In this document: in pieces, positions 1 through 64,000 of the stretch
Layout of the letters: every line of letters begins with the position of its first letter
How positions within the stretch are numbered: position 1 is the first letter of the stretch
DNA from: Acidobacteriaceae bacterium
Lineage (GTDB): Bacteria; Acidobacteriota; Terriglobia; Terriglobales; Acidobacteriaceae
NCBI GenBank assembly: GCA_003165795.1
Contig: PMWW01000201.1
Coordinates: 1 to 64,000, forward strand
Reading direction: 5' to 3'
Length of the DNA stretch: 64,000 bases
Made by a program: the position numbers and the translations under genes
The notes under the pieces: model-generated
Seen by the model: the letters and a program-made list of their open reading frames with translations, nothing else
Databases searched by the model: none
Told to the model about the DNA's origin: nothing

Positions 1-282
1 CGAATCCCCCCCTCTCCGCCAGAATTTTCAAGAGCTTGCAAGTCGCACACATCAAAGCAAATCCTCGTGTCAGCCACGCGGATTGCCCATCATACACTTC
101 ACTGTTCTTCTTCTGATTTTCACGGAAATTAACGGCCCAGTCCAGTAGTGACAAATCCGGTGACAGGCGAATGCGGACGCTTTCATACGCAGATACTGTC
201 ACTGTCGCGCACAACCTCCGTCGGGCACGGCCAAGAGCCAACTTGCCCTGTTCGGCTTTTGACACCCGTTGTAAACTGACTT
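1..282. other. Left edge, no gene recognised
   Basis: I see no convincing coding region before the GTG at 283. The stretch probably holds the promoter and leader of the ABC-3C remnant that follows, but I cannot point to a clear -35/-10 pair. A gene cut by the left edge cannot be excluded. Confidence 0.4.
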
Positions 283-1061
283 GTGGCCACGACAGCCAGC
301 AAACTCCCAAGAAAATCGCTTCCGATTTCGCAGCAAAAGCTCATATGGGCGTATTCCGCAGGCCATTGTGCCTTTCCTGACTGCCCGATTCGAACGCGTG
401 ATGGCGACTTCCAGCGATGGCGCAGTTGTGATCGGCGAAGTGGCGCACATCCATGCCTATGAGGATGACGGCCCGCGCGCGAATCCGAAACTCAGCCTGT
501 TGCAGCGGAACAGCTACCCTAACCTTTTACTACTCTGTCCAAACCATCATTCCCTGATCGACAAGCAACCTGATACGTATCCGGCAGAGATGTTACGGGA
601 ATGGAAGCGGGAGATCGAAAACAGGATTACCACCGCCATCCGAAACATGATGCCATCTGTCGATTTTTCGGAGCTACGGCAGATCACAAATTTCCTCCTG
701 AACCACGCTGGCAAGCAGGACTCTGATTTGTCTGTGATCCCACCAGCGGAAAAAATCAAGAAGAACAACCTGTCTTCCACGGCGCACGCGTATTTGGCGA
801 TCGCTCTAGCGAAAGCTGACGTCGTGCGTAGCTTTATCGATGCATTCACTAAACTCGATGACTCCTTCGCTTCCCGTCTGCGTGCCGGATTTATTTCAGA
901 ATACGAGCGGCTTAAGGCGATCGGCTTAATTAAATGGGGATGAGCTGTTTCAACAAATGCTGGTCTTTGCCAGCGCTGGTAAGTCAGACCTTAAGACCCA
1001 GGCTGCCGGATTGGCCATACTCGGATACTTCTTTGAGGCGTGTGAGGTCTTTGAGCGATGA
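283..1061 (+). pseudogene. ABC-3C system effector, HNH nuclease (frameshifted)
   Basis: The gene can be read only by changing frame twice. Frame 1 from a GTG at 283 carries the zinc-knuckle start GHCAFPDC (361-384). Near 385-400 the reading moves to the frame holding VVIGEVAHIHA and the HNH core CPNHHSLID (about 420-570). At the G run 936-939 it moves again to a segment with DELFQQM and AAGLAILGYFFEA that ends in TGA at 1059-1061. Each shift fits one extra base. Restored, it would be about 258 residues: an HNH endonuclease with the short C-terminal domain typical of ABC-3C effectors. Its stop overlaps the next start (ATGA). In this class the nuclease is thought to be held in check by the other two components. 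As given, no intact product can be made; decay or sequencing error are both possible. Confidence 0.72.
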
Positions 1062-1285
1062 ATTTGCTGCCCGACAAGCACGTCTCCCTGGGAACATCGC
1101 TCGTTGGCGTTGGCGCGATTGTCCTTCGCAAACTAGACAATCCCTCTACGATCACCGGCCTTTGGGATCGCTGTCGGACGCTGCCAGAGATAGCAACCTT
1201 CGCTCGCTTCACTCTTGCCCTTGATTTTCTCTACGCCATGGGCGCCATAACCTTGAAGGACGATGTTTTGGTGCGGGTCCGATGA
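1058..1285 (+). CDS. ABC-3C system middle component
   Basis: This 75-residue protein begins LLPDKHVSLGTSLVGVGA and contains RFTLALDFLYAMGAI, a pattern I recognise from the small middle components (MC6-like) of ABC three-component conflict systems. These proteins link the effector to the ABC ATPase and have no known catalysis. The start overlaps the effector stop, and its TGA (1283-1285) overlaps the ATG of the ATPase gene at 1282, so the three genes were translated as one coupled unit. It is the only member of the trio with an unbroken frame. The family call rests on recalled sequence character and gene order, not on a profile search. Confidence 0.68.
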   Translation: MNLLPDKHVSLGTSLVGVGAIVLRKLDNPSTITGLWDRCRTLPEIATFARFTLALDFLYAMGAITLKDDVLVRVR

Positions 1286-1679
1286 TAAGGCGAATTTGGT
1301 CTAGCTTGCTGTCTTTCAAGTCGGTCGAGTTCACTTCCGGCTTCAACGTCGTCCTGGCTGACCGCACGAAGGACTCGACGAAGAAAGATACTCGCAATGG
1401 ACTAGGAAAATCTACGCTTGTAGATGTGATTCATTTTTGCCTCGGGGCACCCTCACAAAGGCGACGAGCCGCCTTGCACATCCTGACCTTGTTCCTAACA
1501 GTTTCTCTCTTGAGCTGGAGCTCAACCGTAAGATTTTCGCCGTCACTCGCGGGCTGGACAATCCGAAATTTGTTATCTTGTCCGGCGATATCAAGAATCT
1601 TCCGCTACCCGAGAAGCCGACCCAAGACATGGTTCGACTTTCGGTTTCAGAGTGGAATCTGTCCCTAACTAGGGAATAG
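1282..1679 (+). pseudogene. ABC-3C ABC ATPase (DUF2326 type), truncated and frameshifted
   Basis: The N-terminus reads MIRRIWSSLLSFKSVEF, followed by a P-loop in RNGLGKSTLVDVIHFCLG. This matches the start of the coiled-coil ABC ATPases of ABC-3C systems (IR.I.SS...FK...F, then NG.GKS). At the run of four G bases 1444-1447 one base seems to be missing. The next frame continues with TLTKATSRLAHPDLVPNSFS and SLELELNRKIFAVTRGLDN, then stops at 1677-1679. Family members are usually above 500 residues, so the coiled coil, signature motif and Walker B are absent here. The exported-protein gene at 1755 follows directly, so the rest was deleted or rearranged away. Not functional as an ATPase in this state. 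Confidence 0.68.
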
Positions 1680-1754
1680 TGCGCTGGCCATATAAGTTTC
1701 CCAGCCTACCAAGCACCAGCCCTCATTAGAAGCAAAGAGAACAAGGAGTACATT

Positions 1755-2891
1755 GTGAAAAGCAACAGCGCCAATCTCCATACGCCTAACCAGTCCACCA
1801 TCTTCAATCGTAACCGAAAGGTAACCCGAAGCCTGATCATCGTGGTAGTGCTGCTGATCTCCGCTTCTGCTCTGATCGCGCAGGCCCCCAGTTCCGGGTT
1901 TCTTCCCAGCCCCATCCTGGTAGTATCCACGGTTCCTCCTAACGGAGACGTCAATCCTTACGGCGTTGCCTTTGTCCCAACCGGGTTTCCTGGAGGCGTG
2001 CTGAATCCGGGCGATGTGTTGGTCTCAAACTTCAACAATGTTCAAAACCTGCAGGGCACAGGCACTACAATTGTCCGCGTACCACCGCAGGGACCGCCAT
2101 CGCTTTTCTTCACTTCCAGCCCCTTGCAACAGGGTCTATCAACCGCGTTGGCAGTGCTGCAGGAAGGCTTGGTGATCGTTGGCAACTTCCCTTCGACGGA
2201 TGGGACCTGTGCCACCGCGGGTAACGGCGGCCTCCTGGTCATCAACAGCCTTGGTCAGCAAGTACAAACTATTGCAGACAAGAACTATATAAACGGCCCG
2301 TGGGACATGGCTGTCTATGACTTCGGTGGCGGAAAGATTGACGCTTTCATAGCCAATGGTCTGAGCGGAGCTATCACTCGCTTTGACCTGATGATCAGCA
2401 ATGGATTGTTGACGGTGCAAAGCAAGGCAACAATCGCTTCCGGCTACGTGTTTCAATGCGATCCGGTTACCTTTGTGGATGCCCCGACCGGGCTGGTCTA
2501 CGATCCCAAGAGAGATGTTCTTTACGTGGCATCGACCGTCGACAACGCCGTCTTTGCCGTCTCCAACGTCTCGCAGCGATCTGATAACGGCGGGACGGGG
2601 CAAGTCATCTACCAGGACCAGACCCACTTACACGGCGCGCTCGCCATGGCTGCGGCCCCGGGTGGCGACCTGCTGGTCAGCAACAATGATGCGATCAATG
2701 GCGATCCCAACCAGCCAAGCGAGATCGTGGAATTCACTATTTCCGGTCACTTCGTGAAGCAGCTTTCAATGGATCCGGCACAGGGGGGATCGTTCGGACT
2801 TAATGTAATGACTACTGGACTGATTTCCCGGTTCGCGGCCGTGGATGACAATCAATCCACTCTCAGCATTTGGACGTTGCCCAACCACTAA
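1755..2891 (+). CDS. Exported NHL/SMP-30-like beta-propeller protein
   Basis: The product has 378 residues and a GTG start, preceded by AAGGAG about seven bases upstream. A basic N-terminus leads into the hydrophobic run SLIIVVVLLISASALIAQA, a probable signal sequence. The rest is rich in repeats such as NPYGVAFVPTGFPGG, GPWDMAVYDFGGG, PTGLVYDPKRDVLYVAST and GALAMAAAPGGDLLVSN, spaced like blades of an NHL or SMP-30 propeller. No catalytic residues can be assigned. Acidobacteria encode many such exported propellers of unknown role. It lies immediately downstream of the broken ABC ATPase, in the frame the ATPase last used, but has its own ribosome-binding site. Confidence 0.7.
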   Translation: MKSNSANLHTPNQSTIFNRNRKVTRSLIIVVVLLISASALIAQAPSSGFLPSPILVVSTVPPNGDVNPYGVAFVPTGFPGGVLNPGDVLVSNFNNVQNLQGTGTTIVRVPPQGPPSLFFTSSPLQQGLSTALAVLQEGLVIVGNFPSTDGTCATAGNGGLLVINSLGQQVQTIADKNYINGPWDMAVYDFGGGKIDAFIANGLSGAITRFDLMISNGLLTVQSKATIASGYVFQCDPVTFVDAPTGLVYDPKRDVLYVASTVDNAVFAVSNVSQRSDNGGTGQVIYQDQTHLHGALAMAAAPGGDLLVSNNDAINGDPNQPSEIVEFTISGHFVKQLSMDPAQGGSFGLNVMTTGLISRFAAVDDNQSTLSIWTLPNH

Positions 2892-3056
2892 ACGTAACAG
2901 CGTGGTTGAGGCGTGGCGTGATAGGGTGCTGGCTCTTTTAGCGGGTGTAAAGTCTTTGCTGGGGAACGGCTTTGCTCCACCAGTGACGCGAAGCCGTGCC
3001 AGGCTTCTCACCCGCGCCTCCAGATGGGTCAGCGGCCCGCCTCGCTGGGACCGTCG

Positions 3057-3848
3057 ATGACAACAAAATGCTCTTGCTTACCCACACTCCTGATCTCTGC
3101 CGCGATCTCCCTTGCCTTCCTGCTGCTGTCGCTTCCGGTCTGGGCGACAACCGTAATTGCTCTCATCGACAAGCGGCATCATCGAGTCGTCCTCGCCGCA
3201 GACAGCCTAATCAGCCGCTACTATGGAAAAACCACGAGCCAGGACTGTAAGGTCATCGTTAAGTCCGACTGCGCCTACGCCATGGCAGGCTTCCTCGATA
3301 AGCCCGATCCCTATTTTCATTTGCCAGATCTCGGCGACGCGGCCTGCCAACTGCAGGGAACGCTAAAAGACCAGGCGGACGGATTCCTCGAGATCGCAAG
3401 AGATCCCGTGACCTCTATCGCGCAATATCTGCACGACAACGAGCCGCAGTTCTATAGCGACACCTTTAGCAAGAACGGTGGTGAGTTTGCCTTCGTGGTA
3501 TTTGTGGGAACTGAGCACGGGAAGCCCGTAGCTTACGCGCGTGGATTCAAGGTTGCCAGCGATGGCAGCGCTAGCGCAGTTTCTAACGACATTACGGGAA
3601 CGGGAGCGTCCGGCTTTTTTGCAGGAGTTACCGACCACATCGCCGACTACCTGAAGGCGAACCCCAACTGGGCGCACATGGATACAGTTTCGCTCGCGCG
3701 CAAGCTGGTGGGCCTGGAGATTGCTGCTCATCCGGATGAGGTTGGACCGCCGATCTCCATCCTCACCGTGGACCGTAAGGGAAAACAGCAGTGGATCGAT
3801 CAGGGAATTTGTGGAGTTCAACCTGTCGCGCAACCGGCGAATCCGTAG
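3057..3848 (+). CDS. Exported Ntn-hydrolase, proteasome beta-like fold
   Basis: I place the start at the ATG at 3057 because a signal peptide follows directly (hydrophobic residues about 8-28, ending LPVWA). The 263-residue product then reads TTVIALIDKRHHRVVLAADS. This resembles the N-terminus of a mature proteasome beta subunit: TT, a short strand, then AADS. A later segment, CKVIVKSDCAYAMAGF, matches the Lys-33 and (A/G)MAG region. In such enzymes the N-terminal Thr is the nucleophile. Here signal peptidase cleavage after VWA would itself expose that Thr. The substrate is unknown. The fold call is by pattern; autoproteolysis and activity are inferred. Confidence 0.65.
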   Translation: MTTKCSCLPTLLISAAISLAFLLLSLPVWATTVIALIDKRHHRVVLAADSLISRYYGKTTSQDCKVIVKSDCAYAMAGFLDKPDPYFHLPDLGDAACQLQGTLKDQADGFLEIARDPVTSIAQYLHDNEPQFYSDTFSKNGGEFAFVVFVGTEHGKPVAYARGFKVASDGSASAVSNDITGTGASGFFAGVTDHIADYLKANPNWAHMDTVSLARKLVGLEIAAHPDEVGPPISILTVDRKGKQQWIDQGICGVQPVAQPANP

Positions 3849-3946
3849 GACGGTTTTCCCCGCACGATTGGCGAGATCAATGCACGGTTTTTCGCGGCCG
3901 AGGTTGCTCTCTGTAGTGTAAGCTCTTCCATTTGGAGGTTGTTGGA

Positions 3947-6900
3947 ATGATGTTCCTCAGGGACCCTCTAGTGCCCTCTGAGTCTGCCAAGCACTACAGC
4001 CGATCCGCCGCACGGTTACTCCCGACTATCGCAATCTGCCTACTCGCCGGCCTGCTGCTCCCGAAATTCGCTGTCGCGCAACAATACAATCCCTCGCTCT
4101 ATTCTGGAATGCGGTGGCGGCAGATCGGTCCGTTCCGCGCGGGACGCGTGACCGGAGTGGTGGGTGTTGCCGGCCAACCGGCGATCTATTACATGGGAAC
4201 GGCCGGCGGCGGAGCGTGGAAGACCACCGATGGTGGCATGGTATGGAAACCGATCTTCGACAAGCAGCAGGTGGCGTCGATTGGCGCAATCGCCGTAGCG
4301 CCTTCCAATCCGAACATGGTTTACATCGGGACGGGCGACGTCAGCAACGTGGGTGGCTCGGTCAATCAGGGCAACGGCATGTGGAAGTCCAGCGATGCGG
4401 GCGAGACCTGGCAACACATCGGGTTGGAAGACTCGCGGCACATCGGGGCAATCTGGGTCGATCCACACAATCCAGCGGTTGTCTTCGTGGCGTCTTTAGG
4501 TCATACCTTTGCGCCGAATACCGAGCGCGGCGTCTTTAAGACCACCGACGGCGGAAAGACCTGGCGCAAGGTCCTGTATAAGGACGATACGACTGGGGCC
4601 GTCGATGTGGCTTTCGCTCCGGATAATCCAAAGATCGGATTTGCCGCTCTCTGGTACCACTACGTCAAACCAGATACTCCCTACGCGGGACTGTTAGGCA
4701 CGGGCGGCGCGGGAATCTACAAGACGACCGACGGCGGCGATACCTGGGCCGAGGTCAAGATTCCTCAACTTGCAAATGGCCATCTGGGCCGCATCGGCTT
4801 AGTCGTGGCCGGCAACGGACAGCGCGTGTTCGCGATCGTTTCCGAAAGAAACGAAGGCGGACTGTATCGCTCCGATGATGGCGGCGCCACCTGGAAGCGC
4901 ATCACGAACGACCAGCGGATTCAAGGTAACGGATACTTCAGCAAGGTCTTTCTCGATCCGCGCAATCCCGACATGGTTCTTGTGGCGCAGACGTCGCTTT
5001 ATCGCTCGACGGATGGTGGCGTTACGTTTGAATCGTATAAAGGTGCGCCCGGCGGCGACGACAATCACGCGCTGTGGATTGATCCGACAAATTCGGACTA
5101 CATGATTATGGGCAGCGACCAGGGGGCGACCATCAGCATGGATGGCGGCAAGACATGGACCTCGTGGTACAACCAGCCGACCGGCCAGATCTATCATGTC
5201 TCTACCGATAACCGTTTTCCCTACTGGGTGTACGGTACGCAACAGGACAGCGGATCGGTGGCCACTCTCAGCCGCGGAGATTACGGTGCGATCACGTTCT
5301 TGGACTGGGACCCGATTGGTGGTTATGAGTTCGGCTACATCCTCGCCGATCCCACCAATCCGAACATTGTTTATGCCGGCGGCGAGAATCACGGCTTGTG
5401 GCGGATTGATCGCACCAATCGGCAGGTGAAGACGATCTCGCCCAACGTCAGCCACGATGGCGATTACCGAACGGCGACGAATCCTCCGCTGGCCTTCTCG
5501 CCCCAAGACTCGCACATTCTTTACGAAGGAACGCAGTTTCTGCTGCAAACCAGCGACGAGGGAGAGACCTGGAAGGCGATCGGCCCGGACTTGACGAATC
5601 GTCCCGGCGAACCGCCAGCCAAAGCTGAGGAAGGCAACGACGAAGGCAACAAAGAACAGGCCAAGGCCTCCGAAGAAGCCAAGACTAAGGAAGCCGAGAG
5701 CAAGAAGCCGAAAACCAAGGAAGAGGAAGAGACGATGCGGCCGCCGGACCGCCGCGCCATCACAACCATTTCACCATCGGCGGTGAAACCGGGCGTGATC
5801 TGGGTGGGCACGAATAATGGGCTGGTGCAGGTCACGACCGACAACGGCGCGGACTGGCAGAATGTCTCGCCTGCCGGGCTGCAGAAGTTTTCCGAAGTGA
5901 CCATGGTGGAAGCCTCGCACTTCGACGCGGGAACAGCCTACGTCTCCGTGGACAATCATCAGGGCAACGATTTTCGTCCGCACATATTTCGCACTCGCGA
6001 CTTCGGCAAGACCTGGCTGCAGGTCGTGACCGGCATTCCCGATCTCAGTTTTGTGAAAGTTGTGCGGGAAGATCCCGAACGCAAAGGACTGCTCTACTGC
6101 GGCACCGAGACCGGCGCCTTCGTTTCGTTTGACGACGGCGATCAGTGGGGAACTCTGCAACTCAACCTGCCGACGGTCTCCGTGCGCGACATGGTGGTGC
6201 ATGGCGACGACCTGGTCGCGGCCACGTATGGACGCGCCTTCTGGATCCTCGATGACTTAACGCCGCTGCGCCAGATCAATGAAAAGGTTGCGAAGTCGAA
6301 GGTGTATCTCTACCAGCCGGCGACGGCAATTCGCTTGCGCAATGACATGAACCAGGACACGCCGCTGCCCCCGGAAATGCCGGCCGGCGACAATCCGCCT
6401 ACGGGAGCTATTCTCGATTACTACTTCAAGACGGCGCCGGCAAATGACGTGACCATCACTGTCTACGATCAGGCTGGCCAACTGGTTCGTGAGCTCTCCA
6501 GTAAGCCCGAGGTGGTACGCGAAGAGCTGCCGCCAGACGTTCCGAACTATTGGCTCTATCATCCGACGCCGGTGCCAAAGAATGCGGGCATGAATCGCTA
6601 TGTGTGGGACCTGCGCTACCCGTCGCCAGACGCGGTTCGTCACACCTATCCCATCTACGCGCTGTATGAACGAACCCACGCCGAACCGCAAGGACCATTC
6701 GTGCTGCCCGGCAAGTACGAAGTGCGCCTGACGGTCGATGGCAAGACCTACAAGCAGCCGTTGACGGTGGAGATGGACCCTCGCGTGAAGGTGACGAAAG
6801 CCGCCCTGCAGCAACAGCTTGATTTCGCGAAGAAAATCGATAGCCTGATTTCGCTCAGCTACGACTTCCACGAGAATGCAGCCAAACTCGTGGCGGAAGT

Positions 6901-7288
6901 ATCCGCTCGCCAAACCGAATTGGAGAAGAACGAGCAGGCCGCGGCAGCGCTGCAAGCGGTGAAGGACTTCCAAGCGAAGGCGTTCAAGATACAGGGCGAG
7001 CAGCAACGGGGATTTGGCGGAGGTGGCAAACCGAAGCCGACCTTTACGCTGATAAATTCAGAGCTGGCGTATTTGTCGGAAACGGTGGACTGGGCCGACG
7101 CCGCGCCAACGGACGCGATGCATTCCGCTTATCACGACTATTGCAAGGACCTGACTAAGCTGGCGCAACAATGGTCTGCGCTGATGAAACAGCAGTTGCC
7201 ACTAATAAATACTCAGCTTGCCGGACAGCACTTACAACCGCTGCCGGCGACAATGCCAAATCCAGCCGTGCCGGCGTGCGGACAATAG
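3947..7288 (+). CDS. VPS10/sortilin-type BNR-repeat exported protein
   Basis: Start at the ATG at 3947, nine bases after GGAGG at 3933-3937. The 1113-residue product has a signal peptide (LLPTIAICLLAGLLLPKFAVA). Many Asp-box (BNR) repeats follow, such as KTTDGGMVWKP, KSSDAGETWQH, KTTDGGKTWRK, RSDDGGATWKR and DGGKTWTSW, the hallmark of VPS10/sortilin or glycosyl-hydrolase-like propellers. Around 5615-5745 a highly charged Lys/Glu linker interrupts the propeller before a second block (VTTDNGADWQ, RTRDFGKTWLQ). The C-terminal 400 residues hold a FlgD/Ig-like beta region (PANDVTITVYDQAGQLVREL) and a helical tail. Such proteins are abundant in acidobacteria; binding or peptidase roles have been suggested, none is proven. 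Confidence 0.85.
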   Translation: MMFLRDPLVPSESAKHYSRSAARLLPTIAICLLAGLLLPKFAVAQQYNPSLYSGMRWRQIGPFRAGRVTGVVGVAGQPAIYYMGTAGGGAWKTTDGGMVWKPIFDKQQVASIGAIAVAPSNPNMVYIGTGDVSNVGGSVNQGNGMWKSSDAGETWQHIGLEDSRHIGAIWVDPHNPAVVFVASLGHTFAPNTERGVFKTTDGGKTWRKVLYKDDTTGAVDVAFAPDNPKIGFAALWYHYVKPDTPYAGLLGTGGAGIYKTTDGGDTWAEVKIPQLANGHLGRIGLVVAGNGQRVFAIVSERNEGGLYRSDDGGATWKRITNDQRIQGNGYFSKVFLDPRNPDMVLVAQTSLYRSTDGGVTFESYKGAPGGDDNHALWIDPTNSDYMIMGSDQGATISMDGGKTWTSWYNQPTGQIYHVSTDNRFPYWVYGTQQDSGSVATLSRGDYGAITFLDWDPIGGYEFGYILADPTNPNIVYAGGENHGLWRIDRTNRQVKTISPNVSHDGDYRTATNPPLAFSPQDSHILYEGTQFLLQTSDEGETWKAIGPDLTNRPGEPPAKAEEGNDEGNKEQAKASEEAKTKEAESKKPKTKEEEETMRPPDRRAITTISPSAVKPGVIWVGTNNGLVQVTTDNGADWQNVSPAGLQKFSEVTMVEASHFDAGTAYVSVDNHQGNDFRPHIFRTRDFGKTWLQVVTGIPDLSFVKVVREDPERKGLLYCGTETGAFVSFDDGDQWGTLQLNLPTVSVRDMVVHGDDLVAATYGRAFWILDDLTPLRQINEKVAKSKVYLYQPATAIRLRNDMNQDTPLPPEMPAGDNPPTGAILDYYFKTAPANDVTITVYDQAGQLVRELSSKPEVVREELPPDVPNYWLYHPTPVPKNAGMNRYVWDLRYPSPDAVRHTYPIYALYERTHAEPQGPFVLPGKYEVRLTVDGKTYKQPLTVEMDPRVKVTKAALQQQLDFAKKIDSLISLSYDFHENAAKLVAEVSARQTELEKNEQAAAALQAVKDFQAKAFKIQGEQQRGFGGGGKPKPTFTLINSELAYLSETVDWADAAPTDAMHSAYHDYCKDLTKLAQQWSALMKQQLPLINTQLAGQHLQPLPATMPNPAVPACGQ

Positions 7289-7431
7289 CGGACAATAGAA
7301 GACGCAACGATGTCAGGCATCGGCGAAAAACCGCAGGTCCCTCCGCTCCGGTCGGGTTGACAAAATATGAGGGGAATCCGCCGAGGTTGACAAACCTATG
7401 CGGGCAATCGGCCACTCACAACACTCGCTTC

Positions 7432-9885
7432 CTATTGTTCCGCTTGCGTCGCACCCTCCTTCCCCGGCTGCAAGGTCAGCTTGTTGATCGCGGATGGATT
7501 GTCGCGTAGCTTGACGTACAGCACTCCGTTGGCGGGGTGCGGCACGCTCAGCGCCGAACCAGCGAATCCATCCGGAACCGGCGTGCTCTGTTGAGACTGC
7601 GGATCGGCGGAAACGGACTCGATCAGATAAAGACTCGTGCCGTTCAAAAGGCACGGCTCCTCCGGTTTTTCGGGACAGCGAAGTTCTTTCAGCTCGGGTA
7701 GCCGGACTAGCGTCACCAACGGTTGCCAGTCTCCTTTCTTGCCGTCCGCGGCGAGGGGCCGAAAACGCAGTGGCCCGAACGCCGACGGCCCAAGATTCTT
7801 CAGCGGATCCAGCACGGCCACCACGGTTTGCGCATCCTGCAGGACAAGAGTCCCATCGGCAATGCTCAACAACACGTGTACCGAGTCGTCCGCCGTGGCG
7901 ACCTCGATGGTTTCGTCATGCGAGAACGCCGTCGGGACCTGCGTTTTTAGCGAAAAAGAGAGCGTCGCATTCTGCGGCAGTTCGTCTTGTTCGTTCAACT
8001 GAATGGGTGAAGGCGGTGCTGTAGAATTCGGCTGGACCACTTTGCTGATCAGGGTCACATTCGGCCGCGGTGGCTGAATCGTAGCCGGCAAGTCCAACAC
8101 CCGACCATCTCTTAGGCTAATGTGCGCGGTTATCTTGTCGCCTTGGCGCAACCCAGATGGTGGAGACTGGTCGCCCCGCAGATTCAGATCATCTTCATCG
8201 CCCGCGCGCGTGAGGGCACCGGTTGTGAAGTGGACTCCGCCAAGTTCCACGCCGGCCACCTGGTCCAGACCGGTTCCCTTCAGCACCGCTTGCTGATCGC
8301 CGGCGCCGATGACCAGTTCCTCCAGCTTCGCAGCTTCGGAATAGCTTTGCAGAGCAAGGTCATCGGGCTTGGCCAAGCCAAACTGTTTCACCTGCACCTT
8401 CAGCGGCCCCGGCGTCGCATCTTTCAACGGCATCTCGATCTGTACTTCACCAGGATTCACCAGCTTCCACGTCGTCTTCAGCTTCTTGCCCTCGCGGTCC
8501 TCGACTGTGACGTCCTGCACGCACGGCGCAGCCTCGGAATGCAGATGCAAAGTATCGTCGCGGCCCACCACGAGAGCGCTTTGGTCGGCGGAGGCGACCG
8601 TCCACTTCGCGGGATGCGCAGTTTGCAGCTGGAAAGTGGGCCCGTCGAATGAGTCGAATCCCCACTGCCCACGCACAGTTGCACTCACCAGCGGACCCAG
8701 ACCTTCACTCTTCACTGCATGGGTATCCACTACCAAGCCGCCGCGCGTCGCATCGGCCTTGGCGGGAAGATCAATCGACTGACCGGACTTGCTCCAGACA
8801 TGAACCACCAGGTCGTGCGCCAGGTTGGTGGAGAAAACCAGCGGAGCGCCTTCCACCGCTAGCATCAAGGACGAACTATCGAGGCAATACGCACTCTTCG
8901 GATCCACCGGCTTCAGTGGAGGCAACTTTGGCGCTTCCACCGAGGGCAGGCCAATCACGAGCACCGACTTCGGGTTGCGAAATGAAGGCGCCGCGTTGAG
9001 CTTAAGGTTCAGCTGGTCCTCGTGGGGGACGGCCAGCGCGGGAATGTACTGATACTCCGCCGTATGCCACGCGCTCGTCAGCCGCACCACGTCCACGATA
9101 GCTCCCACATAGGCGCTGTAAAATCCGCCGCCCGCCATGGGGGTCGCGCTGATCTGTCCGACCAGGTCGGCCGAAGCGCCCGATGCCAGCTGGGCGGCCA
9201 TCGATTGGCTGTGGGCGTCATCCAGCACCAGCTCGTCCGACTTCTGCACCAGGCAGGCCGCCTGTTCGTCGATCGGCTTCTTGAAGCAATCGCTGTCGAG
9301 CTTGATGTTCAGGCTTCGCGCCAGCAGGGCCGAAGTCTCCTTCAGTTTGTCGGGATCGTTATCCGACGCCGCCTGTTTGACCGCTGATAGATAGGCTTCC
9401 AGCCGCGAACGATCCAGGCTGGCTTCATTCAAGTCCTGTGAGGCGCGCACGAACGCTCCCGGCTTGCCGCGCACGGCCTTGCGCAAGGTGCCGAAGTCGC
9501 CTCCCGTCTCCGGTGCCAGAAACAGCAACACTTGTTCCGCGCCCTTGGGTACGGTGATGACGATTCCCTCGCGCTGCACATTCTTGTCCCAGGCCTCCAC
9601 CTTGGTAAACCAGTTTTCCGGAGGAGGGTTCGTCGATCCGCGCAGAAACGCGACGATCAGCAAATAGTGAGCGCTCTGCGTCTCCGGAAGCGCTGGATGA
9701 ATCCACAGCCGGTCGCCCTCTTGCAGATTCGGCACCTCGGCAATGGGCAGCTCCTTGCCTGCGCGGCTCACTCGCACTTCAATCCGCGGACCGGGCAAGT
9801 CGAAGGCAGCCGTGTCGGCATAAGCCGAGGTCGAGAGCAGAAGGACGAGGAGAAGCAAACGCACGAGTATCAAACGCAAAACCAT
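7432..9885 (-). CDS. Large exported protein of unknown function
   Basis: The product has 817 residues with a signal peptide (MVLRLILVRLLLLVLLLSTSAYA). After it come an Ig-like beta segment (GPRIEVRVSRAGKELP), a helical region at about residues 150-260 with regularly spaced Leu and Gln/Asp, and then alternating strands typical of repeated beta-sandwich domains (IPT/Ig-like; for example LEELVIGAGDQQAVLKGTGL). Cysteines are few, and no catalytic motif or membrane anchor was found at the C-terminus, which ends in a polar tail. I do not recognise a named family. It is convergent with the VPS10 gene and follows the InlB-repeat gene on the same strand after 197 bases. Confidence 0.6.
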   Translation of the reverse strand: MVLRLILVRLLLLVLLLSTSAYADTAAFDLPGPRIEVRVSRAGKELPIAEVPNLQEGDRLWIHPALPETQSAHYLLIVAFLRGSTNPPPENWFTKVEAWDKNVQREGIVITVPKGAEQVLLFLAPETGGDFGTLRKAVRGKPGAFVRASQDLNEASLDRSRLEAYLSAVKQAASDNDPDKLKETSALLARSLNIKLDSDCFKKPIDEQAACLVQKSDELVLDDAHSQSMAAQLASGASADLVGQISATPMAGGGFYSAYVGAIVDVVRLTSAWHTAEYQYIPALAVPHEDQLNLKLNAAPSFRNPKSVLVIGLPSVEAPKLPPLKPVDPKSAYCLDSSSLMLAVEGAPLVFSTNLAHDLVVHVWSKSGQSIDLPAKADATRGGLVVDTHAVKSEGLGPLVSATVRGQWGFDSFDGPTFQLQTAHPAKWTVASADQSALVVGRDDTLHLHSEAAPCVQDVTVEDREGKKLKTTWKLVNPGEVQIEMPLKDATPGPLKVQVKQFGLAKPDDLALQSYSEAAKLEELVIGAGDQQAVLKGTGLDQVAGVELGGVHFTTGALTRAGDEDDLNLRGDQSPPSGLRQGDKITAHISLRDGRVLDLPATIQPPRPNVTLISKVVQPNSTAPPSPIQLNEQDELPQNATLSFSLKTQVPTAFSHDETIEVATADDSVHVLLSIADGTLVLQDAQTVVAVLDPLKNLGPSAFGPLRFRPLAADGKKGDWQPLVTLVRLPELKELRCPEKPEEPCLLNGTSLYLIESVSADPQSQQSTPVPDGFAGSALSVPHPANGVLYVKLRDNPSAINKLTLQPGKEGATQAEQ

Positions 9886-10082
9886 ATACCTATCTTAGAA
9901 GCAAATTAGGAAGACTGGGTTTGGGCGCGAAAAGAGTACAACTACCCACGGCGCGCAGGAATACTTCATTCCTTGAAAGTACCCGGCATCACACGGGAGC
10001 AAGCTGATCCAATATCCGCCAGACAAGCAAGGCCGCTCGCCCATGCGAAACGGCCCTGTGTCGCTGGCAGAACATCCTCGCA

Positions 10083-12878
10083 CTACGGCGCGAAGTAGCT
10101 GGAGATGTCCAGAATCAGCTGCGTTGTGCCGGAGGCAAAGGCGTCTGTCTTGCCGTCGATGTTGGGCACGATGGCCATGTTCGACGTGATCGCTCCATCA
10201 AACGCATTGAGCGTCGAAACCCCCGGCCGCTGCTCGCTATCCGGCCACAGCGTTAGATAGCCAAGACTGCCCGTAGGAACCACAGTCGCGTTCAAGACAT
10301 AGGCTTGTGCCGTGCTGGACGGTGCACAGACGCTGTCCACAACATCCACCGGTAGACTCAAAGTTCCAGTGAAGGGCTGCCCATTGCCAATCTTGCGGGT
10401 GTCGATCACCCGGCAAGGCGCGGCTGGATAAAGCGACAGTCCCCCTTGTCCCGCGGGCGCGAAGTAGCCATCGATGTCGACTACCAGTTGGGTGTTTCCG
10501 GAGGGATAGACGGCGATCCCGCCCGCCGTTCCAGCGGGCACAATGGCGGCATTGGCTACGATCGTCGCCGTCAGATTGTTCAACGTCGAGACCGCCGGCC
10601 TGGGACTACCTTGCGCCCACACCGTCAAGTAGCCCAGGACCTGACCCTCATACGGCACGACAGTGAAATTCATGGAGTAAGCCTGCGCAGTACTCGGGAT
10701 GTTGCAAGCGCTTTCCAGTACCGGGAAATCGCGCTCCTGGCCACTTGGCAGATACGGCCCTCCCAACGGTCCATTGAGCTTACGTGTATCCAGCACCCGG
10801 CAGGGGGTCAACGCATAGAACTGCAGCGTATCCGCCCCGGGAGTGTTGAAATACCCGTCGATATCGATGACCACGTTGGTCGTGTTGGTAACATAGACGC
10901 TGACTGCGGCATTCGCTCCCGCCGAGACAATAGCGGCATTGGCTTTGATGCGGCCATCCAGCGAGTTCATGAGCGAGACTACAGGGCGGGCTTCTCCGGT
11001 AGGCCAGATGGTGAGATATCCCAGCGGACCCTGTGGTACCACCGTGACATTCAGCGAATAAGCGGCAGCGGTAGTGGGAATGTTGCAGCCGCCGAGTTGT
11101 GGGACGGCGAAATTCTCTAAGGTACCACCCTGAATCGGGCCACTACCCCCGTATGCCGGCCGCGTGTCCACCAGTCGGCACGACGCGACCGGACTGAACT
11201 GAAGCCCGTTGCCAGGCTGAACGAAGACAGCCGTGACAGCCAAGTTTTGTGGCATGTTCACATTGCAGGAGCCGATGCCGTTACAGGCGCCGGTCCAGCC
11301 GCTGAAGCTCCAGCCCTGAGCAGGAGATGCATTCAGCGTAACAGGTGTATTAGAGAGATAAGAATGGCTGCAAGTACCGGGACAGTTGATGAAACCGTCC
11401 GTACTGATCGCAGTTCCGTCGCCGCTTATTGACACAGTTAACGTGTAGTAGTTCTGAGTGAACGTAGCGGTCACCGATTGGTTGTGTGTAATGGCTAGAT
11501 TGCAAGGGCCGCTGCCCGTGCAGGCGCCGCTCCAACCGCTGAAGCTCCAGCCCGGTGCAGGTGAGGCATTGAGCGTCACAGGTGTATTAGAGAGATAAGT
11601 ATGGCTGCACGTGCCGGGACAGTTGATGTATCCGTCCGTGCTGGTCACGGTGCCTTGGCCGCTGGTCGATACCGTCAGAGTGTACAGTGGAGCGAACGTA
11701 GCCGTGACCGATTGGTCTTGTGTCATCGTAACGCTGCAAGAACCCATACCCGTGCAGGCGCCGCCCCAACCAGCGACCTCCCAGCCCCATGCCGGGTTGG
11801 CATTCAGCGTCACCTGCGTACCCGCCTGATAGCTTTGCGTACAGGTGCCGGGACAGTTGATATAGCCGTCGGTGCTGGTGACAAGACCGTTACCAGTGGG
11901 GAAAACTGTGAGGGTGAAACCGCCAAAGGCCAAAGTTACCTCGGACGCCGAGACTTGCCCGCCGTAATTGCATTGCGGCGTCAAACCCGAGGCCCAGTCG
12001 GTCAGTGACCAAGACGGATTTTCGATAATGTTGAAATTATTGTCGAACAGAGTTGGAGAGAACGTGATGTATTGGTTTGGCGGATAATCGCTGCATCGCA
12101 CAATGCTGTAGGCTTCCAAAGCCCCGCCGAAGGCCCAATTAAACGTTTGCCCTTCACTTGGCGTGTTGCTCAGGGTTGTGCTCCCGCCAGTGGACTCGTC
12201 CTGCGTCGTAATCTTCCATGTGGGACAAGAGAGCGTGCCACTACCGCAGGTCGACTTGACCGTGCCAACGATAAGGTCGCCAGTGTCCACACGGACTGGC
12301 GAACTTTCGTCCGCAGTGCCCCTGGGACAACAGTTCCAGCTGGCAATTCCCCATGCCCGACTGAAATCGGAGTTCCAGCCAAGAACTGGTTGAAGGATGC
12401 TGACGTCATGAACGTTGTCCTCTAACCCTGGGAAGAAATAAACCGTCTGGCCGTCGTAAGACTGCGGAGCGGACGGGACGTTCCAGTCCGCAACAATCTC
12501 GCCGTACGACGTGTTGGTGGTGGTGCTCGCAGAAACAATCCAGCTATGACTGATCGTTGGAGGCTTGATCGGTGACCCCGCCGCGAACATGTCTCCGCGG
12601 GCCGTATAGTGCGGATATTCGCAAACCGGAACGGGGTAGATAGTTCCATCGGCCTTTTGAATCACCTGTCCGCCTTCCAGCAGTTCCTCGCCCTTTGCCA
12701 AATGGACCACGCAGGATGGATGGAAGTAGCCGAACGGAGTGACGATATATTCCTCAGGCACCTGCGCCGGACGGTTCGGTCCAGCCGGTGCTTGCGCTCG
12801 CGCCATCACGGCAGCCGAGAGCGACATAGACACGATCATGCCCGTGAACGCAACGAGCGCACGGATTCTGGATCGCAT
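10083..12878 (-). CDS. Exported InlB-repeat surface protein with glutamic-peptidase-like N-terminus
   Basis: The product has 931 residues. After a signal peptide (MSLSAAVMARAQA) comes a domain at about residues 40-330 with HSWIVSASTTTNTSYGEI, ADWNVPSAP and YFFPGLED, which resembles the G1/neprosin glutamic-peptidase sandwich; I cannot assign catalytic Glu/Gln. Three InlB-B type repeats of about 78 residues follow (NGLVTSTDGYINCPGTC, VTLNANPAWGWEVAGWGGAC, SVTATF). Three C-terminal modules of about 120 residues come last, each with CR(L/V)(V/I)DTR, LGYLTIWP and DIDGYF. Repeats of this kind build adhesive or wall-associated stalks. The paired Cys in each InlB repeat could form disulfides. Substrate and localisation beyond export are unknown. 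Confidence 0.75.
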   Translation of the reverse strand: MRSRIRALVAFTGMIVSMSLSAAVMARAQAPAGPNRPAQVPEEYIVTPFGYFHPSCVVHLAKGEELLEGGQVIQKADGTIYPVPVCEYPHYTARGDMFAAGSPIKPPTISHSWIVSASTTTNTSYGEIVADWNVPSAPQSYDGQTVYFFPGLEDNVHDVSILQPVLGWNSDFSRAWGIASWNCCPRGTADESSPVRVDTGDLIVGTVKSTCGSGTLSCPTWKITTQDESTGGSTTLSNTPSEGQTFNWAFGGALEAYSIVRCSDYPPNQYITFSPTLFDNNFNIIENPSWSLTDWASGLTPQCNYGGQVSASEVTLAFGGFTLTVFPTGNGLVTSTDGYINCPGTCTQSYQAGTQVTLNANPAWGWEVAGWGGACTGMGSCSVTMTQDQSVTATFAPLYTLTVSTSGQGTVTSTDGYINCPGTCSHTYLSNTPVTLNASPAPGWSFSGWSGACTGSGPCNLAITHNQSVTATFTQNYYTLTVSISGDGTAISTDGFINCPGTCSHSYLSNTPVTLNASPAQGWSFSGWTGACNGIGSCNVNMPQNLAVTAVFVQPGNGLQFSPVASCRLVDTRPAYGGSGPIQGGTLENFAVPQLGGCNIPTTAAAYSLNVTVVPQGPLGYLTIWPTGEARPVVSLMNSLDGRIKANAAIVSAGANAAVSVYVTNTTNVVIDIDGYFNTPGADTLQFYALTPCRVLDTRKLNGPLGGPYLPSGQERDFPVLESACNIPSTAQAYSMNFTVVPYEGQVLGYLTVWAQGSPRPAVSTLNNLTATIVANAAIVPAGTAGGIAVYPSGNTQLVVDIDGYFAPAGQGGLSLYPAAPCRVIDTRKIGNGQPFTGTLSLPVDVVDSVCAPSSTAQAYVLNATVVPTGSLGYLTLWPDSEQRPGVSTLNAFDGAITSNMAIVPNIDGKTDAFASGTTQLILDISSYFAP
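11223..11905 (-). repeat. Three tandem InlB-B coding repeats (~234-237 bp)
   Basis: The phrase GACAGTTGAT recurs at 11381, 11618 and 11852, giving periods of 237 and 234 bases. Long near-identical stretches flank it, including the segment that reads CTCTAATACACCTGT on the coding strand. High DNA identity between adjacent units suggests recent duplication or gene conversion and makes the region prone to copy-number change and misassembly. Confidence 0.75.
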
Positions 12879-12922
12879 TTCGAACCATCCTTAGATAAGC
12901 ACGCTCTCGTTGCCGCTGGCAC

Positions 12923-13135
12923 TCAGTTGAAGATAAAGCCGGAATCGGTGTAGTTTTCGGCGCCGCCGTTTTCGGTCACGCCGTAGAGTTTCCCGTCGAT
13001 ACCCTGGATAACTGGAGCCATGGGACCGCGTCCATTGGTCTGGTTGAAACTTACCAAGGTGGTCAAGATTTGTGCAGGCGAGGCGATCACCGTCGCAGCA
13101 CAAACACAAAGACCATGCGGAACACTTTCGATAAG
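12923..13135 (-). pseudogene. Remnant of a GloVer-type tandem-repeat exported protein
   Basis: On the minus strand an open stretch without an ATG reads AQILTTLVSFNQTNGRGPMA, then VIQGIDGKLYGVTENGGAEN, ending FIFN and a stop at 12923-12925. This matches the repeat unit of acidobacterial GloVer choice-anchor proteins (T.L..F....G..P.A.L.QG.DG..YG.T..GG). Only about one unit of 60 residues survives, where whole proteins have many. It lies just upstream of the InlB-repeat gene. Probably a decayed end of a larger gene. Confidence 0.5.
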
Positions 13136-14033
13136 CTAAGTTTTCCCAAGCTGACCTCTTTTCTGCGATTAGAGATGAGTAACAATGTTCGGTCCTCCAC
13201 CCTTCTCGCCTGCCTTTGGCGAAAGGGTAGGTAAACTGCCGACTCCTACCGTGCGAAGAGGCAGGGGGTGTCCAGAATCAGCTATGCCGAAGTTCGGTGC
13301 AACTCTCGGGAGAACCTGGAGCAGTCTTCGTTACGTCGGAATTTGTGCTGGCTGAGAACGCCCTGGAGAACATGACATTGTTTCATCGAAAATGCTGGGC
13401 GCCAATCCGAATTGCGCGGTATCGATCCCGGACTACCTGTTTTGGGAATGAACGACGGACGCCAAGTGCCGTCAGACTACGGTGCAGGTCGCGAATCGAT
13501 GCGGGGGAAAGACGATATGCTGGTTGGGGAAAATAGAAAAGGCTGTGACTTTGGTTATGCTCTAGCCGCCAACTCCTGCGAGGGAGTTACCGGCGTGGAC
13601 GCATGTACCGTCACAGCCTTTGAGGCGATCACCGCTTTCGCGGTTCCAAACCCCGGCTGACACCTCGCAGTGCAGTCGGCTTTTTCGGGTCTGGCGGTTG
13701 CCGCAGGTCACCCTGCTGAACCAATCACTCAGCGTACTTCAGGTCGGCCGCTATTAGTTGCCTTCCCTTTTCTGCCGTCGACGAGAGTGATCCTATCCGA
13801 TGATTGAAAATTGTCAACGCCCAAGGTTTGTGCAAACGCCACTTATTTTTCTGTGCGAATCTTTTCATCTAAGCGATAGAATGCAACTGGGTTGTCAAGC
13901 ACAACCGAGGATATCCAAGGTCAATTCACATCTTTTTCACAGAGCCGTAGCACGCAGCGAGTAGGGTCTGAGAGTCGTCACTCGTTCTTGACGAATCTGA
14001 ACGGCGTAACGCATCTGGTTGTTTAGGAGTTGA
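13136..14033. other. Long intergenic region holding a structured RNA
   Basis: No gene is supported in these 900 bases. The middle (about 13460-13686) holds the structured RNA described separately. The flanks show only short hairpins, such as one around 13200-13230 with a TTTGGCGAAAGGG segment. A plausible ribosome-binding site (AGGAG at 14023-14027) belongs to the RNase H-like gene at 14034. Confidence 0.5.
13460..13686 (+). ncRNA. Candidate c-di-AMP (ydaO/yuaA) riboswitch
   Basis: The segment has ordered motifs like the c-di-AMP aptamer: CGCGAATC then GCGGGGGA (13490-13508), GTTGGGGAAAAT (13523-13534), and a 3' part with TTCCAAACCC followed by ACACCTCGCAG (about 13644-13670). This resembles the GCGGGGGA, TTGGGGTGAAT, CCGAACCC and ACCTCG blocks of ydaO RNAs. 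A nine-pair stem GGCTGTGAC/GTCACAGCC (13541-13549 with 13610-13618) closes an arm with an inner AACTCC/GGAGTT hairpin, and ACCGC/GCGGT forms another. CGGCTGAC pairs with GTCGGC just before TTTTT (13681-13685), like an intrinsic terminator. The next plus-strand gene (RNase H-like) is 350 bases away, so the regulated gene is uncertain. Recognition is from memory of the consensus. Confidence 0.45.
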
Positions 14034-14444
14034 ATGTCCGATCTGATAGCTTATGTGGACGGCGGTTCGCACGGAAATCCGGGCCCGGCGGGCATTGGAG
14101 TGGTGATTGAAAATCGCAATGGCGAGACCACCCGCATCGCCAAGTGGATCGGTCATCAGGACAACAACGTCGCCGAATACGTTGCTCTGCTGGAAGCCTT
14201 GCAGCACGCCGTTGCGGTCAACGCCAAAACCCTGCACGTGTACTCAGACTCGGAAGTCGTCGTCAGACAAATGACTGGGGAGTATGCCTGCCGCAGCGCG
14301 CGGCTGCATTCGCTCAATTGGACCTGCCGCAAGCTGGCGCGCGCCGTCGATTTCTCCATCGCCCACATTTCGCGCGAGCACAACCGCGAGGCCAACGAGC
14401 TGGCCAATCGCGCAGCCCGCGGTGGAACCAACCCCGGACCCTGA
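14034..14444 (+). CDS. Ribonuclease HI family protein
   Basis: The product has 136 residues; ATG at 14034 follows AGGAG by six bases. The RNase H fold is shown by YVDGGSHGNPGPAGIG (Asp 9), NNVAEYVALLEAL (Glu 48), HVYSDSEVVVRQM (Asp 72) and the final EHNREANELANRAA. The position equivalent to the fourth acidic residue (Asp 134 in E. coli RNase HI) is Asn 121 here. In E. coli, Asn at that place is reported to keep activity. The protein should cut RNA in RNA-DNA hybrids, and it resembles the short RNase HI-like proteins of Bacillus and archaea (YpdQ type). It precedes the tryptophanase gene by 111 bases; a shared transcript is possible. Confidence 0.85.
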   Translation: MSDLIAYVDGGSHGNPGPAGIGVVIENRNGETTRIAKWIGHQDNNVAEYVALLEALQHAVAVNAKTLHVYSDSEVVVRQMTGEYACRSARLHSLNWTCRKLARAVDFSIAHISREHNREANELANRAARGGTNPGP

Positions 14445-14555
14445 AAGTTGCGCCAATAAGACCCTGGCAGTCTCAACTCCGCGCCCTGTGACCCCAATCA
14501 CTGCGTGCTTCGCTGGAAAGGCGCCAGCATGGAGCTGACGCAAGAAAGGTCCCTC

Positions 14556-15929
14556 ATGCTGACCAAGACGATCATTGAGCCGTTTCGCATCAAGAGTATC
14601 GAACCCATTCGTTGGACTACCCGCGAGGAGCGGGAAGCGCTGCTGCGGGCCGCGCACTACAACCTGTTTCTGCTTCCCGCCGACGATGTGCTCATCGACC
14701 TGCTCACCGATTCGGGTACGGGCGCTATGTCCACGCGGCAATGGGCGGCCATCATGCTGGGCGACGAAAGCTATGCCGGCAGCCGCAGCTTCGACCACTT
14801 TCGCGACTCCGTCCAAGACATCTTCGGCTACCAACACGTGATTCCCACCCATCAGGGCCGCGCCGCCGAGCGCATTCTGTTCAGCGTGATGTGTAAGAAG
14901 GACGACGTAGTTCCTAACAACACGCACTTCGACACCACGCGCGCCAACATCGAGTTCGTGGGAGCCGAGGCCGTGGACCTTCCGATTGCCGAAGCCCGTC
15001 AGCCCGCGACTCGGCATCCCTTCAAGGGCAATATGGATGTCGCCGCGCTCGAAGCGCTCATCGCGCGCGTGGGACGAAAACGCATTCCACTGGTCATGCT
15101 GACCATTACCAACAATTCCGGAGGAGGTCAGCCCGTCTCGATGGAAAACGCCCGCGCCGTCAGCGCTGTCTGCCGCCAGCATGACATCCCGTTGTACTTT
15201 GACGCTTGCCGCTTCGCCGAGAACGCCTACTTCATCAAGGTGCGTGAGGCCGGCTACGCGTTAAAGACGCCAAAGCAGATTGCGCAAGAGATGTTCGCGC
15301 TAGGCGATGGCTGCACCATGTCGGCGAAGAAGGACGGCATGGCCAATATTGGCGGCTTTTTGTGCACCAATGACGCAGTGCTTGCCGGCCAGGAAAAAGA
15401 CCTGCTGATTCTCACCGAGGGCTATCCCACCTACGGGGGGTTGGCTGGCCGCGACCTCGAGGCCATCGCCGTGGGCGTGCAGGAATCGCTGGAGGAGGAC
15501 TACCTGCGCTATCGCATCGCCTCCACGGCTTACCTGGGCAATCATCTCACCGAGCAGGGCGTACCCATCGTGCAGCCGCCAGGCGGTCACGCCATCTATC
15601 TCGACTCGCGCGCGTTTCTGCCGCAGATTCCGCTCGATCAGTTCCCCGGCGTAGCGCTGGCAACCGAACTGTATCTCGAAGGCGGCATTCGTTCGGTCGA
15701 GATTGGCACGCTGATGTTTGGAGCTGCCGCAAAGATGGACCTGGTGCGGCTGGCGATTCCCCGCCGCGTCTATACCCAGAGCCACATTGATTATGTGATC
15801 GAGGTCATCCTGGCGGTGTGGAAGCGGCGCGAGCGGATCCAAGGGATGCGTTTGACATTTGAAGCGCCGTTCCTGCGGCATTTCACGGCACATTTGGAGC
15901 CGGTCGAAGTCGCGCAGACGGTGGGGTGA
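14556..15929 (+). CDS. tnaA: Tryptophanase (beta-eliminating lyase)
   Basis: The product has 457 residues. I take the ATG at 14556 because AGAAAGG lies at 14543-14549; an in-frame ATG at 14529 would add nine residues. The whole chain matches the tryptophanase/tyrosine phenol-lyase family: EPFRIKSIEPI at the start, LTDSGTGAMSTRQWAAIMLGD, THQGRAAERI, the PLP site TMSAKKDGMANIGG (Lys 258/259) and PRRVYTQSHIDYVIE at the end. IRSVEIG and TYTQ-type segments favour tryptophanase, which splits tryptophan to indole, pyruvate and ammonia; tyrosine phenol-lyase cannot be ruled out. No tna leader peptide or tryptophan permease is seen nearby. Confidence 0.85.
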   Translation: MLTKTIIEPFRIKSIEPIRWTTREEREALLRAAHYNLFLLPADDVLIDLLTDSGTGAMSTRQWAAIMLGDESYAGSRSFDHFRDSVQDIFGYQHVIPTHQGRAAERILFSVMCKKDDVVPNNTHFDTTRANIEFVGAEAVDLPIAEARQPATRHPFKGNMDVAALEALIARVGRKRIPLVMLTITNNSGGGQPVSMENARAVSAVCRQHDIPLYFDACRFAENAYFIKVREAGYALKTPKQIAQEMFALGDGCTMSAKKDGMANIGGFLCTNDAVLAGQEKDLLILTEGYPTYGGLAGRDLEAIAVGVQESLEEDYLRYRIASTAYLGNHLTEQGVPIVQPPGGHAIYLDSRAFLPQIPLDQFPGVALATELYLEGGIRSVEIGTLMFGAAAKMDLVRLAIPRRVYTQSHIDYVIEVILAVWKRRERIQGMRLTFEAPFLRHFTAHLEPVEVAQTVG

Positions 15930-15949
15930 TTGTTTTGGAACAGACTGAA

Positions 15950-16140
15950 GGGGCACACCTTTAGGTGCGCCATTAAGCTTCTTATATTTGTCATTCCAAG
16001 CGGACTTTAGTCCGCGAGATCTGCGCTGGTAGCTCTTGGCAGCAGTTGCACTCTCGGAAGGGCAGATCCCTCGGCGGCTGAAGCCGCCTCGTGATGACAA
16101 AATTAAATACGAGCAACGGCGTACCCGAAGGTACGTCCCT
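15950..16140. repeat. Cluster of palindromic intergenic repeats
   Basis: Two arms, 15987-16025 and 16060-16101, face each other: TTTGTCATTCC with GATGACAAA outside, and GAGATCTGC with GCAGATCCC inside. Each arm carries its own small palindrome (GCGGACTTTAGTCCGC; GGCGGCTGAAGCCGCC). Further palindromes flank them (GCACACCTTTAGGTGC near 15953; CGTACCCGAAGGTACG near 16119). The same style of palindrome occurs at 51168 and inside ispE at about 63195. This is a REP- or MITE-like family with no coding content. Confidence 0.6.
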
Positions 16141-16191
16141 TCGAAAGGCGCCAAACCACAACTTGGAGCTTCAGAGTTCCCCTAGTCTAGC

Positions 16192-17535
16192 CTACGCCGT
16201 CCGCAGCGCCTCCTCCACGGTGTTGATATCCACCATCCCATAGCAGCCGTAGATCGCGGGCAGCACCCGCTCCGGCGGGAAGGACCGCCGCAAGGCCGCA
16301 ACTTTCTCCGTCCCCGCACGATAGGCTGGCAGGTACATTCTCCCCAGCAGCGGATGCTGTCCCCATGCGCCGGACAACTTGTCGGCACGCTCTTCGCTGA
16401 CGAGGAAGTCGTTACGCAAAATCTTCGCGATCTCGGCTTGCGGCTTGCCTTCACCCCAGGTGAGGTACGACGACTGGTTCTTGGCGTCATCCTGCAACAA
16501 GGCCAGCAGCACGCCGATTTGCATGTCTTCATCCGGCAACTGATCGACTTCGGTAACGCCATGCGCCATCAGGATCGCATTGTTGGCCAGACCTTCGAAC
16601 AGCGTGGCGGCGCGAGTGTTCATGGTCAGCACCGTGGCTTCGAAACCGGCCATACCGCGCACGTACAGATTCTGCAGATAGGCGAATGTCGTGACGTGTC
16701 CGGGCACGACTTCGTGACTGACGAGCTGCTGAAATTCCGGAAAGCTGATTTGCAGCGAGGCGTTGATCTCGTAGCTAGCCTCGTATTTCGGCGAGCCGTC
16801 GGCATTACGCGCACGGCCCAAGTAATTCATCGATCCGGAAAACCATGCATCCTTGATCGGCAGAAACTCGATATTCGCCCGCGGAACGGCCGCTAGCTCC
16901 TTGGGCAGGTGCGGTATGACGTTGGCAGCACTCAGATTGTCGAAGTAGGCGATGACAGCGGCGCCGAGAGCACGCACCGATCCCATGGGCGTGACGCGTT
17001 CGCGGCGCCATGAATCCACGGCTCCCAAAAGTCCGCCATTGTGGGAGGTCGGATATCCGGCGCGATTCAGCAACTCGGCAACCCGGTCGTGCTTGGCTTC
17101 CGGCTTCGACGGCTCGGGCGGGCGTCCGGTAGATGACTCGACGCAGCGTACATAGGGCACAGCCGGACCCTTGCCGAGGATCTCCATGGCGAGGTCCCAC
17201 ATTGTGGTAAGGCAGTCGGCCAGTCCGGCAAGATAATGCCCGCGCAAACCGCCAATCGTCTCCGCCTCTTTGCGAATCCCGGTGATGGCCGCCGGCAGAT
17301 CAACTTCTTTCAGATAAGTTTCGACCGCGGCACGGTCCACCGTCTTCCCGCCAACGCCGCCGGTTTCGCGCACCCGCGCGGCTGTCGGTGTGGTATATGC
17401 CGCCGGCAGCGGCTCATCGGAAAACCAGGAGTCGGCGATGAATCGGCCGGTTCCCGAGGGGCACATCACATCACCGCCCCAAAGCGTATCAATCCCTAAG
17501 ACTGCATCAGCAACATATCGTCCTACCTGGTCCAT
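16192..17535 (-). CDS. Putative zinc peptidase, HExxPGH type (DUF885-like)
   Basis: The product has 447 residues and no signal peptide or membrane segment. Residues 274-280 read HEVVPGH, the DUF885-style variant of the zinc-binding HExxH motif, and a possible third ligand sits at Glu 314 in LFEGLANN. The spacing matches metallopeptidase-like COG4805 proteins. The ATG overlaps the stop of the upstream OPT transporter (TAATG at 17535), so the two are translationally coupled. A likely role is cytoplasmic hydrolysis of peptides brought in by the transporter. This is inference from context and motif. The N-terminal 150 residues match nothing I recognise. Confidence 0.6.
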   Translation of the reverse strand: MDQVGRYVADAVLGIDTLWGGDVMCPSGTGRFIADSWFSDEPLPAAYTTPTAARVRETGGVGGKTVDRAAVETYLKEVDLPAAITGIRKEAETIGGLRGHYLAGLADCLTTMWDLAMEILGKGPAVPYVRCVESSTGRPPEPSKPEAKHDRVAELLNRAGYPTSHNGGLLGAVDSWRRERVTPMGSVRALGAAVIAYFDNLSAANVIPHLPKELAAVPRANIEFLPIKDAWFSGSMNYLGRARNADGSPKYEASYEINASLQISFPEFQQLVSHEVVPGHVTTFAYLQNLYVRGMAGFEATVLTMNTRAATLFEGLANNAILMAHGVTEVDQLPDEDMQIGVLLALLQDDAKNQSSYLTWGEGKPQAEIAKILRNDFLVSEERADKLSGAWGQHPLLGRMYLPAYRAGTEKVAALRRSFPPERVLPAIYGCYGMVDINTVEEALRTA

Positions 17536-19547
17536 TAGGCTACCTTCTTTCCTCTCACTGAGCTGAACCAGATATACAGACAGAGACCCACGAACAGGAT
17601 GGCGGAAATTGTCTGCGATATTGGTTCGTTGTTATAGAAGGGAGTCTGTATAAGCTCCTCCCGATATTTTGGCAGCAGACGCAGCCCGGCGCCAAACACG
17701 CCGCCCAGCGCGCCGCCGGCCATGAGTCCGCCGGCGACGATGACGCCGCGCTCGCGTATGCTGCGGCCGTGCTCACCACCGGTCTTGTCGGCGCGCTTGT
17801 TCACCAGGTGCGAAACGAAGCCGCCCGCGAGGATGGGCGTGGTCAGTTGCAGCGGGAGATAAATTCCCAGGGCGAAGACCATGGAAGAGAGGCCGAGCAT
17901 CTCCAGCACGACGGTGACCATGGCGCCGATGCCAAACAGGATATAGGCGACCGGCTGGCCGCTCATGAATCCCTCGACCACCGCCTTCAACGCAGAAGCC
18001 TGCGGCGCAACCAGCACCTGGCGCATGTCTCCAGGCGCAGCTTCCCCGAACTGGAATGCCTTGGCCAGCAAGACGATGGTCAAGCCGGCGGTAATCGCCG
18101 CGGCGGCCACCCCGATGAACTTGACCTTTTCCTGCGCCGAAGGCGTGGAGCCGATCCAGTAGCCGGCCTTGAGGTCGGTAATGAATTGCCCCGAGACGCA
18201 GAGCGCGACGCACACCATTCCAGCGAGTGCCATCACGAAGAACATGCCGGTAGTTCCGGAGAGGCCGAACTTCAACAGCACTACAGCCGAGACAATCACG
18301 GTAAGCAGGGTCATGCCGGAGGCCGGATTGTTCGCCGTGGCGGCAATAGCGTTGGCGGCCACTGTGGTGAAGAAGAAGCAGAACAGCAGGGTCAGCAACA
18401 GCCCCATCACCAACACAATCCAGGTAACATGCAGTTGCCCGTAAAAGACGGCCACGGCAAGGGCGCTCACGATGACGCCAAGAAGGATGGCCATGATGGG
18501 AACATCGCGATCGGTCCGCTCCGTATGCTGGGCTTCGCCATGGCGGAAAGCATGTAGCGCGATGCTGAACGAACCGGCCACCACGCGCAGCGATTTCAGG
18601 ATACCGACCAGGCCGGCGGCGGCGATGGCGCCCACACCGATGAAGCGCACGTAGTTGCGATAGATTTCCGTAGCCGTCATGTGCGAGATGGGGATGGTGG
18701 CCGGATAGACGGTGACGTTGCCCATGTGGCTGCCAAGGAACCAGATCATGGGGACCAGCACGAAGTTGACCAGCACACCGCCGGCACAAAAGATCATCGC
18801 GATGCGCAGGCCCATGATGTAGCCCAGGCCGAGAATGAAGCCGATAGCGTCAAAGTTGAAAACCATCCGATTCTTGTCGACCAGCGTCTTCATGAGCGGC
18901 ACGAACTGGAAATTGAGATATTCCTTCCAGACGTGGAAGGTGGTGACGAAGAAATCGTAAACCGCAGCAATGACCGTGGCCTGGATCAACAGCTTGGCCT
19001 GTGAACCGCCTTTTTCGCCGGTAACCAGCACCTCGGTGATGGCCGTGGCTTCAGGAAAGGGCAGCTTGCCGTGCTGCTCTTGTACGAAATAACGGCGCAA
19101 CGGGATGAGGAAAAGGATGCCCAGGCATCCGCCGGCTAGGCAGATGAAGATGGTCTGCACGGGATGAGGGTCGAGGTGAAGGATGTAGAGCGCCGGCAAG
19201 GTGAAGACAGCGCCGGCTACCACGCTGCCGGAAGCACCGCCCATGCCGGTGATGATCATGTTCTCCAGCACCGTCGAACGGCGCTTGTACACACGCGCCA
19301 GCCCGATGGCGAGGATGGAGATGGGAATCGCTGCCTCCATTCCCTGGCCGACCTTCAGGGCCGAGTAGGCCGAGGCCACGCTGAAAATGATGCACAGCAG
19401 CGTACCCCAGAGCACCGCGCGCCCGGTGATCTCCGGCACGCTCGCGCTAGTGGGTACCAGCGGCACATAGAGTTCGCCCTCTTTCAGTGGCTCATAAGCA
19501 TTCGCGGGCAGCGATTTGGTTTCGACTTCGGTTTCAACCTGGGCCAT
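17535..19547 (-). CDS. OPT family oligopeptide transporter
   Basis: The product has 670 residues. A polar N-terminus ends in PEITGRAVLWGTLLC, followed by about 14-16 hydrophobic segments. Family traits are VASAYSALKVGQGMEAAIP, GASGSVVAGAVFTLPALYI, GKLPFPEATAITEVLVTGEKGG and GYWIGSTPSAQEKVKFIG, all typical of bacterial OPT proteins. Members import oligopeptides or metal chelates in a proton-driven way. A charged stretch near residues 340-350 (RHGEAQHTERTDRDVP) forms a cytoplasmic loop. The gene overlaps the peptidase gene downstream, making a two-gene unit. Length agrees with the family's usual 620-680 residues. Confidence 0.9.
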   Translation of the reverse strand: MAQVETEVETKSLPANAYEPLKEGELYVPLVPTSASVPEITGRAVLWGTLLCIIFSVASAYSALKVGQGMEAAIPISILAIGLARVYKRRSTVLENMIITGMGGASGSVVAGAVFTLPALYILHLDPHPVQTIFICLAGGCLGILFLIPLRRYFVQEQHGKLPFPEATAITEVLVTGEKGGSQAKLLIQATVIAAVYDFFVTTFHVWKEYLNFQFVPLMKTLVDKNRMVFNFDAIGFILGLGYIMGLRIAMIFCAGGVLVNFVLVPMIWFLGSHMGNVTVYPATIPISHMTATEIYRNYVRFIGVGAIAAAGLVGILKSLRVVAGSFSIALHAFRHGEAQHTERTDRDVPIMAILLGVIVSALAVAVFYGQLHVTWIVLVMGLLLTLLFCFFFTTVAANAIAATANNPASGMTLLTVIVSAVVLLKFGLSGTTGMFFVMALAGMVCVALCVSGQFITDLKAGYWIGSTPSAQEKVKFIGVAAAAITAGLTIVLLAKAFQFGEAAPGDMRQVLVAPQASALKAVVEGFMSGQPVAYILFGIGAMVTVVLEMLGLSSMVFALGIYLPLQLTTPILAGGFVSHLVNKRADKTGGEHGRSIRERGVIVAGGLMAGGALGGVFGAGLRLLPKYREELIQTPFYNNEPISQTISAILFVGLCLYIWFSSVRGKKVA

Positions 19548-19665
19548 CAGAGTGGTCTCCTAGCAGTTTCGCAGCCGAAGGCATTGTAAATGGCGGGGTC
19601 AAGGGAGAGTGTGATGGCGGTTGTGAGTGTCAGTGACCCCAGCGGAGGTTGCCGAAACGGGCTTC

Positions 19666-20090
19666 TCAGAAATTGAGTTCGTGGAACTGGTCATCCTCTG
19701 CGCCGACTAGGAAAGCTCGCTTGAATGCCGCTCGCGGCAGCCGGCCAACATGGACAGCTTCGATGTAGGGCATCAAGCTCTTGCCATGAGCATTGTCCGC
19801 TTTCCACTTCTCAACAACCGCAGAACCAGAAATCAGGTTTGGCGCAACCTTCAATCGGTCTATCTCGATCCAAACGGATGAACCCCACTTTTCCCGAAAC
19901 GGAATGAACGTTTCCCACGTGCTGTTAGGACACGTTTGAAGCGATCAGGATGAGTTGTGTGCCACAATCCACCGAGCAATTTCGCAAGTGTTCGCTCCCG
20001 CATCGCGGCCTCTTTAGCTGCGAACTCTGCAAATCGCGCTTCCCGGCTTTTCGCCCACTCGATGGGTGTGCACTCACCGCCGCTCATCAC
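19666..20090 (-). pseudogene. Broken hypothetical gene, frameshift with probable internal deletion
   Basis: From an ATG near 20090 the minus strand codes EWAKSREARFAEFAAKEAAM and then LLGGLWHTTHPDRF. Past about 19945 the sensible reading moves to another frame: CPNSTWETFIPFREKWGSSV, VWIEIDRLKVAPNLISGSAV and MPYIEAVHVGRLPRAAFKRA, ending at 19666. LWHTTHPDRF and the FVPFR..WG.VWIEID segment occur, as I remember them, in one small protein family where about 40-50 residues separate them. If so, this copy has lost the middle as well as its frame. Function of the family is unknown to me. Confidence 0.5.
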
Positions 20091-20267
20091 AAATGATTAT
20101 ATTCCCCAGGTTCAACACCAGACCCGTGCTCTCGTGTGCGGTCTACACCTGGTGCCATCAGGTTCGCGGCCTCCCTTGAACGCTAACCTGGGAAACGTCT
20201 AAAACAAACTGCTAATCAAACAACTTTGCGATTCCGGGCCCAAACCGAAGTTCCCGCCGAGCCCTGT

Positions 20268-20505
20268 CCCCGCAGGGGACAGCATATCTAAGCCCAGCGT
20301 CTAAGCCCAGCGTTTCAACGCTGGGTGAGCGAAGAAGAGACTCGCCGAGTCCCGCCAGGGACGCCATGGGAACCATTCGGGGCATCGTATGATTCGCGAT
20401 ACGTTTTCGGATAGATCATATGCCGTCCCTCTCGGGACTCACCCCGAAATGGAAATCTACCCGGCGTTGAAACGCTGGGCTTAGATATGCTGTCCCTGCG
20501 GGACG
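20268..20505. repeat. Inverted-repeat element (MITE-like), ~240 bp
   Basis: The left end (GTCCCCGCAGGGGACAGC, ATATCTAAGCCCAGCG) is mirrored at the right end by CGCTGGGCTTAGATAT and GCTGTCCCTGCGGGAC. Together they give terminal inverted repeats of about 34 bases with one indel. The left arm has a short tandem copy of TAAGCCCAGCGT. The inner part has a second inverted pair around CCGTCCCTCTCGGGACTC. There is no open frame. It lies between the broken gene at 19.7 kb and the coiled-coil gene. Confidence 0.7.
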
Positions 20506-20578
20506 CAAACCTTAAGACTGACGCTGCGTCGTAGAGGGTATGCCTGGTGTGTGGGGTCTTCGGTTCGCGCTCTTTGGT

Positions 20579-21016
20579 TCAGGCAGTTCTACCCTGCGGT
20601 CCTTCCAGATTAATAATCCGGGTTTCCAGATCGAGGAGCTTCGATTGCACGGCATCAAGCTGCTGACTGGTGGATGCATTGACGTTGGAGACGTCGGCTT
20701 CGATCTTCCGCATACGCACGCTGGCTGATTCCTGATAAGCGCCGAAGGCCCGGACAATGCGAGTTTCCGCGTCATGGGTGCGCTCGTCGATGTATTCGCG
20801 CAGGCGGTTCTCGGTTTCACGTGTGCGCTCGTCAATATACTCGCGCAGATCCAGTGTGCGCTCGTCGATGTACTCGCGTAGGCGCTTTTCCGTGTCGTTA
20901 ATGCGCCCGTCGATGTGCTCGCGCAGGCGGTTCTCGGATTCACGTGCGCGCTCGTCAATATACTCGCGCTGACGCTTTTCCATTCCTTCCAAATACCGCT
21001 GGAGATCGGCATCCAT
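20579..21016 (-). CDS. Small coiled-coil repeat protein
   Basis: The product has 145 residues. The central part repeats the unit REYIDER followed by ENRL or EKRL four to five times (REYIDERARESENRL, REHIDGRINDTEKRL, REYIDERTRETENRL), at 15- to 16-residue spacing. A heptad-like second half follows (VRMRKIEADVSNVN, LDAVQSKLLDLETRIINLE). All features point to a long coiled coil without membrane or catalytic parts. At DNA level the repeats are near-identical blocks. I chose the ATG at 21016, which gives the first heptad a natural start. The function is unknown. Confidence 0.6.
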   Translation of the reverse strand: MDADLQRYLEGMEKRQREYIDERARESENRLREHIDGRINDTEKRLREYIDERTLDLREYIDERTRETENRLREYIDERTHDAETRIVRAFGAYQESASVRMRKIEADVSNVNASTSQQLDAVQSKLLDLETRIINLEGPQGRTA

Positions 21017-21161
21017 GCCCCAAATCCTACCACACAGGGAAATGCTGCCTCACGTCTTAACGCCCGGTGCCTGGTGCCCCTGGTTCGTCCCTCCGTTGGG
21101 CGCGCCGAAGTGTGCCCTTCCGGGAATGGAGGGCCCGGGTGGCACCCAATTTCCGGTCTGA

Positions 21162-21881
21162 TCAGGGCTGAACGTAAACCGGATTGTTGGGCGAGGGTGG
21201 CTCGTAGTCCTGGCCGTACTTGTTCTTGTGCGGCACGGAAGCGGCCATCGTGACCTGCACCCGGATCGTGCCTAGCGAATGCGAAGCATCGCTGACCTGG
21301 ACTTCGCGGGAGAGCGCCTGCAGCGTTGCCGGCAAGGCATTCTCATTCCAAACATGAACCGTGTAGCGGCCCGCTGGAACGGACGCGATCGAGAATTCGC
21401 CTTGCCGGTTGGGAATGGCGAAGTAGGGGCTGGGCAGGACAACGATGACGGCACTCATCTCCGGATGAATGTTGCAGAAGATGTAAGAGATGCCCACGCG
21501 GTCGAAATGAACCGTGCGGCTGCTGCCTGCCTCATACAAGCCCAGGTCAAACCGCTTACCGTTAAACAAAGAAAAGACGTTGTGAAACCAGGGATCGTGA
21601 TTGGGAAACTCGACGCTCGAGCCTCGGGTGACGACCAGCAGGTGAGGGTCGAACATCTTGTTCTTCTGCGTCAAGACGGCGTGCATAGGCGCAGCTGGCG
21701 AATCGGCAGCTGCGCCCACCGGTACCAGCCAGACGACGCTGGCACTTGCGGAAGACGTTTTCGCTGCACCCTCGGGGTCGACGTGACCGGTAACGGTAAT
21801 GTCCTGGGCGTTACATGTCAAAGCCGCGATTAAACATCCGGCGATCGCCAGCCACTGGGCCGCTTGTTTCCGGATACTCAT
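21162..21881 (-). CDS. Exported cupredoxin-like protein
   Basis: The product has 239 residues, with a signal peptide (WLAIAGCLIAALTCNAQ). The copper-site pattern is clear: a His in FPNHDPWFHNVF, then CNIHPEM, giving His, Cys, His and Met ligands of a type 1 site. After it, PYFAIPNRQGEFSIASVPAG and YTVHVWNE form a carboxypeptidase-regulatory-like strand set. It should be a periplasmic electron carrier or copper-binding protein. The gene starts 10 bases after the barrel gene and ends a four-gene operon. A paralogue with the same domain order lies at 39292. Confidence 0.8.
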   Translation of the reverse strand: MSIRKQAAQWLAIAGCLIAALTCNAQDITVTGHVDPEGAAKTSSASASVVWLVPVGAAADSPAAPMHAVLTQKNKMFDPHLLVVTRGSSVEFPNHDPWFHNVFSLFNGKRFDLGLYEAGSSRTVHFDRVGISYIFCNIHPEMSAVIVVLPSPYFAIPNRQGEFSIASVPAGRYTVHVWNENALPATLQALSREVQVSDASHSLGTIRVQVTMAASVPHKNKYGQDYEPPSPNNPVYVQP

Positions 21882-21891
21882 ACTTCAATCC

Positions 21892-23457
21892 TCAGAATAG
21901 TACCCCCACCGACAGGTTTAGCTGGCCCGCGTCATAGCTGTCGTCGTAAATGGTGAAGGTGCGTAGACGGCGGTATTCCATGGAGAACAGCAGGTCCGAA
22001 CGGGGGCGGTAGATGACGTTGCCAAACGCACCGCGGTTGGCGGTGAAATAGGCTGGAGCGTCGCTCTGTACCTGGTCGCCGAAATAGCGAATGTCGGCGG
22101 CGAAGGGACTGTCTTGTCCGAATGCGCCGTTGAATTCCAGCTTGGGCGTCGCCCGGAATTTAAATTGCGCCCACCCGCCGACAGCATTCACCGGATTCAC
22201 GTAAGTGTTGGGATCGGAGAGCATGCCATCGTAAACCACACTGCGTCCCAGAGCGGCGCCCAGACCTCCGATGGCCGCGCCGCGATAAAATTCGGCACTG
22301 AGTGCGAAGCGGCGGCTGAGGGGCAGATTGATGTCCATGGTTCCGGCCCAGCCATTGACGATCCGCTCATAGCCCCAGTTCTCCCGGCTGTAATAGCCAC
22401 CCGCACCTAGCGTGAAGGTCTGCCCAAACCAAGGATGGGAGTAGGCGACGCGCATCGCATAGGCTGGCTGACGGGCTTCTTCGCCGGCGTCAGGAGTTCG
22501 ATACCAGGTGTAGTTACCATCGGCTGGTGGATCGCCGGTCAAGGGGTCCAGGAGAGCGCCTTGCAACGTCACCCTGGAATCGGACGACAGCGCGAACCGA
22601 TGCTCCACTCGCAACTGCGGCGTCCATGACCAGAGATTGCCGGCGTAAGACAGTGCGGGAACAATCAGCGATGCAAAAGAGGTGGGGGACTGGGGCGAAA
22701 GGAACAACGCGTCCTGGCCGGCAATCACCGAGGTGTCCTTCCAATCGAGGCGAATGGCGGCGGTGCGCAACCGCACCAGTCCGGAATTCACGCCGTTGTA
22801 GGTGGCAGGAAAACCGCCCCCGAAATCGAAGTTGACGTTGGCGCTGGTGTGCGCTCCCAGGACCTCGGGACCGAAGGCCTCAAATCCCAGGATCGTCTGG
22901 CGTAGCGTGCCTCCCACCGAACCGGTGGACCCCATGGGATCAGGCGGGTTGGCCCAGGTAGGCACGTCCTGGTTATCGACGGAGCCGCTGTTGCCAAACA
23001 GATTGAAGAGCACGATGCCGGAAAAACGCACGCGGTATTTAGAGGCGCTCTCGACTTTCGTCTGATACTGATCGTCGACTTTGCCAGAGAGCAGTTGCTG
23101 GTCGCCTTCAACTTGATCCACGCGCTGCTCTAATTGTGCGGTAGTCGAGGAAGTGTAAGCCGGCGATTGTTCATCGACGATAGTTGCGTCCCCGGCATTG
23201 CGTCGGGTCTCCAGTTCCTCTCGAAGATGGGTAATCTCTGCCCGGCTGGCGACCGTTTGCTGCTGCAGTTGCAGCACCATGTCCTTCAATTCGCGCACCT
23301 GGGATTGCAGCTCTCCGAGAGCGGCGTTTGTACCGTTGTTTTCGGGTGAGGTTGTCGCCTGCGGCTGCACCTGCGCGGCGCACCAAAGGCCTGACGTCAT
23401 CGCCAGCCACGCAATCAGCGCCGGACGCAAGAGTTGAGGACAGCGTGAGCGTTTCAT
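21892..23457 (-). CDS. Outer-membrane beta-barrel porin with N-terminal coiled coil
   Basis: The product has 521 residues. The ATG at 23457 is supported by AGAGG upstream and by avoiding overlap with the kinase gene. A signal peptide (LIAWLAMTSGLWCAAQ) precedes a coiled coil at about residues 48-85 (ELQSQVRELKDMVLQLQQQ) and again near 105-130. The remainder alternates strands with aromatic girdles (YRVRFSGIVLFNLFG, PQLRVEHRFALSSDSRVTLQ) and ends in LNLSVGVLF, with the terminal Phe typical of barrel proteins. The periplasmic coiled coil may trimerise or reach the wall. Substrate unknown. It sits between the kinase and the cupredoxin genes. Confidence 0.75.
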   Translation of the reverse strand: MKRSRCPQLLRPALIAWLAMTSGLWCAAQVQPQATTSPENNGTNAALGELQSQVRELKDMVLQLQQQTVASRAEITHLREELETRRNAGDATIVDEQSPAYTSSTTAQLEQRVDQVEGDQQLLSGKVDDQYQTKVESASKYRVRFSGIVLFNLFGNSGSVDNQDVPTWANPPDPMGSTGSVGGTLRQTILGFEAFGPEVLGAHTSANVNFDFGGGFPATYNGVNSGLVRLRTAAIRLDWKDTSVIAGQDALFLSPQSPTSFASLIVPALSYAGNLWSWTPQLRVEHRFALSSDSRVTLQGALLDPLTGDPPADGNYTWYRTPDAGEEARQPAYAMRVAYSHPWFGQTFTLGAGGYYSRENWGYERIVNGWAGTMDINLPLSRRFALSAEFYRGAAIGGLGAALGRSVVYDGMLSDPNTYVNPVNAVGGWAQFKFRATPKLEFNGAFGQDSPFAADIRYFGDQVQSDAPAYFTANRGAFGNVIYRPRSDLLFSMEYRRLRTFTIYDDSYDAGQLNLSVGVLF

Positions 23458-23525
23458 GTCGCACCTCTCTATACCTGGCTGTACCTGGGTTCTTGAGGGC
23501 CGCGAAGTTGGCGGCGAATACCCGT

Positions 23526-25307
23526 TCAAGCAGGGAAAGGCTGAGAATTGCCGGCCACCCGGCCGCTGGCCACAGCCGTCTTCTGCAATACTCGGGGCAA
23601 CACCATCCGCATCACCGTGCGGCCCGGCATGGAACTTTCCAGTTCCAGGCTGCCGTTGTGGTCCTGCACAATCTTTTGCGCGATGGTAAGGCCCAGCCCC
23701 GTGCCGTTTTCTTTGCCATGACTGACAAACGGCTGGAACAGTTTGTCGCGGATGGAAGATTCTACTCCGGGACCGTCGTCGCTTACACGAATATCGAGGT
23801 TGCCATTGCCGTCGGTCACGGTAACGCCAACGCGGCCGCCGCACACTTGCGCCGCCTGGCAGCCATTGAGCAACAGATTGTAGAAGACGCGCTCCATTTT
23901 CCGCGGATCGAACTGCGCGCTGTGCAGGCCTGGAGATTCAATGCCGACCACGATCTTGTGAAACTGGCGATGGGCGCGCACCAACTCGATAGCGCGGCTG
24001 ATGGTGCGCTCCACCGGGGTGTCGATAACGTTCAGCGACTCGGCTGGCCGCGACAACTCCAGCAAGGAGTCGATGAGGTCGGTGAGCCGGTTGACGGCGA
24101 CACGAATCTCCAGGTAAAGCTCTTCCCTTTGCAGTGGACCCAGTTCGGCGTCGGCCAGGAACTCGGCATTAGCCAGCACCGCCGTAAGCGGATGGCGCAA
24201 GTCGTGTGAAATGGAACTGGCCATTCGTCCGATGGTGGCCAGGCGCTCGGCAGCCAGCAGCCGCTGCTGGGCCAAGTGCAGACTGTCGCGCATCCGTGAG
24301 AAAGCTTCCGTCAGCTCGGCAACCTCGCCCGCCCCCGGGGCGTGCACGGGATAGCGGAAATCTCCTCCACCGAGCGCGCTCACGCCATCCACCAATTTCT
24401 CCAGCGGCCGGGTGAAGGTGCTGGCGATGATATACACCAGCAAGCTGCCGACGAAGACCCCTCCCAGCCCGACCGCCAGTAACAGTTGCCGAAGGCGGTT
24501 GAGGAATGCCGTCGCTTCATCGTATGACTTCATGACCACGATGGTCACCCGCGGCGATTCGTCCGGATCCAAGGTCAGCGAGGAAACCACAAAGCTTTCT
24601 TTGCCCAGCTTCCAATCGGTTGGACCTGCGGCCACGCCATCGCTGGTGAGGTGCGGCTTCAGTTCACTGGTTTGCTCGGCGTTGAGCGTACTCACTACCA
24701 CGGTCTGACCACTTACGATGGCCACCTGGCTGGCAGCTACCTGGCTAACCTGGCGCGCCACGGCGCTGTTCATTTCATAACCGACTGCCACCACGCCCAG
24801 CAGCGCATTGTCTGCCCGAGGGCCAAAGTAGATCGGAGCTAGCACAACTTCATACAGATGTCCTCCGGCGAACCACCATTGCAACGGCTCATCGAGAGCA
24901 CCACGGCGGTCGAGCAGTTGCTGGGCCTCGGCACGGGTGATGCCCGGAGACTTGGTATGAAATCCGACGAACTGGTTGGTGGGGTCGGACAAGGCAAACA
25001 AGTCGCCGCCGGACAGGTGAAACATCTCGCGCGATGCGTCCTGGATGGTGGGCGCATGGTGCGAGGTCATCAGCGCCTTCAGGTTGGGCAGATCGGCCAT
25101 CAGCTGGGCTGAACGCGCCAAGGCAGCTTCGCGCTCCCGCTGCACATTGCGGAAGGTTTCAACCGAGTTGGCCAGATCGTTGCTCAGGCCGCGCCGTACA
25201 TGGTTGGCCACGGTGCGCCGCACGATCAGCAGCGAGACGGAGGTCAGCCCGGCGGAGGTCAGCAACATGGCGATGAGAAACTTTGTGCGCAACCGTAATC
25301 TGCTCAT
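23526..25307 (-). CDS. Sensor histidine kinase
   Basis: The product has 593 residues. I prefer the ATG at 25307 because AAGGG lies nine bases before it; an ATG at 25316 has no room for a binding site. The first membrane segment covers residues about 10-30. An extracytoplasmic sensor region of Cache type (about 40-265) follows, then a second membrane segment (about 275-297) and a HAMP linker. The HisKA box is SISHDLRHPLTAVL with His 368. The ATPase has NLLLNGCQAA, DDGPGV and GKENGTGLGLTIAQKI. It should phosphorylate the regulator encoded 22 bases upstream. The barrel gene starts 68 bases downstream, suggesting control of that transport pair. Confidence 0.9.
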   Translation of the reverse strand: MSRLRLRTKFLIAMLLTSAGLTSVSLLIVRRTVANHVRRGLSNDLANSVETFRNVQREREAALARSAQLMADLPNLKALMTSHHAPTIQDASREMFHLSGGDLFALSDPTNQFVGFHTKSPGITRAEAQQLLDRRGALDEPLQWWFAGGHLYEVVLAPIYFGPRADNALLGVVAVGYEMNSAVARQVSQVAASQVAIVSGQTVVVSTLNAEQTSELKPHLTSDGVAAGPTDWKLGKESFVVSSLTLDPDESPRVTIVVMKSYDEATAFLNRLRQLLLAVGLGGVFVGSLLVYIIASTFTRPLEKLVDGVSALGGGDFRYPVHAPGAGEVAELTEAFSRMRDSLHLAQQRLLAAERLATIGRMASSISHDLRHPLTAVLANAEFLADAELGPLQREELYLEIRVAVNRLTDLIDSLLELSRPAESLNVIDTPVERTISRAIELVRAHRQFHKIVVGIESPGLHSAQFDPRKMERVFYNLLLNGCQAAQVCGGRVGVTVTDGNGNLDIRVSDDGPGVESSIRDKLFQPFVSHGKENGTGLGLTIAQKIVQDHNGSLELESSMPGRTVMRMVLPRVLQKTAVASGRVAGNSQPFPA

Positions 25308-25329
25308 CGCTGGCATCCCTTGGGCCCGC

Positions 25330-26010
25330 TCACCTGACGAACTTGTAGCCGGTACCGTGGACCGTGCGAAAGTGGGTCGGGTCGGCGGGATCTTTCTCCA
25401 GCTTCTGTCGCAGCCGGAGAATGTGGGTATCGACGGTACGCGTGGTCGGATAATTGTTGTAGCCCCATACCTCATTCAGCAATTCGGTGCGGGAGATGAC
25501 GCGTTCCTGGTTATTGAGAAAGAAACGCAGCATCTTGAACTCTTGCGGGGTAAGTGGAATTAACTGTCCGCAGCGATGTAACTCCATTTTGGAGAAATTT
25601 ACTTCCACGTCGTCGAAGCTGAACAGTTCGATCTTGTCCGAACCCTGGTTCAACCGGCGCACGGCGGCCCGCACCCGCGCCAGAAGTTCGCGCGGGCTGA
25701 ACGGCTTGGTGACGTAGTCGTCGGCACCTAACTCGAGCAGCAGGACCTTGTCCAACACGTCGCTGGCGGCACTCAGCACCAGAATTGGGACACTGGAACA
25801 CTCTTGCTTGATCTCACGGCAAATATCCTGGCCAGACTTTCCCGGCAATCGCAGATCCAGAATGACGATGCGCGGCATGGTGGCGCGGAAGGTCTCCATC
25901 GCCATCGCCCCGTCGGAGGCAATTGCTACATCGAAACCTGCGGTTTCAAAGGTCCGCCGCAAGGCACGCTGTACTGCCGCATCGTCTTCGATAACTAGGA
26001 TTTTTTCCAT
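25330..26010 (-). CDS. Response regulator, OmpR/PhoB type
   Basis: The product has 226 residues. Receiver domain: Asp 9/10, phospho-acceptor Asp 52 in ILDLRLPGKSG, and Lys 102 in DDYVTKPFSPREL. DNA-binding domain: winged helix with LTPQEFKMLRFFLNN, ELLNEVWGYNNYPTTRTVD and HGTGYKFVR at the end. It opens a minus-strand operon (regulator, kinase, barrel, cupredoxin). The divergent gene at 26270 encodes a TIGR03118 protein, and the 259 bases between them contain an 11-base direct repeat that could be its binding site. Confidence 0.93.
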   Translation of the reverse strand: MEKILVIEDDAAVQRALRRTFETAGFDVAIASDGAMAMETFRATMPRIVILDLRLPGKSGQDICREIKQECSSVPILVLSAASDVLDKVLLLELGADDYVTKPFSPRELLARVRAAVRRLNQGSDKIELFSFDDVEVNFSKMELHRCGQLIPLTPQEFKMLRFFLNNQERVISRTELLNEVWGYNNYPTTRTVDTHILRLRQKLEKDPADPTHFRTVHGTGYKFVR

Positions 26011-26064
26011 ATCAGCTTCTGTATAACTCCAGCTAATAACAGATCAATCCGCCCGTCAACGGCA

Positions 26065-26087
26065 TGTTCACAAAACTGTGACAAACG
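26065..26087. promoter_or_regulatory. Possible response-regulator binding site (11-bp direct repeat)
   Basis: TTCACAAAACT and GTGACAAACGC are adjacent 11-base units sharing CA/ACAAAAC-type cores. OmpR-family regulators bind tandem half-sites with 11-base spacing. The site lies 55-77 bases upstream of the regulator start, between divergent genes. Support is by pattern only. Confidence 0.3.
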
Positions 26088-26269
26088 CGGCCCTTACACC
26101 ATCTTTTTCCCGGCTTAAGTTGTTAACAAGTTTTGACAATACCGTCACCTCCCCAAGACAACTACTTAGTTTCTTCTCGATAGATTGAGGGAAGCTTGTG
26201 GCAGCAGGATTCCTGGGACGAAGCGTTGCCGGAAGCAATTTACGAATTCGAGATTCGAGGAGAAGAACA

Positions 26270-27358
26270 ATGCTAAGTATCACGAAACCACAAAATGCCT
26301 TCCGGCTGGGCGGGATGGTAGTACTTTCGCTGCTGACCATCGCACTGCTGAGCCTGCCAGCTTCTGCACAAAGAGTTGCGGTGACAAACCTGACATCTGA
26401 CATTTCAAATGCCGCTGCCTTTCAGGACAGCAATCTGGTAAATCCCTGGGGCTTGTCGATCAGCCCGTCGGGTCCGTGGTGGGCTTCCGATAACGGAAGC
26501 GGCCTTTCCACCCTGTACAACGGCGCCGGACAACCTCAGGGGTTGGTGGTCACAATTCCCTCGGGCAGCGGGTCCGGGACCGGTTCGCCGTCGGGAACGG
26601 TTTACAACGCCTCCAGTGGCTTCACCATCCACGGCTTCCCGGCAGTCTTCATCTTCTGCACCGAAGATGGAACGATCTCCGGCTGGTATAGCGGCACCAA
26701 TGCTTTTATCGCGGTCAACAACAGCGGCAGCGGCGCCGTTTATAAAGGAATGGCTCTGGCCAGCGCGGGAGGAGCTAATTATCTCTACGTGGCGAATTTC
26801 AACGCGGGAACAGTGGAGGCGTACGACAGCACTTTTGCCCTCCACTCGTTCGGATCGAACGCCTTTGTCGATTCGACCCTCCCCGCCGGCTACGCTCCGT
26901 TCAACGTCCAGCTCGTCGGCAGCAACTTGGTCGTGACCTATGCCAAGCAAGATGCGGCCAAGCACGACGACGTGCCCGGCGAGGGGAACGGCTATGTCGA
27001 TATCTACGACACCCAGGGCAGCCTGCAGTTGCGTCTGGCGCACAATCTCTACCTGAACGCTCCCTGGGGCGTGGTGCAGGCACCCGCCAGTTTCAGTGGA
27101 TTCGGCAATGACCTTTTGATCGGAAACTTCGGCAGCGGAGCGGTCTCGGCGTTCAACCTCAGTACTGGGGCGTGGATCGGAAACATGTTCGACGTCAACG
27201 GCCTGCCGCTGAAGATTGACGGGCTGTGGGCGCTGGCATTCGGCAACGGAGGCTCCGGTGGTCCCACCACTACTCTGTACTTCACGGCGGGACCTTTCGG
27301 TGAAAATCACGGGATATTTGGATCAATCCTACCGGTGTTTGGCCCCGTAAAACAGTAG
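26270..27358 (+). CDS. TIGR03118 family exported propeller protein
   Basis: The product has 362 residues; ATG at 26270 follows GAGGAGAAG. The signal peptide is LTIALLSLPASAQ. Directly after come VTNLTSDISNAAAFQDSNLV and NPWGLSISPSGPWWASDNGS, the signature opening of TIGR03118 proteins, and the chain keeps the family pattern (GFPAVFIFCTEDGTISGWYS, LNAPWGVVQAPASFSGFGND, LWALAFGNGG). The fold is probably a beta-propeller. Function is not known. A strong hairpin terminator follows 25 bases after the stop, so it is likely transcribed alone, divergently from the two-component operon. Confidence 0.85.
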   Translation: MLSITKPQNAFRLGGMVVLSLLTIALLSLPASAQRVAVTNLTSDISNAAAFQDSNLVNPWGLSISPSGPWWASDNGSGLSTLYNGAGQPQGLVVTIPSGSGSGTGSPSGTVYNASSGFTIHGFPAVFIFCTEDGTISGWYSGTNAFIAVNNSGSGAVYKGMALASAGGANYLYVANFNAGTVEAYDSTFALHSFGSNAFVDSTLPAGYAPFNVQLVGSNLVVTYAKQDAAKHDDVPGEGNGYVDIYDTQGSLQLRLAHNLYLNAPWGVVQAPASFSGFGNDLLIGNFGSGAVSAFNLSTGAWIGNMFDVNGLPLKIDGLWALAFGNGGSGGPTTTLYFTAGPFGENHGIFGSILPVFGPVKQ

Positions 27359-27382
27359 CTTCGAGAACAATCCGCGGCAAGC

Positions 27383-27410
27383 AGGAGGGCGAAAGCCCTC
27401 CTTTCTTGTT
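27383..27410 (+). terminator. Intrinsic terminator
   Basis: AGGAGGGC, loop GAAA, GCCCTCCT, then TTTCTTGTT: a perfect eight-pair GC-rich stem with a T-rich tail, directly after the TIGR03118 gene. Confidence 0.85.
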
Positions 27411-27942
27411 ATTGCCGATTGCAGGCTGGGGCCATACCACACGGTTACAGCTCTCCCATTGTCACTGATTTCTTCGACGAGCGCTGCGAGGTAAAAGTGG
27501 ATTGCAATAAGAGGTGAATGGTTTTCCTGCCTCTTCGCCACAAGTGCCTGCTCGGAGAAATCTTTTGCTCGCTGCTGTCTTCTGCGTTGACCCTGTTGCA
27601 GACTGCATCAGTCCAGATGAGATTCGCAACACACCGTCACACTGTCCATCGGCACGCCCTAAGTTGCTGATTTTGCAAGTGATGGTTTGAAGATAGTGCC
27701 TTCTACTCTTTGATCAACTCTGATTTCTGTTGAAGAACACCACAAGTCTGACGCTGTGAAATGCAACTCATTGATCGTTGCGTTTCGCAACGCTACACCG
27801 TAACATACTGATTTATAAGCATGTAAAAGCGCACAGAGGGCCGACTTTCATCTCTTGCGAGTTTGGTATGTCGAGTGCTTTACAGAAAGCTGCCAAGCGC
27901 CAGAAGGAAAAGCGCGGCAGGGTTTCTAGCAGGAGGCAGGCC
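27411..27942. other. Intergenic region, nothing recognised
   Basis: No gene, RNA or repeat is convincing in these 530 bases. Base composition is slightly more AT-rich than in neighbouring genes. An in-frame ATG at 27868 could extend the following gene, but AGGAGG at 27931-27936 favours the later start. Confidence 0.4.
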
Positions 27943-28620
27943 ATGACAGTTCTACTCGTTCTTATGATGTTCGGCATCTTTCTTACCATCGACCATTTCT
28001 ACGCCAAAGCGAAGCATCCCGTCCTGCGGGTAGCACCGGCGATGAGCAGACAGGCGGCTACCGCGCCTCGGCTGAAGCCCAGCCTAGTCGGTGGATTCTC
28101 GGTTCCGGACAATTTGCGCTATCACCCGGGCCATACCTGGGCGTTGAGTGAGAGCCCGAACCTGGTGCGAATCGGAATTGACGACTTCGCGTCCAAGCTG
28201 ACCGGCAAAGTAGAGCACATCGCGCTGCCGCAACGCGGGCAGTGGATTCGCCAGGGACAGAAGGTGTGGAGCATCGTGCGCAACGGCGTAAAGGTGGACA
28301 TGGTTTCGCCGATCGAAGGTAGCGTCGCCGACATCAACGAGGCGGTGGTGAACGATCCCTCACTGGCTGGCAAAGATCCCTACGGCGAAGGCTGGCTGGT
28401 GACCGTGCAATCTCCCGACTCCAAGACCAACTTCCGCAACCTGCTGGGCGGTGCCCTTGCCCGCTGGTGGACAGAGGAGTCCTCGATGCGGTTGCAGCGC
28501 GTCATGCCGAGCGCACTGGGGGCCTTGGCGCAAGACGGCGGCGTGGCCATCGACGACCTGGCCAGCACCATGCCGGATGAGCAGTGGATCAAGATCACCC
28601 GCGAGTTCTTTCTGACATAG
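27943..28620 (+). CDS. Membrane-anchored GcvH-like (lipoyl-fold) protein
   Basis: The product has 225 residues if the ATG at 27943 (AGGAGG seven bases upstream) is used. Residues 1-18 form a membrane anchor. Residues about 56-150 resemble the glycine cleavage H protein: YHPGHTWALSESPNLVRIGI, DFASKLTGKVEHIALPQRGQ, SPIEGSVADINEAVVNDPSL and DPYGEGWLVTV. The lysine that carries lipoate in GcvH should lie eight residues before the SP turn; that place is Gly, and the nearest Lys (117) is two residues off. It may therefore be an unlipoylated relative. The 70-residue C-terminus is unique. Followed by a terminator; no glycine-cleavage genes nearby. Confidence 0.65.
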   Translation: MTVLLVLMMFGIFLTIDHFYAKAKHPVLRVAPAMSRQAATAPRLKPSLVGGFSVPDNLRYHPGHTWALSESPNLVRIGIDDFASKLTGKVEHIALPQRGQWIRQGQKVWSIVRNGVKVDMVSPIEGSVADINEAVVNDPSLAGKDPYGEGWLVTVQSPDSKTNFRNLLGGALARWWTEESSMRLQRVMPSALGALAQDGGVAIDDLASTMPDEQWIKITREFFLT

Positions 28621-28627
28621 CTCTTCT

Positions 28628-28664
28628 GCCCCGGAGAATACCTCCTGCTCCGGGGCGCTTTTAT
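28628..28664 (+). terminator. Intrinsic terminator
   Basis: GCCCCGGAG and CTCCGGGGC pair over nine bases, followed by GCTTTTATT, eight bases after the GcvH-like gene. Confidence 0.85.
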
Positions 28665-28767
28665 TGGAAGGGCAGTCGGTTTCGGCCGCGTAGCTTCCAG
28701 GTCCAAGGTTTGTACCACGGATACCGGAAGCGCGCGGCCGAAGTTATTGAATGAGCAATTGCCCCCG

Positions 28768-30135
28768 CTACTTGCAGTCTTTTCCACCTGGTCCGCCGAA
28801 GAAGAAGTAGGTTCCCCAGGCCGCGGCATTGTTCACGGCAGGGGTGGCAACTTTGTAGCAATTGTCGGAATTCTGGACTGGGGTCAAAGTGGGCGTCTTC
28901 ACGTTTCGGCTAGTATCGGTGTACTTGATGTTCGAATGGTACGCCGCCAACGTCCAGCCCTTATCCGGCCAGGCGCCGCTACCCATGGGAGGCCAAATGT
29001 CCTGGTCGGGATCGGTTTCGCCTCCGTAGTCAATCGACTCAGCATTCTTCGTCATCTGTCCTCCATCAAAGATTTTTTCGGGGTAGTAGCCGACCCACTT
29101 CCATTGCACGTCGGCATCGCTCTTCAACAGCAGCCACCAATTCTTTTCTCCGGCGCCGTTGGGAACCAGGTACCACTCCATGGAGAACCAATGCTGCTCA
29201 CCGCCGGAGACACTATACTTGGGAAACGCGCCTCCGAGCTTCCAGGTGTTGTCCGTCTGTACGAAAGCTGCACATTCCAGGTTGTAGCAGCCGAATCCTT
29301 TCTGGTAGTTCTTGGAGGTGTAAAAGATAAACAGAACCGCATGGTCTTTGTCGAAGTGTTTAGGGTATTTGATCCACCCGCCTTCCACCGTCTGTCTGGC
29401 GTCACCCGTGCCGCCCACGTACCATTGTTGGGAAAGAGAAAACTCATCTCCCGGACCCACGGTGAGGTCCCAAAGACTCAGCTCGGACCTGCCACCCAGG
29501 TTGTTGACGGTCTGATACTCATGCGCATATCGTTTGCCACCTGCCGGGGCGGGACCTTCGTCCGGTTCACCAACCTGCCCGGCTCCGTCTGGACCTTTTT
29601 GAAGGAAATCGTCCAGCGTTGCAAAGCGGGTGAGCTGATCAAGAGTGATGCGGCGCATGGGTATAGTGTTCTCCTCGCAGTTGACGGAGTTACCGAATTC
29701 GTCCAATGCGTCCTCAACGGCGGGGTTCGCTTGCGCGGAGGCATCTTCGCCGGAAGGCATCGCAGCAGGCGTTGCGGCGATAGTGATGCCGAGGAGTCGA
29801 ACTGACGGTTGCTGGGCAACGGGAACGCAATCGAAATACTGCGAATCCTGCACGAAGCTGTGGTCCACTTGCACGCCCTGGTACAGGCCCAGAATGTGCT
29901 GACGCATCTGTTCGAAGGCCGCCGCATCCTTGACTTGGCTAGCCGGTTGGGCGAGATAGTCGCTGGAACTGGCGGTGGCGGTGTTTGCCACAAAGTCCTG
30001 GAAGGCGACGAACTGCTGTGAATTCGACTGGGCGTTTCCTCGTCCGCTGAACACGATCAGGACCAAGAGCACGCTCAAGATGATGGACTGTTTGGCTGCC
30101 CTCACTACGGGGTTGGTTGCGTTTGCGGTTTTCAT
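28768..30135 (-). CDS. Exported neprosin-family protein (putative glutamic peptidase)
   Basis: The product has 455 residues with a signal peptide (IILSVLLVLIVFSGRGNAQ). The C-terminal half has the neprosin pattern: AHEYQTVNNLGGRSELSLWD, EFSLSQQWYVGG, QTVEGGWIKYPKHFDKDHAV, CYNLECAAFVQTDN and WWLLLK. Plant neprosin uses two Glu residues to cut after proline; here the Glu in TVEGGW and one in HWFSMEWYL are the likely equivalents. The N-terminal 190 residues include FARE-like MRRITLDQLTRFATLDDFL, a neprosin activation-peptide-like part. It should act outside the cytoplasm. The InlB protein at 10083 has a weaker relative of this domain. Confidence 0.75.
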   Translation of the reverse strand: MKTANATNPVVRAAKQSIILSVLLVLIVFSGRGNAQSNSQQFVAFQDFVANTATASSSDYLAQPASQVKDAAAFEQMRQHILGLYQGVQVDHSFVQDSQYFDCVPVAQQPSVRLLGITIAATPAAMPSGEDASAQANPAVEDALDEFGNSVNCEENTIPMRRITLDQLTRFATLDDFLQKGPDGAGQVGEPDEGPAPAGGKRYAHEYQTVNNLGGRSELSLWDLTVGPGDEFSLSQQWYVGGTGDARQTVEGGWIKYPKHFDKDHAVLFIFYTSKNYQKGFGCYNLECAAFVQTDNTWKLGGAFPKYSVSGGEQHWFSMEWYLVPNGAGEKNWWLLLKSDADVQWKWVGYYPEKIFDGGQMTKNAESIDYGGETDPDQDIWPPMGSGAWPDKGWTLAAYHSNIKYTDTSRNVKTPTLTPVQNSDNCYKVATPAVNNAAAWGTYFFFGGPGGKDCK

Positions 30136-30272
30136 CGTGACCTCCTCTTAATCACGGTTGGTGGCGACGTGGATCGTTAGAAAGCGAAGGGCAGCTAGAG
30201 CGCCAAGCTGCCCCGCGCCGGGTGCGCGTTCTCGGCCAGTAGAAAGGGACCGCGCTCCCTAATCGATGGTGT

Positions 30273-30593
30273 TCATTCAGAAGCGTGAATCCTTATGAAG
30301 GCCGCGGCTCCCCAAGCGACGGAGCCCCGCGGCCAGGCACCGCTTCCATTTCCTTTTCGGCGGCGCAGGGTCACAATCAGAGTAAGAAATGGACCCAGCG
30401 CGATTGCGTCGCCGTGCGTCCTCGGGCCCTCCCCTTGGAACTTGGCACGTTCGCCAGCCACTTCCACCGGAGCGGTCTCCACAGTGGCGAGCCGGTCGGG
30501 TGCAGTGTTGGTTCCGCGCGATGCCGTCAACACAAGCAAGGTCAAGAAAGGCCCCAAGGTCGTCGCGTACCGGGAAGTGATGTGAGTGGTCAT
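30273..30593 (-). CDS. Small protein with duplicated LGPFLTL motif
   Basis: The product has 106 residues. The ATG at 30593 has an excellent ribosome-binding site (AAAGGAGGT, four bases upstream), the main reason to call it a gene. The sequence contains TTLGPFLTLLVLTASRG near the N-terminus and ALGPFLTLIVTLRRRKG after about 55 residues, a repeated hydrophobic motif with a basic end. The second half is Gly/Arg-rich. No homologue is recognised. It might be a small membrane-active or phage-like peptide; the role is unknown. It lies downstream of nothing on its own strand and could be autonomous. Confidence 0.45.
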   Translation of the reverse strand: MTTHITSRYATTLGPFLTLLVLTASRGTNTAPDRLATVETAPVEVAGERAKFQGEGPRTHGDAIALGPFLTLIVTLRRRKGNGSGAWPRGSVAWGAAAFIRIHASE

Positions 30594-30862
30594 GGGACCT
30601 CCTTTCGTCTTCTGGGTGGTTCCGGGTGTTCGCAACCCGGAGGCGGGATTACAGCCCCGCCTTCGGGAGCGCCCCTGCGAGAATCGTGAGTGGCCCATTT
30701 GGGTTCCTCCCGTTCTCGAGGGTCACAATGAACCGGTTCGCTTTCCGGTTCAATGGTTGGCGTCTGATTTGGGCATGAGTTAAAGATGATCGTCCAAGTT
30801 GCTGAAACAAAATGCGTTAGCCTCACATATGATCGTCTGTGGCGAGGGTCTAGGCATTCCCG

Positions 30863-33400
30863 ATGTATAATCCGGCGCAACAATTGAGGTGCAAGCCGAC
30901 AGTGAGCGCCACGCATGAACTTCTGCGCTTCGGGGTCTTTGAGTTAAATCTCACGACCGAAGAGCTGCGCAAGGCGGGGACTCTCATCAAGCTGTCGCCT
31001 CAGCCTTTCAAGCTTCTAGCCCTACTAGCCAGCCACTCGGGCCAGGTCGTGACCCGGGAAGATATTCAACAGCAAATCTGGGGTGAAGAAACCTACGTTG
31101 ACTTTGAACAAGGGATGAATCACTGCATCAAGCAGATCAGAAATGCTCTGAGCGACAGCGCCGATACCCCCCTCTACATCGAAACCATTCCTCGCCGGGG
31201 ATACCGATTCCTGGCGCCGGTGGTCTCCAAGACCATACTCGCGCCCGCCCCTCACGTGGTCGAGTCGCAGTCGGGAATTCAGAGCGGAATCGCGATGCCG
31301 GCGATCAAGCTGCCGGTAGGACCCTGGGCAACTGCTCCACCGAAGGTGCCACCCGAAGCGGCGCTGGTGCTGAACTTGAAGAAGGTAGTTCCACCCGACG
31401 TGGCGACACCGCCGCCGGCAATGGCAGCAACGGCAACGGCCATGGAGCCGGGAACACATCCCAGAGGTGCACCCGGCCGTCGAACGCGCGGGACCGGCCT
31501 TGCGGTAGCGGCCCTCTTACTGATCGCGGCGGTCGTGGGTTTTCTCTATTGGCGCTCGGGGAAGAGCGCAGTCCTCTCCGAACGAGACACCATCGTACTG
31601 GCGGATTTCGACAACACTACGGGCGAGCCGGTATTTGACAGCGCTCTTAAGCAAGCCTTGAGCGTTGACTTGGAACAGTCGCCCTTCCTCAACGTGCTCT
31701 CCGACCAGAAGGTGAGTGAACAGCTGCACTTCATGGGACTTCCGGCTGACACTCATTTGAACGAAGAGGTCGCGCGGCAGGTCTGTCAGCGGGCGGGAAG
31801 CAAGGCGGTGTTGCTCGGCTATATCTCAGGCGTCGGCGGCCACTACCTGATTGGTCTAAATGCCGTCGATTGCAACACGGGAGACTCTTTGGGCAGCGAG
31901 CAGGCCGACGCCGGCAGCCGCGAACAAGTGCTGAATGCGTTGGGTAAGGCGACCAGACGAATGCGCGAAAAACTCGGCGAGTCACTGGCGTCAGTGCAGA
32001 AGTACGACACGCCTGTCGAGCAGGCGACTACGCCGTCTTTGGACGCGCTGAAGTCCTATAGCTTAGGCATGAAAATGGGAAGCACGCAGGGTTACTCGGC
32101 GGCCGTCCCTTATTTCAAAAGCGCAATTGACCTTGATCCTAACTTTGCCATGGCCTATGCGCGTTTGGGGGTGGAGTACTTTAATCTCAATCAGCCCACT
32201 CTGGCCGCGGAAAACGCGACTAAGGCCTATCAACTACGCGACCATACCAGCGAGCGGGAGAAGCTTTACATCGTTTCCCATTATCACGATCTGGTCACCG
32301 GCGACGCCGACCAAACCATAGCGGCCTATCAACTGCTACAACAGGCCTATCCCCGGGAACAGTCGTCGTACATGAACTTGAATTCCTGGTACAACGCGAT
32401 CGGTAAGTACGACCAAGCCATGTCCGAAGCGCAAAATGGCTTGCAACTGGATCCCGGCAACGTTATCAACTATCACAACCTGGCCGTGACCTATATTGAC
32501 TTGGACCGGCTGGACGATGCGCAGGCGGTCCTGGAACAGGCGCGGATCCGTAAGCTCGCCGATCCGGCCCTACTCGCGGACTTGTACGAAGTGGACTTTC
32601 TGCGGGGAAATACCGCGGCAATGGCCCGGCAGGTGGTGGCCGCTACCGGCAAACCGGGCGTTGAAGATCAATTGCTCGCTCTGCAGTCTGACACGGAAGC
32701 TTACTTTGGACGATTGACCAAGGCACGCGAGCTCTCGCAACTAGCGCAGGCTTCCGCATTGCACGCGGGCGCGAATGAGGCGGCAGCTTTGTGGCAGTTG
32801 GCCGGCGCCTTACATGAAGCCGAGCTGGGCGATCCACAGCGTGCGCGTCAACAGGCCACGGCCGCGCTGGCCGCTGGACCGGGCAAGAACGTGCGCATCC
32901 TGGCGGCGCTTGCCCTGGCCAGAAGCGGCGATCGCAAGCGCGCCCAGACGCTGGCAGACGAACTGGTCAAACAGTATCCCTCCGACACCATGGTGAACGA
33001 CTATTGGGTGCCTACGATACGAGCGGCGATCGCGCTTGACGAAAAGAATCCCGCTGCTGCCATTGCAGCTTTGCAGGCGGTAGCGTCGTATGAAATCGGT
33101 TCGCCATCGCCAGGGATTGCGTTTTATCCGGTGTACTTGCGAGGATTGGCCTATCTGCAGCAAGGCCAAGCCGGGCCGGCAGCAGCCCAGTTCCAGAAGA
33201 TGCTCGACAATCGCGGCGTCATCCTAAACATCCCCATCGCGGCCCTGGCGCATTTGCGGTTGGCACAAGCCCAGGCCATGAGCGGCAACAATGCCGCCGC
33301 ACGCAAGTCTTACGAAGATTTCCTCGCCTTGTGGAAAGATGCCGACCCCGATCTTCCCATCCTCAAACAAGCGCAGGCACAGTACGCGAAGCTGCGCTAA
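30863..33400 (+). CDS. CadC-like winged-helix regulator with TPR sensor domain
   Basis: The product has 845 residues. Residues about 17-118 form an OmpR/CadC-type winged helix (LLRFGVFELNLTTEELRKAG, LLASHSGQVVTREDIQQQIW, ETIPRRGYRFLAPV). A Pro/Ala-rich linker leads to one membrane segment (GLAVAALLLIAAVVGFLYWR, about residues 213-232). The outside part starts with DTIVLADFDNTTGEPVFDSA, common in acidobacterial TPR regulators, then several TPR units up to the C-terminus (YFNLNQPTLAAENATKAYQL, NPAAAIAALQAV). Such proteins bind DNA without a phospho-acceptor domain. A GTG at 30902 is an alternative start. Targets are not evident. Confidence 0.85.
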   Translation: MYNPAQQLRCKPTVSATHELLRFGVFELNLTTEELRKAGTLIKLSPQPFKLLALLASHSGQVVTREDIQQQIWGEETYVDFEQGMNHCIKQIRNALSDSADTPLYIETIPRRGYRFLAPVVSKTILAPAPHVVESQSGIQSGIAMPAIKLPVGPWATAPPKVPPEAALVLNLKKVVPPDVATPPPAMAATATAMEPGTHPRGAPGRRTRGTGLAVAALLLIAAVVGFLYWRSGKSAVLSERDTIVLADFDNTTGEPVFDSALKQALSVDLEQSPFLNVLSDQKVSEQLHFMGLPADTHLNEEVARQVCQRAGSKAVLLGYISGVGGHYLIGLNAVDCNTGDSLGSEQADAGSREQVLNALGKATRRMREKLGESLASVQKYDTPVEQATTPSLDALKSYSLGMKMGSTQGYSAAVPYFKSAIDLDPNFAMAYARLGVEYFNLNQPTLAAENATKAYQLRDHTSEREKLYIVSHYHDLVTGDADQTIAAYQLLQQAYPREQSSYMNLNSWYNAIGKYDQAMSEAQNGLQLDPGNVINYHNLAVTYIDLDRLDDAQAVLEQARIRKLADPALLADLYEVDFLRGNTAAMARQVVAATGKPGVEDQLLALQSDTEAYFGRLTKARELSQLAQASALHAGANEAAALWQLAGALHEAELGDPQRARQQATAALAAGPGKNVRILAALALARSGDRKRAQTLADELVKQYPSDTMVNDYWVPTIRAAIALDEKNPAAAIAALQAVASYEIGSPSPGIAFYPVYLRGLAYLQQGQAGPAAAQFQKMLDNRGVILNIPIAALAHLRLAQAQAMSGNNAAARKSYEDFLALWKDADPDLPILKQAQAQYAKLR

Positions 33401-33599
33401 GGCGGCCCGCTTCGCCAGTTGTTCGCGGACCTACAGATATGTCACCGGAAGCTGAGAAGTCGCACCGGCCGCCGTACTCGCAACGGCTCTCCTAGAATCT
33501 GTGCTTGTGTGCCCCACTTGTTTTCACAAAGGGTCCTTACGGTGAGTTTGCGGTTCTGCCTGCACTCGCTCCTTGCCCACTCGTGTCCGCCCACAATCT

Positions 33600-34943
33600 T
33601 CAGCACTTAAGTCCGTCGGCACAGACCAGCAGGGTCGGTCCTAATTCAGTACCGGTTATCTTGATTTGGTCTACAGGGCTGACTCCCGTGTCGCCCCAGA
33701 GAAGTCCCAGGAGCATAACATCGTTGTTTTCCTTGTTGGTGGTGAAGACGGGCGAACCACTGTCTCCGGGCACAACCTTGACAGTCCACCCTACCGACAC
33801 CTGACATAGAAGGGTAACTCCGGTATCTCTCCCCTTTGAATCCTTCGTATTCAAGTTTCGGCACGGGTTCGAAACCGATCCGGTATCGATTCCGCTCTGC
33901 GAACTCACCCTCGTCACCGACATGTCCTTGACGGGCTTTACCGTGCCTACTATCCGGAACTTCGTGGTACCGTCCCAATCCAAACCTGATGCCGGCTTAG
34001 CTACGTAGCCGACGGGGTCAGTGGCCTTGTCAGTGAGTGTGGCGAAGGCGCTATCGCTAAAACGGCAAAACCTGTTTTCGGGGCAGTCGGGATTTTGCTC
34101 CTTCTTAAAGTAGTCAGGGTCAACACTTCCATTTCCGACCTTGTACTTGTCATCGATCGTAGGCTGATAAAACATGTTCAGATCAAGATGTCTTTGGTTG
34201 TGCTCCTGGATGCAGTGGTCGTTCGTCACCAGCCCAAGTATCTTTTCGCGCGTGGCGAGAAAGCCTAACGTACATGTGCTTGAGCTAGCCAGACCGGTGA
34301 CGGCAATCTGGATCTGTAAACCGCCTACCAGCGGTCGGAACTCATCCCGAAGGGTCTTGCCTTCTCGCACTTCGTCTACCGTTTGCAGCGGATTCTGGTC
34401 GGCGGGGATGCCCGGCAAACTGACCGGCGGGGTCTCTTCTAGGTTGACTACCTCGCGCGGGATGTCTAACGCCGCCAGTACTGTCTCTACAGCCCCGGCG
34501 AGCGCCCAGGTTTCAATACCCACTTCCAGCCGGTTCTTGCTGTCATCGATGTCGGTGAACACCGCGCCGGGAAGGGCAAGCACCTGCGGGCTCAGGCGAT
34601 CATGCCATGTCTTGAGTTGCCGGAAAGTGTACTGGGCCGCCAGTGCCTGAAGCTTGTGCTCCGGGGGACGGTTGGGGCCGAGAACATCCGTGATTACCCG
34701 ATCTAACCTGGCCAGGTCTCCGCCTTCGCCGGGAACCATATAGAGGTAAAGGGTGTCGCTCTTCTCATCGACGAACATGCCACCGAAGGCGGGAACTCTG
34801 CTGCCCACCTGGGCAAAGAGGTCGTCGATAGTCATTACGCCGGTTGGTTTTTCGGGGGGTTGATCCTGGCAATAGGCTGCCATCGTCATGGAAAGTGACC
34901 AGAGGACAAGGCAAACAAGTGCAAGAGGCGAGCAGCGAGACAT
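33600..34943 (-). CDS. Exported trypsin-like serine protease
   Basis: The product has 447 residues with a signal peptide (LALVCLVLWSLSMTMAAYC). A 200-residue N-terminal propeptide-like region precedes a chymotrypsin-fold domain: TCTLGFLATREKILGLVTND then HC (catalytic His in NDHC), Asp in RFSDSAFATL, and the nucleophile in VVPGDSGSPVF. The three motifs are in the correct order and spacing for family S1, although NDHC replaces the usual AAHC. It is probably activated after removal of the N-terminal region. Neighbours give no further clue; the regulator gene ends 199 bases away and converges on it. Confidence 0.8.
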   Translation of the reverse strand: MSRCSPLALVCLVLWSLSMTMAAYCQDQPPEKPTGVMTIDDLFAQVGSRVPAFGGMFVDEKSDTLYLYMVPGEGGDLARLDRVITDVLGPNRPPEHKLQALAAQYTFRQLKTWHDRLSPQVLALPGAVFTDIDDSKNRLEVGIETWALAGAVETVLAALDIPREVVNLEETPPVSLPGIPADQNPLQTVDEVREGKTLRDEFRPLVGGLQIQIAVTGLASSSTCTLGFLATREKILGLVTNDHCIQEHNQRHLDLNMFYQPTIDDKYKVGNGSVDPDYFKKEQNPDCPENRFCRFSDSAFATLTDKATDPVGYVAKPASGLDWDGTTKFRIVGTVKPVKDMSVTRVSSQSGIDTGSVSNPCRNLNTKDSKGRDTGVTLLCQVSVGWTVKVVPGDSGSPVFTTNKENNDVMLLGLLWGDTGVSPVDQIKITGTELGPTLLVCADGLKC

Positions 34944-35329
34944 AGCCCACTCCTGAATCGCAGGTTTGTGTTATATGGCTTGGGCAATTTGCCCGATAAG
35001 TGCGAACAATAGGCCCGGATCAAGACGACAAGAACTGCGACCTCTGGGCCCGGATTTCCGTTTAGCTCCCCACAGCCGCGCACTATACACCCATTCGGGG
35101 GATTCCCACCCACTATTTTATTCTTGGCTGCGCCCGCAATCTCGCTCGCACAATTCTGTAACGACCGGCTCGCGGTAGCATCTTGTGTACTGGGAACAGT
35201 CGTGGGATGGGGCCCTCACAATCGCCCGGCGGGCCCACCATGGGAAATCTGAATGTAGCATTGCACTCTGGTGGCGGGCTGGGGTACTTTTGGTTCATTC
35301 GTGTAGAAGCGGACCCAAGGAGGACTGAC
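34944..35329. other. Intergenic region, nothing recognised
   Basis: A 386-base spacer between the divergent protease and YeaQ-family genes. It should hold both promoters, but I cannot single out clear elements. Confidence 0.4.
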
Positions 35330-35575
35330 GTGGGGTTTCTCGTATGGATTATCGTAGGGCTGGTCGCAGGTTGGCTGGCTGGACAGGTTATGAAGGGCGG
35401 TGGCTACGGTGTAATAGTGGACATCATTCTCGGCATTCTCGGTGGCATTGTGGGCGGCTGGATCTTTGGGCTGTTGGGAATCTGGCCGGGCGGGGGAATG
35501 ATCGGCTCTATCATCGTTGCTTTTGTGGGTGCCGTGATTTTGGTCGGGATTACTCGCTTGCTGAAAAGAGCCTGA
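35330..35575 (+). CDS. GlsB/YeaQ/YmgE family small membrane protein
   Basis: The product has 81 residues. The GTG at 35330 is chosen because AAGGAGG ends seven bases earlier. The sequence is a Gly-rich three-helix membrane protein: FLVWIIVGLVAGWLAGQVMK, GYGVIVDIILGILGGIVGGW and MIGSIIVAFVGAVILVGITR. This matches the transglycosylase-associated (YeaQ/YmgE/GlsB) family, often linked to envelope or general stress. Biochemical function is not established. Confidence 0.9.
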   Translation: MGFLVWIIVGLVAGWLAGQVMKGGGYGVIVDIILGILGGIVGGWIFGLLGIWPGGGMIGSIIVAFVGAVILVGITRLLKRA

Positions 35576-35951
35576 AGAAGACCATTGACCACCGCGCCGC
35601 CAATCGCTCCGAGTTGCCGCACCCCTGAAAATAGCTAAGACGGCTTGGATTGTCAGGCGGCCACGTGACCCGCTCTGCACCAGGCCGCTGGGACAGTGTT
35701 GCGTGGCTGCGCGATGCGGCCGCACATCGCGCGGTAGGGTGTCGAAGCGAGGAATCCCCTCACTTATGAGCCCAGGCACGAGTGATAATGAGATGTTGAA
35801 CGCGGCCTGCGCGCAGGAGTCCTTGAAATCGTCGTCCCTCCGTCGATGTAGAGGCGGTGGGCGCCATCGACTTGCCGCGGCGCGCGGAAGCGGGTGGAAC
35901 AACTGGCCGGGCCTCCGGCTGAGATCGTTGCGAAATTCGCCACCAGGCCTC
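35576..35951. other. Intergenic region, nothing recognised
   Basis: A 376-base spacer between convergent genes, without recognisable gene, RNA or repeat. Confidence 0.4.
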
Positions 35952-36491
35952 TTACTTCAACGCCCCTTCACCCAGCCGCACTTCGGCCAAGTCAAGCCAG
36001 CGCTCCCCGGTTCCTTTGACGAACGTCAGTGACTCGATCCGAACTTCACGCGAGCCGGTGTAGTCTTGCCAGCGCTGGCGGGCGATGCCGAGCACTTTCC
36101 GCGCTTCGTCGGCGTGGTCCATTTTCGCGACCGTGAGGTGCGGCATGTAGGGCCAGGGCTCATCGAAAGCCAACCCGCCACAATTCAGTTTGTCATGCAA
36201 CTCGCGCATGCGATAAGCGGCGCGCGCCACTCGCAGGAAAACCGTGGGAGTCAACGGAATGAAGGTTTCCACGTCCCCCATCGTGACCTCGAAGGGACTG
36301 GCCGACTGGCAAAGTTGGGTGATCAAATCAATCGCCGGCTGTTCCATACCGCACAGTGGACGGGGAGGCAGAATCGTCAAGTGTGCATCCGCGTGGGTAT
36401 GCGCGGGGTGCAGGTCGCGACGCAGCTCTTCTACGAAGATCCCAACCGGGCTGCGTACATAGGCAACCGCGGCGTATACGAGGCCAGACAT
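35952..36491 (-). CDS. 2'-5' RNA ligase/phosphodiesterase-like protein
   Basis: The product has 179 residues from the ATG at 36491 (GGAAAG upstream); a longer reading to 36680 would run into the broken tRNA and is unlikely. Two H-x-T motifs mark the 2H phosphoesterase fold: AHLTILPP (His 37) and PHLTVAK (His 118), about 80 residues apart as expected. Members cut or join 2'-5' or cyclic-phosphate RNA ends; the natural substrate in bacteria is unclear. Located beside the tRNA-Pro remnant, on the opposite strand. Confidence 0.75.
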   Translation of the reverse strand: MSGLVYAAVAYVRSPVGIFVEELRRDLHPAHTHADAHLTILPPRPLCGMEQPAIDLITQLCQSASPFEVTMGDVETFIPLTPTVFLRVARAAYRMRELHDKLNCGGLAFDEPWPYMPHLTVAKMDHADEARKVLGIARQRWQDYTGSREVRIESLTFVKGTGERWLDLAEVRLGEGALK

Positions 36492-36568
36492 GAACTTTCC
36501 ATTATAGCGGTCATCGGCGGAGGATGGTTTCGCGGCAGCCATTCGAGGCCGGCCAAAGCGGAGATTGC

Positions 36569-36574
36569 TATAAT
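36569..36574 (+). promoter_or_regulatory. -10 element ahead of the tRNA-Pro remnant
   Basis: TATAAT with the extended motif TGC before it (TTGCTATAAT), ending 11 bases upstream of the tRNA-like 5' end. It is one of the best -10 matches seen in the window, as expected for a stable-RNA promoter. No good -35 is seen. Confidence 0.45.
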
Positions 36575-36584
36575 CGAAGCCAGT

Positions 36585-36664
36585 CGGGGCGGAGCGCAGC
36601 CTGGTAGCGCACCTGCCTTGGGCGCACCGACGCCCGCTCCAAAGCCTCTCATTGATTCCGACCA
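36585..36664 (+). pseudogene. tRNA-Pro remnant (5' half intact, 3' half altered)
   Basis: Bases from 36585 match bacterial tRNA-Pro: acceptor CGGGGCG, D stem GCGC/GCGC with loop AGCCTGGTA, then ACCTGC and the anticodon loop CTTGGGC, consistent with anticodon UGG. After that the anticodon stem cannot close (GCACC faces CCTGC), no TTCGA T-loop is present, and the end reads GATTCCGACCA where CGCCCCGACCA is expected. Only the last seven bases, CCGACCA, fit. The gene therefore seems cut at the anticodon and joined to foreign sequence. It cannot give a normal tRNA. Confidence 0.6.
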
Positions 36665-36937
36665 CTTGTAATAAACACAATAACTTGGGGAATCTGCTTT
36701 TCGCTCAAGCAAAGTCCCAGTGCTCTTGATGGAGGGGGTTGGAACAGTTTTGACACAGCTGAATGTGTCCGTCTCGCGGCGCGCTCATGATCAAGTTACT
36801 CTCTGGGGCCAACCAGCCAGAGGCAGCGGCATGAACGCAGGTGGGAGTATTGAGCAGCGGCGCAACAAGATCCACATGAAGGTTTCCGTCGTGGCCATAA
36901 AGCATCGCTGGGATTCGCAAAGGGATGGCCGATGTCG

Positions 36938-37234
36938 TCAGGTCTTTACCCTCATACATACTGCGCCGTCGATCACCAGGAAGACGCCGGCATTGTCGCC
37001 GTCCTCGCAAAACAGAGTGTCGGCCGTGGAAAGGCGCTTCCTTTTCCCTATCTCGGCAAGACAACACTTAATGGCATCCGACACTTGCAGGATTAGGCTT
37101 TGCTCACCCACACTCATGATGCAACGCGTATTCCAAATTCCGCACAGCGTCGCAGTGACCATGATCACACCTGTGTGTGTGAGCCGGTCGGGCAGTGTTT
37201 CATCCATTCTCGCTTGGGTGTGACATCTTGTCAT
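36938..37234 (-). pseudogene. CRP/FNR-type cyclic-nucleotide-binding domain fragment
   Basis: The minus strand codes SDAIKCCLAEIGKRKRLSTA, then LFCEDGDNAGVFLVIDGAVC, the first half of a cyclic-nucleotide-binding jelly roll (L..IG.R..L..G..LF.EGD...GVFLV..G). The frame stops at 36938, and what follows downstream in other frames does not restore the conserved PGE/LLG segment. Short stand-alone domains of this kind occur in acidobacteria, but this one is incomplete and next to the broken tRNA, so I treat it as a relic. Confidence 0.5.
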
Positions 37235-37589
37235 ACAATGTAGGACGCCTGGCGACGCTGCCGTGCTGTCCGCGCCTGCTATGCCAGCCGGGCTTCGAAT
37301 CCACGGAAGCGGCCTCAGACGATAGTCTTTAGCACCCTGTTAGACGTTGACGCTATATCCCTACCAGTTGAAGCCTTCCCTACTTCTGTGTGCGGTAATC
37401 AAGAAACCGTTGTCGAGTCAGGGTCGCAAGCCAAGCTGCGAGAGACCCGCTTGTCACAGAGATTCGTGATGGGCATCACTGCCAAATAGTTCGTGGGAAC
37501 GAAATACTTCCGTTCCATTAGACGAATCATATGTGGGGACAGCGGTACTCCAGCTCTCCTTGCTGCCCCGCCCCGCAAAGGAGAACGGC
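37235..37589. other. Intergenic region, nothing recognised
   Basis: A 355-base region between the CRP-type fragment and the monohaem barrel gene. A lone TTCGAATCC near 37292 resembles a tRNA T-loop, but no cloverleaf can be built around it. Confidence 0.35.
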
Positions 37590-39248
37590 ATGTGGCAGTC
37601 GTTCCGTATTAGTAAGTGCTTTCTGGCGCTCCTCGTTCTGGTTCTCCTGATCGTTGCGTCGCGCCAGGGCTTCGCAATCCCTGCGTTCTCACGGTTGTAT
37701 GGCACTAGTTGCAGCACATGTCACATCGACTTTCCTAAGCTGAACGATTTCGGCAAAGCCTTCAAAGATGCCGGGTTTAAGTTCCCAAAAGACGACGAGT
37801 CGATGCTCAAGATCCCACCCGTAATGCTGGGAGCACCAGCCAACGCCGAACTGTGGCCGAAGGCTATTTGGCCAGGAACGATTCCCGGCATCCCGCCGAT
37901 CGGGCTGCGCATGAACAACTACTTCCAGTACACCGGAACCAGCAGTGGGAAGTTTGCCGCCCTCACACCGGCGGGAACGCTGCCCCCGTTTGTGCCCACC
38001 ACAGACTTTGAGACTGGCTTCTTTAGTATTTTCACCGCCGGCAATTTCGGCAGCGACATAGCGTTCTGGGTCGACGATGACATCAGTGTTAGCGGGGCGA
38101 ACGCGGTCGGAGAATTGGGTGATGGGTATCTCAGGTTCGTCAATATCGGCCGACTGATCAAGCTGCCGAAGAACTCCCTTAATTTTCGCGTTGGTCAGTT
38201 CGAACTCGAATTGCCATTTACCCAAGCCCGCAGCATCTGGATCAGTCCCTATGACATCTATTCGCAAGCCAATATCGGAGCGATGAACTCGCTGGTTCCA
38301 TTGCAACAATTTGTCAATAACAACTTCCAAATGGCAGACGTGGGAAAGGGCGTTGAGTTCAGTGGCGGACTGCACACCGGGGGCTACAACTACTCGATTG
38401 CGATCATCGACCAGAACACTGGTCCAATCGGACAGGATCAGAATCCCGGCAGTCCGTACATACCGCAGGCGACGGGCAGCAACAACGGTGGTGTGGGGGT
38501 AGCTTCAAATGCGGACTTTAAGGACATTTACGCCAGTTTCAATTACCGCTTCAACTTGGAACACGACAAGGAAAGCCGCGAGGCCATCCAGGCTGCCGGC
38601 CCCACCGGTCCGCGCGATCATACCTATTTAAATTTCGGCACGTACTATTTTTACGGACGTTCGGTGCAACGGTTACTGGGCGCAACTGTCGACAATACGT
38701 CATCGCTTGTCACTGCACGAGAGCCCTTCTACCGTGTCGGCGGCAACATGACATTCAACTATCGCTGCTGCCTCCAGTTCAATGCACTATATATGTTCGG
38801 ACACGACATGAACCTGCTGCCCATCGATTCCACGGGGGCGTTGATTCCCTTGCAGAACCTGAGCTCAGCCGTTCCGGTAGGCTTCATCCGCAGCACACCG
38901 GCAACCTTTAGCGGCGGTTTCGTCGATGCTGAGTGGCTTGCCTATCCCTGGATGTATTTGATGATCCGCTACGATGGCGTAAATTCCACCGCCGATCGTA
39001 TTAATGGATTGCAAACCAATCCTTCGTTCACCGGCGCTCCGTTCAACGGACCGTTTTCTTCCACACGCAATCGCATCACGCCGGGAGTACAGTTCCTGAT
39101 TCACGCCAATATCAAGGCGTCGTTTGAATATCAATTCCGCCCGTCACAAACCGTCGTTATAGCCACCAATCCAGTAACCGGATTGCCAATGGCATTCAAT
39201 CCATTTCATACCAATACAGCCGTAGCCGGGCTGGAATGGGTGTATTAG
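37590..39248 (+). CDS. Outer-membrane barrel protein with one c-type haem site
   Basis: The product has 552 residues; ATG at 37590 follows AAGGAGA. A signal peptide (FLALLVLVLLIVASRQGFA) is followed at once by a single haem-c motif in GTSCSTCHIDFPKLNDFGKA. The remaining 480 residues look like a beta-barrel with alternating aromatic strands (YNYSIAIIDQNTGP, IYASFNYRFNLEHD, MYLMIRYDGVNS) and end in VAGLEWVY, an aromatic terminal residue as in outer-membrane proteins. It may pass electrons between periplasm and surface, or be a porin with a redox plug; both are inference. The cupredoxin gene follows after 43 bases. Confidence 0.75.
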   Translation: MWQSFRISKCFLALLVLVLLIVASRQGFAIPAFSRLYGTSCSTCHIDFPKLNDFGKAFKDAGFKFPKDDESMLKIPPVMLGAPANAELWPKAIWPGTIPGIPPIGLRMNNYFQYTGTSSGKFAALTPAGTLPPFVPTTDFETGFFSIFTAGNFGSDIAFWVDDDISVSGANAVGELGDGYLRFVNIGRLIKLPKNSLNFRVGQFELELPFTQARSIWISPYDIYSQANIGAMNSLVPLQQFVNNNFQMADVGKGVEFSGGLHTGGYNYSIAIIDQNTGPIGQDQNPGSPYIPQATGSNNGGVGVASNADFKDIYASFNYRFNLEHDKESREAIQAAGPTGPRDHTYLNFGTYYFYGRSVQRLLGATVDNTSSLVTAREPFYRVGGNMTFNYRCCLQFNALYMFGHDMNLLPIDSTGALIPLQNLSSAVPVGFIRSTPATFSGGFVDAEWLAYPWMYLMIRYDGVNSTADRINGLQTNPSFTGAPFNGPFSSTRNRITPGVQFLIHANIKASFEYQFRPSQTVVIATNPVTGLPMAFNPFHTNTAVAGLEWVY

Positions 39249-39291
39249 CTGCTTCGTCGTTGAGAATGCACAAACTTCGAAAGGATTATTC

Positions 39292-39870
39292 ATGATACCC
39301 CGTTTTCTATTGACGCTATTGCTCATATCGGCAGTAGCAGTTACAGTTTCTGCCGGCACAATTGAAGGCACCGTCTCGCCTGGTAAATCCTCGGTTGTGT
39401 ACGTAGATACCATTCAGGGAAAAACATTCCCAACGCCATCGCAGCAGCCCGTCATGGACCAGAAGGGCTTGATGTTTAACCCGCATGTCATGGTCATTCA
39501 GGCAGGGACGACCGTCCAGTTTCTGAATAGCGACAACGTGCAACACAATGTCTTCTGGCCATCGATCAGTGGTAACAAGAAACTAGGCCATAACCTCGGG
39601 ACCTGGCCGAAAGGCGATAAGCGTCCCTTTAAGTTCGATAATGTTGGTGTGGTGTCATTGCTATGCAACGTTCACCCGGAAATGGCCGGCTACATTGTTG
39701 TCAGCCCTACGCCATACTTTGCCGAGACTGATGCCAGCGGAAATTACAAGATCGAAAACGTCCCCGATGGCAAGTACAACGTGGTCGCCTGGCATGAAGG
39801 CATGAAACCACTGACTAAGCCTGTCGATGTTTCCGGCACAGGCAAGGCCGACTTCACCCTTTCGAAATAG
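39292..39870 (+). CDS. Exported cupredoxin-like protein
   Basis: The product has 192 residues. AAGGA lies eight bases before the ATG. The signal peptide is LLTLLLISAVAVTVSAG. Type 1 copper ligands: His in SDNVQHNVFW, and CNVHPEM with Cys, His and Met. The C-terminal strands YFAETDASGNYKIENVPDGK and YNVVAWHEGM parallel those of the protein at 21162, so the two are paralogues. It forms a pair with the preceding monohaem barrel protein and ends at a strong terminator. It should carry electrons or copper in the periplasm. Confidence 0.85.
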   Translation: MIPRFLLTLLLISAVAVTVSAGTIEGTVSPGKSSVVYVDTIQGKTFPTPSQQPVMDQKGLMFNPHVMVIQAGTTVQFLNSDNVQHNVFWPSISGNKKLGHNLGTWPKGDKRPFKFDNVGVVSLLCNVHPEMAGYIVVSPTPYFAETDASGNYKIENVPDGKYNVVAWHEGMKPLTKPVDVSGTGKADFTLSK

Positions 39871-39878
39871 AACGGACC

Positions 39879-39906
39879 AAGGGCGGGCAACGTTCCGCCC
39901 TTTTTT
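39879..39906 (+). terminator. Intrinsic terminator
   Basis: AAGGGCGG, loop GCAACGTT, CCGCCCTT followed by TTTT, nine bases after the cupredoxin stop. It separates the barrel/cupredoxin pair from the respiratory operon. Confidence 0.88.
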
Positions 39907-39942
39907 CCAAGCTAGCGCGCGCCTCGTCTCCAGAGAGGGTTG

Positions 39943-41910
39943 ATGTTAGGTCGTTTCGCTGAGAAGAAGGTCGATCGGGAATGGCTGAATACCAATTTCC
40001 CCTGCATGATGGCGTGTCCGGCACACACCAATGCCGGCCGCTATGTTTCGCTCATTGCGGAAGGGAAGTTCGAAGAGGCCTACCGCTACGCGCGCGATCC
40101 CAATCCCATGGCGAGCATCTGCGGACGCGTTTGCGCGCACCCTTGCGAAACCGCGTGTCGGCGCGGCGAAATCGATCGGCCCATCTCGATTCGCGCTCTA
40201 AAGCGTTTTCTCACCGAGCGGCATGGCCCTGAGTCGCGTCATCCGGTTGCCCCTAGCACCCGTGTTGCCGAAAAACTTCCCTACAAGGTCGCCATCATCG
40301 GAGGCGGACCAGTTGGCCTCTCGGCAGCACACGATCTGGCGCTGATGGGCTACTCGGTCACCATCTTCGAAGCGTCGCCGGTTGCGGGCGGAATGCTGTA
40401 CCTCGGAATCCCGGAGTATCGCCTGCCGCGAAGTGTGGTCGAAGCCCAGGTACGCGAGATCCTCGAAACCGGCGACATCACGCTGCGCCTGAACTTTGCA
40501 GCGGGACGCGACTTCACCGTTGGCGAGTTGCGGCGGCAAGGCTTCGATGCAGTGCTGATCGCGGTTGGCGCACATCGCAGCCGCGACCTGTCGATACCTG
40601 GTGTTGATCTGGACGGCGTGCATCGCGGCATCGAGTTTCTGCTCAACGTAAACCTCGGCTACAAATTCACCATCGGGAAGCGAGTGCTGGTCATCGGCGG
40701 CGGCAATGTCGCGATGGACGTCGCTCGGTCCGCCGCGCGCGAAGTGCTGCGCCAGCATGACGAGCCCGGCGAAATAACTCCCTCGGAAGAGAATGCGCAA
40801 GCTGTCGCCGCGCACGAGATGATGGACATCTCGCTGTCAGCGCTGCGCATGGGCGCTCGTGAGGTCGGCCTGGTGTGCCTTGAGCAGCGTCATGAAATGC
40901 CGGCCGCGTTGGAGGAGATCGAAGAGGCGGAGACCGAAGGCATCATCATGCATCCCGGGTTCGGACCCAATCGCGTGCTCGGGCGCGACGGCAAAGTTGT
41001 CGGCCTGGAATGCCTGAAGACGATGCGTGTGTTCGACGAGAACCACCGCTTCAGTCCCGTTTTCTACGAGAACAGCGAAACCCAGTTTGAGTGCGACACC
41101 ATCATTCTTTCGATCGGCCAGGCACCCAATCTCGACTTCCTGTTTCCGGATGATGGCATACAGGTGTCGCCGCGCGGACTGGTTAACGTACATCGCGAAA
41201 CTTTGATGACCTCCGCGCCCGGCGTCTTCGCCGGCGGTGACTGCGCCTTTGGTCCGCGGTTGATTATCGACAGCGTCGGCGATGGAAAGCGCGCGGCGGT
41301 TGGCATTGACGAATACATTCGCGGCACCAAGCATCCCGAGCCGCAAATCGAAGTGCACGTCCTGGACCGCTGGCAGATGGCGGTGGACTACATGAACCTC
41401 AAGCGTCAAGCCATCCCCATGCTGCCGCTGGACCGCCGCACAGGTATGACCGAAGTCGAACTCGTGTATACCGAGCAGGAAGCCATGGCCGAAGCGCAGC
41501 GCTGCCTGAAGTGCTACGTCAACACGATTCTTGAAGGCAGCGAAGCGGATGGCACCGATTGCGTGCTCTGCGGCGGCTGCGTCGATGTTTGTCCTGAGAA
41601 TTGCCTGGAACTGGTTTCGCTGGATCGCATTCAGTTCGACGCCAATGCCATCGACACTATCTCTGACAACCCCGAGCGGTTCGGTTTTGAGTTGGAAAAT
41701 ATACAACCGTCGGAGTTAGGGAGCATTACCGGAACCGCGATGTTGAAGGACGAAACCCGCTGCATCCGCTGCGGCCTGTGCGCGCTACGGTGCCCCGCAA
41801 ACACCATCACCATGGAGGCCTATCACTTTGTGGCGTCCGAGCCGACGGGGCTTATCACCATTCAAAGCTTTGATGGACCCAAGGCGTCCGATCCGGGCCC
41901 CAAGGCATGA
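39943..41910 (+). CDS. GltD-like FAD/NAD(P)-binding iron-sulfur oxidoreductase with two ferredoxin sites
   Basis: The product has 655 residues; the ATG at 39943 follows GAGAGG. N-terminal 4Fe-4S region: CMMACPAHTNAGRY and CGRVCAHPCETACRRG. FAD-binding site: IIGGGPVGLSAAHDLALMGY, with GGMLYLGIPEYRLP. NAD(P)-binding site: VLVIGGGNVAMDVARSAARE. C-terminal clusters: CVLCGGCVDVCPENCLEL and CIRCGLCALRCPANTI. The fold is that of the glutamate synthase small subunit, but no large subunit is near. Instead it heads a cytochrome operon, 15 bases before the Rieske gene. It may exchange electrons between NAD(P)H, ferredoxin and the quinone pool; that role is inferred. Confidence 0.85.
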   Translation: MLGRFAEKKVDREWLNTNFPCMMACPAHTNAGRYVSLIAEGKFEEAYRYARDPNPMASICGRVCAHPCETACRRGEIDRPISIRALKRFLTERHGPESRHPVAPSTRVAEKLPYKVAIIGGGPVGLSAAHDLALMGYSVTIFEASPVAGGMLYLGIPEYRLPRSVVEAQVREILETGDITLRLNFAAGRDFTVGELRRQGFDAVLIAVGAHRSRDLSIPGVDLDGVHRGIEFLLNVNLGYKFTIGKRVLVIGGGNVAMDVARSAAREVLRQHDEPGEITPSEENAQAVAAHEMMDISLSALRMGAREVGLVCLEQRHEMPAALEEIEEAETEGIIMHPGFGPNRVLGRDGKVVGLECLKTMRVFDENHRFSPVFYENSETQFECDTIILSIGQAPNLDFLFPDDGIQVSPRGLVNVHRETLMTSAPGVFAGGDCAFGPRLIIDSVGDGKRAAVGIDEYIRGTKHPEPQIEVHVLDRWQMAVDYMNLKRQAIPMLPLDRRTGMTEVELVYTEQEAMAEAQRCLKCYVNTILEGSEADGTDCVLCGGCVDVCPENCLELVSLDRIQFDANAIDTISDNPERFGFELENIQPSELGSITGTAMLKDETRCIRCGLCALRCPANTITMEAYHFVASEPTGLITIQSFDGPKASDPGPKA

Positions 41911-41925
41911 CCGTAACGAGGAAAT

Positions 41926-42420
41926 ATGTCTGAAGACCCTAAGAGAACAGATACGCCCGAAAGTCCCGACGAAATGAGCCGGCGGAATTTCTTCATTAAG
42001 ATGGGCGTTGGGTCGGTCGCGGTCGCGGCCTTGGGCACGACGGTATTCGGTTATCAGTACTTGTCGCCGAATGTCTTGTATGAGCCGTCGCCGATTGTCG
42101 ATGCGGGTAAGCCGGACCATTACCCGCCGGACTCGGTGACGCTCGATCCGCAAACCGCGATTTACGTAGTGCGCACGGCGGAAGGTTTCTTCGCGCTGTC
42201 GGCCATCTGCACCCATCTCGGCTGCCTGACAGCCTACAAGCCGGAGCTTGGCATCATCGCCTGCCCCTGCCATGGCAGCAAATTCAATAAGGACGGGGTG
42301 AAGATCGAGGGACCAGCTCCCAGACCGTTGCCCTGGCTGCGCATGTGGCTCAGCGAAGACGGCAACCTCATGGTCGACCGCTCCAACGCGATCGCAATCA
42401 AGCAACTGGTGAGGGTCTAA
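41926..42420 (+). CDS. Rieske iron-sulfur protein of the cytochrome b complex
   Basis: The product has 164 residues. The N-terminus [20 protein letters not shown] is a twin-arginine-like signal anchor (residues about 17-45). The Rieske cluster ligands are CTHLGC and CPCHGS, each with one Cys and one His ligand and a second Cys for the disulfide. Length is typical for b6f/bc Rieske subunits. The stop at 42418-42420 is three bases from the cytochrome b ATG (42423), so expression is coupled. It should take the first electron from quinol and pass it to a c-type cytochrome. Confidence 0.93.
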
Positions 42421-42422
42421 CC

Positions 42423-43178
42423 ATGGCAAATACCCTCGATCAACTGGTCGAACAAGTACGCGAGAACCGCATCTGGCGCTCCATCTTTCGCAGCGGAACC
42501 GGCGCGAGCAATCTGCATCGCGCGTTGTTCGTGCAGCAGAATGTCTTCCTTCACCTTTTTTCGGTCAAGGCGCGCAAACGCACCGTGGGATTCAGCGCCA
42601 CGTGGTACCTGGGCGCACTGACGTTCGGCACATTCCTGATTCTTGTGATTACCGGCATTCTGCTGATGCTCTACTACCATCCGTCGGTCCCGCAGGCCTA
42701 CGCCGACATGAAGGACCTGCAGTTTGTGGTTTCCTCCGGAGTATTCCTGCGCAACCTGCATCGCTGGTCGGCCCACGCCATGGTTTTCCTGGTATTCGCC
42801 CACATGTTCAAGGTGTTCTATCGCGGAGCTTACCGGCCACCACGGGAGTTCAACTGGGTCATTGGGGTGGTGCTGCTTCTGGTGACGCTTCTGCTGAGCT
42901 ACACCGGCTACCTGTTGCCCTGGGACCAGCTTGCCTACTGGGCCGTAACCGTTGGTAGCAATATCGCATCGGCAGTTCCTGTTATGGGGAGCAAGATCCG
43001 CTTCCTGATGCTGGGTGGAACAGCCGTCAACGCGAACGCGTTACTGCGCTTCTATGTTCTGCACTGTGTGATCCTGCCATTTACGGCGACTCTCTTGGTC
43101 GCCATCCATTTCTGGCGCATTCGTAAGGACGGCGGAATTTATGCCGGCGAACCTGCAACCAAGGGAAAGAGCGAATGA
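42423..43178 (+). CDS. Cytochrome b, N-terminal (b6-type) subunit
   Basis: The product has 251 residues, starting at ATG 42423. Four to five membrane helices carry the two haem-b pairs: His 113 and 127 in [16 protein letters not shown], and His 214 and 229 in [17 protein letters not shown]. The second pair is 15 residues apart, as in plastid b6; 14 is the spacing in mitochondrial cytochrome b. [20 protein letters not shown] is the conserved Qo-side loop. The gene overlaps the next one by four bases (ATGA). With it, it forms a split cytochrome b. Confidence 0.93.
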
Positions 43179-43879
43179 GCGATCCCAAAGATTTCGTTGC
43201 CGTTCTCGACTCCGATGCGCGAAGAACGCCGCGGCGGATTGCCTTCATCACCAAGCGCACCTCACCGCAGGTGCGCGTCAAAGATGAAGATCGGGTGATG
43301 ACTTATCCGGAAGTTTTTTTTCGGGCCGCGGTCGCCATCGAAGTGCTCGCCATTGCGCTGGTCGTCATATCGCTGCGGTGGAACGCACCCCTCGAAGAAC
43401 TCGCCAATCCAATGCACACGCCCAATCCGGCGAAGGCACCCTGGTACTTTCTCGGATTGCAGGAGTTGTTGCATTATTTCCCGCCAGTTGTTGCGGGCGT
43501 TCTGATACCCGGCCTGGTGGTCATGGCTCTCATCATCATTCCGTACTTCAACATTAACGTGGAAGCCGAAGGCCTGTGGCTGCGCAACCGGTCCAGACGT
43601 CTGCGGATCTTCGGCCTTGTGGTCGTAGTCTTCTGTATTTTCCTGGCAGTGTTCGATGTCTGGGTCGCCCTGGCTCCGACCATCATCGTCGCGGCATTCA
43701 TGTTACTGGCAGCTCGAACCGATCCTCAGACGGCCCAGGGATTCCAGCAATGGCTCGTACGAAAGCCGCTCTCCTTCTGGATCATGACCTGGTTCCTGGT
43801 TGAGCTTTTTGTACTGACCGCCATCGGAACCTTCTTCCGCGGCCCAGGATGGTCCTGGGTCTTACCTTGGAGGGCCTGA
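43175..43879 (+). CDS. Cytochrome b, C-terminal (subunit IV-like) subunit
   Basis: The product has 234 residues. An N-terminal cytoplasmic part of about 40 residues is followed by four hydrophobic segments. [20 protein letters not shown] includes APWYF at the place of the PEWY motif of the quinol-oxidising site; the Glu is replaced by Pro-preceding Ala/Pro, as seen in some bacterial split complexes. [20 protein letters not shown] corresponds to helix F. The gene starts inside the previous stop codon (ATGA). An extra membrane pair at the end ([20 protein letters not shown]) is longer than the plant subunit IV. Confidence 0.9.
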
Positions 43880-43885
43880 GCGACG

Positions 43886-45937
43886 ATGAAGAACCAACTG
43901 AAGGCCGTGTGGCAGTTCTTTTTCGGCGACAGCGCTCGCGCTTTCGGCTCGGTGAGCCTCATCCTGCTTGTGCTGCTCGCCATTTCGCCAGCCAAGAATC
44001 ACTTTAGTCAGTGGCGTCATTATCAGAAACAATATTTGCATCTCATCCGTGGACGCGCTGATGCTGTCACCTTGGAGCGCCACTTCCAGGGCGGCATTCA
44101 GCAGATCTGGATTCCCGAGCAGCAAGTGACCGACCGCTGCACCACTTGCCATCTCGGGCTTAAGGAAGCAAGCCTCGCCGATGTCAGCGCGGTGGCGTTT
44201 CGCAAGCATCCGGTCGTTCCGCACTCGCTGACTGAATTTGGCTGCACCACTTGCCATCGCGGACAAGGAGCGGCGACTACCGTTGAAGAGGCGCACAACA
44301 GCACCGAGCAGTGGGAACAGCCGCTGCTGCCGGCGAAGTACATCGAGGCTGGTTGCGGACAATGCCATCTGGAAAAACCGACTGCCACGCCATTCCTGAA
44401 CCAGGGTCGCGACCTCATTTCCAGCAACGGTTGCACGCATTGCCACACCATCAAGCGGGGTGACGGCACATACATCCTCCCCGACGATGATCCTCCATCG
44501 CTGAAACATATTGCCGACAAGACGACCCGCGAATGGATCTATGCCTGGATCAAAGATCCCCAAGCTTATGCCGGCACGGCGACTATGCCGAATTATCACT
44601 TGCGTGATGACGACGCCCGTGACATATCGGCGTTCGTGATTTCGCAGAGCACGGCCCTGCAGCCGCCCATCCAGCCAGGGCAAACCGACACCAAGCCGGC
44701 AGAAGATCCGGCCGCGGGGACTTCGCTTTACGGGCAATCTTTCTGCGCGTCGTGTCACGCCATGCAAAATGCTGCTGGAATCCTCGTCGGAGGGAACGTC
44801 GGACCGGAGCTCACGGGCATCGGCACCAAGGCAAAACCGGAATGGCTGCAGGACTGGGTGGCCAATCCCAACCATTACGATCCGGGCACGATGATGCCGC
44901 ATTACCGTTTTGATGCCACTCAAGTGGCCACACTGGCTGGCTTCCTGGAGTCGAAGACGGAACCGGACCTCGTGGCCAATGTGCATCTCGATCCTGCCAC
45001 TTCCCCGCAAATTGAGCACGGCAAGAAGCTGGTGGTGGAGAATGGCTGTGCCAGTTGTCACGAGATCAATGGCATCAAGAAACCGGAAAACTTTGCGCCT
45101 GAGCTGAGCCGCATCGGCAGCAAGCCACTCTCGCAACTGCTGTTCGTGGAAGGTGTCGAACACACGCTTCCCGGCTACGTAGCTGCGAAAGTGCGCAGCC
45201 CGCGCGCCTTCGGTCCTTCGCTGAAGATGCCGCAATTCAACCTAACGCCGCTGCAAATCGATGCGATCACCACCGCCTTGCTGGCGCAAACCGACCGGTC
45301 GCAAACCCAGCCTCCTGCCATGCGCATTGCCTCAGTCCAGCAGACGAAGTATGAGCCTGCGGGGCACGCTGGGCAGCTTATGGGCGACCTCCGTTGCTTA
45401 ACTTGTCACGTGATCAACGGCCACGGTGGGGACATGGCCCCCGATCTCACTTGGGAAGGCACCGCCGTGCAGAGGGAATGGCTGACGCAGTTCCTGAAAA
45501 ATCCGGAGACCCTGCGGCCGGCGCTGATCCGGCGTATGCCGAAGTTCAACCTTACAGATGCGGAGATCACTACTCTCGCCGATTACATGATGACGGTGTA
45601 TCAGACGCCGCAGTTTGATCGCGATTCGCTGCCCGTATCAGAGTTCTCACCAGCCGTGGTGGAGCAAGGGCGGCAGCTCTTTTACTCGAAATTTGCCTGC
45701 CAATCTTGCCACATTGCTGATTATGCGAAAGACAAGGGCTACATTGGTCCGGCACTCGCTGGCACCGGGAAGCGCTTCTATGCCGCTTGGATTTATCACT
45801 GGCTTCAGGACCCGCAGTCCCTGCGGCCAGGGACGATTGAACCCAACCAGCACATGACCGACGACGAAGCGCGCTCGTTGACCGCGTTCCTGATGTCGCT
45901 CAACGCCACCGGTTCCAAGGAGGCGACGAAGAAATGA
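43886..45937 (+). CDS. Eight-haem cytochrome c
   Basis: The product has 683 residues, six bases after the cytochrome b C-terminal gene. An uncleaved N-terminal membrane anchor (SVSLILLVLLAI, residues about 23-36) precedes eight CxxCH sites: CTTCHLG, CTTCHRG, CGQCHLE, CTHCHTI, CASCHAM, CASCHEI, CLTCHVI and CQSCHIA. The second half is built of repeated single-haem cytochrome c domains with distal Met segments (TMMPHYRFD, LKMPQFNL, RRMPKFNL), suggesting four to five fused class I domains. It replaces cytochrome f or c1 as the electron exit of the complex. Its stop overlaps the next ATG (45934). Confidence 0.9.
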   Translation: MKNQLKAVWQFFFGDSARAFGSVSLILLVLLAISPAKNHFSQWRHYQKQYLHLIRGRADAVTLERHFQGGIQQIWIPEQQVTDRCTTCHLGLKEASLADVSAVAFRKHPVVPHSLTEFGCTTCHRGQGAATTVEEAHNSTEQWEQPLLPAKYIEAGCGQCHLEKPTATPFLNQGRDLISSNGCTHCHTIKRGDGTYILPDDDPPSLKHIADKTTREWIYAWIKDPQAYAGTATMPNYHLRDDDARDISAFVISQSTALQPPIQPGQTDTKPAEDPAAGTSLYGQSFCASCHAMQNAAGILVGGNVGPELTGIGTKAKPEWLQDWVANPNHYDPGTMMPHYRFDATQVATLAGFLESKTEPDLVANVHLDPATSPQIEHGKKLVVENGCASCHEINGIKKPENFAPELSRIGSKPLSQLLFVEGVEHTLPGYVAAKVRSPRAFGPSLKMPQFNLTPLQIDAITTALLAQTDRSQTQPPAMRIASVQQTKYEPAGHAGQLMGDLRCLTCHVINGHGGDMAPDLTWEGTAVQREWLTQFLKNPETLRPALIRRMPKFNLTDAEITTLADYMMTVYQTPQFDRDSLPVSEFSPAVVEQGRQLFYSKFACQSCHIADYAKDKGYIGPALAGTGKRFYAAWIYHWLQDPQSLRPGTIEPNQHMTDDEARSLTAFLMSLNATGSKEATKK

Positions 45938-46665
45938 AACGCGCTCTCCTCGCTATTTGCACACTGATGCTGGTGACCGGTGGCTGCTCGCACAAGAGCA
46001 AGCCGCAGCCCGCCTCTATTCAGCCCATCGCCAATGGAACCGCAATCGTCGAGTCCAGCGGCGGCAAGCAGATCGGCTATATCGGAATGCCGCTGGACCA
46101 ACCGGTCGTCGTGCAAGTGAACGGCGCTTCCGGAAGCGGGGTTGCCGGAGCAGCCGTGAACTTCAGCGGACCAACGGGGGTCACCTTTACTCCAGCCTCA
46201 GCATTGACTGACTCCAGCGGACAGGTCACCAGCACGGTCTCGCTTGGCCAGCAAGCCGGGCGATACAAAATCGTTGCCAGCACGCCGGATGCATCTGGCA
46301 AGAAGCTCGAACTTCCGCTGGACGAAATCGCGCTCGGCTATCAGCAAACGCTGGGAGCGCAGCTCAACGGGCAGTACTGCATTCGCTGTCACGATCCGGA
46401 ATCGACACCGCTGAGAGTGTCGAACATGGACAACCTGTCGGTGAAGCCGCATCCTTTTACCGAGGGTGATACGCTCAACAAGATCAGCGACGCGGACCTG
46501 ATTGCCATCATCAGCCACGGCGGTCCGGCGTTGAACAAATCGGCCGAGATGCCGCCTTGGGGATACACGCTTTCCAAAAGCGATATAGCTGCGCTGGTGT
46601 CATACATCCGCGCTGTAGCCGATCCGCCCTATGAAAGTGGAGGGTTGGTGTATGCCCAGAAATGA
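45934..46665 (+). CDS. Monohaem cytochrome c lipoprotein with Ig-like domain
   Basis: The product has 243 residues. The lipobox is LMLVTGGCS, so the protein is probably lipid-anchored. Residues about 45-135 form a Big_1-like domain (GMPLDQPVVVQVNGASGSGV, AAVNFSGPTGVTF, DSSGQVTSTVSLG). The C-terminal 110 residues have one haem site (CIRCHDPES) and a likely distal Met in SAEMPPWGY. The start overlaps the eight-haem gene. It may accept electrons from that protein, or scaffold it. Confidence 0.82.
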   Translation: MKRALLAICTLMLVTGGCSHKSKPQPASIQPIANGTAIVESSGGKQIGYIGMPLDQPVVVQVNGASGSGVAGAAVNFSGPTGVTFTPASALTDSSGQVTSTVSLGQQAGRYKIVASTPDASGKKLELPLDEIALGYQQTLGAQLNGQYCIRCHDPESTPLRVSNMDNLSVKPHPFTEGDTLNKISDADLIAIISHGGPALNKSAEMPPWGYTLSKSDIAALVSYIRAVADPPYESGGLVYAQK

Positions 46666-46710
46666 GTTTGCCACCCGAACTACCTCTTTGCGGGAGTACA
46701 GGTTGCTGTT

Positions 46711-47973
46711 ATGAAGTTGTCGCAAAGCATTGCGGTTCTGATGGCAGCGTTGGCAGCGATTGCGCCTGTGCGCGCCCAGGTTATGACACCGGTGGAGTTG
46801 CCTGACCCCAAGGCGCAGCACCTGCAGCAAATCCACCTTAGAACCTTAATGGAGATCGGCACCGAAATTGAAGCCCATCAGTTTCCTTATCCCTTTTACT
46901 TCAGCCGCGTTCTCGACGTCGACCTTCCCAAGATGCAGCTCGCCGATCAGCGCTCGATCCGCTTCGACTTTTATAAAGGTCAAACCGTGCTGGAGATCAC
47001 TGGCAACTACTACGCAGCCTACTCCGCGGACCGAATGGATTCCTACGCGCGATTGAAGGAAACTTTCCAGCAGGTAATCATGCCGTTGCTGCAAGTAGAG
47101 GTCCCGCGCTTCCCGGATGATTCTGAGTTCTCCGCTTTTGCCATCGAGGTATCGCATCACGTTCGGCAGAAGATGATGGGCGTCAGCTCCGAGGTGCCCG
47201 AAAACGTCACTATCATTATTCCGGTTGCCGTGGCTCAGAAACTCGTAGAGGCGAAGAGCGACGATCAGAAGCAGGCGGCCGTTTTGGAGGCGAAAATCTT
47301 TCTGAATGGGCAGCCCTTTTCTCTGTGGCTGCAGGAGGGCGCGCCCACGGAGGAATGGAAGGAAAGAAATCCTCCAGATTCTGCCAAGAAACCAGCCGTC
47401 AGCGAAACCGCTGCTGTAGCCTCAACTCCCGGGACACCAACGAGCCCGTCCGTCTCCGCCAGCTTGATGAAGACCTCGCCGACGCCCATGCGGATCTTCA
47501 CCCAGGAGTCGTTATCCAACCTGCAGCGGCAGAACGATGATGCAGTCACCCGGATGACCAAGGACCTCGACAAGGAGGCCCACTTCTTGCCCTATGCGCC
47601 GCCCAGCTTCATTGGATTTCGCCAAGGTGCGTACTTGCAACTCTCGATCTCCACCCGGCTGGACGCAGCTGCCGCCACCTCACGTTACAAGCTGGCAGCG
47701 CTGGCTTTCGACGAACATGTGTCTCATCTGGTGCGGCCGTTGCTGGCCTACTTCCCGCAAGATCCGGATTTCGATGGAGTCGACTTCAGCAGTATGATCC
47801 ACGTGGCCGATGGCTCCAGCCCGTTGGCGGTTGAGTTCTTCTTTCCCTTCCGGATGATGCGCTGCTTCGCCACCTATGATTGCACCGGCCAGCAACTGCT
47901 CGACTCCGGAACCGTGGTAATTAACGGAGAGCGTTCTGCCCTGGACCTCCAAGTCGCGGAGGGCAAGAACTAA
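46711..47973 (+). CDS. Exported protein of unknown function in the cytochrome operon
   Basis: The product has 420 residues with a signal peptide (SIAVLMAALAAIAPVRAQ). Two similar halves flank a Pro/Ser/Thr linker at about residues 220-265. Each half has an alpha/beta pattern with segments such as QVIMPLLQVEVPRFPDDSEF and HLVRPLLAYFPQDPDFDGVD, both followed by FxxFAIEVSHH- or VDFSSMIHV-like strands, which suggests an internal duplication. No haem or metal motif is present. It follows the lipoprotein gene by 45 bases, so it is likely part of the operon, perhaps as an assembly or accessory factor. I do not recognise the family. Confidence 0.6.
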   Translation: MKLSQSIAVLMAALAAIAPVRAQVMTPVELPDPKAQHLQQIHLRTLMEIGTEIEAHQFPYPFYFSRVLDVDLPKMQLADQRSIRFDFYKGQTVLEITGNYYAAYSADRMDSYARLKETFQQVIMPLLQVEVPRFPDDSEFSAFAIEVSHHVRQKMMGVSSEVPENVTIIIPVAVAQKLVEAKSDDQKQAAVLEAKIFLNGQPFSLWLQEGAPTEEWKERNPPDSAKKPAVSETAAVASTPGTPTSPSVSASLMKTSPTPMRIFTQESLSNLQRQNDDAVTRMTKDLDKEAHFLPYAPPSFIGFRQGAYLQLSISTRLDAAAATSRYKLAALAFDEHVSHLVRPLLAYFPQDPDFDGVDFSSMIHVADGSSPLAVEFFFPFRMMRCFATYDCTGQQLLDSGTVVINGERSALDLQVAEGKN

Positions 47974-48344
47974 ACCCTTTCTGCTTTACCACCCAGGCTA
48001 TTACTTCAATAGCAAGTGCTTGTTGGCCTGCGGACAGAGATTCATGTGATGCAGCCGGGCAGATAGAGCCATAAACGCAGCGAGCAAGCGCACAAGCTCC
48101 GAGGCTATAGACCGGCTCCTTGATGAAAGCACAAGGCGTATTAGCGAGATGTAACGTGCGTCACCAGGTCGCGTGCGACCGAAAGCTCATTCGATTGAAA
48201 TCCTCCTCGAGAATCGGAGGGCCATACCGAGAGATCTTGCGCAGTAGGAACTTCGCCTTTCTTCCTCTAAACTACTAACGTCCTCAAGTTTCCGCCTGTC
48301 GCGAACCGGCAAAGCCTCATCCAAGCCATGAGGAGAGAGAATTG
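47974..48344. other. Intergenic region upstream of glgB
   Basis: No gene is seen in these 371 bases. Near 48317-48336, CCTCAT pairs with ATGAGG, which overlaps the GAGG ribosome-binding site of glgB and could mask it. A short hairpin GGTCGCGTGCGACC lies at about 48168-48181. Confidence 0.35.
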
Positions 48345-50261
48345 ATGGCACCCTTGGCGTCTCAGGAACAGAGTTCCACCTTGCTCACCGCGTACGACCT
48401 GCACCTTTTCAACGAAGGCACACACAACCGCCTATTCGAGAAGTTTGGCGCGCATGTGATCGAGTTCGACGGCAAGCGCGGCACCTATTTCGTGGTGTGG
48501 GCGCCCAACGCGGAGCGCATCTCGGTGATTGGCGCCTTCAACGGCTGGAATCCCGATTCTCATCCCATGAATCCGCGGGCCAGCTCCGGCGTGTGGGAGG
48601 CGTTTGTCCCCGGACTGGGCCATGGGGCGGTCTACAAATATCACCTGCGCTCGAGCTATCACATGTACGAGGTCGACAAGGCTGACCCCTACGGTTATTA
48701 CAACGAGGTCCCACCGCGCACGGCATCGATCGTGTGGGAACTGGATTATCAGTGGAACGACAACGAGTGGTTGCGGACGCGCCATGATCGCAACAAGTCT
48801 GACGCTCCCATCTCGACCTACGAAGTGCATCTGGGATCGTGGATGCGCGTGCCGGAAGAAGGCAATCGCTCGCTGAGTTACCGCGAGCTCGCGCCCAAGC
48901 TGGCCGACTACGTGAACGACATGGGATTCACTCACGTCGAACTGCTGCCGGTGATGGAGCATCCGTTCTTCGGCTCGTGGGGATACCAAATCACCGGCTA
49001 CTACGCTCCCAGCGCGCGCTTCGGAACGCCGCAAGACTTCATGTACCTGGTCGATTATCTGCACCAACACAACATCGGTGTCATCCTGGACTGGGTGCCA
49101 TCGCATTTTCCTAACGACGAACATGGGCTGGCCTACTTCGACGGCACGCACTTGTACGAACATGCCGATCCGCGCAAGGGTTTTCATCCCGACTGGAAGT
49201 CGTCGATCTTCAACTATGATCGCACCGAAGTGCGCGGCTTCCTGATTAGCAACGCCATTTTCTGGCTCGACCGCTACCACGCCGACGGGCTGCGCATGGA
49301 TGCCATCGCTTCCATGCTCTACCTGGATTACTCGCGCAAGCCGGGCGAGTGGATTCCCAACCAGTTTGGCGGACGCGAGAATCTGGGTGCGGTGTCGTTT
49401 CTGAAGGAGGTAAATAAGGAAGCCTACGAGGCGTTTCCCGATATCCAGACGATTGCCGAGGAATCCACCGCGTGGCCGATGGTGTCGCGGCCAACCTACA
49501 TCGGCGGGCTGGGCTTTGGCATGAAGTGGGACATGGGATGGATGCACGACACCCTGCTCTACTTCTCGAAGGACGCCATCCACCGCAAGTATCACCACAA
49601 CAAGCTGACCTTCCGCGGACTGTATGCCTTCACGGAAAATTTTGTGCTGCCGTTGTCGCACGACGAAGTGGTGCACGGCAAAGGTTCGCTGTACAGCAAA
49701 ATGGCGGGAGACGAGTGGCAGAAGTGTGCCAATTTGCGCCTCCTGTTCGGGTACATGTTTACTCAGCCCGGCAAGAAGCTGCTATTCATGGGCGACGAGA
49801 TTGCCCAATGGAGCGAGTGGAACCACGATGGCAGCGTCGACTGGAGCGCGCTCGGCTACGCCGCTCATCAGGGAGTGCAAAGCTGGGTGCGCGACCTCAA
49901 CAAGTTCTATCGCGACGAGGCGGCGCTTTATGAAAGCGATTTCAGCCCCGCAAGCTGGCGTTGGATTGACGCCGACGACTCCGACCACAGCGTGCTGACC
50001 TATCTGCGCTTGGGAAAGGACCCGTCGGCACCGCTGGTGATGGCCTGTAACTTTACTCCGGTGCCGCGGCGAGGCTACCGCGTCGGCGTGCCGCACGAAG
50101 GACATTGGCGCGAAGTACTCAACAGCAACGCCGCGATCTATGGCGGTACCGACGCCGGGAACTTCGGCGGACGCAATAGTGAAGAAATTTCCACCCACGG
50201 CTATGAGCATTCGCTGCTGCTGGATCTGCCGCCGCTGGCCATGGTGGTGTTTAAGCAGTAG
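48345..50261 (+). CDS. glgB: 1,4-alpha-glucan branching enzyme
   Basis: The product has 638 residues from the ATG at 48345; GAGGAGAGAG lies upstream. An N-terminal CBM48 domain (YFVVWAPNAERISVIGAFNG, then W) is followed by the GH13 barrel: HVELLPVMEHPFFGSWGYQI, VILDWVPSHFPNDEHG, GLRMDAIASMLYLDYSR with nucleophile Asp, TIAEESTAWP with acid/base Glu, and LPLSHDEVVHGKGSL with the third acid. GCHQ-like spacing and the C-terminal sandwich agree with GlgB. It transfers alpha-1,4 chains into alpha-1,6 branches of glycogen. No other glg gene is in the window. Confidence 0.95.
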   Translation: MAPLASQEQSSTLLTAYDLHLFNEGTHNRLFEKFGAHVIEFDGKRGTYFVVWAPNAERISVIGAFNGWNPDSHPMNPRASSGVWEAFVPGLGHGAVYKYHLRSSYHMYEVDKADPYGYYNEVPPRTASIVWELDYQWNDNEWLRTRHDRNKSDAPISTYEVHLGSWMRVPEEGNRSLSYRELAPKLADYVNDMGFTHVELLPVMEHPFFGSWGYQITGYYAPSARFGTPQDFMYLVDYLHQHNIGVILDWVPSHFPNDEHGLAYFDGTHLYEHADPRKGFHPDWKSSIFNYDRTEVRGFLISNAIFWLDRYHADGLRMDAIASMLYLDYSRKPGEWIPNQFGGRENLGAVSFLKEVNKEAYEAFPDIQTIAEESTAWPMVSRPTYIGGLGFGMKWDMGWMHDTLLYFSKDAIHRKYHHNKLTFRGLYAFTENFVLPLSHDEVVHGKGSLYSKMAGDEWQKCANLRLLFGYMFTQPGKKLLFMGDEIAQWSEWNHDGSVDWSALGYAAHQGVQSWVRDLNKFYRDEAALYESDFSPASWRWIDADDSDHSVLTYLRLGKDPSAPLVMACNFTPVPRRGYRVGVPHEGHWREVLNSNAAIYGGTDAGNFGGRNSEEISTHGYEHSLLLDLPPLAMVVFKQ

Positions 50262-50290
50262 CGGTTTGGGCCGGGCATATTGGCCAATCA

Positions 50291-51031
50291 CTATCCACTA
50301 ATCACTGCCTGATAGATCACGAACTGGTGGGTTCGCCCGAGCGGGTGCAACCAACTCTGCGCGGCGAGAATGTCGTCGTGTACCGGATTGTGATAGATGA
50401 CATACACCGGGCGAGGTGCGGCCAGCACGGAGCTGCGTAGATTGTTCAGCACATCCCGCCACACGTGCCGGGGAAAAGGATTGAAGAGATAGAGCACGGT
50501 AGGTTCGGGCGGGAATTCGAAGCGGCGGGCATCACCCGTATGCGCTTTAATATTGAAGCACTTCTGCTGACCGCTGCGGTAACGCGCGACGTTGTGTTGG
50601 GCAATCGAGTTCAGTTCGTCCAGAAGTTCCACGCCGACAATGCGGCGAAAGGGATAGCTGGATGCCATCAGCAGAGTTCGTCCCTTGCCGGAACCAAGAT
50701 CGATGTACGTGAAGCCATCGACGGCGACGGGGAGCGAAGCGAGAATTTCGACAAACCGGGCCGGCTCGGAAGGCTGATATTGCCCGCCGGAGAGCCACTC
50801 GCGAAGGCGCGTTCGCAGCGAAACCGTCGCCCAGGTCGTATCGACGCTGTGTTCGAAGTCGTAGTCAATGTCGCCGTAGCGCGACTTGCGACGAGCGGGC
50901 GTGAGATCGCGCAACAGATCGCCGAACTCGCGCGCATAGTAGCGCAAGCTGCCGGCGACGCCCCGGTGGCGAAAGGAATCGCGCAGCCAGGTAAAGACAC
51001 CGTCCGAGTGGGAAGTCCGGTGGCCAGGCAC
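50291..51031 (-). CDS. SAM-dependent methyltransferase
   Basis: The product has 246 residues, beginning with a GTG at 51031. The class I motif I is YIDLGSGKGRTLLMASSYPF, with IVGVELLDELNSIAQHN giving the acidic loop of motif II and TVLYLFNPFPRHVWRDVLNN at motif IV. Such proteins are often annotated as class I methyltransferases of unknown substrate. The N-terminal 90 residues are basic and could recognise a partner. It converges with glgB, 29 bases apart. Confidence 0.75.
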   Translation of the reverse strand: MPGHRTSHSDGVFTWLRDSFRHRGVAGSLRYYAREFGDLLRDLTPARRKSRYGDIDYDFEHSVDTTWATVSLRTRLREWLSGGQYQPSEPARFVEILASLPVAVDGFTYIDLGSGKGRTLLMASSYPFRRIVGVELLDELNSIAQHNVARYRSGQQKCFNIKAHTGDARRFEFPPEPTVLYLFNPFPRHVWRDVLNNLRSSVLAAPRPVYVIYHNPVHDDILAAQSWLHPLGRTHQFVIYQAVISG

Positions 51032-51104
51032 AATAAGGATGGTAAACGGGTAGCGAGGCCGCTGAAAGGTCGGCAGAGAGATTTCTAGCTGGCTGAACCC
51101 TCGA

Positions 51105-51148
51105 AAAGAAAAGCAGCTCCCTCACCGGCTAGTCTAAAGCGGTGAGGG
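51105..51148 (-). terminator. Probable intrinsic terminator after the pirin gene
   Basis: On the minus strand CCCTCACCG (51148-51140) and CGGTGAGGG (51127-51119) form a nine-pair stem, followed by AGCTGC and TTTTCTTTTC. The T tract begins a few bases late, so the strength is uncertain. Confidence 0.5.
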
Positions 51149-51167
51149 AGGACAAAAACAGGGGCTC

Positions 51168-51196
51168 TATCGGCGCAGCTAAAGCTGCGCCCCTTC
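51168..51196. repeat. Short palindromic intergenic repeat
   Basis: GGCGCAGC, TAAA, GCTGCGCC then CCTT. It has the same style as the palindromes at 15950-16140 (GC-rich arms around CTAAAG or CTGAAG, then CCCTT). Confidence 0.5.
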
Positions 51197-51238
51197 CAAG
51201 ACGGCCTGTAGTTTTTCAGCGGCTCGTTGCTCTTGGCG

Positions 51239-51943
51239 TTATGCCAGATCGAAGGTGAGGAATTCAGCTGCGCCGTTGCCACTTGTGCTGGCGATCCGCA
51301 ATGCTGTCTCCCCGCTGATCGCGGCACCGTCACCCTTGTCCAGCTTGGCGCCATTGACGTCGAGCTGGCCGCTAATCAACTGCACCCAGGCATGGCGGCC
51401 GGACCTTAGTTCCAGCTCCACCGACTTGCCGCTGTCGAGCAAGGAAGCGTAGACGCTGGCGTCCTGGTTGATGGTCGCCGAGTTGTCTCGCCCATCGGGT
51501 GACGCGATCAGGCGCAGCCGGTTGCGCTTTTCTTCCGCCGGGAAGCTGCGGTCCTCGTAGCTGGGGTCCAGTCCCTCGGCCTCGGGAAGAATCCATATCT
51601 GCAACAAGTGCACCGGGTCCGGGGACTGATTGACCTCGCTATGCATCACGCCGGTGCCCGCCGACATGCGCTGCACGTCGTTGCGCTTGAGGGTGGCGCC
51701 GCGTCCCATGCTGTCGCGATGGCTCAACTCACCGTCGATGATGTAGGTGAGGATCTCCATGTCGCGATGGGGGTGCATGCCGAAGCCTCGTCCCGCGCTG
51801 ACCCGGTCTTCGTTGATGACCCGCAGGTCGCGGAATCCCATGTGTTCGCGATCGTAGTAGTCGGAAAACGAAAAACTGTAATAAGTATCGAGCCAACCGT
51901 GGTTGGCGTGGCCGCGCTCTTCCGTTGGCCGGATAGTGATCAT
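51239..51943 (-). CDS. Pirin family protein
   Basis: The product has 234 residues. The bicupin fold is shown by DRVSAGRGFGMHPHRDMEIL with metal-binding HPHRD, QRMSAGTGVMHSEVN with further His and Glu ligands, and VHLLQIWILPEAEGLDPSYE. This is the YhhW-type pirin, and some members oxidise quercetin. A candidate operator (51983-52000) centred on AACGTT lies about 40 bases upstream. A similar site precedes the MarR gene, suggesting control by that repressor, possibly in response to an aromatic or redox compound. Confidence 0.9.
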   Translation of the reverse strand: MITIRPTEERGHANHGWLDTYYSFSFSDYYDREHMGFRDLRVINEDRVSAGRGFGMHPHRDMEILTYIIDGELSHRDSMGRGATLKRNDVQRMSAGTGVMHSEVNQSPDPVHLLQIWILPEAEGLDPSYEDRSFPAEEKRNRLRLIASPDGRDNSATINQDASVYASLLDSGKSVELELRSGRHAWVQLISGQLDVNGAKLDKGDGAAISGETALRIASTSGNGAAEFLTFDLA

Positions 51944-51982
51944 GGTGAGGCCTCCTGAGTCGATGTCTCGTTATATAAGATG

Positions 51983-52000
51983 CTTTAACGTTGAACAAAG
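51983..52000. promoter_or_regulatory. Candidate MarR operator upstream of the pirin gene
   Basis: TTTAACGTTGAA is an inverted repeat (TTnAACGTTnAA), framed by CTTT and AAAG. It lies 40-57 bases before the pirin start. Confidence 0.45.
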
Positions 52001-52248
52001 ATTCGGACAGGGCTGGTCCTTTCCGAGCCAGGAGTTGGTATAGAGACCTGGTTCCGATAGAGCACGCCGACCCTATGGAACAATCATGCCGCCGCTCCGC
52101 GGCCCAACCTTCTCTCTCATGTGACCGCGAGCTGACGCCCAGGCCAAAACAAGTACGGCCGCTGCTCGGACCAGGTGAGAGTTTGCGGCACTTCGACCCG
52201 AGCCTGTAGTTCCTGCGCTACGCCCGACAGGGGTGCTGTGGTGTTGCT

Positions 52249-52707
52249 CTAGCCGGTCAGCTGTTGGCCGAGTTTGCGGCAGAGGTCACCCAGGAATTTC
52301 TGCTCGTCTGGATCGAGTGTGCTCATGAATTCGACAATCGCGGCGGCATGTTGCGGAAATAGGGCCTTGATGACCGATTTCCCCTTGGCGGTCAGGACCA
52401 CGATCAGCACGCGGCGGTCCTCGGGGCAGTGCTGTCTTCTGGCCAGTCCCTGTTTTTCCAGGTTTCCGACCACCATGGTGAGGTTACCGCCCGTGGTCAG
52501 GACCTTCTGCGCAATGTCGGAGAGCGACATCGGCCCGAGGTGATACAGAGCTTCCAGCACGGCGAACTGGGTGAGGGTCAAGCCGCTGTCGCCTAAATGG
52601 TGGGCAGCGACATTGCGGGCCGAGTTGGCGGCCCGCATCAGCTTGACATAAGTGTTGAGGGCGAGACGTTCTCGAGATCGATGGGGCTGGTCGTCGGCCA
52701 CAGACAT
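52249..52707 (-). CDS. MarR family transcriptional regulator
   Basis: The product has 152 residues from the ATG at 52707. AGGAGG lies too close to that ATG, so the GTG two codons later (seven bases of spacing) may be the true start. The winged-helix core is LTLTQFAVLEALYHLGPMSL, SDIAQKVLTTGGNLTMVVGN, LEKQGLARRQHCPEDRRVLI and VVLTAKG, typical MarR, with the Asp-Arg-Arg wing. No redox Cys stands out except one in the QHCPEDRR segment. The candidate operator at 52725 suggests self-repression. Confidence 0.9.
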   Translation of the reverse strand: MSVADDQPHRSRERLALNTYVKLMRAANSARNVAAHHLGDSGLTLTQFAVLEALYHLGPMSLSDIAQKVLTTGGNLTMVVGNLEKQGLARRQHCPEDRRVLIVVLTAKGKSVIKALFPQHAAAIVEFMSTLDPDEQKFLGDLCRKLGQQLTG

Positions 52708-52724
52708 GCCTCCTGCCAACATAT

Positions 52725-52741
52725 TACAACGTTGAAGCAAT
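52725..52741. promoter_or_regulatory. Candidate MarR operator upstream of marR
   Basis: TTACAACGTTGAAGCAA; its core TACAACGTTGAA matches TTnAACGTTnAA at 11 of 12 positions. It lies 18-34 bases before the MarR start. Confidence 0.45.
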
Positions 52742-52756
52742 CTGTGCCGAGGCGCC

Positions 52757-53638
52757 CTACTTCAAGCCGGCGTTTTCCGCCGCCAGTTGACCGAGGACGC
52801 TCCAGTCGTGCTTGTCCAGTCCGCGAGCGACGGCGGTCAGCATGTGGTCGCGAATCACGCTGGCAATCGGCAGAGGAGCATCGACGTTTTCCGCCGCCGT
52901 AAGGGTCAGGCGAATGTCCTTCAGCCCCAGGCGCAAGGCGAAGCCAGCAGGCTGGTATTTCTGATCGGCAATCAGACCGCCGTAGGTTTTATACACGGGA
53001 GCGGCAAACAGGGTGTTGGTGAGGAAGTCGACGTACTGGTGCGGACCGATGCCGTACTTGCGGGTGAGGGCAATCGACTCGGCCAGCGACTCGATCACCG
53101 AGGCGATCAGGAAGTTGCCGCTGAGCTTCACCACATTGGCCATCAGGGGCTGGTCGCCAATGACGAACACGCGCTGACCCAGTGCTTCCAGTACGGGCCG
53201 GCAGCGCTCCACGGCTGTTTTTTCACCCGCCGCCGCGATAAATAACTTGCCCGCCTCGGCGGCGTCGGGACGTCCGAACACGGGAGCGGCGACATAGTGA
53301 TGCCCGCGCCGGCGATGTTCTTCGGCCAGGCGGTTGCAGAGCGCCACGCCGATGGTACTCATGGAAATATGGGTTGCATCCTGGGGAAGAGTCGTGATCG
53401 CGCCGGTCGGAGACAACACGGCCGCTTCGACCGCAGCATCGTCGGCCAGCATGGTTACGACGAATTCTGCAGCTTGGGCCGCTTCAGCCGGAGAGTTGCC
53501 GACCTTGGCGCCTTCCGAGCGCAGCGGTTCGGCTTTGGACAGAGTGCGGTTCCAGACAGTGACGTCGTGGCCGGCGCGGACCAGCTGCCGCGCCATGGAC
53601 GTTCCCATATTCCCTAAACCTAGAAATGCGATCTTCAT
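52757..53638 (-). CDS. Beta-hydroxyacid dehydrogenase-like NAD(P) oxidoreductase
   Basis: The product has 293 residues. The Rossmann motif IAFLGLGNMGTSMARQLVRA opens the chain, with WNRT after the second strand favouring NADP. ISMSTIGVALCNRLAEEHRR corresponds to the substrate-binding DMSTISP region, and NVVKLSGNFLIASVIESLAE carries the catalytic Lys. It belongs to the 3-hydroxyisobutyrate dehydrogenase/glyoxylate reductase group; the exact substrate is open. Same strand as the MarR gene, 49 bases upstream of it. An AACGTT-like site precedes it too. Confidence 0.88.
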   Translation of the reverse strand: MKIAFLGLGNMGTSMARQLVRAGHDVTVWNRTLSKAEPLRSEGAKVGNSPAEAAQAAEFVVTMLADDAAVEAAVLSPTGAITTLPQDATHISMSTIGVALCNRLAEEHRRRGHHYVAAPVFGRPDAAEAGKLFIAAAGEKTAVERCRPVLEALGQRVFVIGDQPLMANVVKLSGNFLIASVIESLAESIALTRKYGIGPHQYVDFLTNTLFAAPVYKTYGGLIADQKYQPAGFALRLGLKDIRLTLTAAENVDAPLPIASVIRDHMLTAVARGLDKHDWSVLGQLAAENAGLK

Positions 53639-53657
53639 GGCGTCCCTCGTTCAGAAG

Positions 53658-53693
53658 TTATCAAACTGTCTAATAGATGTTTGACGTTCAAGC
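53658..53693. promoter_or_regulatory. Possible operator upstream of the dehydrogenase gene
   Basis: TTTGACGTTCAA (53680-53691) has TTGA/TCAA arms around CGT and resembles the two other sites. A wider repeat TCAAAC...GTTTGA overlaps it. The position, about 40 bases upstream of the start, equals that at the pirin gene. Confidence 0.35.
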
Positions 53694-53825
53694 TTGGGTG
53701 CGCGATTTACCACGGATTAGACGCGGGCTGAGGCCGGCTCACCCGAACGGTGACTTGAACCGAGTTTCCCTGGCCGCGCCTTTTTCGGCAGCCGGGCGCA
53801 CCGCTTCAGGTATGATGCTGCTGCC

Positions 53826-55208
53826 TTGCCTCCTACGCCCGCCAAACCAGCCTCTTGCAAGACCCGCAAACAGCGTCGCCAGTTGGGACGCTCGCTGCGC
53901 GACGAGATCAAGCGAGTCAGCCACGCCGGTTGGGATGCCAAGCAGCGCGCCTTCGACGTGGTCGATCTTCTGCGTGAAGCCAATCGCCAGCGCATTGCCA
54001 AACTGCTGCCGCTCAAGTACGGAGCGATGGCGGTGTCGCCGTTCGGATTCTTTCGCGGCGCAGTTCCGCTGATGGCGGCCGACCTGGCGGCGCTGCCGCG
54101 CACCGGTTTGGCGGCGCAAATCTGCGGTGACGCGCACGTGCGAAATTTGGGCGCCTTCGAAGCGCCCGATGGGCGGCTCATCTTCGACATCAACGACTTC
54201 GACGAGACCATGGTTGGTCCGTGGGAGTGGGACGTGAAGCGCATGTCGGCCAGCCTGGTGCTGGCGGGGCGCGAAGCGGGCAATACCGACAAGCAATGCA
54301 AAGCCGCGGTCGTTGCTTTTGTCGAAAGCTATCGCGAGGCCATGCGCCGGTTCTCGGAGATGTCGGTCATCGATTTGGCGCGCTTCCAGATCTCCCGGGT
54401 ACTATCGCCAGTGCGTTCGGTCCTGCGCACGGCCGAGCAGGCTACACCGCAACATAATCTGGAGAAGCTGACGGTTTTGGAAAACGGCAAGCATCGCTTC
54501 CGCGAGCAGAAGCCGATGCGGTTTCACCTTCCGCAGGTGGAGTGCGATGCGGTGATTGCGTCGCTGCGCAGCTACGCGAAGACGCTGCTCCCCCATCTGG
54601 CGCACTTCTTCTCGCACTACTCTCCCGAGGACGTGGTTTTCCGGGTCGTGGGCACGGGCAGCATTGGCCTGCGCGACTACGTGGTCCTAATGTTCGCCTG
54701 CGCGATTTCCGATCCCATCTTTATCCAGATTAAGGAAGAGCCGAAATCCGCTTACGCTCCTTATTTGGCGGCCAGTCTGGTTCCCGCGCACCAAGGCGAA
54801 CGCGTCACCGCAGGCCAGCGCGCCATGCAGATGCAGTCCGATATCTTCTTGGGATGGACTTCCATCAACGGTCGCGACTATGTGGTCCGCCAATTGCGCG
54901 ATCATAAGGCGGGCATCGAAGATGACGACCTGAAAGGCGATGGCCTGGTGCAATACGCGCGCATGGCCGGCGAACTGCTTTCCAAGGGACACGCGCGCTC
55001 CGGCGATGCGTGCGCGATTTCGGGATATCTCGGCAATAGCGACCGGTGCGACCGCGCCATGGCCGGCTTTGGCATAACCTATGCCAACCAGACCGTGAAA
55101 GACTGGGAAGCGCTGCGCCGGGCGATCCGGCTGGGCAAGGTGAAAGCGTTGAAGCCCGCGGCCCCGAAGACACCCTCTGCGAAGGCAACGGGGCACAAAA
55201 CAAAGTAA
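53826..55208 (+). CDS. DUF2252 family protein
   Basis: The product has 460 residues; the earliest plausible start is TTG at 53826, and no good ribosome-binding site decides it. DUF2252 traits: the N-terminal RAFDVVDLLREANRQRIAKL, FGFFRGAVPLMAADLA, CGDAHVRNLGAFEAPDGRLI and FDINDFDETMVGPWEWDVKR. CGDAHVRN and DINDFDE sit where aminoglycoside-phosphotransferase-like kinases have HGDxxxxN and DxD, so a kinase-like activity is likely. The C-terminal tail is Lys/Pro/Ala-rich. It diverges from the dehydrogenase gene. The natural substrate is unknown. Confidence 0.85.
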   Translation: MPPTPAKPASCKTRKQRRQLGRSLRDEIKRVSHAGWDAKQRAFDVVDLLREANRQRIAKLLPLKYGAMAVSPFGFFRGAVPLMAADLAALPRTGLAAQICGDAHVRNLGAFEAPDGRLIFDINDFDETMVGPWEWDVKRMSASLVLAGREAGNTDKQCKAAVVAFVESYREAMRRFSEMSVIDLARFQISRVLSPVRSVLRTAEQATPQHNLEKLTVLENGKHRFREQKPMRFHLPQVECDAVIASLRSYAKTLLPHLAHFFSHYSPEDVVFRVVGTGSIGLRDYVVLMFACAISDPIFIQIKEEPKSAYAPYLAASLVPAHQGERVTAGQRAMQMQSDIFLGWTSINGRDYVVRQLRDHKAGIEDDDLKGDGLVQYARMAGELLSKGHARSGDACAISGYLGNSDRCDRAMAGFGITYANQTVKDWEALRRAIRLGKVKALKPAAPKTPSAKATGHKTK

Positions 55209-55377
55209 GTCTAAGAACTCCGGCGGCAATCTAAATACCTAGGGAAGGCCTGATTCAGCGGTCATTTGCGGACGGCCTGACGTCCGGCTCTACTTAATCA
55301 CCGTTCCCTAGGTGGTATCGATGAAGCCCCGAATGCTGACCCGTTTTTCTCTTGACCAACAGGCGGATAATATAGCC

Positions 55378-56169
55378 ATGCTCCGTTGGATATTCATTGC
55401 GGCGTTGGGCGCAGCTTTGCTGGCCACCCCCATGTGGGCGCAAAGAGGCGGACGCGGCGGTATGGGCGGCGGCCGGGGCGGCTACTCCGGCGGAGGCGGC
55501 GCGGTCGCACATAGCGGCGCGGGATATGCCTATCACGGCGCGGGGGGTTATGCGCGAGCCCCAAGTTATGGCTACGCTCCCCGCGCCGGAGCGAATTGGA
55601 GCGGGGCGTATCGCGGATGGAACGGTTCGGGCTGGAACGGCTGGCGCGGACCCTATCGTCCATGGGGTTACGGCTGGGGCGGATATCCCGGGTGGGGTTA
55701 CGGCTATGCCGGCTGGGGCGGATACCCGTGGTGGGGATGGTCCGGCGGTCTCGGCTGGTACGGCTCTTCGTACTACGCGGACAATTCGTATAGCGCGCAG
55801 ACTTATCCGTCGTACGTGTACGTCACCCCGAGCAGCTCCAGCGATGACTCGCAAGGTTCCCAGATCCAGCAGGATGAAATCGATCGCCTGAACAATGAAG
55901 TCGATCGCTTGCAGGCGCAGGGACAGTCGCCGAACCCGGCGTCACGGGCGCAGGGCAAGATGACCGAGATTCACGCCGAAACGGTTTTGATCTACCGCGA
56001 TGGGCACGCCGAGGAAGTGGAAGACTACGCCATCGTCGGCAAAACGATTTGGGTGTTCAACGAAGCGCGCGCCAAGAAAATTCCGCTCGCCGATCTCGAC
56101 CTGCCGGCCACCAAGCGGGACAACGAAGATCGCGGTATCGACTTCGTGCTGCCTACCTCTCCTCGCTGA
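55378..56169 (+). CDS. Exported Gly/Tyr/Trp-rich protein
   Basis: The product has 263 residues; ATG at 55378 is chosen because a signal peptide follows at once (WIFIAALGAALLATPMWAQ). Residues about 22-140 are dominated by Gly, Tyr and Trp (RGGMGGGRGGYSGGGGA, WGGYPGWGYGYAGWGGYPW), a low-complexity region. Then comes a short coiled coil (DEIDRLNNEVDRLQAQ), and a folded C-terminal part with ETVLIYRDGHAEEVEDYAIV and KKIPLADLDLPATKR. Such aromatic-glycine stretches are found in surface or matrix proteins. The function is unknown. Confidence 0.7.
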   Translation: MLRWIFIAALGAALLATPMWAQRGGRGGMGGGRGGYSGGGGAVAHSGAGYAYHGAGGYARAPSYGYAPRAGANWSGAYRGWNGSGWNGWRGPYRPWGYGWGGYPGWGYGYAGWGGYPWWGWSGGLGWYGSSYYADNSYSAQTYPSYVYVTPSSSSDDSQGSQIQQDEIDRLNNEVDRLQAQGQSPNPASRAQGKMTEIHAETVLIYRDGHAEEVEDYAIVGKTIWVFNEARAKKIPLADLDLPATKRDNEDRGIDFVLPTSPR

Positions 56170-56436
56170 ACCAGTCGGTAGTTGTCCGATGAAACAGCGC
56201 GGTTACCTTTCGGATTCTTCCTTAGCAGCCCGTGGTGCAATGCCCCCGCTTCTCAATATCGCAACATGCGGCCCTGCTGTTTGAATGAGTTACGACGCGG
56301 TTTGGCGAGTTTCACACTTTTGCCACGGGCTGTTAGGGATTTATGCACTTTTCATGTGGCATTTACTTCTGTGTCAACAGACAAGAACACACTTGTGCAG
56401 TTAAGGATCATGGAATGCTGACCACGGGCGCACAAG

Positions 56437-58776
56437 ATGGCAATGGCTACTGTTCACACTGAAGCCTTATCGGAATCGCTGGGCCTGCGCGATTGCAAAC
56501 CCATTCCTTTCGAGCAGCTTCCCTTCAGCGCTTTGGACGCCACTGCCGGCAGTGAGGACGAACTGCAAGCCGTGGTGGTAGGCCGAGCGAACGATTGCGA
56601 CCTGCCGCTGAGCATTCGCGAATCGCGTTTCTTCCGCAACATCGCCCGGCGTAGCGCTAGTGGGGAAGCGCCCCGCCGCACCTTGCTGGAGCTGGAAGCC
56701 TTCCTCCACGACACCCACGGCGTTTGGGAAAACAGTTGGATTCGCTTTCCCGAGTCGCGGCTCAGCCGGCACGCGCTACACGTCTTCCATGCCGATCTTC
56801 AGGTCACGCGGAACGGCTCCACCGGCGCGCGCTCGGACGCGTTGCGCTTTCGCTTCACGCAGAACGGCGAGCCCTGGCTGCGGATCCCGATTAGCTATGC
56901 GCTGAAGTTGTCGCTGGCCGACTTGATCGGCGCGCAGCCGCACCTGCCTGAGGCGATGCGTCAGGAAGCGTCGCGTCTGATGCGGCACTTTCTCAACGAC
57001 AACACCTCGCCCGAAACCACGTCGTTTCACATCGTGACTGCGGAGTCGAAACGTTCGCTGGGCGAGCAAGTCGCGCGCGAGGCGGCGCGGCGGTTCCTAT
57101 TCACTTCACTGCTGATTTCGTGGGCGAACCGGCAATTCGGTTTGCTGGAAAGCGGGCAGCGGGCGCTGGTCTATCACGCGCCGGTGCCCTCGGTACACCA
57201 GGAAGAGCTTTCGGCGTGCACCTCCGACTCGTTTTATCGCGAGCTGTTCATGAGCCCGTGCCTTTCGGGATGGAGCGACGGCGAAGAGAAATATCAGTAC
57301 ATGCACCTGTGCCACCAGGTGCTGAGCCGCAGCCAACTGAATGCCGTCGCCAAGCTGCGCGAGGCCGGCATCATCGCCAACGACCTGATCGTGCTGCCCA
57401 GCCTGTCGAACGTGAGCCTGGCCAACAACGGCATCCACATCAGCATGGGCAGCCGCACGCTCAGTCGGCAACTGCGATGTCGGGCGGGCTTTCTGCCCGC
57501 GGACGAGAAGCGCCTGGGCGATCTGGCCATCAAGATCTACGAACACTTTCTCGCACTGTTTGTCGGGACCTACAGCGCAGCTCCCTACCGCATCGGCTTT
57601 ACCCAGTTTCATCCCGAGCGCCTGCTGTCGTTCCTGCCGCACGAACTCGACTTCACCCATCTCCGCCTGCTGTGGCGCGAGTGGAAGGAGAAGGCGCAGC
57701 TCAGCCTGTGCGGCCATGCGCTGACGCCGTACGGTCCGCGCGGGCTTGATCGCATGGTTGCGAAACTGTTTAACCTTCGCGGCGATTGCGTTCCCGACGC
57801 GCGTCTGCTGACCTATCCCGTGGCCTGGCTGGCGAGCGAGCAGGCGTCGGCGCTGGACGGAACTTCGGGAAACATTCAACGGCTGTCATCGGAGCTGGAC
57901 GAACTCGGTATCGTCGATCAGCGCATGTCGTTTTATATGCCGCTGCGACTGCGGGAGGAGCAGCGCGACGGCTACTCCGGCTTCGAGGCGCGCTATTACA
58001 GCCTGTTTCCCAGCTACGATCGCGACATGGCGCCGGCCGCTAACCTGCAGCAGTTCTTGCTGGCGCTGGCTTACCGGCTAACGCTGCAGGGCAACGTCAC
58101 GCACCAAGAAATTCCCGACGATCCCACCTCGGAGAGCGAGCGCCGCCAGCCGTTCTTCTTTTCCGCCGCGGGCGTTCCCGCGTTCTACGTGCATCGCGAC
58201 TCGCGCAATCAGTTCCTGCGCACTCTTCTGGTGAACTGCAAGAAGACCCGCCCCAGCCGCAGGCACCCGGGATATTTCCGCATCTCGATTCGCGACTATC
58301 GCCTGGCGCTGCTGGCATACATCCAGCAGACGGCCAGCGATTTGGCCGAAGCCATGAACATGCAAGCCACGCTCGCCGATCTGGCCGTGCGTTGCACCGA
58401 TAAGCGGCAGGAAGCCAGCCATCGCTTGCTGAGCGCCGTGCTCGGCGATTCCGCCAAAGATGCGATGCACATCGAAGCCAACCAATTCAATCGCATGGCC
58501 GAAGATTTCTATCGCGAAGATTTGCGGCGCGAGCATTTGCGGGAGGCGCTGGCCCATCTGCGCGAAGATATTGCGGAGCGGGAGCGTTCGGAGCCCGAGA
58601 ACGGCAGACAATGTATGAGGCATGGCGTGCGCATCCAGGATGCGGCGCGGTTTCTGCCCGGTGTCGAGGAGCGTGTCTTGCGCGACGATGTTTCGCCCCA
58701 GGAAATCGCGGCACTGCTGAACCTGCTGGTGCTGCTGACCGAGCAAGACCGCCGCCGGACGCGGGCACTCGCATGA
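56437..58776 (+). CDS. Large protein of unknown function, first gene of PSD/Lgt-like operon
   Basis: The product has 779 residues and no signal peptide or membrane segment. I do not recognise a family. The chain is mainly helical, Leu/Arg-rich, with conserved-looking segments WIRFPESRLSRHALHVFHAD, LRIPISYALKLSLADLIGAQ, VYHAPVPSVHQEELSACTSD, SFYRELFMSPCLSGWSDGEE, AGIIANDLIVLPSLSNVSLA, and PYRIGFTQFHPERLLSFLPH. The C-terminus is charged and helical (FYREDLRREHLREALAHLRE). Its stop overlaps the start of the decarboxylase gene (ATGA at 58773), so the two are translationally coupled and probably share a pathway. The many His and Arg residues are compatible with an enzyme acting on phosphate-bearing substrates, but this is only a guess. 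Confidence 0.7.
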   Translation: MAMATVHTEALSESLGLRDCKPIPFEQLPFSALDATAGSEDELQAVVVGRANDCDLPLSIRESRFFRNIARRSASGEAPRRTLLELEAFLHDTHGVWENSWIRFPESRLSRHALHVFHADLQVTRNGSTGARSDALRFRFTQNGEPWLRIPISYALKLSLADLIGAQPHLPEAMRQEASRLMRHFLNDNTSPETTSFHIVTAESKRSLGEQVAREAARRFLFTSLLISWANRQFGLLESGQRALVYHAPVPSVHQEELSACTSDSFYRELFMSPCLSGWSDGEEKYQYMHLCHQVLSRSQLNAVAKLREAGIIANDLIVLPSLSNVSLANNGIHISMGSRTLSRQLRCRAGFLPADEKRLGDLAIKIYEHFLALFVGTYSAAPYRIGFTQFHPERLLSFLPHELDFTHLRLLWREWKEKAQLSLCGHALTPYGPRGLDRMVAKLFNLRGDCVPDARLLTYPVAWLASEQASALDGTSGNIQRLSSELDELGIVDQRMSFYMPLRLREEQRDGYSGFEARYYSLFPSYDRDMAPAANLQQFLLALAYRLTLQGNVTHQEIPDDPTSESERRQPFFFSAAGVPAFYVHRDSRNQFLRTLLVNCKKTRPSRRHPGYFRISIRDYRLALLAYIQQTASDLAEAMNMQATLADLAVRCTDKRQEASHRLLSAVLGDSAKDAMHIEANQFNRMAEDFYREDLRREHLREALAHLREDIAERERSEPENGRQCMRHGVRIQDAARFLPGVEERVLRDDVSPQEIAALLNLLVLLTEQDRRRTRALA

Positions 58777-59792
58777 GCCACGCGGAACATCAGTACATCG
58801 ATCGCGCTACCGGCAACGTGGTGCGCGAACGTCTGCTGGCAAACTCCGTGGTCAGCGCGCTCTACTCTCCCGCGCTGGAGAAGGCCCCGCTGCTGACGCG
58901 GCTGGCCTCCAGCCGCTATGTTTCGCGCGTTCTTGGCTACTTGAATTATGACAACGTATTGTCGTCGCGCGCGACCGGCATGCTGAAGTTTCTGCGCGGG
59001 TCCGGCATCCAGCTTTCGGAGTTCGTCGGCAACTTGTCGGAGTACGACACCGCGCGCAAAATCTTCGAGCGCCAGATCCGGTATTGGAATTGCCGCCCCA
59101 TGCCGGCGAGTCTGCCCGCCGTGGTTTGTCCCGCCGATGCGCGCGGCTTGATCGGCTCAATGGAGCAGTCGTCGGGTCTTTATCTGAAGCAGAATTTCTT
59201 TTCGTTTCCCGAGCTGCTGGGCGATGGCTCGCCGTGGCAGCGTGCGTTTTCCGGCGGCGACTACGCGGTCTTTCGCCTGACCCCGGAGAAATATCATTAC
59301 ACCCACTGTCCGGTGGCGGGACGCGTAGTCGATATTTACTCCGTCCAGGGCCGCTACTATCCCTGTAATCCCAACGCGGCGGTGCAGCTGATGACGCCAG
59401 TTTCGAAAAACCGCCGGGTAGTAACGATTCTCGACACCGATTGCCCAAACGGTTCGGTGGCGGGACGCGTTGCCATGATCGAAGTGGTCGCCCTCATGAT
59501 CGGACAGATCGAGCAGCGTTACAGCGAGCATCGCTACGAAAATCCGCGCCATATCGAGAAGGGAATGTTTCTGCGGGCAGGCGCACCCAAGGCGCTCTTT
59601 CGTCCGGGGAGCAGTACCGTGGTCCTGCTCTTCCAGCGTAATCGCGTTTGCTTCGCCCGCGACTTGGTGGAAAACCAGCAGCGCTGCGGCGTTCACAGCC
59701 GCTTTTCTCTGACATTGGGGGAGCCGGTCACGGAAACCGATGTTGCCGTGCGCTCGCTGCTGGCGACGCCAGTCGAGGAGGAAGCATGTTGA
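58773..59792 (+). CDS. Phosphatidylserine decarboxylase family protein
   Basis: The product has 339 residues. Hallmarks of the family: VVCPADARGLIGSMEQSSGL (catalytic Asp of the S-P-x-D segment), EKYHYTHCPVAGRVVDIYSV (His-containing YHxxHxP motif), and FRPGSSTVVLLFQ, where PGSS stands in for the usual LGST at which the proenzyme cuts itself to form the pyruvoyl group. It should decarboxylate phosphatidylserine or a related serine or aspartate compound. It lacks an obvious membrane helix. It overlaps the genes on both sides. No phosphatidylserine synthase is adjacent, which argues for a specialised rather than housekeeping paralogue. Confidence 0.8.
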   Translation: MSHAEHQYIDRATGNVVRERLLANSVVSALYSPALEKAPLLTRLASSRYVSRVLGYLNYDNVLSSRATGMLKFLRGSGIQLSEFVGNLSEYDTARKIFERQIRYWNCRPMPASLPAVVCPADARGLIGSMEQSSGLYLKQNFFSFPELLGDGSPWQRAFSGGDYAVFRLTPEKYHYTHCPVAGRVVDIYSVQGRYYPCNPNAAVQLMTPVSKNRRVVTILDTDCPNGSVAGRVAMIEVVALMIGQIEQRYSEHRYENPRHIEKGMFLRAGAPKALFRPGSSTVVLLFQRNRVCFARDLVENQQRCGVHSRFSLTLGEPVTETDVAVRSLLATPVEEEAC

Positions 59793-60838
59793 ACGCCGGC
59801 TTCGTTGCTGCACTTGCGCTGGGAATGTTCGCGCTGATCGTGTGGGGCGTGCGCACCCTGCCCGCCGAGCGCTGGCAGATGCTGGCGGCCGTGCCCATCG
59901 CGAAATCGGTTGATGGCTCGTGGCGCGGATTGAACCTCACCTTCTACGGCTTCTTCAGCGCGACCGGTACGGCCTTCGGCTTCGCGATCATGTGGTTGTT
60001 GCTCGGCTCCGTCGGGATTCCCGTGGTAGTCAGCATTGCGCTGGTATTGCTCATTCTGTTGGTCTGCGTGCCCGCATCGCGGATGATCGCCGGGCTCGTC
60101 GAGAACAAGCGCAACACCTTCACCGTCGCCGGCGCCGCCTTCGTCGCGACCATCGTGCTGCCGCTGCTGGTGCTGGCCCTGCAGCCGCTGGCTGCCCATG
60201 TACTACATTGTGAGATTCCGGTGCTCCCCACCTTCGCGGCGGCGGCGATTGCCTACGTGCTGGCCGAGTCGATTGGACGCCTGGCTTGTCTTAGTTTCGG
60301 ATGCTGCTATGGCATGCCGCTACGCGATGCGAATCCTACGATCGCGCGCCTTTTTCAGAAGCACAACCTGGTGATTCACGGTGCAACCAAGAAAGCGGCG
60401 TACGCTTCCGGCCTGGACGGCGAGCCCCTGATTCCGGTGCAGGCGGTGACTTCCGCGGTGTTCGCCGTGTCCGGAATAGCGGGCGTCGCGCTGTTCCTGA
60501 CGCGGCAATTTCGCCTGGCAGCGCTGGTTCCGCTGATCGCGAGCTGGGGATGGCGCACCGGGTCCGAGTGGTTGCGTGCCGACCATCGCGGGGCCTCCCG
60601 ATTTTCGGCTTATCAGGTGATGGCCATCGTCTCGGTGATCTATCTCAGCATCGTTCTGCTGCTGATGCCGGCAGCTTTGCCGGTTGTACCTGATCTGGCC
60701 GCCGCCTTCGCACAAGTGTTTTCCGCGCCAGCAATTCTTGCCCTGCAGATATTCTGGGTTGCACTGTTCTGGTATTACGGCAGAAGCCGGGTCACCGCAT
60801 CGACCCTGTCGTTTCACGTTGTCGCAGACCGGATCTAG
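59786..60838 (+). CDS. Lgt-like polytopic membrane protein
   Basis: The product has 350 residues. GAGGAGGA precedes the ATG at 59786, which lies inside the end of the previous gene. About eight membrane helices are seen. The loop ESIGRLACLSFGCCYGMPLR, then LIPVQAVTSAVFAVSG and RTGSEWLRADHRGASRFSAY, matches the order of conserved parts of prolipoprotein diacylglyceryl transferase (GR..NFxxG or GCCYG, PxQ, and R.xxEfxR). It differs from true Lgt in its N-terminal half, so it may transfer a diacylglyceryl unit to something other than lipoproteins. Ends the three-gene operon; maf follows after 59 bases. Confidence 0.7.
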   Translation: MLNAGFVAALALGMFALIVWGVRTLPAERWQMLAAVPIAKSVDGSWRGLNLTFYGFFSATGTAFGFAIMWLLLGSVGIPVVVSIALVLLILLVCVPASRMIAGLVENKRNTFTVAGAAFVATIVLPLLVLALQPLAAHVLHCEIPVLPTFAAAAIAYVLAESIGRLACLSFGCCYGMPLRDANPTIARLFQKHNLVIHGATKKAAYASGLDGEPLIPVQAVTSAVFAVSGIAGVALFLTRQFRLAALVPLIASWGWRTGSEWLRADHRGASRFSAYQVMAIVSVIYLSIVLLLMPAALPVVPDLAAAFAQVFSAPAILALQIFWVALFWYYGRSRVTASTLSFHVVADRI

Positions 60839-60897
60839 GCGCCTCGCGAACTCGCGGCGATACAACAATCCCACTGCGGCTTTAGAATCGTCGATGC

Positions 60898-61476
60898 ATG
60901 TTCCTGATTCTGGCTTCTGCCTCGCCGCGCCGCGCAGAACTTCTGCGCAATGCCAACATCGCTTTCACGGTGGAACCAGCGCACGTGCATGAGCAGCCGC
61001 TCCCGCATGAGCAGCCGCTGGACTACGCGCAACGCCTGGCCCGCGACAAAGCTCGCGCCGTATTCGCGCGACATCCCGAAGACGTGGTACTCGGTGCGGA
61101 CACAGTTGTAGTGGTGGACGAGCATTTGCTGGAGAAGCCGCTGGATGAGCGCGACGCCGAGCGCATGTTGCGTCTGCTGTCGGGCCGCACTCATCAGGTG
61201 ATCACCGGAATTTGTCTGGTGGCTCCAGGATTCGAGCAAACCGCTGCCGAACTCACGCAGGTGCGCTTCAGCCCGCTTTCGGAAGTTGAGATTGCCGAAT
61301 ACGTCCGCACGGGTGAGCCCATGGACAAGGCCGGAGCCTATGCGATTCAAGGCATTGCCTCGCGTTGGGTGGAGCGCATCGAGGGTTGCTACTTCAATGT
61401 GGTGGGATTACCGGTGCCGCGGGTTTATCGGATGTTGCGAGCTGCCGAAGCGGCGACCGGACATGTGATTCTGTGA
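60898..61476 (+). CDS. maf: Maf-like nucleoside triphosphate pyrophosphatase
   Basis: The product has 192 residues. Family motifs: ILASASPRRAELLRNANIAF (SxSPRR), ARDKARAVF, VLGADTVVVVDEHLLEKPLD, LSGRTHQVITGICLV and EPMDKAGAYAIQGIASRWVE. The order and length are normal for Maf/YhdE, which hydrolyse dTTP, UTP or modified nucleotides and affect cell division. A short duplication, HEQPLPHEQPL, lies at residues about 31-41. The gene could be the last of the preceding operon. Confidence 0.92.
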   Translation: MFLILASASPRRAELLRNANIAFTVEPAHVHEQPLPHEQPLDYAQRLARDKARAVFARHPEDVVLGADTVVVVDEHLLEKPLDERDAERMLRLLSGRTHQVITGICLVAPGFEQTAAELTQVRFSPLSEVEIAEYVRTGEPMDKAGAYAIQGIASRWVERIEGCYFNVVGLPVPRVYRMLRAAEAATGHVIL

Positions 61477-61578
61477 AGTGGCTCGGTCGAATCGCGACCG
61501 GCTCGTCTTCGTCATCTGCCCACACAGCGAACCGGGCTCTGCCGAAGTCACTCAGATGATCTCGGGCGCGCGATTTGG

Positions 61579-62430
61579 TTAATTGGGTGTGGCAAGAAAG
61601 CCGGTCTGCGTTAGGCCCACGTAATATCCGACAAACTGACCCGAGTCGTTGAAGCCGGTAAAGTAGGCGAAATCGAGGTTGGGAAGCGGAAGCTGGGTGA
61701 ATGTCCCGTTCTGATAAATGAAGGCGTGGTTGAGGAAGGCAGCGTCAGTGTAGTAGCCAAGAATCTGGCCGTGATTGTTAATACCAACAAGGACAGTGTC
61801 CTGAGCGCCAACTGGAAAATCTATGGTGGAGTAGTTGCCCGCAGATTCGAGAAAGCCGTGGTCATAACCACTGGAGCCGTAGTAGTACCCCACAATCTGT
61901 TTGGAATCGTTGATCCCAAGCGGGTTCGTGGCGGTCGCTCCGGGGTAACTGACGATGCTAAAGGTGCCCGTCGAGTACAAAAAGCCGCCGCTATGCGGCG
62001 CGTTGGAGATACCGAGCACATCGCCGGGATTGTTGATGGCGGAAAGCAGGGTCACGGTTGCGCCGGGATAGTCCAAGGTGGTATAGGTCGCTCCGTTGTA
62101 AACAAAGCCGTGATAAATTCCCTCCTGCGCCTCATAAAACCCGGCAATCTTTCCTGCGGAATTGATGCCGACAGGACTCGTGTATTGACTTCCTGGGTAG
62201 TAGACATCCGAGAATGTGCCCAGGTGATCGACATATCCGTGGCTGAAGTTGCCACCCGAGGGAACGTAGTTGCCCACGACATCGCCCGCGTTGTTCATGC
62301 CGGCAGTATTGGTATCGGTAGAGCCAGGCACGAAGATGGCCTTGAACTGGTACCCCTGCGCATGGGCTATGGCCGCGAAACCCAGAAAGAAGGACAAGCA
62401 GAACCCGCGAATGTCCCAGGCAGGCTCCAT
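61579..62430 (-). CDS. Exported HAF-repeat protein
   Basis: The product has 283 residues with a signal peptide (FCLSFFLGFAAIAHAQ). Repeats of about 40-45 residues carry GxNxxGxxxGxY and HGF (MNNAGDVVGNYVPSGGNFSH, INSAGKIAGFYEAQEGIYHG, INDSKQIVGYYYGSSGYDHG, INNHGQILGYYTDAAFLNHA). This is the HAF extracellular repeat (TIGR02913-type) found in many soil bacteria. Probably a beta-propeller; the role is unknown. Confidence 0.85.
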   Translation of the reverse strand: MEPAWDIRGFCLSFFLGFAAIAHAQGYQFKAIFVPGSTDTNTAGMNNAGDVVGNYVPSGGNFSHGYVDHLGTFSDVYYPGSQYTSPVGINSAGKIAGFYEAQEGIYHGFVYNGATYTTLDYPGATVTLLSAINNPGDVLGISNAPHSGGFLYSTGTFSIVSYPGATATNPLGINDSKQIVGYYYGSSGYDHGFLESAGNYSTIDFPVGAQDTVLVGINNHGQILGYYTDAAFLNHAFIYQNGTFTQLPLPNLDFAYFTGFNDSGQFVGYYVGLTQTGFLATPN

Positions 62431-62489
62431 GTCACTCCTTCGTGCCAGTCTACCCCTGGTAAGGCCGGATCAAATCGAAACGCCCGGCA

Positions 62490-62705
62490 CTACTTCTTGT
62501 CTTCCGTCGGCGGAGTCGTGGTCGAGTTGGTAGTGGTCGGCGAATTGGGATTGTTCGACGAGTTTTGGCCGCTCAACGACGACTTGAAGTTGCGAATTCC
62601 CTCGCCCAAGCCTTTGCCCAGATCGCCCAGCTTCTTGGGGCCGAAGATCAGCAGGACAATCACTAGTATCACCAGCAGGTGCATCGGCTGGAACAGACCT
62701 TCCAT
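62490..62705 (-). CDS. tatA: Sec-independent translocase subunit TatA/TatE
   Basis: The product has 71 residues; the ATG at 62705 follows GGAGGCGCTAGT. A short N-terminus and one membrane helix ([19 protein letters not shown]) are followed by the amphipathic helix [18 protein letters not shown], preserving the FGPKKLPxLGxxxG pattern. The tail is Asn/Ser/Thr/Pro-rich. TatA oligomers form the passage for folded proteins with twin-arginine signals, such as the Rieske protein in this window. tatC and tatB are not in view. Confidence 0.93.
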
Positions 62706-62862
62706 ACTAGCGCCTCCAAAAAGCCTGGCTGTGCTGCGCATGCGCGGTAACTCCTGGCTTTAAACACGATTCTAGGCCCTGGCGCAAGGGCAGTCAAAGA
62801 AAGAAGCTATCCTCCTAACGGCAAGCTAAGACCGATTGCTACACTGAACGCTGGCTGACTCC

Positions 62863-64000
62863 ATGTCGATCGCGATTCGCTCGTTTGCCAAAATCAACCT
62901 AGGACTGAAAATCGGCCCGGCTCGGCCCGACGGATTTCATGAGCTGCGCACCATCTACCAGACGCTGGCGCTGCATGATGTGGTTCGGGTGGACGTGCAG
63001 CCCGGCTCGGGGATTGAGATTCGCTGCAGCCATCCGCGGGTTCCGCTGGATGAGTCGAACACCTGCTACAAGATGGCGGAGAGAGTGCTGGCAGTTTTGC
63101 GCGGCACTTGGGCGTCTGGACCGCGAGGGACCGCAGATCCCTCGGCTCCGCTCGGCTCCGCTCGGGATGACAGAGGAAAAAGTATTCGCGACTGCACGGC
63201 TGAAGCCGTACCCTTTCAAAACAGGATCATCATCGACATCGACAAACGCCTGCCGGTGCAGGGAGGATTGGGCGCGGCCTCGTCGAATGCGGTGGCGGCG
63301 ATGCTCGGACTAGAGCGCGCCTTGGGCGTCAGGCTTAGCGGAGAAGAGAAGCTGCGCATGGCGGCCGAAGTCGGCAGCGATGTACCGCTGTTCCTGATCG
63401 GCGGAACGGTGCTGGGCATTGGTCGCGGCGAAGAAGTGTATCCGTTGCCCGATCTGCCGCTGCAGCACGTGGTCGTGGTCACGCCGCCGATTGGGGTATC
63501 GACTCCGAAAGCCTTCGCGCAGTGGGATGAGTTGGCCGCCGGTAACGCCGCATTGACCGGCGCGGACGCCACAGGTACAATTAGCAAGTTCAGTCACAGT
63601 GTGTTTGCCTGGCTGAGCCAGAGTTACTACCCGCAGGCCGGGTCCCCGACGAGTTCTGATTTTGAACGTGGTGGGGTAGAGGCTGGGCCTGCATCCGGTG
63701 TTCCCGCATTGGGCGGGGACCGGGCCGAGACGCCGCTTCTCGACCTCGTCCGAGCCGGGATCGAGAACGACTTCGAACGCGTCGTCTTTCCTGAGTATCC
63801 CGAGTTGCGTGAGGTAAAACGTGTTTTGCAGCGCGAAGGTGCGTGCTATGCCTCGTTGTCTGGCTCCGGCTCGACGTTGTATGGATTGTTCGCTTCCGCG
63901 GCAGAGGCACAAGCCGCAGCCGCTCGCATGAGCGCCGCGGGCCATGCGGCGGTGGCGACCATGACGCTGACGCAGGATGAATATTGGAAGGCAGTGGCGG
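62863..64000 (+). CDS. ispE: 4-diphosphocytidyl-2-C-methyl-D-erythritol kinase (partial, runs off the right edge)
   Basis: The frame from the ATG at 62863 stays open to the end of the window (379 codons). GHMP-kinase motifs: SFAKINLGLKIGPARPDGFH, LPVQGGLGAASSNAVAAMLG (the ATP-binding glycine loop) and ASLSGSGSTLYGLFASA. It phosphorylates CDP-methylerythritol in the MEP isoprenoid pathway. Two oddities: about 40 residues of repeat-derived sequence between VLAVLR and RIIIDIDKR (63103-63222), and a Gly/Pro-rich stretch of about 30 residues near 63630-63725 where the family is shorter. The frame is kept through both, so the enzyme may still work. Confidence 0.9.
   Translation, partial: MSIAIRSFAKINLGLKIGPARPDGFHELRTIYQTLALHDVVRVDVQPGSGIEIRCSHPRVPLDESNTCYKMAERVLAVLRGTWASGPRGTADPSAPLGSARDDRGKSIRDCTAEAVPFQNRIIIDIDKRLPVQGGLGAASSNAVAAMLGLERALGVRLSGEEKLRMAAEVGSDVPLFLIGGTVLGIGRGEEVYPLPDLPLQHVVVVTPPIGVSTPKAFAQWDELAAGNAALTGADATGTISKFSHSVFAWLSQSYYPQAGSPTSSDFERGGVEAGPASGVPALGGDRAETPLLDLVRAGIENDFERVVFPEYPELREVKRVLQREGACYASLSGSGSTLYGLFASAAEAQAAAARMSAAGHAAVATMTLTQDEYWKAVA
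63103..63222. repeat. Palindromic intergenic repeat inserted in-frame in ispE
   Basis: Contains CCGCAGATCCCTCGG, a tandem GGCTCCGCTC and GGGATGACAG (63130-63172), like the right arm of the repeat at 16060-16101 (GGCAGATCCCTCGG, GATGACA). Then comes the palindrome ACGGCTGAAGCCGT followed by ACCCTTT (about 63196-63215), similar to GGCGGCTGAAGCCGCC at 16073. The codons it supplies have no counterpart in the IspE family. Confidence 0.6.

Follow-up and report, generated by a model that had tools for sequence, protein, structure and literature searches.

Among the closest described counterparts of the locus considered here are the systems of lipid remodelling under phosphate starvation, comprising the PlcP-Agt glycolipids, the BtaAB betaine lipids, the OlsAB/OlsF ornithine lipids and the GlsAB glutamine lipids. 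In Desulfovibrio under phosphate limitation, ornithine lipids and glycolipids replace phospholipids (PMC5193443), and the aminolipids reviewed in PMC11631085 are formed mostly by N-acyltransferases acting on amino acids, not by diacylglyceryl transfer and decarboxylation. An enzyme of the phosphatidylserine decarboxylase (PSD) family that makes a lipid for a second purpose is found in the haloarchaeal PssA/PssD lipid-anchoring pathway (PMC7157517). The present cassette resembles the remodelling systems in its phosphate-gene neighbourhood and its lipid-type gene set, but contains none of their enzymes; with the haloarchaeal pathway it has the PSD-family enzyme in common, but neither the tie to a sortase nor the partners. 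No paper describing the cassette was found in the open-access literature searched.

A three-gene operon and its conservation

The cassette lies in the window, the whole stretch of 64,000 nucleotides from an Acidobacteriaceae bacterium that was analysed. A check of the open reading frames in the window confirmed three overlapping genes on the plus strand, with the following features:

56437..58776, plus strand: predicted carboxylate-amine ligase of 779 residues, glutamate-cysteine-ligase superfamily, new family (ORF, alignment, AF2, Foldseek)
56548..56562, plus strand: GxExE motif with invariant G38, E40 and E42, corresponding to the superfamily's ATP/metal motif (47 sequences)
57430..57453, plus strand: GIHISMGS strand with invariant H334, which may correspond to GVHYNFS of GshA (motifs compared by eye)
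57985..57993, plus strand: ExR motif with invariant E517 and R519, which may correspond to IEVR of GshA (motifs compared by eye)
58773..59792, plus strand: PSD paralogue of 339 residues (PF02666, 2e-36; 7cnw and 6l06, 5e-9; 42-sequence alignment)
59136..59138, plus strand: invariant Asp122 of the PSD paralogue, the Asp of PADG in E. coli (42-sequence alignment)
59295..59306, plus strand: HYTH of the PSD paralogue, H175 and H178 both invariant (42-sequence alignment)
59604..59615, plus strand: PGSS self-cleavage site of the PSD paralogue, G279 and S281 invariant, S280 nearly so (alignment)
59786..60838, plus strand: Lgt-like membrane protein of 350 residues, nine predicted transmembrane helices, extra N- and C-terminal elements (PF01790, hhalign, AF2, Foldseek)
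60134..60151, plus strand: position of the HGGL acceptor motif of Lgt, not conserved (AAFVAT; alignment, hhalign)
60275..60313, plus strand: GRLACLSFGCCYG, corresponding to the signature motif of Lgt, whose R143 is R165 here (alignment, hhalign)
60554..60589, plus strand: R257, E261 and R264, equivalents of R239, E243 and R246 in Lgt (alignment; roles from PMC4728403)

The first two genes overlap by the ATGA at 58773-58776, and the start of the third at 59786 falls inside the end of the second at 59792. The initial annotation had read this arrangement as a single operon, which is borne out by a survey of the 55 loci encoding the 779-residue protein: far from being rarely together, all three genes keep the same order and orientation at 48 of them, and the PSD gene adjoins that of the large protein at 53. 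The seven loci without the full set comprise five at contig ends, one split on its own contig, and one without the third gene. The loci belong to Acidobacteriota, Desulfobacterota, anammox and other Planctomycetota, Nitrospinota/Nitrospirota and Spirochaetota, the adjacent trio thus being known from no fewer than five phyla of bacteria; cultured carriers include Desulfocarbo indianensis (L046) and Dethiosulfatarculus sandiegensis (L053). Within the Acidobacteriota the large protein occurs in only two out of 396 genomes, the same two that encode a full-length Lgt-like protein; 32 of 33 cassette genomes have the Lgt-like gene, and the divergence of the three proteins is correlated (r = 0.76-0.85). 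Chance co-occurrence is excluded by this conservation of the gene set. The three genes are also the only ones that recur in most neighbourhoods, neither a transporter nor an NRPS or redox partner being conserved among them, and a collection of viral sequences held no relative of the large protein. The next commonest neighbour group, found at 22 of 57 loci, has a kinase-like largest member and may comprise more than one gene.

A predicted ligase, a decarboxylase paralogue and an Lgt homologue

The large protein had been taken for a new enzyme belonging to no known family. On the sequence level this stands, as searches against Pfam, NCBIfam and the PDB gave no match, the Pfam models of the GCS2, GshA and Pup ligase families included. 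Profile alignment with GshA or GCS2 (hhalign) was not significant; the best local match to GCS2, of negligible probability, is exactly the GxExE stretch. The family is new, but its predicted fold is recognisable as that of carboxylate-amine ligases. With the AF2 model (pLDDT 87.5, pTM 0.91), the eight best Foldseek matches are all GshA, GshAB, GCL or PafA (probability 0.60-1.00; for the top six 0.90-1.00, with E-values of 0.012-0.14), and unrelated folds follow later at low probability. Because the E-values range from 0.01 to 1 overall, with a query-normalised TM score of about 0.3, the assignment rests on the consistency of the hits together with the motifs. GhExE is the ATP-binding motif of the carboxylate-amine ligase superfamily (PMC7947786). 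In the 779-residue protein GxExE is placed on the first strand of the model, its second position being S, T, V or I in the 47 sequences, and the His and ExR positions come later in the same order as in the ligases with a glutamine-synthetase fold (GshA, GCL, GCS2/YbdK, PafA/Dop), whose predicted fold it shares. It differs from them in exceeding their length by about 250 residues, in having a C-terminal part made of helices, and in matching no Pfam model. It appears very unlikely that the likeness of fold is superficial and that the protein has a binding, regulatory or unrelated catalytic function: the missing sequence-level matches, the Foldseek E-values above 0.001 and the low TM score would suit such a protein, but the grouping of the eight best structural matches in one superfamily and the invariant GxExE on the first strand argue against it. 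Credible structural matches being confined to that superfamily, the protein is predicted to be a distant member of it.

Members of the PSD family normally act on phosphatidylserine. The cassette paralogue is a member by score (PF02666, 125.9 bits against a cut-off of 22; best NCBIfam match PRK00723) and by its catalytic Asp, His pair and Gly-Ser cleavage site, D122, H175, H178, G279 and S281 being invariant, with the cleavage site reading PGSS in place of the LGST of known phosphatidylserine decarboxylases. Its relatives in the PDB, 7cnw and 6l06, are accompanied among the matches by the PSD-family L-tryptophan decarboxylases 8zia and 8x4q, the lipid-type Psd 7cnw being the stronger. The proposal that this is not the housekeeping enzyme is supported: the window genome has its own pssA-psd pair on another contig, a second, housekeeping psd was present in all 23 cassette genomes searched, and the cassette gene is an additional copy linked to its two partner genes and not to pssA. 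That every genome searched has this second psd speaks for a substrate other than phosphatidylserine.

The Lgt-like protein of the window falls just under the gathering threshold of PF01790 (2e-4; 21.3 bits against 24.9), while most of its relatives score 25-42 bits and lie above it. The family aligns with the window genome's own Lgt over 226 columns (hhalign, probability 97%), and the AF2 model (pLDDT 92.6) has E. coli Lgt (5azb) as its only sensible Foldseek match (probability 1.00, E-value 0.0035). A check of the catalytic Arg and His of Lgt, suggested early on, gave a divided answer. The equivalents of Arg143 and Arg239, and also those of Glu243 and Arg246, are conserved (R165, R257, E261 and R264 are invariant in 42 sequences), but the histidine of HGGL is not, the motif being replaced by TVGGA or SFVG in the family; His103 is missing from the canonical Lgt of the window genome too, and is kept in 10 of 26 canonical sequences. 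Judged by the fold, the signature Gly-Arg and these donor-site residues, the diacylglyceryl-donor chemistry looks to be kept. In comparison with Lgt, the protein has an extra N-terminal transmembrane helix with strands, a C-terminal helix and strand, and a reversed distribution of charge. Lys and Arg number 17.6 on the catalytic side and 1.5 on the other, as against 7.5 and 11.8 in canonical Lgt, such that the positive-inside count predicts a cytoplasmic catalytic face for 42 of 42 Lgt-like sequences, versus 2 of 26 canonical ones. By this reversal, a topology predicted from charges only, the active site probably faces the cytoplasm. A separate canonical lgt accompanies it in 26 of 26 cassette genomes searched. 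Since the host keeps housekeeping copies of both psd, beside pssA, and lgt, the cassette is a pathway additional to housekeeping lipid synthesis.

Phosphate genes beside the cassette

Genes of the pho, pst, ppx and ppk type, their identities confirmed by NCBIfam, stand beside 12 of 57 cassettes, against none of 40 control regions taken from these genomes (p = 0.001). At one locus (L033) pstSCAB-phoU-phoR-phoB is divergent from the cassette; at another (L031) phoRB is divergent and phoA lies downstream; at a third (L035) phoB is found upstream and also between the PSD and Lgt-like genes. For the majority of cassettes, the surrounding 8 kb or so holds no phosphate gene, and the window shows neither such a gene nor a convincing Pho box near its cassette. 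Pho-box scores of at least 11 were obtained for 8 of 50 upstream regions against about 1.5 expected from shuffles, a weak excess stemming partly from related species, and the comparison with regions upstream of other genes is confounded by base composition. Of 30 genomes searched, 23 lack the OlsB-type ornithine-lipid N-acyltransferase family. The setting of the cassette appears to be phosphate metabolism, of which the initial annotation gave no hint. Separately, a truncated Lgt-like remnant was seen adjoining a phoA-like gene.

A possible pathway and its alternatives

An unusual lipid had been suggested as the product, and the analysis supports such a product as likely. We give roughly even chances to the reading that the cassette is a transferable three-enzyme set for an undescribed amino-acid-type membrane lipid, made mainly under phosphate scarcity. 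To venture a guess at substrates and order of steps, the Lgt-like enzyme would work on the cytoplasmic side, passing the diacylglyceryl group from phosphatidylglycerol to a small, nucleophilic amino acid and freeing glycerol phosphate; cysteine, through its thiol, and serine or homoserine, through the hydroxyl, are candidate acceptors. The PSD-like pyruvoyl enzyme would then strip the alpha-carboxylate of the head group, leaving a primary amine, to which the ligase, using ATP, would join a second carboxylate, for instance that of an amino acid, as an amide. The end product would be a phosphorus-free aminolipid in place of phosphatidylethanolamine. Only tentatively can one go as far as a whole new class of phosphorus-free membrane lipid, for which an orientation-flipped Lgt homologue would, in the cytoplasm, attach the diacylglycerol of phosphatidylglycerol directly to the amino-acid head group, decarboxylation and amide capping by the ligase coming afterwards. 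Gene transfer would have carried this pathway into anaerobic, soil and nitrogen-cycle bacteria, in which it saves phosphate.

Alternatively, an ordinary phospholipid might be decorated, the PSD making a phosphatidylethanolamine-like amine, the ligase adding an amino acid or peptide, and the Lgt-like protein moving the diacylglyceryl group or remodelling the lipid, which would keep its phosphorus; the phosphate neighbours would then reflect general stress. The usual substrate of the PSD family, the complete set of PSD catalytic residues and a ligase fold suited to amide formation on an amine would fit, but the housekeeping psd already present in 23 of 23 genomes (in the window genome beside pssA), the enrichment of phosphate genes near the cassette, and the chemistry of Lgt, in which the donor is cleaved at its phosphate link, render this rather unlikely. 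Less probable still is a soluble amine or peptide-like metabolite, formed from a decarboxylated free amino acid and then lipidated by the Lgt-like enzyme, with a role in signalling, redox chemistry or defence; the L-tryptophan decarboxylases among the PDB matches and the soluble peptides made by the ligase superfamily, such as gamma-glutamylcysteine, point that way, against which stand the greater similarity to lipid-type Psd and the want of a conserved transporter, NRPS or redox partner. That the lipid serves as acceptor for surface proteins sorted by an exosortase or other sortase, by analogy to the PssA/PssD-dependent anchoring of haloarchaeal archaeosortase substrates (PMC7157517), is highly improbable, given that, for all the exosortases in many cassette genomes, the window genome included, no sortase gene adjoins the cassette, an exosortase also occurs in a genome of the same genus that lacks the cassette, and 9 of 30 genomes searched have no PF09721 match, by which an exosortase is rejected as obligate partner.

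To our knowledge, genes have yet to be assigned to many of the phosphorus-free lipids seen in peat, sediments and anoxic waters. For these, the three-gene set, read as a route to an amino-acid-type membrane lipid, is a compact and directly testable candidate. If this reading is true, the carboxylate-amine ligase superfamily would gain a new family and the PSD family a member in a new role, and the third protein would possibly be the first Lgt homologue to work at the inner face of the membrane, acting on something other than a lipoprotein.

Conservation and distribution of the cassette

Three ORFs with overlapping ends, described in the initial annotation, were confirmed; they are joined by an ATGA overlap and a 7-base overlap.

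56437-58776, ORF of the large protein, 779 aa, no Pfam or NCBIfam model matched
58773-59792, phosphatidylserine decarboxylase paralogue (PSD), 339 aa, PF02666 match (2e-36)
59786-60838, Lgt-like membrane protein, 350 aa, weak PF01790 match (2e-4)

A putative secreted protein with repeated Gly/Asn-rich units ending in GY is encoded nearby (61579-62430, minus strand).

The genome survey for the three-gene set, proposed with the initial annotation, covered 84,980 species genomes with a seven-sequence genus alignment as query and gave at least 55 loci for the large protein, a lower bound since two exact heptapeptide patterns were used in the scan. These relatives (41-80% identity to the window protein) are found in Acidobacteriaceae MAGs, Geobacteraceae, Desulfuromonas, Desulfobacteraceae, Desulfarculaceae, Syntrophaceae, Brocadia, Anammoxibacter, Nitrospina, Nitrospirae, Planctomycetota and Spirochaetia. 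The PSD gene comes next in 53 of the 55 loci, and the Lgt-like gene also follows, with the order kept, in 48; five of the remaining seven lie at contig ends. In locus L027 the PSD/Lgt-like pair is inverted and sits at another place on the contig, and in this genome a DksA/TraR-like zinc-finger sequence (L070:6880-7737, minus strand) lies between the two genes; a gap of 0.4-0.5 kb occurs at the same position in L030, L032 and L040. Locus L041, from a Desulfuromonas MAG (G471), holds ligase and PSD, and no Lgt-like gene was found in this MAG, which is either an incomplete genome or carries a two-gene version. Counted per genome, the Lgt-like protein is present in 32 of 33 cassette genomes.

Pairwise distances among the three proteins correlate (r = 0.76-0.85), and no other gene family beside the cassette is conserved in most loci. 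Among 396 Acidobacteriota genomes the ligase occurs in two, the same two that encode a full-length Lgt-like protein. Within the window's genus the cassette was found in 8/9 genomes, and in none of 52 other relatives outside it. The patchy distribution over phyla suggests that the cassette has been transferred horizontally as a unit.

That this is not the housekeeping pathway is borne out by a second psd on another contig of the window genome, whose neighbour, judged by its sequence, is a putative phosphatidylserine synthase; a canonical lgt resides on a third contig. All 23 cassette genomes searched contain at least two PF02666 genes, and all 26 searched for it a canonical lgt. A GCS2/YbdK-type ligase with the motif GIEEEYQT, separate from the cassette, is encoded in the window genome (L085, C44:39582-40418) and in many relatives (L073-L095).

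Predicted folds and conserved residues of the three proteins

The AlphaFold2 model of the large protein (pLDDT 87.5, pTM 0.91) was compared with the PDB by Foldseek. The first eight matches (probabilities 0.60-1.00, E 0.012-1) comprised GshAB, GshA from two species, yeast glutamate-cysteine ligase and PafA, with Dop lower in the list and unrelated folds at low probability. Invariant in an alignment of 47 sequences are G38-x-E40-x-E42 near the N-terminus, N189-x-S-P-E193, H293, R298, N330-N-G-x-H334, E369, R414, K419, D450, D454, R456 and E517-x-R519. GhExE is the ATP-binding motif of the carboxylate-amine ligase superfamily (PMC7947786). The order GxExE, strand His, ExR is the same in the large protein and in GshA of E. 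coli K-12; by motif comparison, not superposition, GIH334ISMGS resembles GVHYNFS of GshA, and FE517AR resembles IEVR. The protein first called unknown remains outside the Pfam and NCBIfam models, but its predicted fold points to the carboxylate-amine ligases, of which it very probably represents a new family; confidence is no higher because of the Foldseek E-values and a non-significant profile alignment with GCS2.

In 42 PSD sequences Asp122, His175, His178, Gly279 and Ser281 are invariant and align with the catalytic Asp, His pair and Gly-Ser of the E. coli enzyme. The PSD of locus L055 (2807-3817) carries PGAS for PGSS at the self-cleavage site, so that this PSD is inactive unless the second serine is the one cleaved; with GAS for GSS, the pyruvoyl serine may be the second one.

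For the Lgt-like model (pLDDT 92.6), the sole sensible Foldseek match in the PDB was E. coli Lgt (5azb). Residues R143, R239, E243 and R246 of Lgt, to which PG binding and catalysis have been assigned (PMC4728403), correspond to R165, R257, E261 and R264. Of the catalytic Arg and His whose conservation was to be checked according to the initial annotation, the arginines are kept; the HGGL motif, for which lipobox-peptide binding was proposed (PMC4728403), is absent. His103 is likewise missing from the window genome's canonical Lgt. The loops, delimited by the AF2 helix ends, contain 17.6 Lys+Arg on the catalytic side versus 1.5 on the other, in the same direction in 42/42 sequences; with conserved Lys/Arg columns removed, the values are 10.0 (~110 residues) versus 1.5 (34 residues). 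Canonical Lgt (n=26), with loop limits set by hand from the E. coli sequence, has 7.5 on the catalytic, periplasmic side versus 11.8 on the cytoplasmic side. Under the positive-inside rule this contrast predicts an inverted Lgt-like protein whose active site would face the cytoplasm.

Phosphate neighbourhood and a possible aminolipid

E. coli pho/pst/ppk/ppx proteins were searched against all cassette loci and 40 control regions taken from around these genomes' housekeeping psd and lgt. Phosphate genes occurred at 12/57 cassette loci versus 0/40 controls (p = 0.001), and phoB, phoU, pst and phoA alone at 8 versus 0 (p = 0.019), both p values being approximate because related loci are not fully independent. 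PhoU, PstS and PstB exceeded the NCBIfam cut-offs, every response regulator tested had PhoB as its best-scoring family, though slightly below the cut-off of the model, and the neighbouring kinases were of PnpS/PhoR type.

Cassette loci with phosphate genes
L033: pstSCAB-phoU-phoR-phoB, divergent from the cassette
L031: phoRB divergent, phoA-like gene downstream
L035: phoB upstream, second phoB between PSD and Lgt-like genes
L044, L048: phoB-phoR-phoU
L027/L070: phoB, phoU, pstS, phoA-like gene

The only other Lgt-like match among the 396 Acidobacteriota genomes is a truncated ORF (L173:9546-12572, genome G329) that has neither ligase nor PSD beside it and immediately precedes a gene for a PhoA-like alkaline phosphatase; it looks like a decayed cassette that retained its phosphate neighbour. 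Pho-box-like sites are weakly enriched upstream of cassettes; the window has neither a phosphate neighbour nor a good Pho box near its own. A shared Pho-box-like CTAACATnnnnCTGnCATAA element with 11-base spacing lies upstream of the ligase gene in the deltaproteobacterial loci L033, L036, L037, L047 and L063.

Lgt transfers diacylglyceryl from PG to a nucleophile, natively a cysteine thiol, and frees glycerol phosphate; PSD turns an α-amino acid head group into an amine, and ligases of this kind make an amide on an amine. Combined on the cytoplasmic side, where the predicted Lgt-like active site would lie together with the PSD and the ATP-dependent ligase, these steps would proceed from transfer of diacylglyceryl, with release of glycerol phosphate, through decarboxylation of the head group to amide formation, yielding a diacylglyceryl amino lipid, possibly without phosphorus. 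To this phosphate-linked aminolipid model as a whole we assign an even chance. Cysteine as the acceptor, attractive because native Lgt alkylates its thiol, is a guess and an improbable one. OlsB-family proteins are absent from 23/30 cassette genomes searched, a figure for carriers only, which leaves room for another aminolipid.

The cassette thus stands for a genuine pathway with strong conservation, one that seems not to have been described before. Since its enzymes belong to known superfamilies it is placed within membrane-lipid synthesis or remodelling, and there is a substantial chance that its chemistry is new.
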